A stretch of DNA of 45,566 nucleotides, from contig JANJXB010000081.1 of assembly GCA_024709245.1 (NCBI GenBank), positions 1-45,566 on the forward strand, in the 5' to 3' direction. The notes beneath the pieces were generated by a model. It did no database searches and was not told the DNA's origin. It worked only from the letters and a program-made list of their open reading frames with translations. Shown here piece after piece: positions 1-45,566 of the stretch. A program made the translations under genes and the position numbers. The first letter of the stretch is position 1. The number at the start of each line of letters is the position of its first letter. This DNA comes from Acholeplasmataceae bacterium (lineage in GTDB: Bacteria > Bacillota_I > Bacilli_A > Acholeplasmatales > Acholeplasmataceae).

Positions 1-107
1 TCCCGATTCGAGCGGATTATATTGGTAAAAATATACCGACGAGTAGGCATGAAAAAGTGATTGTTGACTTAAAAAATATGGGTGTTTTTATAGACGAAAA
101 CAAGTAG
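1..107 (+). CDS. pyrR: PyrR, C-terminal end (partial)
   Basis: The 3' end of a gene that begins before the window. In the frame starting at base 3 it reads PIRADYIGKNIPTSRHEK and continues to a TAG at 105-107. This is the conserved C-terminal block of PyrR, the uracil phosphoribosyltransferase homologue that attenuates pyr operons by binding UMP and the nascent mRNA; in the family the block reads about PIRADYVGKNVPTS. Only 34 residues are visible, so the catalytic PRPP loop is off the window. A terminator overlaps the stop codon, so this is the last gene of its transcript. Confidence 0.85.
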   Translation, partial: PIRADYIGKNIPTSRHEKVIVDLKNMGVFIDENK

Positions 108-126
108 CGAAAGCTGCTTTTTTTTC
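102..126 (+). terminator. Intrinsic terminator after pyrR
   Basis: AAGTAGC, loop GAAA, GCTGCTT (one G-U pair), followed by a run of T from 118 to 125. The stem includes the pyrR stop codon. Confidence 0.8.
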
Positions 127-182
127 AAGGTCCATTGAATCAAAAACACGCATTTTTCAGTCTCATTTCTTGCTCGAAAATG

Positions 183-211
183 TTGACAATTCATAGTGAA
201 TATAGTATCAT
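183..211 (+). promoter_or_regulatory. Promoter of rplM-rpsI
   Basis: A perfect TTGACA (183-188), a 17-bp spacer and TATCAT (206-211). Transcription would start near 218, leaving a leader of about 68 nt before rplM. Confidence 0.85.
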
Positions 212-217
212 TACATA

Positions 218-285
218 GGTACAGTACATTTTATCCACTTTAAAGCCCTTATTTCGGAAAAAATGAGACAATAAGGAGAAACAGA
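218..285 (+). promoter_or_regulatory. rplM leader with SD-sequestering hairpin (L13-leader-like)
   Basis: The leader holds CCTTATT (247-253) that pairs with AATAAGG (270-276). The 3' arm contains most of the Shine-Dalgarno AAGGAG (274-278) of rplM, so the stem would hide the ribosome site. L13 leader RNAs that autoregulate rplM are known in low-GC Gram-positive bacteria. I infer the same role here from position and the sequestration geometry and have not matched a covariance model. Confidence 0.5.
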
Positions 286-714
286 ATGAAAACATTCATG
301 GCAAACGATCAAACCATCACAAGAAAATGGTATGTCGTCGATGCAGCAGGAAAGACACTGGGTCGCATGGCGACCGAAGTCGCGTCCGTATTGAAAGGAA
401 AGCATAAACCCTACTACACTCCACATGTAGACTGTGGTGACTATGTGATCGTCATCAATGCTGACAAAGTTCAATTAACAGGCAAAAAATGGGACCAGAA
501 AACATATTACCAATACTCTGGTTACAACGGTGGTCTTAAAGAAACCGTCGCGAAGGATCTTATGGTCAAGTTTCCAACACGTATGGTCGAAAAAGCAATC
601 GTTGGCATGCTGCCGCACACTCGTTTAGGAGAACAAATGGCAAACAAGCTGTTTGTTTATGCAGGACCTGAACACAAGCACCAGGCTCAGCAGCCAGAAA
701 CATTGGAGGTCTAA
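286..714 (+). CDS. rplM: 50S ribosomal protein L13
   Basis: 142 residues, the normal length for L13, an early-assembly protein of the large subunit. Recognisable family blocks are [17 protein letters not shown] near residue 15, [21 protein letters not shown] and the C-terminal [19 protein letters not shown]. The start ATG follows AAGGAG by 7 nt and gives the usual short basic lead before the MA..TITRKW block. rpsI follows after 3 nt, the universal rplM-rpsI pair. It is driven by the strong promoter at 183 and probably autoregulated through the leader hairpin. Confidence 0.97.
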
Positions 715-717
715 GAT

Positions 718-1116
718 ATGGCAAAAGCTAACGCACAATACTTAGGTACAGGACGTCGTAAGAGTTCAGTTGCCAGAGTTATCCTCACCAATGGTAAGGG
801 TGTATTCTTAATCAATGGTCGCACCTTTGAAGATTACATTCCATCCGCTGCAACACGTCTAGACGTGACACAGCCACTTGTTTTGACTGAAACCGAAGGC
901 AAGTTTGACATCACTGTCAACGTCTATGGTGGCGGTTTGACCGGTCAGGCAGGAGCAATCCGCCACGGTATCACACGCGCACTCATGGAAGCAAATCCTG
1001 ATCTTCGTGCAACACTCAAACCAGCAGGACTCGTTACGCGTGACCCACGTTCTAAGGAACGTAAGAAATACGGACTCAAGAAAGCTAGAAAAGCTTCACA
1101 GTTCTCAAAACGTTAA
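718..1116 (+). CDS. rpsI: 30S ribosomal protein S9
   Basis: 132 residues. S9 sits in the small-subunit head and its C-terminal tail reaches the P-site tRNA. The family signature is clear: [14 protein letters not shown] at the N-terminus, [20 protein letters not shown] in the middle and the basic tail [17 protein letters not shown] ending in the conserved KR. It lies 3 nt after rplM and just ahead of a strong terminator, so the two genes form a bicistronic unit. The SD GGAGG at 705-709 lies inside the end of rplM. Confidence 0.97.
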
Positions 1117-1123
1117 GTCGTTG

Positions 1124-1152
1124 GGACCCATTTGTTTGGGTCCTTTCTTTTT
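1124..1152 (+). terminator. Intrinsic terminator after rpsI
   Basis: GGACCCA (1124-1130), a 6-nt loop, TGGGTCC (1137-1143), then TTTCTTTTT. It ends the rplM-rpsI transcript. Confidence 0.9.
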
Positions 1153-1165
1153 GACGTGTTATAAT
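1136..1165 (+). promoter_or_regulatory. Promoter of the MFS transporter gene
   Basis: A perfect TATAAT (1160-1165) with an extended element TGt directly upstream. The best -35 is TTGGGT (1136-1141) at 18 bp, which lies in the terminator stem. The extended -10 probably carries most of the activity. Confidence 0.6.
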
Positions 1166-1193
1166 GGTGTTGAAATGAGAAAGGGAAAACAGC

Positions 1194-2810
1194 ATGAAGT
1201 TAAACTACAGGAATACGTTTTATATTGGTCTAGTATTCTTCACAATTTCTCTTTTTTGGCAAACCTATGATATGATGATTGCTCGAACCTTGATTGACAA
1301 GTACGGTTTGAATCAAACATGGAGTGGTGTTGTCATGGCAATCGACAATGTAATGGCTGTGATTTTACTGCCTCTTTTTGGTTCTTTATCGGATAGAAGT
1401 AACGCAAAGTTAGGTAGAAGAACCCCGTATATCATTGTAGGTACTGTGCTTTCCGCTTTCGCATTTATGGCACTCTCATATTCAGATTACCGCCAAACAC
1501 TCTTGATCAATGAAACGGATCTCGTGGAATATCACTACAATATGGCTTTTTCAGAGGATATCGATGCTTCAGAAACGAGTCATTGGTACATTGTTGTCGA
1601 TCACATGACAGAGGAAAGAAATCAGAGTTATGCAGATGGTTTCATCAGTTACCGTAAACTCATGATTTGGGAAGACAACATTAAAGATCCAATCCTGGTC
1701 TTGCTCGATGCCAATCCGGAATCGATGAATAACAGAGATCTATCCATCGTTAAAGACCTCTACTATAAATATTTAAGCGAGCGTGCGTGGGAAGTTACAG
1801 CAGCAAACCCCAATAATCTCACCATTTTCATGAGTATATTGTTTGTTGCCTTAGTATCGATGGCCATTTACCGTTCTCCTGCGGTAGCACTCATGCCTGA
1901 CGTCACTTTGAAACCGTTAAGATCGAAAGCCAACTCAATCATTGCTTTGATGGGTGCTTTTGGTGGAATACTTGCTGTCTATATCATTATGCTCTCCGGT
2001 TTAAACAAGAGTGCATATGATCACCATTCATTGGTGTATATCATCATTGGCATTGTGATGTTGATTGCCTTAGGGATCTTCTTATGGAAAGTCAGAGAAC
2101 CTAAAATGGTCGAAGAAAGAAAGCAACTTGAAATCAAGATGGGAATGATTCCTGGTGAACTTCAAACATCTGTAAAAAATGGTGCGTTACCCACATTTGA
2201 GCGAAGACTGTCCTTATATATATTACTTGCTGCTGTCTTTTTAATGTTTACGGGTTATAATGCAGTCATGAGCAAATTGGCGGATTATTTGCCTAAGGTG
2301 CTCAACTTGAATTTCTTCGATTACCAGTTCATCATTGCACAGGCCATCGTTATTGCTGTGATTCTTCCTGTCGGACTTTTATCGATGTGGATGGGACGCA
2401 AAAAGACGGTTCTGATCGGTATTTTAATTTTGATGATTGCCCTTGGAAATGTTGTCTTTTTAAAAGAGAATCAACCTTGGATTACTGCAGGAATCATTGC
2501 ACTTGCGGGTCTCGGTTGGACCATGATTTCGGTCAATCTTTATGTCATGGTTGTTGAATTGTCCAAAGGTTCTGATGTGGGTCGCTACACGGGGTACTAT
2601 TATTCAGCATCCATGACAGCACAAATCATTACCCCAATTTTATCAGGATATCTCATGGATAATCTGGTATACGGAAGACTCATTTTATTTCCATATGCGA
2701 CCTTCTTTATTGGATTGTCATTTGTCGCAATGCTTTTTGTGAAACATGCAGAATCAAAGAAATTCAAAACACTCAAAGAAGTATTGACTGCTGAGGAGGA
2801 CAACCTATGA
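1194..2810 (+). CDS. MFS transporter with a large extracytoplasmic insert (SLC45/GPH-like)
   Basis: 538 residues, polytopic membrane protein. TM1 spans about 8-28, TM2 45-62 and TM3 80-97. The TM2-TM3 loop has an MFS motif A variant, GSLSDRSNAKLGRRTPYI. After TM3 there are about 105 hydrophilic residues (98-205), then TM4 and the block YRSPAVALMPDVTLKPLRSK. That block resembles the SLC45/sucrose-transporter-like MFS proteins, which move sugars with protons or cations. In the usual topology the insert faces outside. The substrate cannot be told. The SD GAAAGGG precedes the ATG. The stop overlaps the next start by 4 nt (ATGA), so the two genes are translationally coupled. Confidence 0.8.
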   Translation: MKLNYRNTFYIGLVFFTISLFWQTYDMMIARTLIDKYGLNQTWSGVVMAIDNVMAVILLPLFGSLSDRSNAKLGRRTPYIIVGTVLSAFAFMALSYSDYRQTLLINETDLVEYHYNMAFSEDIDASETSHWYIVVDHMTEERNQSYADGFISYRKLMIWEDNIKDPILVLLDANPESMNNRDLSIVKDLYYKYLSERAWEVTAANPNNLTIFMSILFVALVSMAIYRSPAVALMPDVTLKPLRSKANSIIALMGAFGGILAVYIIMLSGLNKSAYDHHSLVYIIIGIVMLIALGIFLWKVREPKMVEERKQLEIKMGMIPGELQTSVKNGALPTFERRLSLYILLAAVFLMFTGYNAVMSKLADYLPKVLNLNFFDYQFIIAQAIVIAVILPVGLLSMWMGRKKTVLIGILILMIALGNVVFLKENQPWITAGIIALAGLGWTMISVNLYVMVVELSKGSDVGRYTGYYYSASMTAQIITPILSGYLMDNLVYGRLILFPYATFFIGLSFVAMLFVKHAESKKFKTLKEVLTAEEDNL

Positions 2811-3334
2811 AAATCATGGTGATCGGTTATTCAAGCTCTGGGAAATCAACATTTGCGAAAAGACTTTCGACCATCCATCATATCCCTGTTTTACACATCG
2901 ATCGAATCTTTTTTGGACCCAATTGGGTTGAACGGGATAAAGAGGTTGTGGAGTCTGAAATTCGAGCATTTATGAAAAAAGATGAGTGGATCATTGATGG
3001 GTTGTATCGAAAAATGGCAACCGAACGTTTCGAAGTTGCGGATCAAATCTACATCTTTGATTTTAACCGCTTTAAATGCCTTTATGGCGCGATTGTGAGA
3101 CGTATTAAACATCACAATCAAAACAGAGATTCGATTGCTGATGGATGTAAGGAAAGACTTAATTTTTCATTCATCTGGTGGATCCTATTTGAAGGTCGTA
3201 CCCGTAAGACGAAAGACTTGCTGAAATACTACCAAAAACAGTATCCTCAAAAGATCATTGTCTTCAAGAACCGAAAACAAGCCAATCATCACCTTAAATC
3301 CATTGGATATCAGGGATCATTCAAATATGAATAA
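2807..3334 (+). CDS. P-loop NTPase, FlaR/adenylate-kinase-like
   Basis: 175 residues. The N-terminus MKIMVIGYSSSGKSTFAKRL carries a Walker A motif (GYSSSGKST), followed by HIPVLHIDRIFFGPNWVERD and EWIIDGLYRK. These are features of the small P-loop kinases annotated as DNA topology modulation protein FlaR or adenylate-kinase-like. The family is believed to phosphorylate a nucleotide or other small substrate, but the substrate is not established. The ATG overlaps the stop of the MFS gene by 4 nt. It ends just before the gltX promoter. Confidence 0.7.
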   Translation: MKIMVIGYSSSGKSTFAKRLSTIHHIPVLHIDRIFFGPNWVERDKEVVESEIRAFMKKDEWIIDGLYRKMATERFEVADQIYIFDFNRFKCLYGAIVRRIKHHNQNRDSIADGCKERLNFSFIWWILFEGRTRKTKDLLKYYQKQYPQKIIVFKNRKQANHHLKSIGYQGSFKYE

Positions 3335-3347
3335 ATTCACATCATGG

Positions 3348-3376
3348 TTGTAGAAACCAGATTTTTATCGTATAAT
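3348..3376 (+). promoter_or_regulatory. Promoter of gltX
   Basis: TTGTAG (3348-3353), a 17-bp spacer and TATAAT (3371-3376). Its position downstream of the ATG at 3344 rules out that longer start for gltX. Confidence 0.75.
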
Positions 3377-3400
3377 GATTTTGCATGTAAGGATGGGATC

Positions 3401-4747
3401 ATGATGAATCAAATTCGCGTCAGATACGCCCCGAGTCCGACGGGACAGTTACACATCGGAAACGCAAGAAGTGCATTGTTTAATTATCTGTTCGCACGTC
3501 ATTTTGGCGGCGATTTTATTGTGCGTATTGAAGATACCGATGTTGCTCGCAATGTCATCGGTGGTGAACAGTCCCAATTGTCGAATTTGTCATGGCTCGG
3601 ACTGGATTGGAATGAATCTCCAGACAAGGGAGGACCTTATGGACCCTATCGTCAATTGGAGCGTTTAGACATCTACCAGAAATATGCAGAAATGTTACTT
3701 GAACAAGGATTCGCATATAAAGAGTTTCGAGAAAATTCAACAAAGTATGCAGTGCGTTTCAAAGTTCCTCAAGACGTCGATCTCTCGTTTAAAGATATCG
3801 TGAGAGGTGAACTCAAGTTCAACTCCAAAGATGTTGAAGATTGGGTCATGATCAAAGATAATGGGATTCCAACCTATAATTTTGCTGTGGTCATCGATGA
3901 CCATTTGATGGAAATTACACATGTCCTTCGCGGGGAAGAACATATCACCAATACACCTAAACAAATCTTACTGTATAAAGCATTCGGATGGGAAACACCT
4001 CAGTTTGGACATATGACCATCATCGTCAATGAACAAAAGAAAAAGTTATCCAAACGTGATAAAAATGTGATTCAGTTTATTGCTGAATATAAAGAAATGG
4101 GATATCTGCCCGAAGCTCTCTTCAATTTCATTTCTCTTTTAGGATGGTCTCCATCTGACAATCAGGAAATCATGACCAAAGACCAAATCATTGAACGCTT
4201 TGATCCTGCAAGACTGAATAAAGCGCCAGCGATGTTTGATAAGGACAAGTTAGCATTCATCAACTCAAAATACATCAAGATGATGAGTGTTGATGATCTC
4301 TCGTTGCGTTGCAAGCCTTACTTAGAAAAAGCGGGTATTGAAATTCAATCAGAATCATGGTTGAAATTGCTTGTTGGTATCTTGCAAGATCGAATGACAC
4401 ATATTGGAGAGATTGTTAAATTATACCAGGCATTCTTCCATCCTGAATTTCATTTAGATCCAGAAGCATTCCAGTTCCTTGTTGAAAATCAGAGCCTAAA
4501 AATTCTTGAAACATTTAGAAATCATTTGAATCAAAGCGATTTTTCAATCGAAGCCATTGAACCTTTGATCAAACAAACCGGAGTTGATACCGGTACGAAG
4601 GGCAAACCACTCTTCATGAGTCTACGGATTGCGACCACTGGAGATATGCACGGCCCCTCTTTACCGATTTCACTCGCACTTCTCGGTAGAGACATTGTAT
4701 TGAAAAGACTTGACCAAACCATGAAAAAACTTAGAGGTGAAGCATGA
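3401..4747 (+). CDS. gltX: Glutamyl-tRNA synthetase (class I)
   Basis: 448 residues, a little shorter than the usual 470-490. It charges tRNA-Glu with glutamate in the cytosol. The N-terminal Rossmann fold has RVRYAPSPTGQLHIGN with the HIGH-type motif HIGN at 18-21. IEDTD follows, and the second signature is KLSKRD starting at 215, in place of KMSKS. The C-terminal anticodon-binding helical region is present. The frame is open back to 3344, but the promoter TATAAT at 3371 and AAGG at 3389-3392 place the start at 3401 or the adjacent ATG at 3404. Its stop overlaps the start of the lipoprotein gene by 4 nt. In Bacillus this gene begins the gltX-cysE-cysS cluster; here cysE is absent and two unrelated genes intervene. 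Confidence 0.95.
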   Translation: MMNQIRVRYAPSPTGQLHIGNARSALFNYLFARHFGGDFIVRIEDTDVARNVIGGEQSQLSNLSWLGLDWNESPDKGGPYGPYRQLERLDIYQKYAEMLLEQGFAYKEFRENSTKYAVRFKVPQDVDLSFKDIVRGELKFNSKDVEDWVMIKDNGIPTYNFAVVIDDHLMEITHVLRGEEHITNTPKQILLYKAFGWETPQFGHMTIIVNEQKKKLSKRDKNVIQFIAEYKEMGYLPEALFNFISLLGWSPSDNQEIMTKDQIIERFDPARLNKAPAMFDKDKLAFINSKYIKMMSVDDLSLRCKPYLEKAGIEIQSESWLKLLVGILQDRMTHIGEIVKLYQAFFHPEFHLDPEAFQFLVENQSLKILETFRNHLNQSDFSIEAIEPLIKQTGVDTGTKGKPLFMSLRIATTGDMHGPSLPISLALLGRDIVLKRLDQTMKKLRGEA

Positions 4748-6291
4748 AACGTTTGATGAGTATTGTGATGAGTATCCTATTTTTGATGGTACTGTCAGCA
4801 TGTGGAAAACAATATGCAGTGACTGCAGAATTTATCGATGTTGAAATTGAATTAACAAGCATCGTATTCACTGTGGAAATTGATGATCCCGAAGATGAAA
4901 TCACTGGATCTGTCACGGTCACATTGTTCGACGAAGACAATAAATCCGTCTCGAATAATACCTATGATGATTTAGCGGGTCTCGTCGGTATCACTTATCG
5001 CGATTTAAAAAATGAAATGACCTATACCATCAAAGTCTATGCAACCATCGACCGTGAATCTGTCATGATTGCATCGAAGACTTTCAATCTTGCATCTGCA
5101 CAAATTGTTGAAATTTCAACACCCGAAGAATTCTTCAACATGAGAAATAACAAGATTGGAAATTACGTGTTAAAGAATGACATCGACTTTGCAGGTGTTA
5201 CCTTTGTTGCACCATTCAATGCTTCCTATATTTTCACAGGAACTTTTGATGGTCAAGGCTTCAGTTTGAAAAACATCAATTTTGAAGGTCTTGTCACACA
5301 AACCGGTGTGTTTGGATATGTCTCATCTGGAAGAATTGAAGATGTCGTGATTGAAAATGTCACCATCGGAACTGCAGAAGCTCCACTTTCCATCGCAACC
5401 CTTTCCAGAGTTGGAATCATTGCGGGTTATGTCTCATCAACAACAGGTGTCATCGAAAATGTCACCGTTAAAAATTCCATCATTAACTATTCAACCACAT
5501 TCTCTTCAACATCTTCGCTGATTTATGTCGGTGGTGCTGTAGGTGAATTAAGAGGTTCAATGACCAATGTCACTTTAGAGAATGTATCCGTCACCTTGGA
5601 AGCTAAGGGATATGCAAAAGTAAGAATGGGTGGTGTTGTTGGACTCATCGGTGAAGACGGTATCTTAAGAAATATCAAATCTGATGCCGATGTCACGTTA
5701 AACTTCAGAGGTAATGCACTGAAGAACAGAGAAGTTCAAATCAACTTAGGCGGTGTCATTGGACAAAATCGCGCCATCAATAAGTCAAGATCCGTTGAAA
5801 ACATCATGACAACCGGAGATATCAACGTCGACTTGGATTTTGGGACAACTGCAGATACCACTTCAGCGAATTATTCTGTATACATCGGTGGTTTAATCGG
5901 AATATCATCAAACAACATCTTCAACGCATTCTTTGCAGGGTCGATTGCAGTTGACCATGAAGCCAATGAAAATGAAGCATCCGTCAGCAAAGTCTTCTAT
6001 GTGGGCGGTTTGATGGGCTTCTACAACTCCAATAAAACGACTCAAGCTACGGTCAAACTTGAAGGCACAACAACCATTCATATCTCAGACGATGTCACTC
6101 TAAGAGCATCACAGACCTTTGGACAGTCTGCATCGACAGTCGTTCAAAATGTCGGTATCTTTGGAACACCACACCTCTTAATCAATGATGTTTCAGAGAC
6201 ACTAAGCGATACTTCAACCGTACTTCCCAACCTCACCGATTTCTTCACAAATGAGTGGATAGAGGAAGCTTACAACAGTTTAAATGGATAA
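4744..6291 (+). CDS. Surface lipoprotein with GLUG-type beta-helix repeats
   Basis: 515 residues. The N-terminus is a lipoprotein signal: basic MKR, hydrophobic core and lipobox LSAC with Cys near residue 20. Residues about 25-120 look like a small beta-sandwich. From about 125 there is the block STPEEFFNMRNNKIGNYVLK, then FTGTFDGQGFSLKNINFEG. Glycine-rich turns recur every 30-50 residues (GVFGYVSS, GIIAGYVSS, GGAVGELRG, GGVVGLIGE, GGVIGQNRA, GGLIGISSN, GGLMGFYNS), as in GLUG-motif beta-helices. Such proteins are surface-exposed and some are adhesins; no ligand can be assigned. The start overlaps the gltX stop (ATGA). It is related to the secreted proteins at 16415 and 18744. A terminator follows. 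Confidence 0.8.
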   Translation: MKRLMSIVMSILFLMVLSACGKQYAVTAEFIDVEIELTSIVFTVEIDDPEDEITGSVTVTLFDEDNKSVSNNTYDDLAGLVGITYRDLKNEMTYTIKVYATIDRESVMIASKTFNLASAQIVEISTPEEFFNMRNNKIGNYVLKNDIDFAGVTFVAPFNASYIFTGTFDGQGFSLKNINFEGLVTQTGVFGYVSSGRIEDVVIENVTIGTAEAPLSIATLSRVGIIAGYVSSTTGVIENVTVKNSIINYSTTFSSTSSLIYVGGAVGELRGSMTNVTLENVSVTLEAKGYAKVRMGGVVGLIGEDGILRNIKSDADVTLNFRGNALKNREVQINLGGVIGQNRAINKSRSVENIMTTGDINVDLDFGTTADTTSANYSVYIGGLIGISSNNIFNAFFAGSIAVDHEANENEASVSKVFYVGGLMGFYNSNKTTQATVKLEGTTTIHISDDVTLRASQTFGQSASTVVQNVGIFGTPHLLINDVSETLSDTSTVLPNLTDFFTNEWIEEAYNSLNG

Positions 6292-6298
6292 CACAGAT

Positions 6299-6328
6299 AA
6301 CGATATCCCTCGTGGGTATCGTTTTTTT
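6299..6328 (+). terminator. Intrinsic terminator after the gltX-lipoprotein unit
   Basis: AACGATA, a bulged T, CCC, loop TCGT, GGG, TATCGTT, ending in a run of seven T. Confidence 0.9.
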
Positions 6329-6342
6329 AACCGTTATCGGTG

Positions 6343-6348
6343 TATAAT
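6343..6348 (+). promoter_or_regulatory. Possible -10 of the two-nuclease gene
   Basis: A perfect TATAAT 18 nt before the start codon at 6366. No convincing -35 lies 16-18 bp upstream because the terminator T-run occupies that position, and there is no TGn extension. The short distance would leave a leader of only about 10 nt. Confidence 0.35.
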
Positions 6349-6365
6349 GTGAATGGGGTGAAACG

Positions 6366-8192
6366 ATGAAAATTTCCAAGACCAGATTTATCAATCTGAT
6401 TCGCTGTAACCGGTATGCCGCACTCGATGAGATCTATCGGGATAAAGAAAAGGCGGTTGTTTCATTTTCAGATGATCCTGAACTTGAGGATTTAATGGGT
6501 GAGGAGAATCGTGAAAAAGTGTCTTTTCTCTTGGATGACATGGTGGATGAAGATGGTGAAGATTTGCTCATCCAAAAAGATGAACAAATGGAAACGATGT
6601 TACCGTACTATAATCAAATTGAAATGCTTGCCGGAAAAGCGATTCGGTCACGATTTGGTGGCGAAGTCATCTATGCATTAAACACCTACGATCAAAAAAG
6701 GTTTGAATACGAGTATGAAGGGTTTAGATTGTACTGTTTCCTTGATGGCTATCAGGAAGATGACGATACCATCCGCATTTTTGAAGTGAAGGCAACCACC
6801 TCTAAAAAATTCATTGATATGACATATACCAATTCTGAAAAAGAAAAAGTCGGTGTTTTCATTGATTCTCCTGAAGGCATTCTCATGCTTCAGCAAGATG
6901 TCTTTGGAAAGATCAATGAAGCTTATCAAAAGAAGATTGAAAGACTCAAAGATAGACTCACCAAGGAAGGACGTTATGTCTATGACATATCCTATCAAAG
7001 ATATGTTTTAGAACATGCCATCCAATCCAAAAAGAAAATCAAGTATTATCTGGTGGTTTTAAACAGTGAATATATACATCAAGGTCTTACCAATGAAGCT
7101 TTAGAACCCATCTATGATGATTCGATTGTGAAATTCATCGATGTGACTTCTCTTTCAAATGAAATGATGGATATTGTCTCAAATGATGTTGATGTTGTCA
7201 TTCAAAGATTGAATGTCATGAATGGGAATCCTGTTCATCTGGGTAAGCATTGCCAACGAAAAGATTCAAGACAATGCAAATTCTATCCCATCTGCTATAA
7301 GCATTTACCTGTGTATAACAATATATTCACTTATATGGGTTCTAACCACGGTTTTAAAGATGAAGAGGGAGTCAAGCATGACCGGTATGATCTCATCAAT
7401 GAGGGGATTGTTTCTGCACTTGATGTTCCGTATCACTGGATTGAACGCGGGAATAATTTAATTCAAAGACAAGTGATGGAGACGGATATCCCGTATTATC
7501 ATCCTGGAAAAATCAGGGCAGGAATCGAAACGTTGAAATATCCCATTTATCATCTGGATTTTGAAACATTCCCATGTCCAATTCCACGATTTAAGGGTGA
7601 GAAGCCTTATGCACAATCCTTATTCCAGTATTCCATCCATATTGAGCACGCTCCGGGAGTGTGTGATAAGCATCGGGATAACTACAGTTACATTTCAACC
7701 ACACATGCAGACAAACGAAAAGAACTGATTGAAAACATGTTGAAAGTCATCCCAAAAGATGGCGGTACTGTGCTTGTCTACAATCAATCTTTTGAACAAA
7801 CAAGATTAAAAGAAATGGCTGAAATCTTCCCTGAATACCGTGAAAGACTTCTCGATATTGTGGATCGTCTCTTTGATTTGATGCATTTACTCCGAGGAAA
7901 TCAAAAACTATTTACCCCACTTGGATTCACTGAAGAAGAGAGTAAAACCATCAATTTTTATCACAATAAACTCAATGGCTCCTTCTCGATTAAAAAAGTA
8001 TTACCCTTATTTTCTAACCTCGATTATCAAGGCATGGGGGTTGCTAATGGGACAGATGCACTGGTCACCTATGCGAGATTCCCACTCATGGATTCCGAAA
8101 CATTCAAACAAAAATATCAGGAACTTTTGGAATATTGCAAACAAGATACTTGGGCAATGGTCGAGATTCTAGGACAACTCAGAACGATTTGA
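6366..8192 (+). CDS. Two-nuclease protein: Cas4-like PD-(D/E)XK plus DEDDy exonuclease (DUF2779-type)
   Basis: 608 residues. The N-terminal half (about 1-320) has the Cas4/AddB layout. Cys14 sits in LIRCNRYAAL, a PD-(D/E)XK core is formed by Asp127 (FLDGY) and Glu140-Val-Lys142 (FEVKATTS), and Cys296, Cys304 and Cys310 could complete a 4Fe-4S cluster with Cys14. The C-terminal half (about 390-608) has RNase H-like exonuclease motifs: YHLDFET with Asp398 and Glu400, VYNQSFEQTRL, and Tyr590-xxx-Asp594 in LEYCKQDTWAM (DEDDy type). The overall layout matches DUF2779 proteins. I infer DNA processing or repair, with no CRISPR array nearby. SD GGGGTG precedes the ATG. A promoter and cysS follow. Confidence 0.8.
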   Translation: MKISKTRFINLIRCNRYAALDEIYRDKEKAVVSFSDDPELEDLMGEENREKVSFLLDDMVDEDGEDLLIQKDEQMETMLPYYNQIEMLAGKAIRSRFGGEVIYALNTYDQKRFEYEYEGFRLYCFLDGYQEDDDTIRIFEVKATTSKKFIDMTYTNSEKEKVGVFIDSPEGILMLQQDVFGKINEAYQKKIERLKDRLTKEGRYVYDISYQRYVLEHAIQSKKKIKYYLVVLNSEYIHQGLTNEALEPIYDDSIVKFIDVTSLSNEMMDIVSNDVDVVIQRLNVMNGNPVHLGKHCQRKDSRQCKFYPICYKHLPVYNNIFTYMGSNHGFKDEEGVKHDRYDLINEGIVSALDVPYHWIERGNNLIQRQVMETDIPYYHPGKIRAGIETLKYPIYHLDFETFPCPIPRFKGEKPYAQSLFQYSIHIEHAPGVCDKHRDNYSYISTTHADKRKELIENMLKVIPKDGGTVLVYNQSFEQTRLKEMAEIFPEYRERLLDIVDRLFDLMHLLRGNQKLFTPLGFTEEESKTINFYHNKLNGSFSIKKVLPLFSNLDYQGMGVANGTDALVTYARFPLMDSETFKQKYQELLEYCKQDTWAMVEILGQLRTI

Positions 8193-8276
8193 AAGATGGA
8201 TCTCGATTTCATTGATGCATGGGTAAACCTTTCATAAAGCCAATCTCTCAAAAGAGAATCATTTAAGTTTCATGAG

Positions 8277-8305
8277 TTGTTATTTTATCAATATTTGTTT
8301 ATAAT
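8277..8305 (+). promoter_or_regulatory. Promoter of cysS-mrnC-ATPase
   Basis: TTGTTA (8277-8282), a 17-bp spacer and TATAAT (8300-8305), followed by the SD GAGGAGG at 8314-8320. The leader is too short for a T-box, which often controls cysS in related bacteria. Confidence 0.8.
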
Positions 8306-8328
8306 AAAACAAAGAGGAGGTCATACAT

Positions 8329-9642
8329 ATGTTGAAGCTTTACAACACACTTACGATGAACATCGAGACATTTCAATCCATTCAACCCAAGAAGGTTTCA
8401 ATGTATGTCTGTGGACCGACTGTATACGGTGATATTCATTTAGGAAACGCTCGTCCAGTCATTTTTTTCGATGTCTTGAAGCGGTATTTGCGATTCATTG
8501 GATATGATGTCGTTTACGTCTCAAACATCACAGATGTCGATGATCGCATCATCGATAAGGCAAAAGAACTGAAGATAAAAGAAGAAGAAATCACAGCCAT
8601 CTATACAAAGCGTTTCATTGATATGACGAACGCTTTAGGCAGTGCGCTGCCTGATCATATGCCCAAAGCAACCGATTATGTGACGCATATGATTGAGTAC
8701 ACCCAAGAATTGATCAACAAAGGATTTGCCTATGTCAGATCCGGTGGTGTTTATTTTAGAGTGAGCAAAGTCCTCGATTATGGCATTCTTTCAAAACAAA
8801 ACATTGAAGAATTGTCTCAAGGGGTAAGAATCGTTTTAGATGACGATAAAGAAGATCCGAGAGACTTCTCGATCTGGAAATTAACCACAGATGGTCTAGC
8901 TTACGAATCTCCTTGGGGCAAGGGAAGACCTGGATGGCATACGGAATGCGCGGTCATGAATCATGAAATATTTCAATCCGAAATTGACATTCATGGTGGC
9001 GGAACCGATCTTAAGTTTCCACATCACGAAAACGAACGCGCACAAGCGATTGCTCACGATCACCATGCTCTAGCAAAATACTGGATGCATGTTGCACGAC
9101 TCGATATTAACGAAGTGAAGATGAGTAAATCACTCAATAATTTCGTTCTTGTTAAAGAAATCATTCAGCAGTTTGATCCACTCGCATTCCGTTTTCTGAT
9201 GATTGGACATCACTATAGACAACCCATAAATTATTCGGATGAATTGATGGACCAATATGCGAAGGAATACGATAAAATAAAGAGAAGCTTGAAGAAAGCT
9301 TTCTTGAGTATCACGCTTGCCAAAGCACACACTTTAGAAACCGATCATGTTCAATTGGACTTATTCAGACAACTGATGGATGATGATGTCAATACACCGA
9401 ATGTCGTTACTCAGATTTATGATCTCTTGAAACAGATGAATAAAGAAAAGGATACCAAACGTCTTTCTGTCCTCTATCAGACAACCAAAGTGATTTTGGA
9501 TGTCCTAGGCATTATGCCGCTTTATGAACTTTCAGACGAAACGCTAGTGACGTACAAGTTATGGGAAGAAGCAAGATCCAATAAGGATTTCGAACGTGCC
9601 GATAGACTCAGAGATCAACTCTCCCAAAAAGGATGGATGTAG
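8329..9642 (+). CDS. cysS: Cysteinyl-tRNA synthetase (class I)
   Basis: 437 residues, slightly shorter than the usual 460. It charges tRNA-Cys. The N-terminal block MYVCGPTVYGDIHLGNARP holds the zinc ligand Cys28 and the HIGH motif HLGN at 37-40. GRPGWHTECAVM supplies Cys207, and HGGGTDLKFPHHENE supplies the histidine ligands. KMSKS is at 264-268. The small DALR-like C-terminal region ends with the family motif ERADRLRDQL. A strong SD (GAGGAGG) precedes the ATG. It is followed by mrnC after 3 nt, as in Bacillus. Confidence 0.97.
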   Translation: MLKLYNTLTMNIETFQSIQPKKVSMYVCGPTVYGDIHLGNARPVIFFDVLKRYLRFIGYDVVYVSNITDVDDRIIDKAKELKIKEEEITAIYTKRFIDMTNALGSALPDHMPKATDYVTHMIEYTQELINKGFAYVRSGGVYFRVSKVLDYGILSKQNIEELSQGVRIVLDDDKEDPRDFSIWKLTTDGLAYESPWGKGRPGWHTECAVMNHEIFQSEIDIHGGGTDLKFPHHENERAQAIAHDHHALAKYWMHVARLDINEVKMSKSLNNFVLVKEIIQQFDPLAFRFLMIGHHYRQPINYSDELMDQYAKEYDKIKRSLKKAFLSITLAKAHTLETDHVQLDLFRQLMDDDVNTPNVVTQIYDLLKQMNKEKDTKRLSVLYQTTKVILDVLGIMPLYELSDETLVTYKLWEEARSNKDFERADRLRDQLSQKGWM

Positions 9643-9645
9643 ACT

Positions 9646-10047
9646 TTGAACGGACTCACGCTTGCTTATCTTGGAGACGCCTATTACGAATTATCAATTC
9701 GAGAATATCTAATTGATCAAAAATTAACCCATGTCAATGATCTCCATAAACAAGCGATCAAATACACATCGGGCATTGCACAAGCGAAAATCATGGAGTA
9801 TTTGATGGAGAATCAGCTTGTGAGTGAAGTTGAAATTGAAACATTTAAACGGGGTAGAAACGCAAGTGGACCCGGTCGAAAAAACATCGATGCGAAGGCA
9901 TATCATTATGCAACCGGTTTTGAAGCGATGATTGGATTTTTATACATTGAACATCGCAATCGAGCAGATGAAATCATCAGATTAGCCATTAGATTCATCG
10001 AGGAAGGAGCGCTTCATGGAAAAGACAGTGGACAAAAAACTGAATAA
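9646..10047 (+). CDS. mrnC: Mini-ribonuclease III (23S rRNA maturation)
   Basis: 133 residues. Mini-III is an RNase III catalytic domain without the dsRNA-binding domain; it trims 23S rRNA precursors in Bacillota. The signature LTLAYLGDAYYELSIREYL near the N-terminus contains the acidic catalytic residues, and FKRGRNASGPGRKN followed by YHYATGFEAMIGFLY matches the second half of the domain. The start is TTG at 9646. An in-frame TAG at 9640 excludes any earlier start, and AAAAGGATGG upstream supplies the SD. It lies 3 nt after cysS and overlaps the ATPase gene by 32 nt. Confidence 0.93.
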   Translation: MNGLTLAYLGDAYYELSIREYLIDQKLTHVNDLHKQAIKYTSGIAQAKIMEYLMENQLVSEVEIETFKRGRNASGPGRKNIDAKAYHYATGFEAMIGFLYIEHRNRADEIIRLAIRFIEEGALHGKDSGQKTE

Positions 10048-12688
10048 CGACGACTTGAAGGCACTACTGGATGAAGGTAATGATCAAGAATCCATCAAAC
10101 CTAAAAAGAAGAAAGGTCCAAAGACAGTCATCAAAGATGAAATGATCACCATGAAAGGGGATCCTCTTGGACTACATGTCCCTCTCGATGATGAGCCTAA
10201 AGAAACATTCAATGTCAAAGAGCGTGTGAAGTCTAAGGATGATATCGTGGTTGAACGTTATAATCCTGAAGTAGCACTCGGATTAACCACAGATGATGTT
10301 GAATTAAGACAGATGGCCGGTCTTTATAATTTATCCGATTCGGGTAGTACAAAATCAATCTCAAACATTATCGTTACCAACATTTTCACTTTTTTTAACT
10401 TTTTAAACTTCGCGATTGCTGCTTGGCTCTTAACCGTGAATGCTGGCATTAGCCATCTATTCTTCATGGGTGTCATCACCGCGAACATCACGATTGGGAT
10501 TATTCAAGAAATTAGAGCGAAAAAGACGATTGATAAATTGTCCTTACTCTCTGCACCGACTGCCATTGTCATTCGTGACTCAAGTGAATTTGAAATTGCT
10601 GTACAGGATGTCGTGATTGATGATATTTTGTTCCTCTCATCAGGCAAACAGATTCCTGCAGATGCCGTGGTTCGACAAGGTTCAATCGAAGTCAATGAAT
10701 CACTTTTAACGGGTGAATCTGATGCCATCATCAAGAAAAAAGGCGATACCCTATATTCGGGTAGTTTTGTCGTTTCTGGATCCTGCCATGCGCAAGTCAC
10801 CGCGATTGGTAAAGACATCTACATTCAAAAACTCACCAACCAAGCAAAGAAATATAAGAAACCTGAATCCGATTTATTGGGATCTCTAAAAATCATCATT
10901 CGTACAGTAGGTGCGATTATTTTACCTCTATCCGGTGTTCTGTTCTATCTCATGTGGACCAATACCGCATGGATACCTGGAATGACGCTTGCTGATAAGT
11001 TGACATCACCTGAGTATGCACAAATCGTGAAAAGTACAACCGGTGCGATGATCGGGATGATTCCTTCAGGATTATTCTTACTCACTTCAATGGCACTTGC
11101 TGTCGGTGTCATCAGACTTGCACAAAACAATACCCTCGTACAAGAATTATACTGTATCGAAATGCTTGCCAGAGTCGATACCCTCTGTTTGGATAAGACA
11201 GGTACCATCACCGATGGCACCATGACCGTGAAAAGCATTATTGAATACAAAAATGATACAGGACTTACCTTAAAGAACATCATCTCGGCGATGATCAATG
11301 CTCAAAATGATCAGAACCTGACCTCTGATGCACTTGCAGAACGTTTTGGTACAGGAAAACGGATCAGACATAAAGCGCTCATTCCATTTTCTTCAAGCCG
11401 TAAATTTTCAGCGGTTCAATTCGATCGCTATGGCACCTTCATTTTAGGTGCACCGGAATTCGTTGTTAAAGAAAACTTCAGTTTGATTGCAAAAGAAGTC
11501 GACAAGCAAGCCTCTGAAGGATACCGTGTGTTGGTCGTAGCCTATTCAGATGGCGATATCAATGAAACACAAATCACAGGTAAGATCTCGCCACTCGCAC
11601 TCGTCATGATTGAAGATACCATCAGACCGGATGCGATTGAAACGATTGAATATTTCAAATCCCATAACGTGGATGTGAAAGTCATCTCCGGTGACAATCC
11701 TGCAACAGTTGCGAGAATTTCACAACGAGCAGGTATCGCGAATGCAGATAAATATGTCTCCTTAGAAGGTATGCCGGATAAAGATGTTGTGAGAGCCGCA
11801 TCACGATTCACCGTGTTTGGCCGCGTTTCTCCACAACAGAAGAAAGTCCTCATCGAATCCCTTAAAAACAACGGTAGAACGGTTGCGATGACGGGTGATG
11901 GTGTCAATGATATCTTGGCGCTGAAAGAAGCAGACACATCGATTGCGATGGCATCTGGTTCTGAAGCCGCAAGAAACGTATCACACCTTGTGCTCCTCGA
12001 TTCGAATTTCTCTTCAATGCCTAAAGTCGTTTCTGAAGGACGAAGAGTCATCAACAACGTTCAACGTGTTTCAACCTTATTCTTGACAAAAACAATCTTC
12101 TCATTCTTACTCGCACTGGTTGCCATTGCACGTCAAGGTGTCTATCCCATTCAAACCAATCAGTTGGTTTTGATTGACTATTTGGTCACAGGTATTCCAT
12201 CCTTCTTCCTTGCCCTTGAAGCCAACAATAAACTTGTGAAGGGTAAGTTCTTATGGAATATCTTGAAAGCAGCCATTCCAGGAGCACTCGTTGTCATGAT
12301 CAACTCACTCATCATCTTTGCACTTGAAGGTGCTCTGAACATGACTCAAGTTGAAGTGTCTACACTCGTTGTCATTTCAGCGACCGCAGTCGCAATGACT
12401 GTACTCTATAGAGTTTCAACACCTTTCAACAAGATGCGCCGCACATTATTCTTCCTCATGGTGACACTCTTCGTGTTCGCAGTGCTCTTTACACCGCATT
12501 TCTTCGATTTTGCACCATTCTTCAACCAAGATGTTAATTTGCATAATCCATTATCTGTATCTCAAATCTTATTACTTGTCGTATTGATTCAAGCAACATT
12601 CCCGATGATTTATATCTTATCCAACCTTTATGGATGGACGAAGGCATTCATCAGCTCCATCTTAAACAAGCTTGCCGACATGCAATAA
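10016..12688 (+). CDS. Cation-translocating P-type ATPase (CtpE/Exp7-like)
   Basis: 890 residues. All P-type landmarks are present: the TGES actuator motif in LLTGESD, the phosphorylation motif DKTGTIT with Asp393, the hinge GDGVND, and paired membrane segments before the actuator, around PSGLFLLTSMALAVGV, and at the C-terminus. The M4 motif PSGL rather than PEGL and the overall layout recall the CtpE/Exp7 group, members of which transport Ca2+; the cation here is an inference. The first 90 residues are highly charged and lysine-rich, longer than in typical relatives. SD GAAGGAG lies inside mrnC, with a 32-nt overlap. A GC-rich terminator follows. Confidence 0.88.
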   Translation: MEKTVDKKLNNDDLKALLDEGNDQESIKPKKKKGPKTVIKDEMITMKGDPLGLHVPLDDEPKETFNVKERVKSKDDIVVERYNPEVALGLTTDDVELRQMAGLYNLSDSGSTKSISNIIVTNIFTFFNFLNFAIAAWLLTVNAGISHLFFMGVITANITIGIIQEIRAKKTIDKLSLLSAPTAIVIRDSSEFEIAVQDVVIDDILFLSSGKQIPADAVVRQGSIEVNESLLTGESDAIIKKKGDTLYSGSFVVSGSCHAQVTAIGKDIYIQKLTNQAKKYKKPESDLLGSLKIIIRTVGAIILPLSGVLFYLMWTNTAWIPGMTLADKLTSPEYAQIVKSTTGAMIGMIPSGLFLLTSMALAVGVIRLAQNNTLVQELYCIEMLARVDTLCLDKTGTITDGTMTVKSIIEYKNDTGLTLKNIISAMINAQNDQNLTSDALAERFGTGKRIRHKALIPFSSSRKFSAVQFDRYGTFILGAPEFVVKENFSLIAKEVDKQASEGYRVLVVAYSDGDINETQITGKISPLALVMIEDTIRPDAIETIEYFKSHNVDVKVISGDNPATVARISQRAGIANADKYVSLEGMPDKDVVRAASRFTVFGRVSPQQKKVLIESLKNNGRTVAMTGDGVNDILALKEADTSIAMASGSEAARNVSHLVLLDSNFSSMPKVVSEGRRVINNVQRVSTLFLTKTIFSFLLALVAIARQGVYPIQTNQLVLIDYLVTGIPSFFLALEANNKLVKGKFLWNILKAAIPGALVVMINSLIIFALEGALNMTQVEVSTLVVISATAVAMTVLYRVSTPFNKMRRTLFFLMVTLFVFAVLFTPHFFDFAPFFNQDVNLHNPLSVSQILLLVVLIQATFPMIYILSNLYGWTKAFISSILNKLADMQ

Positions 12689-12695
12689 ATGAAAC

Positions 12696-12720
12696 GGGCG
12701 CGTGAGCGCCCTTTCTATTC
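12696..12720 (+). terminator. Intrinsic terminator after the P-type ATPase
   Basis: GGGCGC, loop GTGA, GCGCCC, then a short T-rich tail TTTCTATT. Confidence 0.75.
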
Positions 12721-12741
12721 GAAATCTTTATCAACTTTTTT

Positions 12742-12770
12742 TCGATTTCAAACAACATAAACACTATAAT
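12742..12770 (+). promoter_or_regulatory. Probable promoter of rlmB
   Basis: TATAAT (12765-12770) with a weak -35 TCGATT at 17 bp. The SD GGAGGG lies shortly before the ATG at 12790. Confidence 0.55.
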
Positions 12771-12789
12771 AGTCCCGGAGGGATAAATC

Positions 12790-13485
12790 ATGATTGTATA
12801 TGGAAAAAATGTCATCAGAGAAGCGGTATTTGCCAAACGCACCATCTATAAACTCTATCTTGATGATAAATTTCAAGATTCTCATTTTCAGAGTTTTCTA
12901 AAAGATAAACAAATACCTTTTGAAAGACGTCCGAAAGGAGAACTTAACCGGTTAACCGATAATGCAGTTCATCAAGGTGTTGTTGCAGATGTGGAAGCTT
13001 ATCAATATCGTGATTTAGATGAGTTGATCGATTCTTCACTTCTTCAGCGATTTTTGATTTTAGACGGCATCGAAGACCCACATAATCTTGGAGCCATCAT
13101 GCGTACTGCAGAAGCCACAGGACTTACCGGGATCATTCTGTCTAAAAATGGTCAAGTACCTCTCAATGCAACGGTTGCTAAAGTTTCTTCTGGGGCGATT
13201 GAACATGTGCCTGTCTGTTTGGTCACCAACATCAGTCAAACGATTCTTTCACTCAAGAAAAAGGATATTTGGGTGATTGGTACCGATGGCAACACAACAC
13301 AGTCCTATCTGGAAATGCCAAAGAATCGATCGCTTGCAATTGTCTTAGGAAATGAAGGCGAAGGTATTCGACCTCTGGTGAAAAGTCATTGTGACATGCT
13401 TGTGAAAATCCCAATGAAGGGTAAAATCAACAGCTTGAATGTGAGCGTCGCTGCTGCACTCATGATGTATGCTGCCATGGAGTAA
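12790..13485 (+). CDS. rlmB: 23S rRNA 2'-O-methyltransferase, SpoU/TrmH family (RlmB-like)
   Basis: 231 residues. The three SpoU motifs are present: ILDGIEDPHNLGAIMRTAEA near residue 96, IVLGNEGEGIRPLV near 189 and the C-terminal IPMKGKINSLNVSVAAALMMY. These form the knotted SAM-binding site. The N-terminal 75 residues match the SpoU substrate-binding domain (YGKNVIREAV). In Bacillus the same position between mrnC and sigH holds rlmB, which methylates G2251-equivalent in 23S rRNA. A tRNA substrate cannot be excluded from sequence alone. The yacP gene normally next to it is missing, and the sigma factor gene follows after 3 nt. Confidence 0.9.
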   Translation: MIVYGKNVIREAVFAKRTIYKLYLDDKFQDSHFQSFLKDKQIPFERRPKGELNRLTDNAVHQGVVADVEAYQYRDLDELIDSSLLQRFLILDGIEDPHNLGAIMRTAEATGLTGIILSKNGQVPLNATVAKVSSGAIEHVPVCLVTNISQTILSLKKKDIWVIGTDGNTTQSYLEMPKNRSLAIVLGNEGEGIRPLVKSHCDMLVKIPMKGKINSLNVSVAAALMMYAAME

Positions 13486-13488
13486 ACA

Positions 13489-13995
13489 ATGCTCTATGTG
13501 ATGAATGATTATGAACTGATTTATCTCATCCGACATGAAAACGATGATTTGGCACTCACATTCATGTTTAAAAAGTATCATAAATTCATCTGGAAACACG
13601 TTCATCTTTTAAATATTGAATCCAAGGAACAAGATGATTTTCATCAAGAAGGCATTCTCATGCTCTTTAAAGCCATCAAAACTTTCGAGCCTTCTCATAA
13701 CAAGAGTTTTACTCGTTATTTTGAATTGATCTTAAAAAGACAGTTTTATCACATGAAACAAAGCTTACCGCGGTATATGCTTTTCGATCATACGGATTTT
13801 GTGAAGACACCCTGTTACATCGAAGAAGAACCGGTTGTATTGGATTTATCATCGGATATGGAGAATTGCATCTATCAACACTATTTCATTCACCGGAAAA
13901 CGGTCAATGAGATTCATCAAGATCAAGGATATTCAAAGAAACAAATCTATAACACTGTCTATCGAATTAAGGAAAAATATAAAATTATGATATAA
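13489..13995 (+). CDS. RNA polymerase sigma factor, SigH-like
   Basis: 168 residues, shorter than Bacillus SigH (about 218). Residues 45-90 contain DDFHQEGILMLFKAIKTFEP followed by SFTRYFELILKRQFYHMK, which match sigma region 2 (in SigH about DLVQEGMIGLYKAI and SFKAFAELCITRQI). The C-terminal 45 residues (HYFIHRKTVNEIHQDQGYSKKQIYN) form a region-4 helix-turn-helix. The rlmB-sigma-rpmG-secE-nusG order is the sigH locus of Bacillus. Sporulation is unlikely if this is a mollicute, so a competence or recombination role is an inference. GGAG inside the end of rlmB lies 5 nt before the ATG; a second ATG is at 13501. Confidence 0.8.
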   Translation: MLYVMNDYELIYLIRHENDDLALTFMFKKYHKFIWKHVHLLNIESKEQDDFHQEGILMLFKAIKTFEPSHNKSFTRYFELILKRQFYHMKQSLPRYMLFDHTDFVKTPCYIEEEPVVLDLSSDMENCIYQHYFIHRKTVNEIHQDQGYSKKQIYNTVYRIKEKYKIMI

Positions 13996-14007
13996 TGTCG
14001 GTGGTAG

Positions 14008-14036
14008 TTGACTAAGTCATGGTTAAGTGTTAAAAT
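14008..14036 (+). promoter_or_regulatory. Promoter of rpmG-secE-nusG
   Basis: TTGACT (14008-14013), exactly 17 bp, TAAAAT (14031-14036). Transcription should start near 14043, only about 28 nt before rpmG. Confidence 0.8.
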
Positions 14037-14049
14037 ACACTTGCTAATG

Positions 14050-14069
14050 ACCACATGAGGTGGTTTTTT
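14050..14069 (+). promoter_or_regulatory. Hairpin covering the rpmG ribosome-binding site
   Basis: ACCAC (14050-14054), a 5-nt loop, GTGGT (14060-14064), then TTTTTT to 14069. The only SD for rpmG, GAGGTGG (14057-14063), is in the loop and 3' arm. It looks like a terminator, but it lies within about 10-25 nt of the predicted start of transcription, so translational control is more likely than attenuation. Confidence 0.5.
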
Positions 14070-14070
14070 A

Positions 14071-14220
14071 ATGCGCGAGAAAGTAATACTGGTCTGTTCA
14101 GAGTGTTTGAGCAGAAATTATACAGTAACCAAAAACAAAGCAACACAAAAAACAAGAATTGAAACCAACAAGCATTGTCCAAAATGCAACAAGCATACCC
14201 TTCACAAGGAAAGCAAATAG
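14071..14220 (+). CDS. rpmG: 50S ribosomal protein L33 (zinc-ribbon form)
   Basis: 49 residues, normal for L33. It starts [19 protein letters not shown] and ends with [17 protein letters not shown] and TAG. The two Cys pairs (CSEC and CPKC) mark the zinc-binding form of L33. Its place directly before secE and nusG is the conserved Bacillota arrangement (rpmGB). GAGGTGG lies 7 nt before the ATG, within the hairpin described separately. secE follows after 13 nt. Confidence 0.95.
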
Positions 14221-14233
14221 GAGGCTATTCAAC

Positions 14234-14656
14234 ATGGCAATCAAACAAAAAGAAGTTGAACAAAAGAGCAAATTGCTCGAAGTCCTGACCACTGAGTACA
14301 AATGGGAAAACCTGCTCTTAGGTATTCTAGCGACACTTTCAGGTGCACTTGCACTCATGATCATCAGTGGAAATTCACTGCTCACCATCAATTCTGATTT
14401 CCCCATTTTAGGTCAAGGTAACAACGGTATCATCTTTGCTTGGGTACTCTTTGCGATTTCCTTATTTGGATTGGCACTGGTCATTTACCCATTCTTCTTA
14501 CCTGCAATCCCCGAACTTAAAAAGATCACATGGCCAACATTTCCTAAATTCGTTGATCATGCCGTAAGAACCATCATCTTCTTGATCATTCTTGCTGGCG
14601 TTATTCTCGTTTTCAACATCTTGATTACGAATCTTTTGGTGGGTAGAATTCTATGA
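14234..14656 (+). CDS. secE: Preprotein translocase subunit SecE with N-terminal extension
   Basis: 140 residues, more than twice the roughly 60 of most Bacillota SecE proteins. The essential SecE core is at the C-terminus: an amphipathic segment with ELKKITWPTFPKFVDHAV (about 93-111), then one TM segment (TIIFLIILAGVILVF). Ahead of it are two extra predicted TM segments, about 22-42 (NLLLGILATLSGALALMI) and 62-85 (IIFAWVLFAISLFGLALVIY). This gives a three-TM layout like that of Escherichia coli SecE. SecE clamps SecY in the membrane channel. The ATG follows AGGAGG. The stop TGA overlaps the nusG start (ATGA), so they are coupled. Confidence 0.92.
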   Translation: MAIKQKEVEQKSKLLEVLTTEYKWENLLLGILATLSGALALMIISGNSLLTINSDFPILGQGNNGIIFAWVLFAISLFGLALVIYPFFLPAIPELKKITWPTFPKFVDHAVRTIIFLIILAGVILVFNILITNLLVGRIL

Positions 14657-15192
14657 GTCAATCGGTCAGATGGTACATTATTCAAACCTATTCAGGTTAT
14701 GAAAATGCCGTCAAGAGCGACTTACAGCGACGCGTTGAGAGCATGGGCATGTCCGATTATATCTTTCGGATCATCGTTCCGGAAGAAACGGTCATCGAAA
14801 AGAAGGCTGACGGCAAAGAAAAAGAAAAAGTGAAGCAACTCTTCCCAGGGTATGTCTTCGTTGAAATGATTGTCACTGACGAATCCTGGTTCGTTGTGAG
14901 AAATACCCCAAGAGTCACAGGCTTCTTAGGATCTTCCGGTGGTGGTACCAAACCCGTTCCGCTTGCACCCGATGAAATCAACCAGATTTTATTAAAGATT
15001 GGTGTCATCAGCAAGCCAACATTCAAGCATTTGCTTGGTAAAACCGTTGAAATCATTCAAGGAACTTGGACTGGTCTTAAAGGAGAAGTTGTTGCTGTGG
15101 ATGATGACCAAGAAAAAGTGGTTGTCAATATGGACCTCTTCGGTAGAGGTACTCCAACGGAGTTTGCAGCAACCGATATCAAAGAAGTATAG
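14653..15192 (+). CDS. nusG: Transcription termination/antitermination factor NusG
   Basis: 179 residues, standard length. The NGN domain spans about 1-115 (WYIIQTYSGYENAV, then LFPGYVFVEM, and VRNTPRVTGFLG). The C-terminal KOW domain is KTVEIIQGTWTGLKGEVVAV followed by VNMDLFGRGTPTEF. NusG binds the clamp of RNA polymerase and links it to pausing, Rho or ribosomes. The start overlaps the secE stop by 4 nt. A terminator overlaps the stop codon, so rplK is not cotranscribed, unlike in Bacillus where it is adjacent. Confidence 0.97.
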   Translation: MSQSVRWYIIQTYSGYENAVKSDLQRRVESMGMSDYIFRIIVPEETVIEKKADGKEKEKVKQLFPGYVFVEMIVTDESWFVVRNTPRVTGFLGSSGGGTKPVPLAPDEINQILLKIGVISKPTFKHLLGKTVEIIQGTWTGLKGEVVAVDDDQEKVVVNMDLFGRGTPTEFAATDIKEV

Positions 15193-15216
15193 ACGAGGAA
15201 ACTCGTCTTTTTTTTA
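15191..15216 (+). terminator. Intrinsic terminator after nusG
   Basis: AGACGAG, loop GAAA, CTCGTCT, then eight T. The 5' arm begins within the nusG stop codon. Confidence 0.93.
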
Positions 15217-15223
15217 TTTTTCA

Positions 15224-15232
15224 TGATAAAAT
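15224..15232 (+). promoter_or_regulatory. Extended -10 promoter of the membrane-protein pair
   Basis: TGaTAAAAT without a clear -35. It lies 50 nt before the gene at 15282. An inverted repeat, ATCTGA-TTGT-TCAGAT at 15246-15261, lies in the leader. Confidence 0.5.
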
Positions 15233-15281
15233 GGTAATCAAATAGATCTGATTGTTCAGATGAAATCGTGGGAGGGAAACG

Positions 15282-15878
15282 ATGGATATCAAAGAAATCA
15301 ATCAACCTAATGTTGATTTAAAAGTTCAAGATCCATATCAAGACTTATATGAAGAACTTAAATCTCGTCCGAAAAAAGAAAACATTGAGCCAAAACTTGG
15401 ATTAAGTGATTACATTTCGATCATCCCCATTGTTGTCATCATATGGATCATCGAATCTTTCATCATCATTCAATCGACGTTTTTCATCACCTTGATGCTC
15501 ATCGTTAGATGGGATCCAATGATTTTGGTGTTACTATCGATCTTATGGGCAGTGATTTGGTTCATTGGATTTCTTTATCATGGGATTGCTGAATTTTTGA
15601 TGAAACACCACGCAAGGTGGTTCTCCAAATTATCGTTTACGTTGAAATATATGACATTACTATCATGGATGATGGTGAGATTATATAAATTTATGTATTC
15701 AACTCATCCACTCATGTTTGCTATCCCGATCGTAATAATGATTTCAGTATTTGCTTCGATTCAATATGAAATAACGAAGCATCATCAAAAAAGCCAGACA
15801 ACGAAATTGCGTTTTTATGTTCAGATCACTTTATTTTCAATACTGACACTCATCTTCTTACTGTTCACCTTTTTGTAG
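15282..15878 (+). CDS. Hypothetical membrane protein, four TM segments
   Basis: 198 residues, not recognised. The first 45 residues are hydrophilic and charged (MDIKEINQPNVDLKVQ). After them come about four hydrophobic segments: 46-72 (ISIIPIVVIIWIIESFIII), 83-110, 145-165 and 178-198. There is no signal peptide or enzyme motif. The SD GGAGGG at 15270-15275 supports the ATG. It is followed after 23 nt by another four-TM protein, and the two probably form one transcript in the lineage-specific block between nusG and rplK. Confidence 0.6.
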   Translation: MDIKEINQPNVDLKVQDPYQDLYEELKSRPKKENIEPKLGLSDYISIIPIVVIIWIIESFIIIQSTFFITLMLIVRWDPMILVLLSILWAVIWFIGFLYHGIAEFLMKHHARWFSKLSFTLKYMTLLSWMMVRLYKFMYSTHPLMFAIPIVIMISVFASIQYEITKHHQKSQTTKLRFYVQITLFSILTLIFLLFTFL

Positions 15879-15901
15879 AAAACCGATTGGAGAGGTTATC
15901 C

Positions 15902-16378
15902 ATGAAAATCATTCATTCGATCAAACTATACTTGATATCCATCTTAATCGATAGCGTCTTGATGGTTGTGATGTTATGGTTTATCCTATCGAACCTGAGA
16001 AATCCCTATCGAAATGAAATACTTTTTTTACTTTTATTAATCCCATTAGCAATTTCGATCGTTTCTTTTGTAATTCAGTGGAAAGTATCAAAGATGGAGG
16101 AACTATTGACAATAATTGACCCTCAGCATATCTTGAATTTGAGATATGCTTTCATCATCCCTTATGGTGTCATCATGGTGTTGATTGCTTTTGTGACACG
16201 CACCTATTTAATTTTTTCAATCATGATGTTGGGCATTTTTATCGTCTTTTCATTTCGATCAAAAGCAGATGATTCCTGGAAGTATGATAGTTCTCGTTTT
16301 TGGCCACATGTCGTAAGAACACTCTTGATTTTGTTGGTCTCTTTTTTTGCTTCCATTTTATCGATGTTTGGAATGTAA
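15902..16378 (+). CDS. Hypothetical membrane protein, four TM segments
   Basis: 158 residues, not recognised. It is very hydrophobic, with segments around 8-30 (LYLISILIDSVLMVVMLWF), 40-62, 83-120 (two adjacent spans) and 135-156. A frame open from a TTG at 15887 exists, but GGAGAGG at 15889-15895 lies 6 nt before the ATG at 15902, which I take as the start. It is probably cotranscribed with the gene before it. No domain or partner suggests a function. Confidence 0.55.
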   Translation: MKIIHSIKLYLISILIDSVLMVVMLWFILSNLRNPYRNEILFLLLLIPLAISIVSFVIQWKVSKMEELLTIIDPQHILNLRYAFIIPYGVIMVLIAFVTRTYLIFSIMMLGIFIVFSFRSKADDSWKYDSSRFWPHVVRTLLILLVSFFASILSMFGM

Positions 16379-16414
16379 TTTGTGCTATGATAAATTGTAA
16401 AGGGAGGTGAACGC

Positions 16415-17650
16415 ATGACCAAGAAAAAAATCATTTTGCTTCTATTGATACTCAACATCGTGTTTAGTGCAGGCATGACGTTCGCTTACTGGGCGTCTGA
16501 AATCCTAGGTGGATCACAAGATGGAACCGGGACCATCGATATCGGTGATTGGGGAACGCCTATCTTTACAACATCCGAATTTTATGATTTTGTCAATCGT
16601 ACAACCAGTGTCTCAACAGAAAAGTACTATTTAGCAAACGATTTGGATTTTTCAAGTTACACATGGGTACCTATTTTAGCAACACGTATCTTTAGAGGAA
16701 CGCTCAATGGTAATGGAAAAACCATCTCAAACTTAACAATCAATTACAACTCGAGTTCCATTGCGTATTCAGGCATTTTTCCTCGAATTGATGGGGCAAC
16801 CATAACAGATTTGACACTCGATAATGTTCAAATTGTTTCTTATGTATCGACAACAACCCGTGTTGCTGGACTTATCGCAGGTGATGCCTACAATAGTAAA
16901 ACAAATACACTTTCTTATTTGACAATCAATAATTCAGGTGTACAGGGTAGAAGTAATAACGGTGTAGGAGGACTTATCGGTTTCATTACAGGTACCAATA
17001 CGACTGTCATCATGAATAACATTAAGGCAACTCAATTAAAAGCATTTAATGTCAATACAAGTGCTGGCGGGATGGTAGGTAATGTTGCTGGTAGCGCACG
17101 TCTTCAAATGTATGATATTGATTTTCAAGGTGAAGCCTATTCATACAATGGAACATCAAATGTCGGTGGTTTAATCGGATACGCATTATCCAACAGTTAT
17201 ATCACCATTGAACGCGCTCTTGTTGAGGCCAGCTTTCAAAACACACAAGTGACGGCTGCTCCCTATACAAATCTTTACTCTGCACGCTATCTTGGTGGTA
17301 TATTTGGAAGACATGCGACCTCATCAGCACGATCATCACTGACTGATATTTTCTATACAGGAAACCTTTTCCCATCCACAGATACAAGACGTCTTGATGT
17401 GGGTACGATTTCAGGTTTAGATTCGACACAATCCACTCTGACAAGAGCATTTTATGCAAGAGTTGGCTTTAGAGCAGCAGGAGGTGTCTTATCGTATACT
17501 GTAACAGGTTGGACAGGGCAAATGTCAACCGTGGTTCCTCCAAATAACAGTACAGTACCAACCACATGGTGGGATACATACTACAGTAACTTAGATCCTT
17601 TGGTTTGGGCTCAAACCAGTTCAGGTACCAGACCTTACCTCATCCGATAA
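16415..17650 (+). CDS. Secreted GLUG-repeat beta-helix protein, TasA-like signal region
   Basis: 411 residues. The N-terminus has a basic start (MTKKK), a hydrophobic stretch to about residue 20, then MTFAYWASEILGG and GTGTIDIGDW. This pattern (G-x-TFAY...GT-x-x-x-G) resembles the signal and first strand of TasA/camelysin proteins processed by SipW. There is no lipobox. The body has FTTSEFYDFV, then FRGTLNGNGKTISNLTIN and repeated glycine turns (GIFPRID, AGLIAGDA, GGLIGFIT, GGMVGNVA, GGLIGYAL, GGIFGRHA), which indicate a GLUG beta-helix. It is about the same size as the paralogue at 18744. A surface or matrix role is inferred. SD AGGGAGGTGA precedes the ATG, and TGcTATGAT (16383-16391) may be its promoter. 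Confidence 0.75.
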   Translation: MTKKKIILLLLILNIVFSAGMTFAYWASEILGGSQDGTGTIDIGDWGTPIFTTSEFYDFVNRTTSVSTEKYYLANDLDFSSYTWVPILATRIFRGTLNGNGKTISNLTINYNSSSIAYSGIFPRIDGATITDLTLDNVQIVSYVSTTTRVAGLIAGDAYNSKTNTLSYLTINNSGVQGRSNNGVGGLIGFITGTNTTVIMNNIKATQLKAFNVNTSAGGMVGNVAGSARLQMYDIDFQGEAYSYNGTSNVGGLIGYALSNSYITIERALVEASFQNTQVTAAPYTNLYSARYLGGIFGRHATSSARSSLTDIFYTGNLFPSTDTRRLDVGTISGLDSTQSTLTRAFYARVGFRAAGGVLSYTVTGWTGQMSTVVPPNNSTVPTTWWDTYYSNLDPLVWAQTSSGTRPYLIR

Positions 17651-17655
17651 ATCAT

Positions 17656-17687
17656 AACGGGAACTCGAATTGAGTTCCCGTTTGTTT
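17656..17687. terminator. Bidirectional terminator between convergent genes
   Basis: An 11-bp stem, AACGGGAACTC, loop GAATT, GAGTTCCCGTT, with a T-rich tail on the right and an A-rich flank on the left. It can serve the GLUG gene (+) and the VOC gene (-). Confidence 0.9.
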
Positions 17688-18536
17688 TCATTGAACATCG
17701 AAAATAATCTTCTGATTCAGCAAATCATAAATATATTTGGTTTCACCTTCCACAATTAAAGGGATATGATGGTGTGTGAGCCTTCTTAAAAGTGCAGGAT
17801 ATTGTTCTTTTGGAATGTGGATTTCATAGGATTTCAGTCCAACTTGTTTTTCTTTGGGAAGTGGTGCTGGACCATTCCACGTATTGAGTCCAAGATGATG
17901 ATGATATCCTTGATCAGAGATGAATAGCGCAGACTTCATGTAGTTTAACATGGGTTGGAAACCAAGCACATCACAATAGAATGTTTCAGCTTCTTTCAAA
18001 TCTTTCACATGAAAATGCATATGCCCAATGACAGTATTTTCATGCATCTGAAGTAAGGGTTGTTCAGGTAAGTGTCTCATCACATCCAAAATATCCATAG
18101 CTTTGGTGTACATCGTCATCTTACCCTCTTCCATCGGCCATTCGCTTTGATCACGATCACGGTATATTTCAATTCCGTTTCCATCTGGATCGTCTAAATA
18201 CAGTGCTTCAGAGACCCCATGATCCGAAGCTCCTGTGACAGGATAACGTTTGTTTTTGAGTCGATAAATCACTTCGGCAAGGGCAGATCTACTCGGCACA
18301 AGATAAGCGATATGGTATAAACCTAATGTTATATCAAAGGGGAGTGCAGCTCTGTGTTCTACGAGATGAAGCAAGGGAATATTAGAATCTGTTCCAAACG
18401 AAGCCTTTCCAGATTCATTAGAAATCAGTTTAAAACCTAAAATATCCGTGTAAAATTCGATCGATCGTTTCAAGTCTTTAATGAGTAGCGTTGCACTTTT
18501 GAAGTGCATGCTTCCTGAATCAAAAAACTTAGACAT
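17688..18536 (-). CDS. VOC-family protein, two domains, CatE-like
   Basis: 282 residues, close to the 280 or so of catechol-2,3-dioxygenase-like CatE/YfiE proteins. It has two vicinal-oxygen-chelate domains, about 10-130 and 165-282. The first has DLKRSIEFYTDILGFKLIS, His75 in GLYHIAYLV and Glu123 in GNGIEIYRD. The second has GHMHFHVKDLKEAETFYCDV and YHHHLGLNTW (His212-214). These His and Glu residues are plausible metal ligands. An extradiol dioxygenase or glyoxalase-like role is possible, but the substrate is unknown. The frame is open to 18659, but AAAGAGGTGA lies just before the ATG at 18536. It is one of only two minus-strand genes. Confidence 0.75.
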   Translation of the reverse strand: MSKFFDSGSMHFKSATLLIKDLKRSIEFYTDILGFKLISNESGKASFGTDSNIPLLHLVEHRAALPFDITLGLYHIAYLVPSRSALAEVIYRLKNKRYPVTGASDHGVSEALYLDDPDGNGIEIYRDRDQSEWPMEEGKMTMYTKAMDILDVMRHLPEQPLLQMHENTVIGHMHFHVKDLKEAETFYCDVLGFQPMLNYMKSALFISDQGYHHHLGLNTWNGPAPLPKEKQVGLKSYEIHIPKEQYPALLRRLTHHHIPLIVEGETKYIYDLLNQKIIFDVQ

Positions 18537-18671
18537 GTCATCACCTCTTTCCCTCATTCTATAATTTTTTTGAAAAAATGGTTGAAAATTGGCAATAAAT
18601 GATTCAATAACACATTTTTTTGAGCATAGAAACCCACGATTTGACATATTCCCACCCAAATCACTTTTTCG

Positions 18672-18700
18672 TTGTATTCATCATAAAATCATGATAAAAT
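18672..18700 (+). promoter_or_regulatory. Promoter of the second GLUG gene
   Basis: TTGTAT (18672-18677), a 17-bp spacer and TAAAAT (18695-18700), with TGa immediately before the -10. The 207 bases between the divergent VOC and GLUG genes hold this promoter; a weak minus-strand TATAGA is near 18560. Confidence 0.75.
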
Positions 18701-18743
18701 GCTTTTGATTAAGTGTTTTGTAATGTTGATATGAGGGTATACG

Positions 18744-20000
18744 ATGATTTCTAAGACCAAAAAGCACATCATCCTAATCTTGCTTGTCATCAACATGCTC
18801 TTTTCAACAGGCATGTCTTTTGCCTATTGGGCTTCAAGTCTTTCTGGAAATCAGAATGTTGGAGATGGCACACTAACCCTCGGAGACTGGTATGATGGTA
18901 TTCCAATTTTTACCACCGATGAATTCATACAAGTCATCACAACCCCCAATAATTCAAATACATATGTTTTAGCAAGGGACCTTGATTTCCAAAACATAAC
19001 ACCACCTGAGTGGACACAAACCAAAGATATCGTTTTTTTAGGATCCTTAGATGGAAACGGAAAAACCATATCCAATGTGAATCTCACTGATTATAGAGGT
19101 ATCTTCGGTATTCTTGAGGGTGCAACCATTAGAAATTTAACACTCGATGGTATAACGATCAATTATACGCTTGCTGATAACTATACAGTGGGCATTCTTG
19201 CGGGTCGTATGCAAGGCACAGGAAATGTCATTGAAAATATCAGAATTCGAAATTCAAGTGTAACCAATACCATTTTAGCCGGTGGTGTGATTGGATTTGC
19301 ATCACCTTTATCAGGTACAGGAACAGCAACCATGTCGAATATCAAAGTCCAAAACACAACCATTACCGGTGCATTCGCCAATGCGGCTTACGGTTCAGGC
19401 GGTGTGATTGGGACAGTGAATGCATTCAATATCACCATGTCAGACATTTATGTGGAAGCAACCATCACATCGAATGCCATCAGTTCAGTTGGGGGTATCA
19501 TTGGTGCATCCTTAGCTGGATCAACGATTTCTGTATCACGTGCTGTCGTATTCGCAAATAGCAGATTCCGTGCATGGTCAAGTGATACAAACGTCTTTGT
19601 GGGGGGTGTGATTGGTCGAAATCAAGGATCAATTTCCATCACAGATTTCATGCTGACGGGTCAAATCGATGGTTTTGTCACGAATCCAAATAATAACAAC
19701 TACACCATGAGAGCCGGAGTGACTGTCGGTGTTGGAAATGCACCCACATCACAATCCAACATTAGAAGTGCTCAAATTACACTTTATAGACGTGCCAGTA
19801 ACCCAGCAGTGCTCGTGAACTCAGCAACACTTTACAATAAGATGACAGGACAAAAGCCTACATATTCAACATCAGTTTATATTGTCAGTAGATCAAATAC
19901 AATGACAAACGCATGGTGGACAACCAATTATTCAAACATCACAAACTCATCACTTTGGTCATATAACGCAACATCTGACTTATACGAATTAAACAACTAA
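18744..20000 (+). CDS. Secreted GLUG-repeat beta-helix protein, paralogue
   Basis: 418 residues. It shares its architecture with the gene at 16415: a hydrophobic signal, MSFAYWASSLSGN, GDGTLTLGDW, FTTDEFIQVI, YVLARDLDF and FLGSLDGNGKTISNVNLTD. Repeated glycine turns follow (GILAGRMQG, GGVIGFASP, GGVIGTVNA, GGIIGASLA, GGVIGRNQG). Both proteins end with a tryptophan-containing stretch (TNAWWTTNYSN here, TTWWDTYYSN there). The body is rich in Asn, Thr and Ser, as in exported proteins. Signal peptidase cleavage after FA is plausible. It has its own promoter and terminator, so it is regulated apart from its paralogue. The ligand is unknown. Confidence 0.75.
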   Translation: MISKTKKHIILILLVINMLFSTGMSFAYWASSLSGNQNVGDGTLTLGDWYDGIPIFTTDEFIQVITTPNNSNTYVLARDLDFQNITPPEWTQTKDIVFLGSLDGNGKTISNVNLTDYRGIFGILEGATIRNLTLDGITINYTLADNYTVGILAGRMQGTGNVIENIRIRNSSVTNTILAGGVIGFASPLSGTGTATMSNIKVQNTTITGAFANAAYGSGGVIGTVNAFNITMSDIYVEATITSNAISSVGGIIGASLAGSTISVSRAVVFANSRFRAWSSDTNVFVGGVIGRNQGSISITDFMLTGQIDGFVTNPNNNNYTMRAGVTVGVGNAPTSQSNIRSAQITLYRRASNPAVLVNSATLYNKMTGQKPTYSTSVYIVSRSNTMTNAWWTTNYSNITNSSLWSYNATSDLYELNN

Positions 20001-20001
20001 G

Positions 20002-20024
20002 GATACCATCATCGGTATCTTTTT
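20002..20024 (+). terminator. Intrinsic terminator after the second GLUG gene
   Basis: GATACC, loop ATCATC, GGTATC, then TTTTT. Confidence 0.8.
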
Positions 20025-20050
20025 GTTAGAATGAATACAGGAGGGATCAT

Positions 20051-20407
20051 ATGAATCTCATTGGTAATCTCATTTGGTTTATTTTTGGAGGGCTCATTGC
20101 AGCACTATTATGGTTTTTACTGGGTATTTTATTATCCATCACCATCATTGGTATTCCACTCGGAACTCAGTGCTTTAAATTTGCTGGTTTAGTTTTATTT
20201 CCCTTTGGGAAAGAAGTTGACATCAACTTTGATAAACACCCAATTGCCAATATTTTATGGCTTGTCTTTGTGGGTTGGGAAATGGCACTTGGATACCTTG
20301 GTGTAGCACTTTTTTTCATGATCACCATCATTGGTATTCCCTTTGGAATTCAATGGTTTAAACTCACCAAATTGGCACTTTTACCGTTCGGCGCTAAAAT
20401 CCGCTAA
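20051..20407 (+). CDS. YccF-family inner-membrane protein
   Basis: 118 residues, typical for YccF domain proteins. It has two halves with the same pattern: IGNLIWFIFGG, then SITIIGIPLGTQCFKFAGLVLFPFGKEV, and later IANILWLVFVGW, then MITIIGIPFGIQWFKLTKLALLPFGAKI. The repeated TIIGIP-G-Q--K----LLPFG motif defines the family. It should span the membrane several times. The molecular function is unknown. SD AGGAGGG precedes the ATG. No promoter is evident, so it may depend on readthrough of the terminator upstream. Confidence 0.85.
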   Translation: MNLIGNLIWFIFGGLIAALLWFLLGILLSITIIGIPLGTQCFKFAGLVLFPFGKEVDINFDKHPIANILWLVFVGWEMALGYLGVALFFMITIIGIPFGIQWFKLTKLALLPFGAKIR

Positions 20408-20421
20408 AACAAAGTTTGTTG

Positions 20422-20450
20422 TTGACAAAGATAGTCCTTAATGATAGAAT
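20422..20450 (+). promoter_or_regulatory. Promoter of rplK-rplA-rplJ-rplL
   Basis: TTGACA (20422-20427), a 17-bp spacer and TAGAAT (20445-20450), with TGa in the extended position. It is one of the strongest matches in the window, fitting for a ribosomal operon. Confidence 0.88.
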
Positions 20451-20456
20451 GATATC

Positions 20457-20530
20457 GCGTGTGAAAGCACACCATAGTGGAAGAAGTTGATTCATACCAC
20501 ATACTTATGTAAAGAAGGAGGTTGTGTCTC
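20457..20530 (+). promoter_or_regulatory. rplK 5' leader with two hairpins
   Basis: GTGTG-AAAG-CACAC (20459-20472) at the expected transcript start, and GTGG (20477-20480) able to pair with CCAC (20497-20500). AAGGAGG at 20514-20520 is left free. A stabilising or autoregulatory role is possible, but I recognise no named motif. Confidence 0.4.
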
Positions 20531-20956
20531 ATGGCAAAGAAAGTTGTCAAAGTTGTCAAATTGCAAATTGCAGCAGGTAAGGCGAATCCAGCTCCACCCG
20601 TAGGTCCAGCACTCGGTCAGGCGCAGGTTAACATTCCCGCATTCTGTTCTCAATTCAATGAAGCAACCAAAGATCAGGTGGGATTTGTCGTACCTGTCAT
20701 CATCTCGGTTTATGATGACCGTACGTTCACGTTCGTGACGAAAACGCCACCAGCAAGTGACTTACTGAAGAAGGCAGCAAACATCAAATCCGGTTCGAAA
20801 AATGCGAAGAAGGATAAGGTTGCTACCATCACTACTGCTCAGTTAAGAGAAATTGCAACAAGAAAGATGCCCGACTTAAATGCGTACACTGTCGAAGCAG
20901 CAATGAAAATCGTCGAAGGTACTGCACGTAACATGGGAATCACCGTCGTAGACTAA
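20531..20956 (+). CDS. rplK: 50S ribosomal protein L11
   Basis: 141 residues, standard. L11 forms the GTPase-associated centre with 23S rRNA and is needed for stringent factor activation. The N-terminal domain has [31 protein letters not shown], with the proline-rich linker characteristic of L11. The C-terminal rRNA-binding domain runs from about 72 ([14 protein letters not shown]) to [16 protein letters not shown]. The AAGGAGG SD precedes the ATG at 20531. An in-frame TTG at 20522 lies too close to the SD to be the start. It is the first gene of the operon. Confidence 0.97.
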
Positions 20957-21006
20957 TTTAGATGCTAGCTATCTAAATTGTGGGAGGATATCCCGCTAGA
21001 CCACAT
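20954..21006 (+). promoter_or_regulatory. rplK-rplA intergenic RNA: hairpin plus L1-binding-site-like fold
   Basis: First, a perfect 9-bp stem AATTTAGAT/ATCTAAATT (20955-20963 with 20971-20979). Next, TGTGG (20979-20983) pairs with CCACA (21001-21005), enclosing GGGA (20982-20985), TCCC (20991-20994) and GCTAGA. The GTGGGAGG...CCGCTAGACCAC layout resembles, from memory, the L1-binding mRNA element reported in bacterial L11-L1 operons. The two stems share bases near 20979 and may compete. Confidence 0.5.
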
Positions 21007-21021
21007 TTTAGGAGGAAGAAT

Positions 21022-21720
21022 ATGAAAAGAGGAAAGAAATACCTTGATGCAGTCAAACTGATCGACAAGTCGAAAAAGTATGCTGCAGGTGAGGCACTGG
21101 ACCTAGTCAAGAAGACCTCGTTTGTTAAGTTTGATGCAACTGTTGAAGCAGCATTCCGTTTGAATGTTGATCCAAGAAAAGCAGATCAGAACTTAAGAGG
21201 CGCACTAGTCCTGCCACACGGAACCGGTAAAGTTTCCAGAGTTGTTGTCATTACACAAGGCGAAAAAGCGAAAGAAGCTGAAGCGGCTGGTGCTGATTAT
21301 GTAGGTGCAGCAGAACTCATTCAAAAGATTGGCCAAGGCTGGTTTGAGTTTGATGTGATGGTTGCAACTCCAGACATGATGGGACAACTCGGTAAATTAG
21401 GACGCATCTTAGGCCCTAAAGGCTTGATGCCAAACCCAAAAACCGGCACTGTGACTCTTGATATCGCGAAAGCAGTCAAGGACATCAAAAATGGTAAGAT
21501 CGAGTATCGTACAGACAAAGTGGGTAACATTCATGCACCCATCGGACGTGTATCCTTCACTGTTGAAAAACTCAGTGAAAACTTACACACACTTTATGAT
21601 CAACTGGCTCGTATCAAACCAACAACCGTCAAGGGTACTTACATGAAGAACATTACGGTGACTTCAAGTATGGGTCCTGGCATTCATATCGACGAAGAGT
21701 CGTTGAAAGCCAAAGCATAA
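21022..21720 (+). CDS. rplA: 50S ribosomal protein L1
   Basis: 232 residues, standard. L1 forms the mobile stalk by the E site and can repress its own mRNA. Domain landmarks are [70 protein letters not shown] and the C-terminal [24 protein letters not shown] precedes the ATG at 21022. The frame is open upstream from a GTG at 20980, but that lies inside the L1-like RNA structure. rplJ follows after a long structured leader. Confidence 0.97.
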
Positions 21721-21732
21721 TTTAATACATTC

Positions 21733-21840
21733 AAGATGCCAAAGACAGTAGGTGCCCAACGGCTTAATGTCCTACCGAGGTGATGAATCGAATTCGATTT
21801 TTCTCTCTTTTGTCTTTTGGCACAAGAGAGATTTTATTTT
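21733..21840 (+). promoter_or_regulatory. L10 leader with transcription attenuator
   Basis: The conserved core AAGACAGTAGGTGCC, CTTAATGTCCTACCGAGG is the L10(L12)4-binding leader of Bacillota rplJ operons. TGCCAAAGAC (21737-21746) pairs with GTCTTTTGGCA (21812-21822) to close it. An overlapping terminator pairs TCTCTCTTTTGT (21802-21813) with ACAAGAGAGA (21822-21831) and ends in TTTTATTTT. The two folds share 21812-21822 and exclude each other. The seen geometry fits the known mechanism in which L10-L12 binding shifts the balance of the folds to control rplJL transcription. Confidence 0.85.
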
Positions 21841-21857
21841 CCAGAAGGAGGCATTTC

Positions 21858-22346
21858 ATGCAAAAAGCAATTTTGGAACGTAAGGCAGAAGCCGTACGTG
21901 AACTGACTGAAAAGCTTGGACGTGCGACATCCGTTGTATCCTTCGATTATCCAGGTTTGACTGTGGAAAGTTTCACAAAGCTCCGCACCCAGCTCAGACA
22001 AGCTGGCTGTGAAGTCACAGTCTATAAGAACAATATTTCGAGAAGAGCATCAATCGCTGCTGGATATGGCGAACTTGCTGACAAACTGGTAGGTGGAAAA
22101 GCACTTGCCATCAGTTATTCGGATGTTGTAGCACCTGCGAAAATCATCTTCGATTTTGCGAAGGAAAACAAGGTTGTCCAAATTGGTTCAGGTATTGTCG
22201 AGGGTAAAGTCGTGAGCGTCGAAGGTATCAACGCACTGGCAACATTACCATCAAGAGAAACGCTGCTTACAATGTTAGCAGTCGGTATGCTCACACCTAT
22301 TCGCGAACTCGCAGTGGGTCTGAACATGATCAGTAGTGCAGAATAA
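21858..22346 (+). CDS. rplJ: 50S ribosomal protein L10
   Basis: 162 residues, standard for L10, which anchors L7/L12 dimers to the ribosome. The N-terminal rRNA-binding domain has [36 protein letters not shown] and [10 protein letters not shown]. The C-terminal helix that binds L7/L12 dimers ends in [22 protein letters not shown] precedes the ATG at 21858. The frame is open back to 21780, but that region is the L10 leader and its terminator. It is followed by rplL after 23 nt. Confidence 0.97.
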
Positions 22347-22369
22347 ATCACATTAGGAGGAATTATAAA

Positions 22370-22744
22370 ATGGCAAAACTTACAAAAGCAGCGTTTATTG
22401 AAGCGCTCAAAGAAATGACTTTACTCGAAATCAAGGAACTCGTTGACGGACTGAAAGAAGCTTTCGGTATCGACCCAACTGCAGTATCCGCAGCTCCAGC
22501 AGCAGGCGCAGCAGCAGCTGTTGTTGAAGAACAAACTGAATTCAATGTCATCTTGAAGACTTTCGGCGCGAACAAGATCGCGGTCATCAAGGTTGTTCGT
22601 GAAATCACAGGACTTGGTCTTGCTGATGCGAAGACTTTGACTGAAACTCCAAACGCAGTCATCAAAGAAAAGATTAAGAAGGAAGACGCAGAAGCAATCA
22701 AGAAGTCCTTAATGGATGCTGGTGCAACTGTTGAAGTCAAATAG
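22370..22744 (+). CDS. rplL: 50S ribosomal protein L7/L12
   Basis: 124 residues. L7/L12 forms the stalk that recruits elongation factors. The N-terminal dimerisation domain (about 1-33) is [29 protein letters not shown] short Ala-rich hinge ([14 protein letters not shown]) follows, then the C-terminal domain from about 52 with [32 protein letters not shown] and GATVEVK at the end. AGGAGG precedes the ATG. A terminator follows, so rplKAJL ends here and rpoBC have their own promoter. Confidence 0.97.
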
Positions 22745-22765
22745 TTTCTAATTGAAGCGAAGTTT

Positions 22766-22793
22766 AACCTGAGAAATCATCTCAGGTTTTTTC
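22766..22793 (+). terminator. Intrinsic terminator after rplL
   Basis: AACCTGAGA, loop AATCA, TCTCAGGTT, then T-run to 22792. Flanking AGCGAA and TTCGCT can extend the stem. Confidence 0.88.
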
Positions 22794-22811
22794 GCTGTTT
22801 CAGGGGGACCA

Positions 22812-23408
22812 ATGAGTCACTACTTCCAAAATGATTCTAACCTCGATCATCAGGTCAAAACCATCGAAGTCTTCTTGAGAAACACTTCATTTCGGTTCTT
22901 TACCGATCTCGGTGTATTTTCAAAGAACGCACTTGACTTTGGCACCCGATTATTGATTGAGGCGATCGATATCCCGAGTACAGCTAAAACGGTGATCGAT
23001 ATGGGCTGTGGATATGGACCGATTGGAATTGCAGTTGCGAAACTGTATCCATCGGCGAAGGTTCATCTCTACGATGTCAACGAAAGAGCCGTTGATTTAG
23101 CACGCAAAAATGCACAGATCAACAAGGTTGAAAACGTGATGGTAACACCATCGTTTCTCTTTGAGCATGTCAACATCAGCGCAGATGTCATCATCACGAA
23201 TCCACCGATTCGTGCAGGTAAAGCGACCATCTTCAGATTGTATGAAGACGCCTTTAAAACGTTAAATCCAGGCGGTCTTTTCTATGCGGTCATTCAGAAG
23301 AAACAAGGAGCTCCCTCAACGTTTGCGAAACTCACTGAGCTTTTCGGGAATTGTGAGATGATCAACAGGGATCATGGATATTGGGTGCTTTTAGCACGAA
23401 AGTCTTGA
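22812..23408 (+). CDS. Class I SAM-dependent methyltransferase (YbxB/RsmC-like)
   Basis: 198 residues, as in Bacillus YbxB at the same position between rplL and rpoB. It has SAM motif I in VIDMGCGYGPIGIAVAK, the acidic motif LYDVNERAVDLARKNA, and the catalytic NPP motif in DVIITNPPIRAGK, typical of enzymes that methylate exocyclic amines of guanine. The family includes RsmC, which makes m2G1207 in 16S rRNA, so that is the likely reaction, although the single-domain form has not been shown to do it. SD GGGGG lies before the ATG at 22812, just after the rplL terminator. Confidence 0.85.
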   Translation: MSHYFQNDSNLDHQVKTIEVFLRNTSFRFFTDLGVFSKNALDFGTRLLIEAIDIPSTAKTVIDMGCGYGPIGIAVAKLYPSAKVHLYDVNERAVDLARKNAQINKVENVMVTPSFLFEHVNISADVIITNPPIRAGKATIFRLYEDAFKTLNPGGLFYAVIQKKQGAPSTFAKLTELFGNCEMINRDHGYWVLLARKS

Positions 23409-23414
23409 GAATCA

Positions 23415-23443
23415 TTGACTATTGAAGTCTCATGTGTTAATAT
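23415..23443 (+). promoter_or_regulatory. Promoter of rpoB-rpoC
   Basis: TTGACT (23415-23420), a 17-bp spacer and TAATAT (23438-23443) with TGt in the extended position. It leaves a leader of about 75 nt, including an AT-rich palindrome TTAATTAATTAA near 23466. Confidence 0.8.
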
Positions 23444-23524
23444 AGTAAAATGCATAATGTTGTTTTTAATTAATTAAATACCAGTCATTAACGTGATTTT
23501 CCAAATACGATAGGAGTGTGGATT

Positions 23525-26500
23525 ATGGGATATCGGAGCGTCAATTACGGCAAAAAAGCAAGTCGCAGAAATTATTCTCGAATGAACTACGACATTGATT
23601 TGCCAGACCTGATTGAGATTCAAACCAAGTCTTTCAAGTGGTTTATCGATCAGGGTATTCGGGAACTTTTAACAGATATTTCGCCGATTGAAGGACACAA
23701 TGGCGACCTCAAACTCTATTTTGAGGAACACTATTTGGCAGAGCCCAAATACGATGAACAAGAATCCAAATTACGCAATACAAACTACGCAAAACAACTC
23801 TCTGCTCGTGTTAAACTTGAGAATGCTGTTACCGGTGAAGTGCGTGAAAACGTGGTACTGATGTGTGAAATCCCCTACATGACATCTTCGGGGACTTTTG
23901 TCATTAACGGTGCTGAACGTGTCGTTGTTTCACAGATCATCCGCTCCGCAGGTGCCTATTTCACAAGCGAATTGGACAAAAAATTGAATCAGGTCAAATA
24001 CATGGCACAAGTCATTCCAACACGTGGTGCTTGGATTGAATATGAACTTGGCTCTAAAAACATCATGTACGCAAAACTTGACCGTTCCAAGAAAGTTCCA
24101 ATGACCACCATGATGCGTGCACTCGGTTTGTCCAAGAAAAAGGATATTATCGAAGTTTTTGGTAAGTCCCAATACTTGGATGCAACCTTTGAAAAAGATG
24201 AAACCAAAAACGCCGATGAGGCGATTGTGGATTTATATTCCAAGCTCAGACAAGGCGAAAAAGTACCTGCCGATGCTGCGAGAGAGTTCATCAGAATGCG
24301 TTTATTCGAACGCAGACGCTATGATTTGGCATCTGTCGGTCGTTACAAATTTAACAAGAAATTAGACGTGACTGCACGTCTTTTAGGCACATACACTTCG
24401 ACAGACATCATAGATCCTGAAACTGGAGAAGTTGTCATACCTGCTAAGACGAAGATCACGAAAGATATCATTCAAAAACTGAAAGAGAACCGTCATCTCC
24501 TGAGAACTGAAATCATCTCTAAAGAAGATTCGTTGCAAAACGAAACTCCAGATGAAATTTTAGCAACCAGACTTCCAGATGGTGGAGAAACATTATACAC
24601 GAAAGAAAATATCACGAACACCAGAACAGGTGAAGTTTTAGTGCCAAAAAACACTGAAATCACAGACGAAGTCATTTCTCTGCTTCGTAGAAGTCGTCAA
24701 TCTCTCGATGAAAAAGTCATCAAGTATTTCTTTGGTGGCCAAGACATTTATCAGAAGGAAAAGGACCGCGAAGGTGTTATTGTTGAATCTATTGAAGTCA
24801 CCATCAAGGATAAGGAAACAGATCGTATCTATCCTGTGAAGGTCATCGGTAACGACCAGAGAGAAACCAAAGAATACATTACCCTTTCTGACGTTGTTGC
24901 GTCAATGAGCTATTATTTAAACCTTTATGAAGGTATCGGACAAGAAGATGACATCGACCATCTCGGTAACCGTCGTCTCCGTTTGATTGGCGAACTTTTG
25001 AAGAATCAATTCAGAATTGGTCTTGCTCGAGCTGAAAAGAACATCAAAGACAAGATGTCAACAACCACATTTGCGGATGCAACCCCATCGAATATTATCA
25101 ACATGACACCGCTTGCTGGAGCCATTAAGACGTTCTTTGGCAGTTCACAGTTATCACAGTTCATGGATCAAATCAATCCGTTGGCTGAACTTACTCAGAA
25201 GCGCAGAGTCTCAGCACTTGGTACAGGTGGTCTTGCTCGAGATAGAGCAGGCGTTGAAGTCCGTGACGTTCACAACTCGCACTATGGCAGAATCTGCCCA
25301 ATCGAAACACCTGAAGGTCCTTCAATCGGACTCATTTCTTCACTTGCAACATATGGTAAGGTTGACCAATATGGATTCATCCAGACACCCTATTTGATGG
25401 TTGAACGCAGAGATGGCAAACCGGTTGTCACAGAAGAATTTAAGTATCTTACTGCAGATGAAGAATACGATGAAGTCATCGCTTCGGCTGCAACATCACT
25501 TTCTCCAGAAGGTGTCATTTTATCTGAAAACGTGATTGGTCGCTATCGTGGTGAAACTTCGATGTTCGAACCCAGCCAAGTCACTTTCATGGACGTTTCA
25601 CCGAAGCAAATCGTTTCGGTTGCAACCTCCACGATTCCATTCCTTGAACATGACGATGCTTCCCGTGCATTAATGGGTGCAAACATGCAACGTCAAGCTG
25701 TACCTCTATTGAAACCTGAATCACCGATTGTAGGTACGGGTATCGAATACCGTGCAGCAAAAGACTCAGGATCTGTCATTGTCTCTCAGGTTTCGGGTTA
25801 TGTGACATATGCGGATGCAACCAAAATCATCGTCACTCAAGCACCGGATCAGAAGATCATGGTCGGAAACAATGTCTTATTTGATCCGAACAAGCCATTC
25901 ACATATGAAATTGCCAAAGTCTTGAAAGATTATGGCATGGGTGAATCAGCAACCTATAACCTCATTCGTTTCTTTAGATCGAACCAAGATACGTGCATTT
26001 TGCAACGCCCAATTGTCACGACAGGTGAATATGTTGAAAAGGGTGATATTCTTGCTGATGGTCCTTCCACAGATAAGGGTGAACTCGCACTTGGTCGAAA
26101 TGTGACCGTTGCATTCATGACCTGGGAAGGTTATAACTATGAAGACGCCATCATCATGAGCGAAGACCTTGTGAAAGAAGACGTTTATACATCCATTCAC
26201 ATTGATGAATATGAAATTGAAACCAGAGAACTGAAAACAGGATCTGGTCGTGAAGAATTTACACGCGAAGTACCCAATGCCGGCTTAGACGCCTTAAAGA
26301 ATTTGGATGAGCGTGGCATCATCATTCCGGGCTCTGAAGTCAAAGAAGGAGACATCTTAGTGGGTAAGATTACACCCAAAGGTGTATTTGAACCCAGTCC
26401 TTCTGAAAAACTCATTCATGCCGTGATTGGTGAAAAATCGAGAGAATACAGAGATTCCTCACTCCGTGTACCCCATGGTGGCGGTGGTGTTGTTCAATCC

Positions 26501-27349
26501 ATCCAGTATTTCTCCAAGAAAAATGGCGATCAGCTCATGTCTGGCGTCAATGAAGAAGTTCGTGTTTATGTTGCCAAGAAGAGAAAGATTTCTGAAGGTG
26601 ACAAAATGGCAGGACGTCATGGTAACAAAGGTGTTATCTCAAAGATTTTACCCAGAGAAGACATGCCTTACATGGCAGATGGTACACCTGTTGACATCAT
26701 GTTAAACCCACTCGGTGTTCCATCACGTATGAACATCGGACAGATTCTAGAAATCCATTTAGGAATTGCAGCTAAAAACTTAAATGTTAAGATTGCAACA
26801 CCTGTCTTTGATGGTGTCGATGATGAAGACTTGAAAGCCATCATGAAGGAAGCGGGTATCGCACCCGATGGTAAGACCGTTCTTTATGACGGCCGTACCG
26901 GAGAACCGTATGAAAACCGTATTTCTGTCGGTGTCATGTACATGATCAAATTGTCCCACATGGTGGATGACAAACTCCATGCACGCTCTGTTGGACCCTA
27001 CACACTTGTTACACAGCAACCCATGGGCGGTAAAGCTCAAAACGGGGGTCAGCGTTTCGGTGAAATGGAAGTTTGGGCACTCTACGCATATGGTGCAGCG
27101 CATACACTCCAAGAAATGCTTACAGTTAAATCCGATGACATGCTCGGTAGAAACAAGGTCTACAGTGCCATTACGCACGATAAACCAGTTCCTCAGGCAT
27201 CCATTCCAGAATCATTTAGAGTTTTGACCCGCGAATTGCAGGCTCTTGGTCTTTATGTTGAGCTGATTGACGCGACAACGGGTGAAAACGAAGCAGAAAA
27301 ATCACTTGTCGACAACAGCCCGAGCAAGTTTAGAGGAGGGTTCCGTTAA
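23525..27349 (+). CDS. rpoB: DNA-directed RNA polymerase subunit beta
   Basis: 1274 residues, about 80 more than Bacillus subtilis RpoB. Family blocks include [16 protein letters not shown] at the N-terminus, the rifampicin region [44 protein letters not shown] and the C-terminal [24 protein letters not shown]. Extra length lies in the lobe, where [20 protein letters not shown] (about 297) resembles [20 protein letters not shown] (about 365). Gln558 occupies the position of E. coli His526, and the following block reads [13 protein letters not shown] instead of ALGPGGLTRERAG. The ATG at 23525 is preferred over a GTG at 23516 because it sits 9 nt after AGGAG. The stop overlaps rpoC by 1 nt. Confidence 0.97.
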
Positions 27350-30300
27350 TGGCTAAGGAAAAATTGACATTGCATGTCGAATCATTAAAACTGTCTGAAG
27401 AAGCACTGAAGGCGCTTAAACTTTCCGGAATCGATCAACTCGAAGACTTCAATACATTCAATTTGAAAGAATTGAACATGCTTTTGGGTGATTCGTTTGA
27501 AGAAATCAAGACAATTTTACGCAGATACGCACTCCCAAGAAACTTAGATAACTTAAATTTAAGCAGTGAAGTCACCGATATTTTGAGAAACGCAAATATG
27601 ACCGATCTCAAGGAATTCCTCGATTTCGATCGTCATGCCTTGTATCATCTTTTTGAAGAAGATGCATTGCTTCGCGCTGAAGTCAACGGTATTTTGGAAC
27701 TCTATGGTTTTGATCCACTGAAGGAACATGCTCATCATGTCCCTGAAGCAGCCATTCCAATGGTAGAACCCAGTGCAGTCTTAGATATCGACTTATCCGA
27801 ACGTATTCATCGCCATGTACAACCCATCCGTAAAGGATATGGTTCTAGAACCTATTCTCACTTAAAGATTCGTCTGGCATCACCCGATGAAATCAGACAG
27901 TGGTCTTACGGTGAAGTGAAAACACATGAAACCATCAATTATCGAACATCAAAACCTGAAGAAGGTGGATTGTTCTGTGAACGTATTTTCGGACCCACAA
28001 GAGATTATCAGTGCGCATGCGGCAAGAAACAATCCGGTAATAAGGGTCAAATCTGCCAGAAGTGCGGTATTGAAATCACCGAATCCAAGGTGAGAAGAGA
28101 ACGCATGGGTCATATTGAACTTGAAGCTCCTGTTGTTCATACTTGGTATTTGAAAAACTCTCCTTCACGGCTCGCCATCTTATTGGGCATTAAAGCCAAG
28201 GCACTTGAAGAAGTCGTTTACCATGCATCCTATATCGTTACCGATCCAGGAACAGCACCCTTGTCCAAGAAACAGATTCTATCTGAGCAGGATTATAGTG
28301 CATTATCTGAAGAGTACGGTTCCAAGTTCATTGCCTTAACAGGTGCTGAAGCTGTAAAAAAACTCCTTCAGGAACTCGATTTGGATAAAGAAGTGAAGTC
28401 ACTCCGAAAGAAGCTCAAGACCTCTTCCAAGCAGAAGAGAGATAGAATCATCAAGAGACTTGAAGTGGTTGAAGCCTTCAACAATTCGGATAATAAACCA
28501 GAATGGATGGTCATGGATGTCATTCCTGTCATCCCACCGGATCTTCGTCCGATGGTTGCCTTAGATGGCGGACGTTTCGCAACGACTGACTTAAATGACT
28601 TATACAGAAGAATCTTAAACCGTAACAACCGTTTAAAGAAACAAAAAGAACAGATGGCACCCCGTCTGATCACAAAGAACGAAAAACGTATGCTTCAAGA
28701 AGCAGTTGATGCGCTCTTTGACAATGCGAAACGTGGTAAGAAAGCAGCTGTTGAACGCAACAGACACTTAAAATCACTATCGGATATGCTCAGAGGTAAG
28801 CAAGGCCGCTTCAGACAGAATCTACTCGGTAAACGTGTAGACTATTCAGGACGTTCGGTCATCATCGTTGGACCCGACCTTGAAATGTACCAATGTGGTA
28901 TCCCTAGAGAAATGGCCATCATTTTGTTCAAGCCATTCGTCTTAAGAGAATTACAAAAACTGACTGGAAACGATGCGAATGCAAAGAAGAATGCAAACGC
29001 GAAGTACGATAAGATGGATGATGATGTTTGGGCAGCTTTGGAAAAGGTTGTCAGAGAACATCCTGTTCTACTCAACCGTGCCCCAACCCTTCACCGCCTT
29101 GGTATTCAAGCATTTGAACCCAAACTGATTGATGGAAAAGCGATTCGTCTCCATCCCCTTGTCACACCAGCGTTCAACGCTGACTTTGACGGCGACCAGA
29201 TGGCTGTTCACGTTCCACTTTCCAATGAAGCTCAAGCAGAAGCAAGACTTTTAATGCTTGCATCCAATAACATTTTGAACCCTAAAGATGGTAAACCCGT
29301 TGTCACACCTTCACAGGACATGGTACTTGGAAACTACTACCTGACCCTTGAAGAAAAACATGCGAGAACATTTGCAGGATATCGTGCTGAAATCAGACAA
29401 GCTGAACATGATGAAAAACATCAGCATGAAGGTAAGTTCTTTAGTTCTTATGATGAAGCCTATCTGGCATATCAACATCATGTCATCGGTCTTCATACTC
29501 GAATTGTCATCGATCCAAAATCAATCAATCAAAAGTTTACCGACGAACAGAAGAAGATGTATTTGGTCACTACCCTAGGTAAACTCATTTTCAACCGGAT
29601 ATTACCCCCAACATTCCCTTATTTGAACGAACCATCCATTGAAAACTTGGAAATCAAGACGCCAGATAAGTACTTTATTGCCAAAGGTGTCAATCCGAAG
29701 GATGCAATGCTTCAAATTCCTACACCTTCACCTTTCAAGAAGAAATTCCTATCTCAGATCATTGCTCAAGTCTTCAAGCAGCTCCAGATTTCAGAAACAT
29801 CTAAGATGCTCGACAGATTAAAAGACTTAGGATTCAAGTATTCTACGGTTGCAGGTATTACCGTATCCTTTGCTGATATCAATGTTTACTCGAAGAAACA
29901 AGAACGTCTCGAACAAACCAGAACCAACATTGACGAAATTCAAGGATATTTTGAAGCAGGAATGCTCACTGGCAAGGAACGAAGAGAACTTGTCATCAAA
30001 CAGTGGCAAGAAGCCAGAGACGATATCCAAAAAGGACTCATGGAAGAGTTTGATAAGGATAACAACATCTACATGATGTCAGACTCCGGTGCACGTGGTA
30101 ACGCGTCGAACTTTGCTCAGCTCGCTGGTATGCGTGGACTCATGAATAACCCTAAAGGTGAAATCATCGAAGTTCCTGTTCAAGCATCCTTCAGAGAAGG
30201 CTTAACCGTATCGGAATTCTTCATCTCGACCCATGGTGCTAGAAAAGGTTCAACCGATACCGCACTTAAGACTGCGGAATCAGGTTACTTAACACGACGT

Positions 30301-31497
30301 CTCGTTGACGTTTCACAAGATGTCATCGTTGTCGATGAAGATTGCGGAACTGAACGCGGTGTCATCATGGAAGCAGTCAAAGATGATACGAAAGAAATTG
30401 TGCCACTCTATGACCGTATTGTGGGTCGGTTTGCATCGAAGGATATTATCAATCCAAAGAACAAGCAAACACTGGTGAAGCGTAATGAATTAATCACTGA
30501 AGAAATTGCAGCCAATCTATTGAATGCAGATCTTAAGGGTATCGAAATCAGAAGTAATTTAACCTGTAACTCCGAAAACGGCGTTTGTGCGAAGTGCTAT
30601 GGTAGAAACTTAGCCACCAACACGAGAGTCGAAGTCGGTGAAGCTGTTGGTGTCGTTGCAGCTCAGTCGATTGGGGAACCAGGAACTCAGCTCACAATGA
30701 GAACATTCCATACCGGTGGGGTCGCATCCGCATCAGACATCACACAAGGTCTCCCACGTATTCAGGAATTGTTTGAAGCCAGAAACCCGAAAGGGAAAGC
30801 AGTCATCAGTGAAGTCGATGGTAAAGTCAAATCGATTGATCGCCAACGAGGCGGTGTATCGATTGTGACCATCACAGACAATCACGATAAAGAATTTAAA
30901 TACACCATCGATCCGAATGTGGAAGCACTGGTGAGAAAAGGTGCAGTCGTCAAGGCTGGCCAGAAACTCACGCCAGGTTCGATCAATCCTAAGGAACTCT
31001 TGAGAGTTGTTTCTGCTGAAGCTGCAGAAATGTACATCTTAGAAGAAGTCCAGAAGGTTTATCGTGCACAAGGTGTAGAAATTTCGGATAAGCATATCGA
31101 ACTCATCATCCGTCAGATGTTAAGAAGAATTGCTGTGGTCACCGAAGGTGATACAGATCTTCTTCCTGGCACTGAAGTCTCTGTATCCGAGTTCAAGAGA
31201 GCTAACCGTAAGGCATTCGCTTCATTCAAGCGTCCCGCTGTCGGTCGTCCAATCTTGCTGGGTATCACGAGAGCATCACTCAGAAGTGATTCATTCCTAT
31301 CTGCAGCATCCTTCCAGGAAACGACAAGAATCTTAACCGATGCAGCCATCAAAGGCAAGACCGACGAACTTCATGGTTTGAAGGAAAATGTCATCATTGG
31401 TGGACTGATTCCTGCAGGTACAGGTATTTTGAGAGAGTCTATGTTTGAATACGACAGATCCAATACCTTCACTGAAGAAGAGGAACTCGATTACTAA
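27349..31497 (+). CDS. rpoC: DNA-directed RNA polymerase subunit beta' with alpha-CTD-like N-terminal extension
   Basis: 1382 residues. The usual start (about [19 protein letters not shown]) begins only at about residue 172. Before it lie two modules, 10-63 and 66-124, that align with each other and resemble the alpha-subunit C-terminal domain ([31 protein letters not shown]), then a linker. The rest is complete: zinc ligands Cys222, 224, 236 and 239, the catalytic NADFDGD at 610-616 with Asp612, 614 and 616, the trigger-loop region, and a second Cys cluster [19 protein letters not shown] lies 9 nt before the ATG, which overlaps the rpoB stop (TAATG). There is no Met or SD near the canonical start, so the extension is translated. 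Confidence 0.96.
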
Positions 31498-31504
31498 TGA
31501 ATAT

Positions 31505-31540
31505 CGCCATCATCCCATTTGGGTTGATGGCGTTTTCTTT
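31505..31540 (+). terminator. Intrinsic terminator after rpoC
   Basis: CGCCATCA (31505-31512) pairs with TGATGGCG (31525-31532), with an inner CCC-ATTT-GGG stem, then TTTTCTTTT. Confidence 0.9.
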
Positions 31541-31553
31541 TACATTGAGAGAC

Positions 31554-31582
31554 TTAATACAAACTATGCTATGTGTTATAAT
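31554..31582 (+). promoter_or_regulatory. Promoter of the psuK-psuG unit
   Basis: TATAAT (31577-31582) with TGt directly upstream and a weak -35 TTAATA at 17 bp. Confidence 0.6.
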
Positions 31583-31605
31583 ATAGGAGTATCTTGGGGG
31601 TTCTT

Positions 31606-31902
31606 ATGAAATCAAAAAGCTTGGGAAAATGGATGGTTATTGCGACGTATCTATTGATGATATGTTCTATTTTGCTTTATGATGCGTCCACCAGGATTGA
31701 TTTTCTTTATTTGAATCGTTTCATCGTATTGATGAATATTGGGATATATATCATGGCTCCTTTTTGTGTGATTATTCATGGTGTGAATTTAGTCAAAAGC
31801 ATTTCACTAAAGCACAGCATCTATCTTGTTTTGAGCGTATTTCCTTTGTCTTGGTTTCTTTTAGGTGAATATTATTCCATATGGATTATATCCTTGTTTT
31901 GA
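31606..31902 (+). CDS. Small hypothetical membrane protein
   Basis: 98 residues with three predicted TM segments: about 8-25 (WMVIATYLLMICSILLY), 38-60 (FIVLMNIGIYIMAPFCVIIHG) and 73-95. No family is recognised. I place the start at the ATG at 31606 after GGGGG; a TTG at 31594 is in frame but lies on the SD. It is 19 nt before psuK and after the only visible promoter, so it is probably cotranscribed with psuK-psuG. It is too small to be a nucleoside transporter by itself. Confidence 0.55.
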   Translation: MKSKSLGKWMVIATYLLMICSILLYDASTRIDFLYLNRFIVLMNIGIYIMAPFCVIIHGVNLVKSISLKHSIYLVLSVFPLSWFLLGEYYSIWIISLF

Positions 31903-31921
31903 AAATGAAAAGGGTGAGTCG

Positions 31922-32824
31922 ATGAATAAAGTCGTTGTCATTGGTGGTGCAGTTGTTGATGTGTTTTTATATCCGGAAAAGAAGATGATTTTACATGATT
32001 CGAATCCGGGTTTTTTGAAACAATCTTTAGGCGGAGTTGGAAGAAACATTGCAGAAAATCTTGCTCGACTGAATGTCAATACAACCCTGATTACCGTTTT
32101 GGGAGCTGACCAGGGTGGTCAAATGATTGAACAATCCTCTAGGGATATCGGACTTCACCTTGAGGTTATTCGTGCTCCACAAACTCCGATGTATTATTCA
32201 GTCATGGATGAAAACAATGAAGACTTGGTCAGTGTCGCAGTGATGAAAGAAATCGAACTTTTGACACAAAGTGAAATTGAAAAAAGACTACCTCTCGTTC
32301 AATCGGCAGATCTCGTTGTCATCGATACCAATCTCTCTGAAGAGACCTTTGCATTTGCGTGCAAAAGGATAGAAAAACCCATCTTTGTAGATGCCATTTC
32401 TACACAAAAAGTCGTGAAAATTCGAAAATATTTGCATCACATCCATACCCTTAAACTCAATGTCATGGAAGCTGAAGTCCTCACGGGTATGACATTTGAA
32501 ACGATGGATGACTTAAATGACATGGGTGATTTCTTGATTCAGGCAGGGGTCAAGCAAGTACTCATCACCATGGGAAGATTGGGTGCTTATTATGCGGACA
32601 AAGATCATACCATGTTTAGAAATGCAATGCCTGTTGAAGTCAAGAATTCAAATGGTGCAGGAGATGCATTCATCGCAGGAGCCATCTATGCCCATCTACA
32701 TGATTTACATCCGATCTCTGTAGCCATGGCGAATGCCATGATCAATTTAGAATCTCTTCAAGCGGTCGCAAGTGAACTCACTGAAGATCTTTTGATGAAA
32801 ACCATGAAGGAGATAGACTCATGA
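31922..32824 (+). CDS. psuK: PfkB-family kinase, probable pseudouridine kinase
   Basis: 300 residues. The N-terminal PfkB block is VVVIGGAVVDVFLYPEKK, followed by GGVGRNIAENLARLNVNTTLITVLG. The C-terminal signature NSNGAGDAFIAGAIYA holds the catalytic Asp. PfkB kinases phosphorylate sugars or nucleosides. The overlap with psuG (ATGA) makes pseudouridine kinase, which forms pseudouridine 5'-phosphate, the best call. The frame is open to 31865, but GGTGAG before the ATG at 31922 and the start of the Rossmann strand favour this start. Confidence 0.85.
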   Translation: MNKVVVIGGAVVDVFLYPEKKMILHDSNPGFLKQSLGGVGRNIAENLARLNVNTTLITVLGADQGGQMIEQSSRDIGLHLEVIRAPQTPMYYSVMDENNEDLVSVAVMKEIELLTQSEIEKRLPLVQSADLVVIDTNLSEETFAFACKRIEKPIFVDAISTQKVVKIRKYLHHIHTLKLNVMEAEVLTGMTFETMDDLNDMGDFLIQAGVKQVLITMGRLGAYYADKDHTMFRNAMPVEVKNSNGAGDAFIAGAIYAHLHDLHPISVAMANAMINLESLQAVASELTEDLLMKTMKEIDS

Positions 32825-33741
32825 ATACGAAAATTGAAATCCAAAAAGAAGTTGAACTCGCACTAAAAAATGGTAAACCAGTGGTTGCTTTAGAATCGAC
32901 CATCATCAGTCATGGAATGCCCTATCCCGATAATGTCAAGATGGCAAAAAACGTTGAAGATATCATTCGTCAAAAAGGAGCGATTCCGGCGACAATCGCT
33001 ATTTTGAATGGCGTCATCAAGGTAGGATTAAGTGCGGATGAGATTGAAATGCTCGCTTCAGCAAAAAATGTGTTTAAAGTTGGAAAAAGAGACATCGCTT
33101 ATGTGGTTTCTCAAGGTAAAACAGGTGCAACCACAGTATCAGGAACATCATTAATTGCAGAAATGGCTGGAATCAAAGTGTTTGCAACCGGTGGAATCGG
33201 AGGCGTTCACAGGGGTGCACAGGAAACTTTTGATATTTCTAGAGATCTAGAAGAACTGGCAACTACCAATATCACTGTGGTTTGTGCAGGTGCTAAATCG
33301 ATCTTAGATTTAGGTCTTACGCTCGAATACTTAGAAACCAAAGGTGTTGAAGTCATCGGATATCAAACCCATCAACTGCCAGCCTTTTATACGAGAACAT
33401 CAGGATTTAATGTCAATTACCGTATGGATACACCAGAGGAAATTGCCAAACTGATGCATGCAAAATGGTCTTTAGGTTTAGAGGGAGGTATAGTGGTTGC
33501 CAATCCAATCCCTGAAGCTTATGACATGGATTCAACAATCATCAATCAAGCCATCGAATCCGCACTCAAAGAAGCGAAAGAATTGGGAATCAAAGGGCAA
33601 GAAGTCACCCCATTTTTACTTTCTAAAGTGAAGCATTTGACAGAAGGATCCAGTTTGGATTCGAACATTCAGCTGGTTTATAACAACGCAAGACTTGCTT
33701 CGGAAATCGCAGTTTCCTACGCATCCATTCAAACACACTGA
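32821..33741 (+). CDS. psuG: Pseudouridine-5'-phosphate glycosidase
   Basis: 306 residues, normal for the PsuG/IndA family. It splits pseudouridine 5'-phosphate into uracil and ribose 5-phosphate using Mn2+. Family blocks are VVALESTIISHGMPYPDN, GKRDIAYVVSQGKTGATTVSGT, VFATGGIGGVHRGAQETFDIS, VVCAGAKSILDLG and VANPIPEAYDMD, with a C-terminal KVKHLTEGSSLDSNIQLVYNNA. The start overlaps the psuK stop by 4 nt. With psuK it lets the cell salvage uracil and ribose phosphate from RNA breakdown. A terminator follows 1 nt after the stop. Confidence 0.95.
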   Translation: MNTKIEIQKEVELALKNGKPVVALESTIISHGMPYPDNVKMAKNVEDIIRQKGAIPATIAILNGVIKVGLSADEIEMLASAKNVFKVGKRDIAYVVSQGKTGATTVSGTSLIAEMAGIKVFATGGIGGVHRGAQETFDISRDLEELATTNITVVCAGAKSILDLGLTLEYLETKGVEVIGYQTHQLPAFYTRTSGFNVNYRMDTPEEIAKLMHAKWSLGLEGGIVVANPIPEAYDMDSTIINQAIESALKEAKELGIKGQEVTPFLLSKVKHLTEGSSLDSNIQLVYNNARLASEIAVSYASIQTH

Positions 33742-33742
33742 C

Positions 33743-33763
33743 AATGCTCGAAAGAGCATTTTT
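33743..33763 (+). terminator. Intrinsic terminator after psuG
   Basis: AATGCTC, loop GAAA, GAGCATT, then TTTTT including the last stem bases. Confidence 0.85.
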
Positions 33764-33806
33764 CATTCAAATGACGATTTAAGTCAAGAATATCAAGGTT
33801 TCATCG

Positions 33807-33815
33807 TGCTATCAT
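33807..33815 (+). promoter_or_regulatory. Extended -10 promoter of the AraC-type gene
   Basis: TGcTATCAT, with only a poor -35 (TCAAGA) upstream. The start codon is 20 nt downstream. Confidence 0.45.
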
Positions 33816-33835
33816 AAAGCCAGTAGAGGTATTTG

Positions 33836-34729
33836 ATGAATCATCGAAATCAGGCAGAAGCCATTCAAAGAGTCCAATCGTATATCAAAAGTCATTTAAA
33901 AACAGTTTTGACGCTCAAATCACTTTCTGCCGTTGCAGGATATTCACCTGCACACACAGAGCGTATGTTTAAAGAGGCGACAGGAATGAATCTCTTTGAA
34001 TACATCCGATTGATGAGATTGACAGAGGCAGCAAAATCATTGAAGTCAGATCCAAGTGAAAAGATTATTGACATCAGTCTCGATTATGTTTTTGATTCCC
34101 ACGAAGGGTTTACACGTGCATTTTCTAAGGAATTCGGCATTTCTCCCAAACGTTATCAAAAACATCCCATCCCTGTCCGATATTTCATCACTTACGATGT
34201 CTTAAGCAGATATCTCTTCAATCACCGAAAAGAGGGTAAAAGCATGGAAAGTAAAACCGTATTTGTTCAAGTCGTTGAACGACCCAAACGAAAAGCAATC
34301 ATCAAAAGAGGTGTGAAAGCAACCGAATACTTTGAGTATTGTGAAGAAGTAGGTTGTGATGTCTGGGGGATTTTAGAGAGTATACCGAATGCCCTATACG
34401 AACCTGCAGGATTTTGGTTACCCAAAGAGATGATTCCAAAAGGAACTTCTGAATACGTCCAGGGTGTTGAAATTCCATTTGATGACCAAACACTCCCCCC
34501 TGAAGGCTTTGATCTCATCACATGGGATCAAACCTTGATGATGATCTTTCAAGGAGAGCCTTATCCAGATGAGCATTTTATGGATGAAATACCCCTCGTT
34601 CAAAAACACATCGAAAATTTTAATCCACAACTCTATGGATATGAATGGGATTTGAATCAACCTCGCTTTCAATTGTCACCCCTCGGTTATCGAGGATACA
34701 TTGAAGCTAGACCCGTTAAAAAAAGATAA
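33836..34729 (+). CDS. AraC-family regulator with GyrI-like effector domain
   Basis: 297 residues. The N-terminal AraC DNA-binding domain (about 8-108) has two helix-turn-helices: LTLKSLSAVAGYSPAHTERMFK and ISLDYVFDSHEGFTRAFSKEFGISPKRY. From about 135 to the end lies a GyrI-like/AraC E-bind domain (VFVQVVERPKRKAIIKRG, WGILESIPNALYEPAGFWLP, FQGEPYPDEHFMDEI), which in relatives senses small molecules or drugs. The DNA-binding domain first, effector domain second order is as in Rob and SoxS-like fusions. GAGGT lies 6 nt before the ATG. A target operon is not evident; the neighbours are on other transcripts. Confidence 0.85.
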   Translation: MNHRNQAEAIQRVQSYIKSHLKTVLTLKSLSAVAGYSPAHTERMFKEATGMNLFEYIRLMRLTEAAKSLKSDPSEKIIDISLDYVFDSHEGFTRAFSKEFGISPKRYQKHPIPVRYFITYDVLSRYLFNHRKEGKSMESKTVFVQVVERPKRKAIIKRGVKATEYFEYCEEVGCDVWGILESIPNALYEPAGFWLPKEMIPKGTSEYVQGVEIPFDDQTLPPEGFDLITWDQTLMMIFQGEPYPDEHFMDEIPLVQKHIENFNPQLYGYEWDLNQPRFQLSPLGYRGYIEARPVKKR

Positions 34730-34756
34730 CATTCGGAAAGTTCCGAATGTTTTTTA
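34728..34756. terminator. Bidirectional terminator between convergent genes
   Basis: AACATTCGGA, loop AAGT, TCCGAATGTT, with T-run to the right and an A-rich flank to the left. It serves the AraC-type gene (+) and the TraX-like gene (-). Confidence 0.88.
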
Positions 34757-35449
34757 TAGAGATAGACTGATGAGATAAATCAGTACAATATGCAGAGGAT
34801 AATAGAAGTAAACAAACCTTAAGGATGATTTCCCACGCTTTCCATGATACATCAAAAGGATAGGGATTGCAGTGAGTGCAAATAGTTGAATCCAGTTGAT
34901 TCCTTCCCATCCAAGGGATAATGCAGGATATAGACAGTAGATGAGGGTTAAACCAATCGCATAACCCCATTTTTGTTTGGGTGACTGAACCCATCCAAAA
35001 ATCATGATCAACCCAAATCCATAAAAACCATAGGGTAACACGATCGAAACGAGAAATAAAGCAGTGAGGATTAGAATACTGAAAGGTTCATACCTTTGGA
35101 TGAGCACCAGTCCCATCAATCCAAGCAGTAATGTCCATATAATATTCATTCTGAATCCCGGACCCTCTAAAAACCATACATGAGTCAGATTGAACCCACT
35201 GAAAAAATATAAGCCTAAGAAAATGATTTCAGTTGCCAATCCAAGAATGAACAATCTTAGCATGTATCGCTTGATGTTTGAAGTATGCAAAAATCCTTCA
35301 GCAATCATAAAAGCAAATAAAGGAAAAGCTATTCTTCCAATCAAGCGCATCATCACATAAAGCGTCGTATCAGGTGATATGAGAAAAAGACCGATATGAT
35401 CAACGGTCATGGTGACTAAAGCAATCCACTTGAGCATGTTTCTGGTCAC
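34754..35449 (-). CDS. TraX-family membrane protein
   Basis: About 231 residues with seven or eight TM segments. The N-terminal LKWIALVTMTVDHIG, then RLIGRIAFPLFAFMIAEGFLHT and RYMLRLFILGLATEI, are the marks of TraX-like proteins. TraX of the F plasmid N-acetylates pilin; chromosomal relatives have no proven substrate and may be membrane acyltransferases. The start is uncertain: GTG at 35449 sits 7 nt after GAAGG and is my choice; GTG at 35455 is too close, and ATG at 35437 has poor spacing. No pilin gene is in view. Confidence 0.75.
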   Translation of the reverse strand: MTRNMLKWIALVTMTVDHIGLFLISPDTTLYVMMRLIGRIAFPLFAFMIAEGFLHTSNIKRYMLRLFILGLATEIIFLGLYFFSGFNLTHVWFLEGPGFRMNIIWTLLLGLMGLVLIQRYEPFSILILTALFLVSIVLPYGFYGFGLIMIFGWVQSPKQKWGYAIGLTLIYCLYPALSLGWEGINWIQLFALTAIPILLMYHGKRGKSSLRFVYFYYPLHIVLIYLISLSL

Positions 35450-35548
35450 AGGCACACCTTCTTCAAATGACTTAATTACATTATATACGATATCTTAAAA
35501 CTGTGTATGTATCTTGATCTTTGTATGCAGTTCATCATCTTTATGAAT

Positions 35549-35566
35549 AAGGATATTTATATCCTT
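35549..35566. promoter_or_regulatory. Perfect palindrome upstream of the SPT-like operon
   Basis: AAGGATAT-TT-ATATCCTT, an 18-bp inverted repeat without a T-run, between the divergent TraX-like and SPT-like genes. Its symmetry and place suggest an operator for a dimeric repressor. The rest of this 217-base gap is AT-rich. Confidence 0.45.
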
Positions 35567-35585
35567 GTATGAAACCGTTACATCG

Positions 35586-35634
35586 TTGAATTGATGTGAT
35601 TAAAAGGTATATATTTTTAAAAATATAATATAAT
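35586..35634 (+). promoter_or_regulatory. AT-rich promoter region of the SPT-like operon
   Basis: Two overlapping TATAAT boxes (35624-35629 and 35629-35634) lie about 35-40 nt before the start, without a good -35. An alternative is TTGAAT (35586-35591) with TATATT at 35610-35615, 18 bp apart. Confidence 0.45.
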
Positions 35635-35666
35635 AGAAATAGACGTTTTTGAAAAGAGGCATATCC

Positions 35667-36854
35667 ATGGATTTATTTAAGAAGTGTTACCAATACGATA
35701 CAGCAAAAAAAGCGAGAGAAGCTGGCTACTATCCATACTTCCACGAACTGACCAGTAAACAGGATACCATTGTTCATATGGAAGGCAAAGAAATGATCAT
35801 GATCGGATCGAACAACTACCTCGGTTTGACATCCCATCCTGAAGTCATTCAAGCAGCAGTCGATGCAACACTCAAATATGGCACTGGTGTTTCTGGTTCC
35901 CGTTTTTTAAATGGTACACTGAATTTACATAAGGAACTCGAAGGGGAGCTTGCAGCGTTCTTGAATAAAGAAGATTGCACCATCTTCTCAACCGGATTCC
36001 AATCGAATTTAGGCATCATTTCTGCAATTGCAGGCAGAAATGATATCATTTTTTCCGATAAAGAAAATCACGCATCCATTTATGATGGTACAAGACTCAG
36101 TTACGCCGAAGTCATTCGTTTTGAACACGCAGATATGAAAGATTTAGAAGAAAAGCTTGCAAAAGCTCCAGATACCAAAGGCAAACTCATCATCACCGAT
36201 GGTGTATTTTCCATGAGTGGTGATATTGCCAAACTTCCTGAAATCTGTGCACTTGCCAAACAATACGGTGCACGTGTCATGGTCGATGACGCACATGGTT
36301 TTGGTGTCATGGGACCTACAGGTAGAGGAACAGCTGAACACTTTGGACTTGAAAAAGAAGTCGATATCATCATGGGGACTTTCTCTAAGTCACTCGCATC
36401 ACTCGGTGGCTATGTGGCTGCTGAACGTGATGTTGTCGATTATATCCGCCATAATTCAAGACCCTATATTTTCTCTGCAGCCATTCCACCTGCAAATACT
36501 GCAGCTGCATTAGCAGCCTTAAGAGTTCTTAAAAGAGAACCCGAACGTGTTCATGCACTTCATGATATTTCAGAATACATGAGACAAGGGTTAAAGGCTA
36601 AAGGATTAAAAATTCGAGATTCAAGAACTCCAATCATCCCCATTTTCACCTACATGCCACTACGTACAATGATTGCTTGCAATCAATTGTTCGAACACGG
36701 TGTTTACGTCAATCCAGTATTGCCACCGGCAACCCCGATTGGTGAATGTTTGATACGAACCAGTTATACAGCAACACATACCAGAGAACAAATGGACATT
36801 GCCATTGAAAAGATTGCAGCAGTGTTGTCATCTTTGGAGAATTTTGAGGAATAA
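35667..36854 (+). CDS. Alpha-oxoamine synthase, serine-palmitoyltransferase-like
   Basis: 395 residues, a PLP-dependent enzyme of the Kbl/BioF/SPT/ALAS family that condenses an amino acid with an acyl-CoA. Blocks are MIGSNNYLGLTSHPEV, GTGVSGSRFLNGTLNLHKEL, FSTGFQSNLGIISAI, DDAHGFG (Asp207-His210) and TFSKSLASLGG, where Lys241 should hold PLP. The GSRFLNGTL segment is closer to bacterial serine palmitoyltransferases than to Kbl (VRFICGTQ), as I recall them. The following SDR gene could reduce the 3-keto product. Kbl, which acts on glycine and acetyl-CoA, is the main alternative. The ATG at 35667 follows AAAGAGG; an in-frame TTG at 35649 is less likely. Confidence 0.75.
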   Translation: MDLFKKCYQYDTAKKAREAGYYPYFHELTSKQDTIVHMEGKEMIMIGSNNYLGLTSHPEVIQAAVDATLKYGTGVSGSRFLNGTLNLHKELEGELAAFLNKEDCTIFSTGFQSNLGIISAIAGRNDIIFSDKENHASIYDGTRLSYAEVIRFEHADMKDLEEKLAKAPDTKGKLIITDGVFSMSGDIAKLPEICALAKQYGARVMVDDAHGFGVMGPTGRGTAEHFGLEKEVDIIMGTFSKSLASLGGYVAAERDVVDYIRHNSRPYIFSAAIPPANTAAALAALRVLKREPERVHALHDISEYMRQGLKAKGLKIRDSRTPIIPIFTYMPLRTMIACNQLFEHGVYVNPVLPPATPIGECLIRTSYTATHTREQMDIAIEKIAAVLSSLENFEE

Positions 36855-36855
36855 T

Positions 36856-37656
36856 ATGAAAGTCATTATTGTCACAGGAGCATCGTCCGGTATCGGATTA
36901 TCGATTGCTCAGTATCTTGGAAACCAAGGACACCATGTGTATGGGATTTCAAGATCCAAGCACTTTGATAAAAGTATCCGCAGCATTCAAGCCGATGTTA
37001 CAGAGTTTGATGCTTTAAAAGCGGTATATCAAGAAATCTTTGATATCGAAGGCAGAATCGATGTGCTTGTGAATAACGCAGGCATGGGTATTTCAGGAAG
37101 TATCGAAGATACAGCCTATGAAGATGCATCCTATTTGATGAACGTCAATTTTATGGGTGTTTTTAACTCAACCAAAGCGGTGATTCCTTTCATGAGATCA
37201 TCGGGTGGAGGAAAAATACTGAATGTCAGTTCGGTTGCTGCCAAACTTTCCATTCCGTTCCAAGCATTTTATTCCAGTTCAAAAGCTGCAATCAATGCAT
37301 TTTCTGAAGCACTCGCCAATGAAGTTGAACCCTTTAATATTCAAGTCTGTACATTGATGCCCGGTGATATAAAAACCGGCTTTACTAAAAACCGGAAGAA
37401 GAATTCGGTGACATCTGAATCTTATGGTGACCGCGTTGAGAAAAGTGTTGGTGTCATGGAAAAAGATGAACAAAATGGTATGGATCCTGACATCGCAGCG
37501 AAAACTGTCCATCGTTTGGTCAATAAAAAACGCATTCCTCTCTATAAAACCATCGGATTGAAGTATAAAGTTATCGTATTACTTGCTAAAATACTCCCTT
37601 CTGGACTTGCAAATCGGATTGTTGGAGCCATCTATGCATTCAAAAAGGACAAATGA
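36856..37656 (+). CDS. Short-chain dehydrogenase, candidate 3-ketosphinganine reductase
   Basis: 266 residues, classical SDR. The N-terminal nucleotide-binding motif is TGASSGIG, followed by NNAGMGISGS and the catalytic Ser (NVSSVAA) with YSSSK (Tyr and Lys of YxxxK). A C-terminal hydrophobic stretch (LKYKVIVLLAKILPSGLANRIVG) could touch the membrane, as in enzymes acting on lipids. It starts 1 nt after the SPT-like gene. That pairing suggests reduction of a 3-keto sphingoid base with NADPH; reduction of another ketone cannot be excluded. A frame open from 36799 runs inside the previous gene and lacks an SD. Confidence 0.8.
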   Translation: MKVIIVTGASSGIGLSIAQYLGNQGHHVYGISRSKHFDKSIRSIQADVTEFDALKAVYQEIFDIEGRIDVLVNNAGMGISGSIEDTAYEDASYLMNVNFMGVFNSTKAVIPFMRSSGGGKILNVSSVAAKLSIPFQAFYSSSKAAINAFSEALANEVEPFNIQVCTLMPGDIKTGFTKNRKKNSVTSESYGDRVEKSVGVMEKDEQNGMDPDIAAKTVHRLVNKKRIPLYKTIGLKYKVIVLLAKILPSGLANRIVGAIYAFKKDK

Positions 37657-37657
37657 A

Positions 37658-38287
37658 ATGAATCATCAACATGTGTTCATCAAAGCCATCATGGCAGGCG
37701 TATTCATCGGAATTGCAGGACTCATCTATTTATCCGTAGACAATAAAGTCTTAGGTGCTTTATTGTTCAGTTTTGGACTCTTGATGGTTGTTACCAAAGG
37801 CTATTATCTTTATACAGGTAAAGTCGGATATGCAGTACCTTATGAAAAAGGATATTTTGTCGTCTTACTCAAGACACTCCTCGGTAATGTGGTGGGTATT
37901 GTCACTGTAGGTCTCCTATTTCGATTTTCAGGTATGGATAGTGTGATTGAACAAGCAAACACGATTTTGACCGGTAAATTATCAAATCTTTGGTATGAAA
38001 CACTCATTTTATCGATTTTCTGTGGCATGATGATGTATGTTGGAGTTGAAGGATATCGCAAAATGGAGATTCCAATGATGAAGATACTGATTGTGATTTT
38101 TGCAGTTGTCATTTTCATACTCGCGAGATTCGAACACAGTATCGCCAATATGCTTTATTTAGCACTTAGCACCACTTTCTCGGTGAAGGGACTTTTCTAT
38201 GTTTCCATCTGGATCATCGGAAATGCTTTAGGTGGTATTCTGTTGAATATCGCAGAAACCAAGTTATCATTACAGATTAAACATTAA
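37658..38287 (+). CDS. Formate/nitrite transporter (FNT) family protein
   Basis: 209 residues with six predicted TM helices, somewhat short for the family (usually 250-280). The N-terminal FIKAIMAGVFIGIAGLIYL and the late motif RFEHSIANMLYLAL (family GFEHSIANM) are diagnostic. FNT channels move formate, nitrite, lactate or hydrosulfide as homopentamers. The start is 1 nt after the SDR stop, so it belongs to the same operon, although the link to lipid synthesis is not obvious. A terminator follows. Confidence 0.82.
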   Translation: MNHQHVFIKAIMAGVFIGIAGLIYLSVDNKVLGALLFSFGLLMVVTKGYYLYTGKVGYAVPYEKGYFVVLLKTLLGNVVGIVTVGLLFRFSGMDSVIEQANTILTGKLSNLWYETLILSIFCGMMMYVGVEGYRKMEIPMMKILIVIFAVVIFILARFEHSIANMLYLALSTTFSVKGLFYVSIWIIGNALGGILLNIAETKLSLQIKH

Positions 38288-38295
38288 GCTATGAA

Positions 38296-38315
38296 GACAC
38301 CCTAGCGGTGTTTTT
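38296..38315 (+). terminator. Intrinsic terminator after the SPT-SDR-FNT operon
   Basis: ACACC, loop CTAGC, GGTGT, then TTTTT. Confidence 0.78.
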
Positions 38316-38387
38316 TATTTGTTCTCATAATACACGTATCCAGGAGTTCCAAATGCACAATTTACACCTTTTTTCCATCTAAAATCA

Positions 38388-38416
38388 TTGACTTAAGCAT
38401 CGAAACATTATATAAT
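38388..38416 (+). promoter_or_regulatory. Promoter of rpsL-rpsG-fusA
   Basis: TTGACT (38388-38393), exactly 17 bp, TATAAT (38411-38416). It is a near-consensus promoter with a leader of about 115 nt. Confidence 0.9.
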
Positions 38417-38422
38417 TAAAAC

Positions 38423-38537
38423 GCTGCGTGAAATACGCGTCATTAGATCCTATATTGATGGCTTCATAAGGCTGTCAACGTTTTAAAAACAGAAAAAAGA
38501 AACACATGGATATGTGTTAGAAGAAAGGAGATCTACA
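38423..38537 (+). promoter_or_regulatory. rpsL 5' leader
   Basis: The leader holds a perfect hairpin AACACAT-GGAT-ATGTGTT (38501-38518) that ends 4 nt before the SD AAGGAG, and a weaker GCGT/ACGC stem near 38426-38437. I recognise no named motif. The hairpin may stabilise the mRNA or influence S12 translation. Confidence 0.4.
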
Positions 38538-39008
38538 ATGCCAACAGTATCACAGCTCGTCAAAACAGGTAGAACGGACAAAAACTACAAGTCCAAATCC
38601 CCAGCACTCGGATATGGTTTCAACAGCAAGAAGAAAGAAGTATCTGACTACACCTCACCACAGAAGCGCGGGGTTTGCACACGTGTAACCACCATGACAC
38701 CGAAAAAACCGAATTCTGCACTGCGTAAGTATGCCCGCGTTCGTCTTTCGAACCAATCCGAAGTTACCGCATACATTCCCGGCGTCGGACATTCGCTCCA
38801 GGAACATAGCGTCGTACTCATTAGAGGCGGTCGTGTAAAGGACCTTCCAGGTGTCCGTTACCACATCGTTAGAGGTACACTTGACGCATCCGGCGTTGCG
38901 AACCGCAAACAGGGTCGTTCCAAGTATGGCGCTAAGCGTCCAAAGGCAGTTGTCGGCAAACCAGGTGCTAAACCAGGTGTAGCTGCAAAACCAGCCGGTA
39001 AGAAATAA
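38538..39008 (+). CDS. rpsL: 30S ribosomal protein S12 with a basic C-terminal tail
   Basis: 156 residues; Bacillus S12 has 138. S12 lines the decoding site. Standard blocks are [57 protein letters not shown] and [16 protein letters not shown]. The [10 protein letters not shown] segment keeps the lysine tied to streptomycin sensitivity. After the usual end ([10 protein letters not shown]) there is a tail of about 18 residues rich in Lys, Pro, Gly and Ala. A TTG at 38514 is in frame upstream, but GAAAGGAGAT precedes the ATG at 38538. rpsG follows after 59 nt. Confidence 0.97.
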
Positions 39009-39067
39009 AATCAAAACACAAAAACTATTCGATAATTCGATCAGAAAGAAAGGAAGAAGGTGAACTC

Positions 39068-39538
39068 ATGCCACGCAAGGGACACATTGTAAAACGCGAT
39101 GTTTTACCCGATCCGATTTACCAATCCAAATTGGTGACACGCATTGTCAACACCATCATGGAAGACGGTAAAAAGGGAACTGCTCAGAGTATTTTATACG
39201 GAGCATTCAACCGTGTCAAAGAACAGACAGGACGCGAGCCAATCGACGTCTTCAACGAAGCTTTGAACAATATTATGCCAATCATTGAAGTTCGTTCACG
39301 TAGAATTGGTGGACAGAACTATCAGGTACCCACAGAAGTTAGACCTGTAAGAAAGACAGCATTGGGTTTGAGATGGTTAATCAATTACGCACGTCTGCGT
39401 AACGATAAAACCATGGAAGAAAAATTAGCGAAAGAAATCATCGATGCATCACAAGGACAAGGTGCAGCAGTGAAGAAACGCGAAGATGTACACCGCATGG
39501 CTGAAGCAAATAAAGCATTTGCTCACTATCGCTGGTAA
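39068..39538 (+). CDS. rpsG: 30S ribosomal protein S7
   Basis: 156 residues, the usual length. S7 nucleates assembly of the small-subunit head. Blocks include [57 protein letters not shown] and the C-terminal [34 protein letters not shown] precedes the ATG. It stands in the conserved str operon between rpsL and fusA (16 nt to fusA), without an internal terminator. Confidence 0.97.
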
Positions 39539-39554
39539 TCAAGGAGATTAAATC

Positions 39555-41627
39555 ATGCCTCGTGTATTCCCATTAGAAAAAACCCGTAATATCGGCATTA
39601 TGGCTCACATTGATGCTGGTAAAACGACAACAACTGAACGGATTTTATTCCATACCGGTAAAATTCACAAAATTGGTGAAGTTCACGATGGTGCTGCAAC
39701 AATGGACTGGATGGAGCAAGAGCAAGAGCGCGGGATCACAATCACGTCAGCTGCAACAACAGCTTACTGGAAAGATCACCGCATCAATATCATTGACACC
39801 CCAGGTCACGTTGATTTCACGGTTGAAGTATCTCGTTCACTTCGCGTACTGGACGGCGCTGTTGCCGTTCTCGATGCACAAGCAGGGGTAGAGCCTCAGA
39901 CAGAAACTGTCTGGAGACAAGCCACCGAATATAAGGTTCCAAGAGTCGTTTATGTCAATAAGATGGACAAGATAGGTGCAGATTTTGCACGTGCCATCCA
40001 AACCATGCACAACCGCTTGGGTGTAAAAGCCTATGCGATCCAGTGGCCTATCGGCGCTGAATCTGATTTCAAAGGTATCATTGATATCATTGAAAGAAAA
40101 GCTTACATCTATGAAGGATCTGCTGATGAAGCCAAGAAACTTGTACCGATTCCAGCGCACCTCGTTGACGTTGTTGAATTAAAAAGAGAACAACTCATTG
40201 AAGCTATTGCAGACTTCGATGAAGAATTAATGATGAAATATCTTGAAGGTGAAGAGATTTCTATTCCTGAAATCAAATCTGCCATTCGTAAGGGAACACT
40301 TGCTGTCAAGTTCTTCCCAGTGGTTTGTGGTTCATCATTCAAGAACAAAGGTGTCCAACTCGTCCTAGACGCTGTTGTTGATTACCTACCCGCTCCAACG
40401 GATATCGATTCCGTGATTGGACACGATTCATCAGGTAACGAAGTCGTACGTCATCCTAAGGATTCAGAACCTTTCACAGCGCTTGCGTTCAAGGTGATGA
40501 CTGACCCTTATGTTGGACGTTTAACGTTCTTCAGAGTCTATTCCGGAACCATTTCCGCAGGCTCATATGTCATGAATACCAACAAAGGCAATAAAGAAAG
40601 ATTCGGACGCGTTCTTCAGATGCATGCGAATCATAGAGAAGAAATTAAGGAAGTTTTTGCAGGTGATATTGCAGCTGTTGTCGGATTGAAAGATACGACA
40701 ACCGGAGATACCCTCGCTTTGGAAAAGGATGATATCATCCTTGAATCCATGAATTTCCCAGATCCTGTCATCAACGTAGCGATTGAACCTAAGACCAAGC
40801 AGGACCAGGAAAAGATGGGTGTCGCACTTCAGAAACTTGCTGAAGAAGATCCAACATTCAAGACCTTCACGGATCATGAAACCGGTCAAACCATCATTGC
40901 AGGTATGGGTGAACTCCATTTGGAAATCATCGTTGACCGAATGAAAAGAGAATTTAAGGTTGAAGCAAACGTTGCTGAACCTCAAGTATCGTATCGTGAA
41001 ACCATTGCAGGTGAAGCGGATAACGAAGGTAAATTCGTTCGTCAATCGGGTGGTCGTGGACAATACGGTCACGTTGTAATCAAGTTTGAACCGAATCCGG
41101 GTAAAGGTTTCGAATTCGTTGATAAGGTTGTAGGTGGTGTCATTCCAAGAGAATACATCCCAGCTGTCTTAAAAGGACTTGAAGAAGCATTACCTAACGG
41201 GATCATCGCTGGCTATCCTTTAATTGACATCAAGGCGACGCTTCATTATGGATCTTACCATGATGTTGACTCCTCTGAAATGGCATTTAAGATTGCTGCA
41301 TCGATGGCACTCAAGGAATGTAAGACAAAAGCAAACCCAGTATTGCTTGAACCTATCATGGACGTTGAAGTTGTCGTTCCTAACGATTATGTCGGTAACG
41401 TCATCGGTGACCTCACATCCAGAAGAGGACGTTTGGAATCACAGGAAGGACGCGGTAACGCAGTAGCCATCCGTGCCCATGTTCCACTGGCTGAAATGTT
41501 TGGTTATGCGACATCCTTGCGTTCAAATACACAAGGTAGAGCCGTCTTCATGATGCAGTTTGCACGCTATGAAAGATGTCCAAAATCCATCATGGAAGAA
41601 GTTATGAAAAAACGCGGATCCAACTAA
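39555..41627 (+). CDS. fusA: Elongation factor G
   Basis: 690 residues, typical. EF-G drives translocation with GTP. Domain 1 has [15 protein letters not shown] (P-loop), [11 protein letters not shown] (switch I), DTPGHVDF (switch II) and NKMDK. Domain 3-5 blocks include [25 protein letters not shown] and [18 protein letters not shown] precedes the ATG. There is no terminator between it and tuf, though tuf has its own promoter 6 nt after the fusA stop. Confidence 0.98.
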
Positions 41628-41632
41628 TCCGC

Positions 41633-41661
41633 TTGCAAAAAGGTATATTTTAATATACAAT
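41633..41661 (+). promoter_or_regulatory. tuf promoter with an overlapping palindrome
   Basis: TTGCAA (41633-41638), a 17-bp spacer and TACAAT (41656-41661). A perfect inverted repeat GTATATT-TT-AATATAC (41643-41658) fills the spacer and enters the -10. Confidence 0.75.
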
Positions 41662-41716
41662 AAATATGGTTAATCAAAAAAACACAAAAAAACACTCATT
41701 ATAGGAGGAAAAAACA

Positions 41717-42901
41717 ATGGCAAAACAAAAGTTTGAAAGAACTAAACCACACGTCAACATCGGCACCATCGGACACGTTGACCATGGTAAGACAACACTT
41801 ACAGCAGCAATTACGATGATTCTTGCAAAGAAGGGTCTTGCAGCAATTAAAGACTATGCATCAATCGACAGCGCTCCAGAAGAAAGAGAACGCGGTATTA
41901 CCATCAACACAGCACACGTTGAATATGCGACTGAAAAGCGTCACTATGCACACGTTGACTGCCCAGGCCATGCTGACTATGTTAAAAACATGATCACAGG
42001 CGCAGCACAAATGGACGGTGGTATCTTGGTTGTTTCCGCAGCGGACGGCCCAATGCCACAGACTAGAGAACACATTCTTCTCTCCCGTCAGGTTGGTGTG
42101 CCCAAGCTTGTCGTATTCTTAAACAAATCCGACATGGTTGACGATGAAGAATTACTTGATTTAGTTGAAATGGAAGTCAGAGAACTCCTTTCAGAATACA
42201 ACTTCCCAGGTGATGAAATTCCCATCATCCGTGGATCTGCACTCGGTGCAATGAATGGCGAACCCAAATGGGAAGCAACTGTTCAAGCACTCATGGACGC
42301 AGTTGACTCATACATTGACCTTCCAGTGAGACAAACAGACAAGCCATTCTTGATGCCAGTTGAAGACGTCTTCACCATCACAGGTCGTGGTACTGTTGCT
42401 ACAGGACGTGTTGAACGTGGTCAAGTTAAAGTCGGCGATGCAGTTGAAATCGTTGGTATTTCTGAAACAAAGAACACAGTTGTTACTGGCGTTGAAATGT
42501 TCAGAAAGTTGCTCGACTATGCAGAAGCTGGAGACAACATCGGTGCATTGCTTCGTGGTATTACTCGTGACCAGGTCGAAAGAGGCCAGGTTCTTGCTAA
42601 ACCAAAATCCGTTAACCCACACTTCAAGTTTGAAGCACAAGTTTACGTTCTTTCTAAGGAAGAAGGCGGACGTCACACTGCATTCTTCTCCAACTACCGC
42701 CCACAATTCTACTTCAGAACCACTGACGTCACTGGCGTTATTACTCTGAAGGAAGGTACTGAAATGGTGATGCCAGGTGATAACACTGTCATGATCGTTG
42801 ACCTTATCCACCCAATTGCAATCGAAGAAGGAACTAAGTTCTCTATTCGTGAAGGTGGCCGTACCGTTGGTGCCGGCTCAGTTGTTAGAATTCTTGAATA
42901 G
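41717..42901 (+). CDS. tuf: Elongation factor Tu
   Basis: 394 residues, standard. EF-Tu brings aminoacyl-tRNA to the ribosome with GTP. G-domain motifs are [32 protein letters not shown] and [13 protein letters not shown]. The C-terminal barrels carry [31 protein letters not shown] and the terminal [23 protein letters not shown] precedes the ATG. Its own promoter and terminator make it separable from rpsL-rpsG-fusA. Confidence 0.98.
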
Positions 42902-42910
42902 TTTTAAATC

Positions 42911-42934
42911 AGAGGCGAAAGCCTCTTTTTTTTT
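42911..42934 (+). terminator. Intrinsic terminator after tuf
   Basis: AGAGGC, loop GAAA, GCCTCT, then a run of T to 42934. Confidence 0.93.
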
Positions 42935-42982
42935 CACATGGTTTTGCGACAATCTTTTCGAGAGATTTTTTTGGATTATCTA

Positions 42983-42991
42983 TGATAAAAT
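42983..42991 (+). promoter_or_regulatory. Extended -10 promoter of tatD-htrA-cinA
   Basis: TGaTAAAAT without a clear -35 at 17 bp, 25 nt before tatD. The same box occurs before the genes at 15282 and 18744. Confidence 0.5.
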
Positions 42992-43016
42992 GAGAGTAAT
43001 CGAAGGGAAATGGAAC

Positions 43017-43784
43017 ATGATCATTGATACGCATTCACATTTGAATATGGATGAATTCAAAGAAGATCTCTTTGATGTCCTCAAAAGAGCGAAAGAGCAT
43101 GATGTCAATCGTATTCTTGTGATTGGAATGGATGAACCCTCGAATCATCGAGCCATTGCATTAGCCCATGAAAATGAGATGCTCTATGCAACGGTGGGTG
43201 TGCATCCTGGATATGTTGATCATGCCACGACCCATCATTTAAAGGATTTGCTTAAGAAAGATAAAGTGGTTGCAATCGGTGAGTGCGGTCTTGATTTTTA
43301 CTGGGAAACAAACAATAAGGAACTTCAAATCAAAGTTTTTCAGGAACAGATTCAATTAGCACTTGAAACAGGCCTACCTCTGGTGATTCATACTCGAAAT
43401 TCATTTGAGGAAGCTTATCAGTGTTTGTTACCGTATCAAGGGAAAGTGACAGGTGTATTTCATTGTTTCTCATCAGATCTTCAGGATGCAAAGCGCGCCA
43501 TTCAGTTAGGATTTATGATTGGAATAGACGGACCTGTGACATTCAAGAATAATAAGTTGCTTCATGAACTTGTACGAGACATTGATTTATCCAATATTTT
43601 AGTTGAAACAGATTCACCTTATCTAACACCACATCCCTATCGAGGAAAAAGAAACGAACCTGGATACGTGCGTTTCGTGGTTGAAAAAATTGCAGAAATC
43701 AAAGAGATGACGGTTGAAGAAGTGATAGAAATCACGACTCAAAATGCCATCCATCTATTCAAATTAGGAGGAAATACACGATGA
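43017..43784 (+). CDS. tatD: TatD-family metal-dependent DNase/hydrolase
   Basis: 255 residues, normal for TatD/YcfH/YabD. The TIM-barrel metal site is visible: DTHSHLN at the N-terminus, Glu in VAIGECGLDFYW, His in LVIHTRNSFEEA, His in VFHCFSSD, and Asp in VETDSPYLTPHPYRGKRNEP. TatD proteins have 3'-5' exonuclease or deacylase activity; the physiological substrate is uncertain. The frame is open upstream into tuf, but AAGGGA near the ATG at 43017 and the homology start fix this start. The stop overlaps the protease gene (ATGA). Confidence 0.93.
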   Translation: MIIDTHSHLNMDEFKEDLFDVLKRAKEHDVNRILVIGMDEPSNHRAIALAHENEMLYATVGVHPGYVDHATTHHLKDLLKKDKVVAIGECGLDFYWETNNKELQIKVFQEQIQLALETGLPLVIHTRNSFEEAYQCLLPYQGKVTGVFHCFSSDLQDAKRAIQLGFMIGIDGPVTFKNNKLLHELVRDIDLSNILVETDSPYLTPHPYRGKRNEPGYVRFVVEKIAEIKEMTVEEVIEITTQNAIHLFKLGGNTR

Positions 43785-44857
43785 ACAAAAAAGTTTTAGG
43801 CATCATATTGACCGTCTTATTGATCTTTACTCTGGCAGGATGCTCCTTAAAATTAAGAGCTGAGGTGCCTTATGTTTCACCTCATCCCTATGAAGAATTA
43901 AGAATCAACATGATTGCTGAAGTCAGTCAGTCTGTTGTTGTAGTCAAGACTGAAACCGGACACGGCTCGGGGATCATTTACAAGAGTGAACCAGTCGCTG
44001 AATCGAACTTAACACTTTATTATGTCATGACCAATCATCATGTGGTTGAAGATGGTGGCGAGATGAAAGTTCATTTTGGTGCCGGTGAAGAAGACATCAA
44101 CGTAAGAGATTATGCAAGTTATGAACTATACGATATCGCAGTGGTTCGTTTTGAAACCGATCGTGTACTTAGAGTTCATCCTGTAGGTCCGATTAACGAT
44201 AATACGATAACTGAAATCGTTTTGGGTCAAGATGTCTATGCGATTGGTACACCCCAAGATATCAAGAAATTTAACTACGTCACTCAAGGGGTTGTCTCGA
44301 TGGTTTCATTCCCCTACAACAATGTTCCTGGATTAACACTCATGCATGATGCAGAATTGAATCCAGGGAATTCTGGCGGACCTCTGTTCAATTTGAACGG
44401 CGATTTGGTGGGGATCAATGTGGCAAAAGTGGCTAACGTACAAACATCAGATGGGTCGATTGCAGCCGAAGGACTCAATTACTCATTATCCATTAACAAG
44501 ATTGCTCCGATTGTGAGTGGCTTCTCTGAAGCAAGTTACACCGCTGTTGTCAGACGTCCAAGACTCGGTATTACCGTTCAGGAAGTTGCAACCTTCCTTG
44601 AAACCAATGATCCTTCACTCCTCCCAGCCAATCCAGTAGGTGTTGTTGTCATTGGATTTGACATGACCAGAAACGCACATGAACAAATGGAACTCTACGA
44701 TCTGATTGTTGAAATGAATGGCATTGCAATCACATCCATTGCTGACCTTGCAGCACAACTTGCAGATGCTGAGTTTGGTGATTCACATGTCCTCAAAGTC
44801 ATGCGTAAAGTGGGCACAGAATTCCAACAATTCACTGTGACCATTATTCTATCCTAA
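43781..44857 (+). CDS. HtrA/Deg-like serine protease, lipoprotein
   Basis: 358 residues. It has a lipoprotein signal (MNKKVLGIILTVLLIFTLAGC) with lipobox LAGC and Cys21, so the protease is anchored outside the membrane. The S1C trypsin-like domain has the triad His87 (TNHHVVEDG), Asp118 (LYDIAVV) and Ser198 (NPGNSGGPL). A single PDZ domain follows, about 265-355 (RPRLGITVQEV, VIGFDM, LYDLIVEMNGIAITSIADL). HtrA proteases degrade misfolded exported proteins. The ATG overlaps the tatD stop by 4 nt, and the stop overlaps the cinA start by 1 nt. Confidence 0.9.
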   Translation: MNKKVLGIILTVLLIFTLAGCSLKLRAEVPYVSPHPYEELRINMIAEVSQSVVVVKTETGHGSGIIYKSEPVAESNLTLYYVMTNHHVVEDGGEMKVHFGAGEEDINVRDYASYELYDIAVVRFETDRVLRVHPVGPINDNTITEIVLGQDVYAIGTPQDIKKFNYVTQGVVSMVSFPYNNVPGLTLMHDAELNPGNSGGPLFNLNGDLVGINVAKVANVQTSDGSIAAEGLNYSLSINKIAPIVSGFSEASYTAVVRRPRLGITVQEVATFLETNDPSLLPANPVGVVVIGFDMTRNAHEQMELYDLIVEMNGIAITSIADLAAQLADAEFGDSHVLKVMRKVGTEFQQFTVTIILS

Positions 44858-45330
44858 TGTCTTCCAAAGTATTTAAAAAACTAGTCAAGAATGGCTTAAC
44901 CATCGGGTTTGCGGAAAGCATGACCGGTGGTTTTTCCACGTTCAAAATGATACAAAATCCAGGGGCATCGAAAGTCATCAAGGGTAGTATCATCGCTTAT
45001 TCTGATGTTGAGAAAGTGCATCTTTTAGGTCTTGATCCACTTTTGATTTCCACGCTTTCTGCAGTCTCAAAAGAAGTGGCAATCGAGATGGCAAAATCGA
45101 TTCAAAAGATTGTAAATGCAGATATTGGTGTGGGAATTACAGGCAATGCAGGACCATCCCTCCAAGAAGGAACACATCATTTAGAGGCATACATTGCAAT
45201 CATCGATCAGGATCAAATCATAACGAAACACATCGACTTGTCCATGTATTCTAGAGTGAAAGCAATCAAACACGTGACTGAAGTTGTTTACCTGGAATTA
45301 GACCGATTGCTTTCACACATTTCAAATTAA
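44857..45330 (+). CDS. CinA C-terminal domain protein (PncC-type NMN amidohydrolase)
   Basis: 157 residues, corresponding to only the C-terminal domain of CinA (full CinA has about 410). It has TIGFAESMTGGFSTFKMIQNPGASKV, GSIIAYSDVEKVHLLGL and IGVGITGNAGP. This domain deamidates nicotinamide mononucleotide to nicotinate mononucleotide (PncC). The usual GPS motif of the family is altered (GNAGPSLQEG). The start overlaps the protease stop (TAATG). Full CinA is often linked to competence and recA, but the N-terminal domain is absent here. Confidence 0.85.
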   Translation: MSSKVFKKLVKNGLTIGFAESMTGGFSTFKMIQNPGASKVIKGSIIAYSDVEKVHLLGLDPLLISTLSAVSKEVAIEMAKSIQKIVNADIGVGITGNAGPSLQEGTHHLEAYIAIIDQDQIITKHIDLSMYSRVKAIKHVTEVVYLELDRLLSHISN

Positions 45331-45337
45331 AAAATCG

Positions 45338-45366
45338 TTGTAATATCATATCATCTATGATATAAT
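45338..45366 (+). promoter_or_regulatory. rpsF promoter with an overlapping palindrome
   Basis: TTGTAA (45338-45343), a 17-bp spacer and TATAAT (45361-45366) with TGa upstream. A perfect inverted repeat ATATCATA-TCATC-TATGATAT (45343-45363) overlaps the spacer and -10. The leader that follows has ATAAGA/TCTTAT (45375-45380 with 45390-45395). Confidence 0.75.
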
Positions 45367-45427
45367 TTAACAGCATAAGATATTCCTTGTCTTATATAAG
45401 ACCATAGACCAGAAGGAGGTGGAACAG

Positions 45428-45566
45428 ATGAGAAAATACGAAATTATGTATATCATCCGTCCAACTGTTGAAAGCGAGAACATCAAGCAGATTGTAAATC
45501 ACTTTAATGAAATTTTTGTGAACTACAATAGCCAAGTTGTCGAGCTTAAAGAGTTGGGGCTAAAAG
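45428..45566 (+). CDS. rpsF: 30S ribosomal protein S6 (5' part, runs off the window)
   Basis: 46 residues are visible, starting MRKYEIMYIIRPTVESENIK and ending inside VVELKELGLK. This is the N-terminal beta-alpha-beta half of S6 (family start about MRKYEIMYIIRP). AAGGAGGTGG precedes the ATG. S6 pairs with S18 on the small subunit, and rpsF-ssb-rpsR is the usual operon, so ssb and rpsR probably lie just beyond the window. Confidence 0.95.
   Translation, partial: MRKYEIMYIIRPTVESENIKQIVNHFNEIFVNYNSQVVELKELGLK

Follow-up and report, generated by a model that had tools for sequence, protein, structure and literature searches.

The closest described relatives of the protein analysed here are the members of the DUF2779 family (PF11074), whose fusion with DUF83 was already published in 2014 as cluster F.17, with a 3'-5' exonuclease activity presumed and no further function given in the accessible portion of that paper (Majorek 2014, PMC3985635). 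The same portion describes COG2251 as a DUF83-like nuclease joined to an RNase H-fold exonuclease, often with tandem AAA domains (PMC3985635), and a phylogenomic survey of Cas4 does not name DUF2779 (PMC5704561). The available text of PathFams ranks DUF2779 among the top pathogen-associated, lineage-spread domains, a ranking that may reflect mycoplasmas and phytoplasmas, and that of Rocha 2005 (PMC1193525) states a gap, namely the preparing nuclease in RecA-positive bacteria that have neither AddAB nor RecJ.

We analysed a window of 45,566 bases, the whole of one contig in a 1.54-Mb draft genome (126 contigs, 92.7% complete) of an Acholeplasmataceae bacterium. An ATG-started open reading frame of 608 codons (Table 1) encodes the single PF11074 match of the assembly, covering residues 395-541 (E = 2.7e-39, 134.7 bits vs. 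a cut-off of 23.3), and the same protein scores slightly below the cut-off for RNase_H_2 (PF13482; 20.5 bits vs. 22). The fusion architecture has been described before, and the window protein is an ordinary and clear member of the DUF2779 family: it has the same domain pair and, apart from the 608-aa long form found in its clade, shows no difference. It has its architecture in common with the COG2251/TM0106-type RecB-like nucleases (PF13482) but carries no AAA domains, and the TM0106 model, which we take to be part of the NCBIfam library, is absent among its NCBIfam rows at E ≤ 1. To the UU173 family (NF045869) it is homologous over the DEDDy half, scoring 68.6 bits where membership calls for 225, and UU173-type members differ in having lost both the cysteines and the D-E-K residues described below.

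Table 1. Features of the DUF2779 locus in window coordinates; fractions count homologues out of 30, the window protein included, for each residue named.
Feature	Position	Strand	Basis
Stem plus T run resembling a terminator, following the lipoprotein-like gene upstream	6299..6330	+	Not above chance
DUF2779 protein gene, 608 aa	6366..8192	+	Open reading frame list, Pfam PF11074, conservation
Cas4-like PD-(D/E)XK half, about residues 1-315 (boundary approximate)	6366..7310	+	phrog_1706, Cas_Cas4 matches of relatives, AF2 model, Foldseek
Cys14 codon, putative Fe-S ligand	6405..6407	+	29/30, one gap
PD-(D/E)XK set: Asp127 (6744-6746), Glu140 (6783-6785), Lys142 (6789-6791)	6744..6791	+	29/30, the one gap being a truncated row
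Cys296 (7251-7253), Cys304 (7275-7277), Cys310 (7293-7295), putative Fe-S ligands	7251..7295	+	30/30
DEDDy (RNase H-fold) exonuclease half, residues 391-608	7536..8189	+	Pfam, AF2 model, fold superposition
Exonuclease motif I: Asp398 (7557-7559), Glu400 (7563-7565)	7557..7565	+	Conservation, 30/30
Exonuclease motif II: Glu477	7794..7796	+	Conservation, 30/30
Exonuclease motif III: Tyr590 (8133-8135), Asp594 (8145-8147)	8133..8147	+	Conservation, 30/30

The AF2 model of the window protein, built from 71 sequences, has a mean pLDDT of 93.4 and a pTM of 0.89, and its C-terminal half (residues 391-608) superposes on the exonuclease domains of family-B DNA polymerases (VIA Z 13-15), including KOD 1wns (Z 13.4, rmsd 3.3 Å, 167 residues aligned), 5mdn_A (Z 13.8, rmsd 3.2, 171 aligned) and pol alpha 8g99_A (Z 15.3, rmsd 2.5 Å, 173 residues). 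The fold is that of the proofreading domains, from which the window protein differs in having Glu477, within a YNxxFE motif, as its motif-II acid and in having no polymerase domain. An acidic quartet and a tyrosine are thereby placed on an RNase H-like fold, as in DEDDy exonucleases, and the putative exonuclease would presumably run 3'-5'.

For the N-terminal half the sequence signal is faint, consisting of a match to phrog_1706 ("CRISPR/Cas system associated") at residues 107-154 (E = 5e-4), of Cas_Cas4 and PDDEXK_1 matches in 4 and 3 of 71 relatives (E ≤ 0.1), and of a weak alignment between the family profile and the C-terminal region of a Cas4 of solved structure (E = 0.22); Cas_Cas4 (PF01930) gives no match to the window protein itself at E ≤ 1. 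Foldseek with the whole model lists Cas4 SSO0001, MGME1, RecE and Exo5, which we take to be PD-(D/E)XK folds, at E 0.014 to 0.2 (aligned ranges not given), and Pop2/Caf1 and TREX are also among the matches listed, with a single match reaching E 1e-3. Asp127, Glu140 and Lys142 (D-E-K) form a catalytic set of the Cas4 type, and this set, four conserved cysteines and, tentatively, the fold are common to the window protein and the nuclease domains of Cas4, Exo5 and AddB, from which it is set apart by its fused exonuclease and by a draft genome in which no Cas1 was found. The cysteines of Cas4 and AddB are spaced C-x2-C-x5-C, an arrangement present in 3 of 70 DUF2779 proteins, with C-x5/7-C-x5-C in 59; the four cysteines probably hold an Fe-S cluster. 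The sequence-only reading, which had proposed a Cas4-like nuclease and a DEDD exonuclease fused in one protein, is borne out by the open frame, the Pfam match and the model. Its named residues are present and conserved across the 30 homologues, with the omitted Glu477 to be added, and the RNase H-like core whose lack it had said would refute it is there.

To compare the two halves, we used a wide alignment of 121 proteins from 119 genomes (119 of the 164 class-sample genomes with DUF2779 over the cut-off, window protein included). All five of D398, E400, E477, Y590 and D594 are retained in 120 of the 121, and L134 is the exception. For D-E-K and cysteine counts one split gene (L138) was left out, giving 120 readable proteins. 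D-E-K is kept in 67 of these and lost in 53; all four cysteines are present in 70, three in 23 (all from family f8), and two or fewer in 27. The losses take different forms in different families. In phytoplasma-like f1g7, so labelled from its resemblance to the records of two phytoplasmas, Onion yellows and strawberry phyllody (L214, L225), all four cysteines are lost and D-E-K is kept in 6/6 readable proteins, and the same holds for those two records themselves. Family f22 has lost D-E-K in 24/24 proteins and kept the four cysteines in 23/24; D-E-K is likewise incomplete, with four cysteines kept, in 8/8 f24 long forms and in the one f12 protein. Both sets are gone from all 20 proteins of f18 (19) and f25 (1), which are UU173-type, five scanned members all lying above the UU173 family cut-off. 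In the seventh phytoplasma-like f1g7 genome (G272), the split L138 gene lies in two frames, with its DEDDy half still open.

Family f8 (23 proteins, L060-L069 and L140-L152), which like f18 is labelled mycoplasma-like from its TGA reading and UU173 matches, keeps D-E-K and has lost C304 in 22 proteins, with one doubtful row. A cysteine adjoins Asp127 in 23/23 of them and a C-x-H stands at the last cysteine in 22/23, features found in 0/98 non-f8 proteins, and this pattern is perhaps a rewired metal site, with Zn or an altered Fe-S cluster. A tree built from the DEDDy half requires a minimum of four changes in D-E-K and three in the cysteine set. A further 80 named genome loci, gathered with a query that favours relatives of the window protein, include 74 that are intact throughout; three of the other six are N-terminally truncated, and three (L198 from an Acholeplasma sp. 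draft, and two phytoplasmas) are without cysteines and keep D-E-K.

By these alignments the cysteines and the PD-(D/E)XK site can be lost separately, and neither is needed for whatever retains the protein, whereas the DEDDy site is almost never lost. The near-absolute conservation of the DEDDy set while the Cas4-half sites decay points to the DEDDy exonuclease as the core activity of the family, and the window's lineage keeps both halves. Two joined active nucleases, which the sequence-only reading had put forward, cannot be how the family works in general, given the counts above for D-E-K, for proteins with fewer than three cysteines and for the DEDDy set. We agree with its statement that DUF2779 function is not established: in the open-licence literature on DUF2779, COG2251, UU173, TM0106 and YprB, and on Cas4 with DEDDy or as solo Cas4, we found neither a functional study nor any mention of this decoupling.

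Three further ideas about the Cas4 half were considered and set aside or left as suggestive. AddA presence as the driver of D-E-K loss has a strong raw table (15 intact and 30 lost with AddA, 52 intact and 23 lost without), but the independent-pairs analysis of the DEDDy-half tree gives a null result (of 7 pairs, 0.3 same, 0.3 opposite and 6.4 without difference). A Cas4 fold for the UU173 N-terminal half is not supported, as hhalign aligns the C-terminal half only; a UU173-type model (mean pLDDT 75.6) has no Cas4 entry among the 50 matches listed, an absence that is not evidence, and this half may have decayed or been replaced. Loss of the SUF system as the driver of cysteine loss is suggestive. 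SufBD is present in 258 of 296 genomes (two matches in the window's own), and fewer than three cysteines are found in 25 of 35 SUF-negative vs. 2 of 85 SUF-positive proteins, the SUF-negative status of 18 genomes being assigned by elimination from the positive list; only four independent pairs are available, however, one agreeing and three without difference. The pattern would fit a genuine Fe-S cluster but is no proof of one, because the events are few and because f8 (three cysteines kept in nine SUF-negative genomes), f25 (cysteines lost, SufBD present) and the draft genome G215 (L154; all four cysteines kept, no SufBD match) do not follow it.

The gene is preceded by gltX and a lipoprotein-like gene, and followed by cysS, a small ORF (presumably MrnC-like, without an NCBIfam match), a P-type ATPase and a SpoU methylase. 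Terminator-like sites are at chance level (1 found vs. 1.4 in shuffles). In related families (f1, f3, f5) a cysS homologue lies within about 6 kb of the DUF2779 gene in 7 of 39 loci and a gltX homologue in 6 of 39, and in other relatives the gene adjoins different housekeeping genes (fmt, EF-P, mnmA, lon, trigger factor). No conserved partner gene was found, the largest neighbour cluster covering 25 of 120 loci, 23 of them from f8, in a clustering that may split divergent homologues. From these neighbourhoods we read the window gene as vertically inherited, chromosomal and stand-alone, without a fixed partner; in its own family it is present in 23 of 26 genomes. Acholeplasma laidlawii has an orthologue (L212). 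In f8 the gene order is a 209-aa gene, DUF2779 and fmt (L063 4579-7658, L148 3945-6690). In JCVI-syn3A fmt is 0390 and EF-P is 0391, with 0389 unnamed in the texts consulted; a guess from gene order is that 0389 may have been the DUF2779 gene and that the minimal cell has lost it.

Short DUF2779 genes also occur on mobile elements, and a scan of 6 of 29 plasmid records and 9 of 15 viral loci found defence-type neighbours on plasmids L357, L358, L360, L361 and L362 and on viral contigs L266, L269, L272 and L274. These include a GajB-like helicase (L269; PADLOC E = 2.4e-51), GmrSD (L272; HEC-06, 1.1e-70), type I restriction (L274), WYL (L266), a NACHT ATPase (L361), a GHKL ATPase and a helicase (L362; PADLOC MzaB 3.5e-19 and PbeA 2.7e-27), and an AAA ATPase (DolB 1.3e-7); in L359, L264, L273, L276 and L277 no clear defence gene was seen among the neighbours. 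The short mobile form is a candidate defence nuclease. The best whole-model matches of the window protein are predicted giant-virus proteins in BFVD, A0A5K0U8I2 (Yasminevirus, 892 aa; Foldseek E = 1.3e-9, TMq 0.50) and E3T4R0 (Cafeteria roenbergensis virus, 594 aa; E = 8.3e-9, TMq 0.45); the same predicted two-domain architecture is perhaps present in eukaryotic viruses.

For distribution, we tabulated DUF2779 forms, called long or short by open-frame length (short being about 530 aa or less), against AddA (E ≤ 1e-60), RecJ (E ≤ 1e-40) and Cas1 (E ≤ 1e-10) in 296 genomes, reduced to 295 by dropping G264 and with a sub-cut-off DUF2779 match in G032 counted as absent. Long DUF2779 and AddA occur together in 23 genomes, long DUF2779 only in 108, AddA only in 145 and neither in 19, and the short form accompanies AddA in 31 of 33 cases. 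Uncorrected for phylogeny, the genomes carrying long DUF2779 number 97 of the 111 that have neither AddA nor RecJ, 11 of the 16 in which RecJ occurs alone, 14 of the 60 in which AddA does, and 9 of the 108 that have the two together, a distribution complementary to AddA and RecJ. A loose AddA search in 18 genomes left a clean gap, with 16 having best rows of E 1e-19 to 1e-26 to helicase-like fragments; the exceptions were G126, with a real AddA, and G094, with a partial 709-aa AddA-like frame (1e-50).

As the long forms do not make up a single clade (those of f8, f18 and f25 lie outside the 45-row window clade), we repeated the AddA test on the window clade, that is, the long forms of ten families, obtaining a family-stratified CMH z of -4.77, an optimistic value that ignores ancestry within families. 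On an rpoB tree of 78 genomes (from 80 randomly drawn from seven families, with G069 and G148 left out as having no rpoB match), a Pagel-type likelihood test gave LR 12.86 (p = 0.012; p = 0.025 with G094 recoded as AddA-positive), with DUF2779 gains mainly where AddA is absent, but the independent-pairs test on the same tree was not significant (4.3 opposite, 1.7 same, median p = 0.45). The anticorrelation with AddA thus survives one phylogenetic test and fails a stricter one.

The window's own genome has RecA (E = 1.1e-167), no RecJ at E ≤ 1e-40, and no AddA at E ≤ 1e-60, the top-scoring rows being helicases (702 and 459 aa; E ≥ 5e-25); the window protein, having no helicase domain, is not itself an AddAB enzyme. 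Neither AddA nor RecJ is found in any of the 26 genomes of its family, and RecA is found in all four non-phytoplasma genomes tested there, its own included. Among the phytoplasma-like genomes, two of six have no RecA match yet keep both active-site sets (L136, L137), and RecA-dependent recombination therefore cannot be the sole use of the protein. In two further genomes recA looks broken, being split with two TAA in phytoplasma-like G316 and cut short in G292 (f8).

Our preferred reading, to which we give a probability of about 0.5, is a housekeeping nuclease in which DEDDy is the working site and the Cas4-like half a grip, serving end and gap processing where AddAB and RecJ are lacking. In this picture the C-terminal domain would digest single-stranded nucleic acid, in all likelihood at DNA ends, as an exonuclease running 3'-5' by two-metal catalysis. 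The N-terminal domain, which resembles Cas4 and AddB and would be held together by a Cys4 cluster, probably Fe-S, would grip and thread the strand, and a surviving D-E-K site, as in the window protein, would add a second cut. The protein would thereby supply end and gap processing in bacteria of the class without AddAB and RecJ. More tentatively, the long form might be the missing presynaptic nuclease of acholeplasmas, mollicutes and relatives lacking AddAB and RecJ, a helicase-free single chain with an active DEDDy site and a Cas4 accessory discarded piecewise, Fe-S ligands and active site independently. Against end processing stand the 23 of 295 genomes in which the long form and AddA co-occur and three genomes of the window's family (G021, G034, G032) that are without AddA, RecJ and over-cut-off DUF2779.

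A further point against DNA end processing comes from Mycoplasma bovis (Metamycoplasmataceae), whose DUF2779 protein we infer to be UU173-type: in the accessible part of a mutant screen, an insertion at 0.39 of the length of the gene left growth normal in medium and poor on host cells, the screen also yielding the nucleotide-recycling mutants NrnA and GdpP, with nucleosides restoring a nanoRNase mutant (PMC7373297). This phenotype favours a 3'-5' exonuclease that acts on RNA or oligonucleotides, in RNA turnover and in the salvage of nucleotides, with the Cas4 half serving as a nucleic-acid clamp only, as do the best PDB rows of the UU173-type model (REXO2, 3'hExo and oligoribonucleases) and the keeping of the gene in genomes without a RecA match. 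We consider this account doubtful, as the available text on that screen also reports the replication and repair genes HolA, DnaB-like and RecD (PMC7373297), the DEDDy half of the window protein best matches DNA polymerase proofreading domains among the rows aligned, and the distribution is complementary to AddA and RecJ. The Cas4 half that is lost, moreover, is of a DNA-nuclease type. An origin as an anti-phage or plasmid-defence nuclease, since settled in the chromosome, would agree with the defence-type neighbours of the short mobile relatives; it is made unlikely by the housekeeping setting of the window gene, with homologues of its neighbours no more than about 6 kb away in other members of the order, by the presence of the gene in most genomes of its family, by the lack of a meaningful PADLOC match for the protein (best E = 0.0021) and by the lack of any phage match (tblastn, 50,697 records, E 1e-5).

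That both sites cut, with opposite polarity, agrees with the complete active-site sets of the window protein and its own genus and with the cutting reported for Cas4 in the available part of the Cas4 survey (5'-3', and both ways in one study; PMC5704561). We regard it as improbable, and with 53 of 120 readable relatives lacking D-E-K it cannot hold as a general mechanism. A role in CRISPR prespacer processing, as a solo Cas4 with an added trimmer, would suit the Cas4-like half, and DEDD exonucleases trim prespacers in some systems. We regard it as highly improbable and rejected a CRISPR link: the 92.7%-complete draft has no Cas1 at E ≤ 1e-10, which leaves the protein outside the CRISPR-associated Cas4 proteins, and DUF2779 is unrelated to Cas1 across 295 genomes once stratified by family (CMH z -0.31). 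The sequence-only reading had placed the fusion outside CRISPR and suggested a genome search for CRISPR and AddAB; the search was worthwhile, with neither Cas1 nor AddA found in the draft, and the first claim stands for this genome, but the absence of CRISPR is uninformative about the protein in view of the same lack of association.

What is new here is comparative, concerning which site is the engine of the protein and where its gene occurs. The natural mutant series, with cysteines lost and D-E-K kept, cysteines kept and D-E-K lost, or both lost, accompanies this comparison, and a domain of unknown function is turned into a sharp hypothesis and a testable candidate for break trimming. We propose the long-form DUF2779 protein as an answer to the question raised in 2005, in that it may be the DNA-preparing nuclease of RecA-positive bacteria without AddAB and RecJ.
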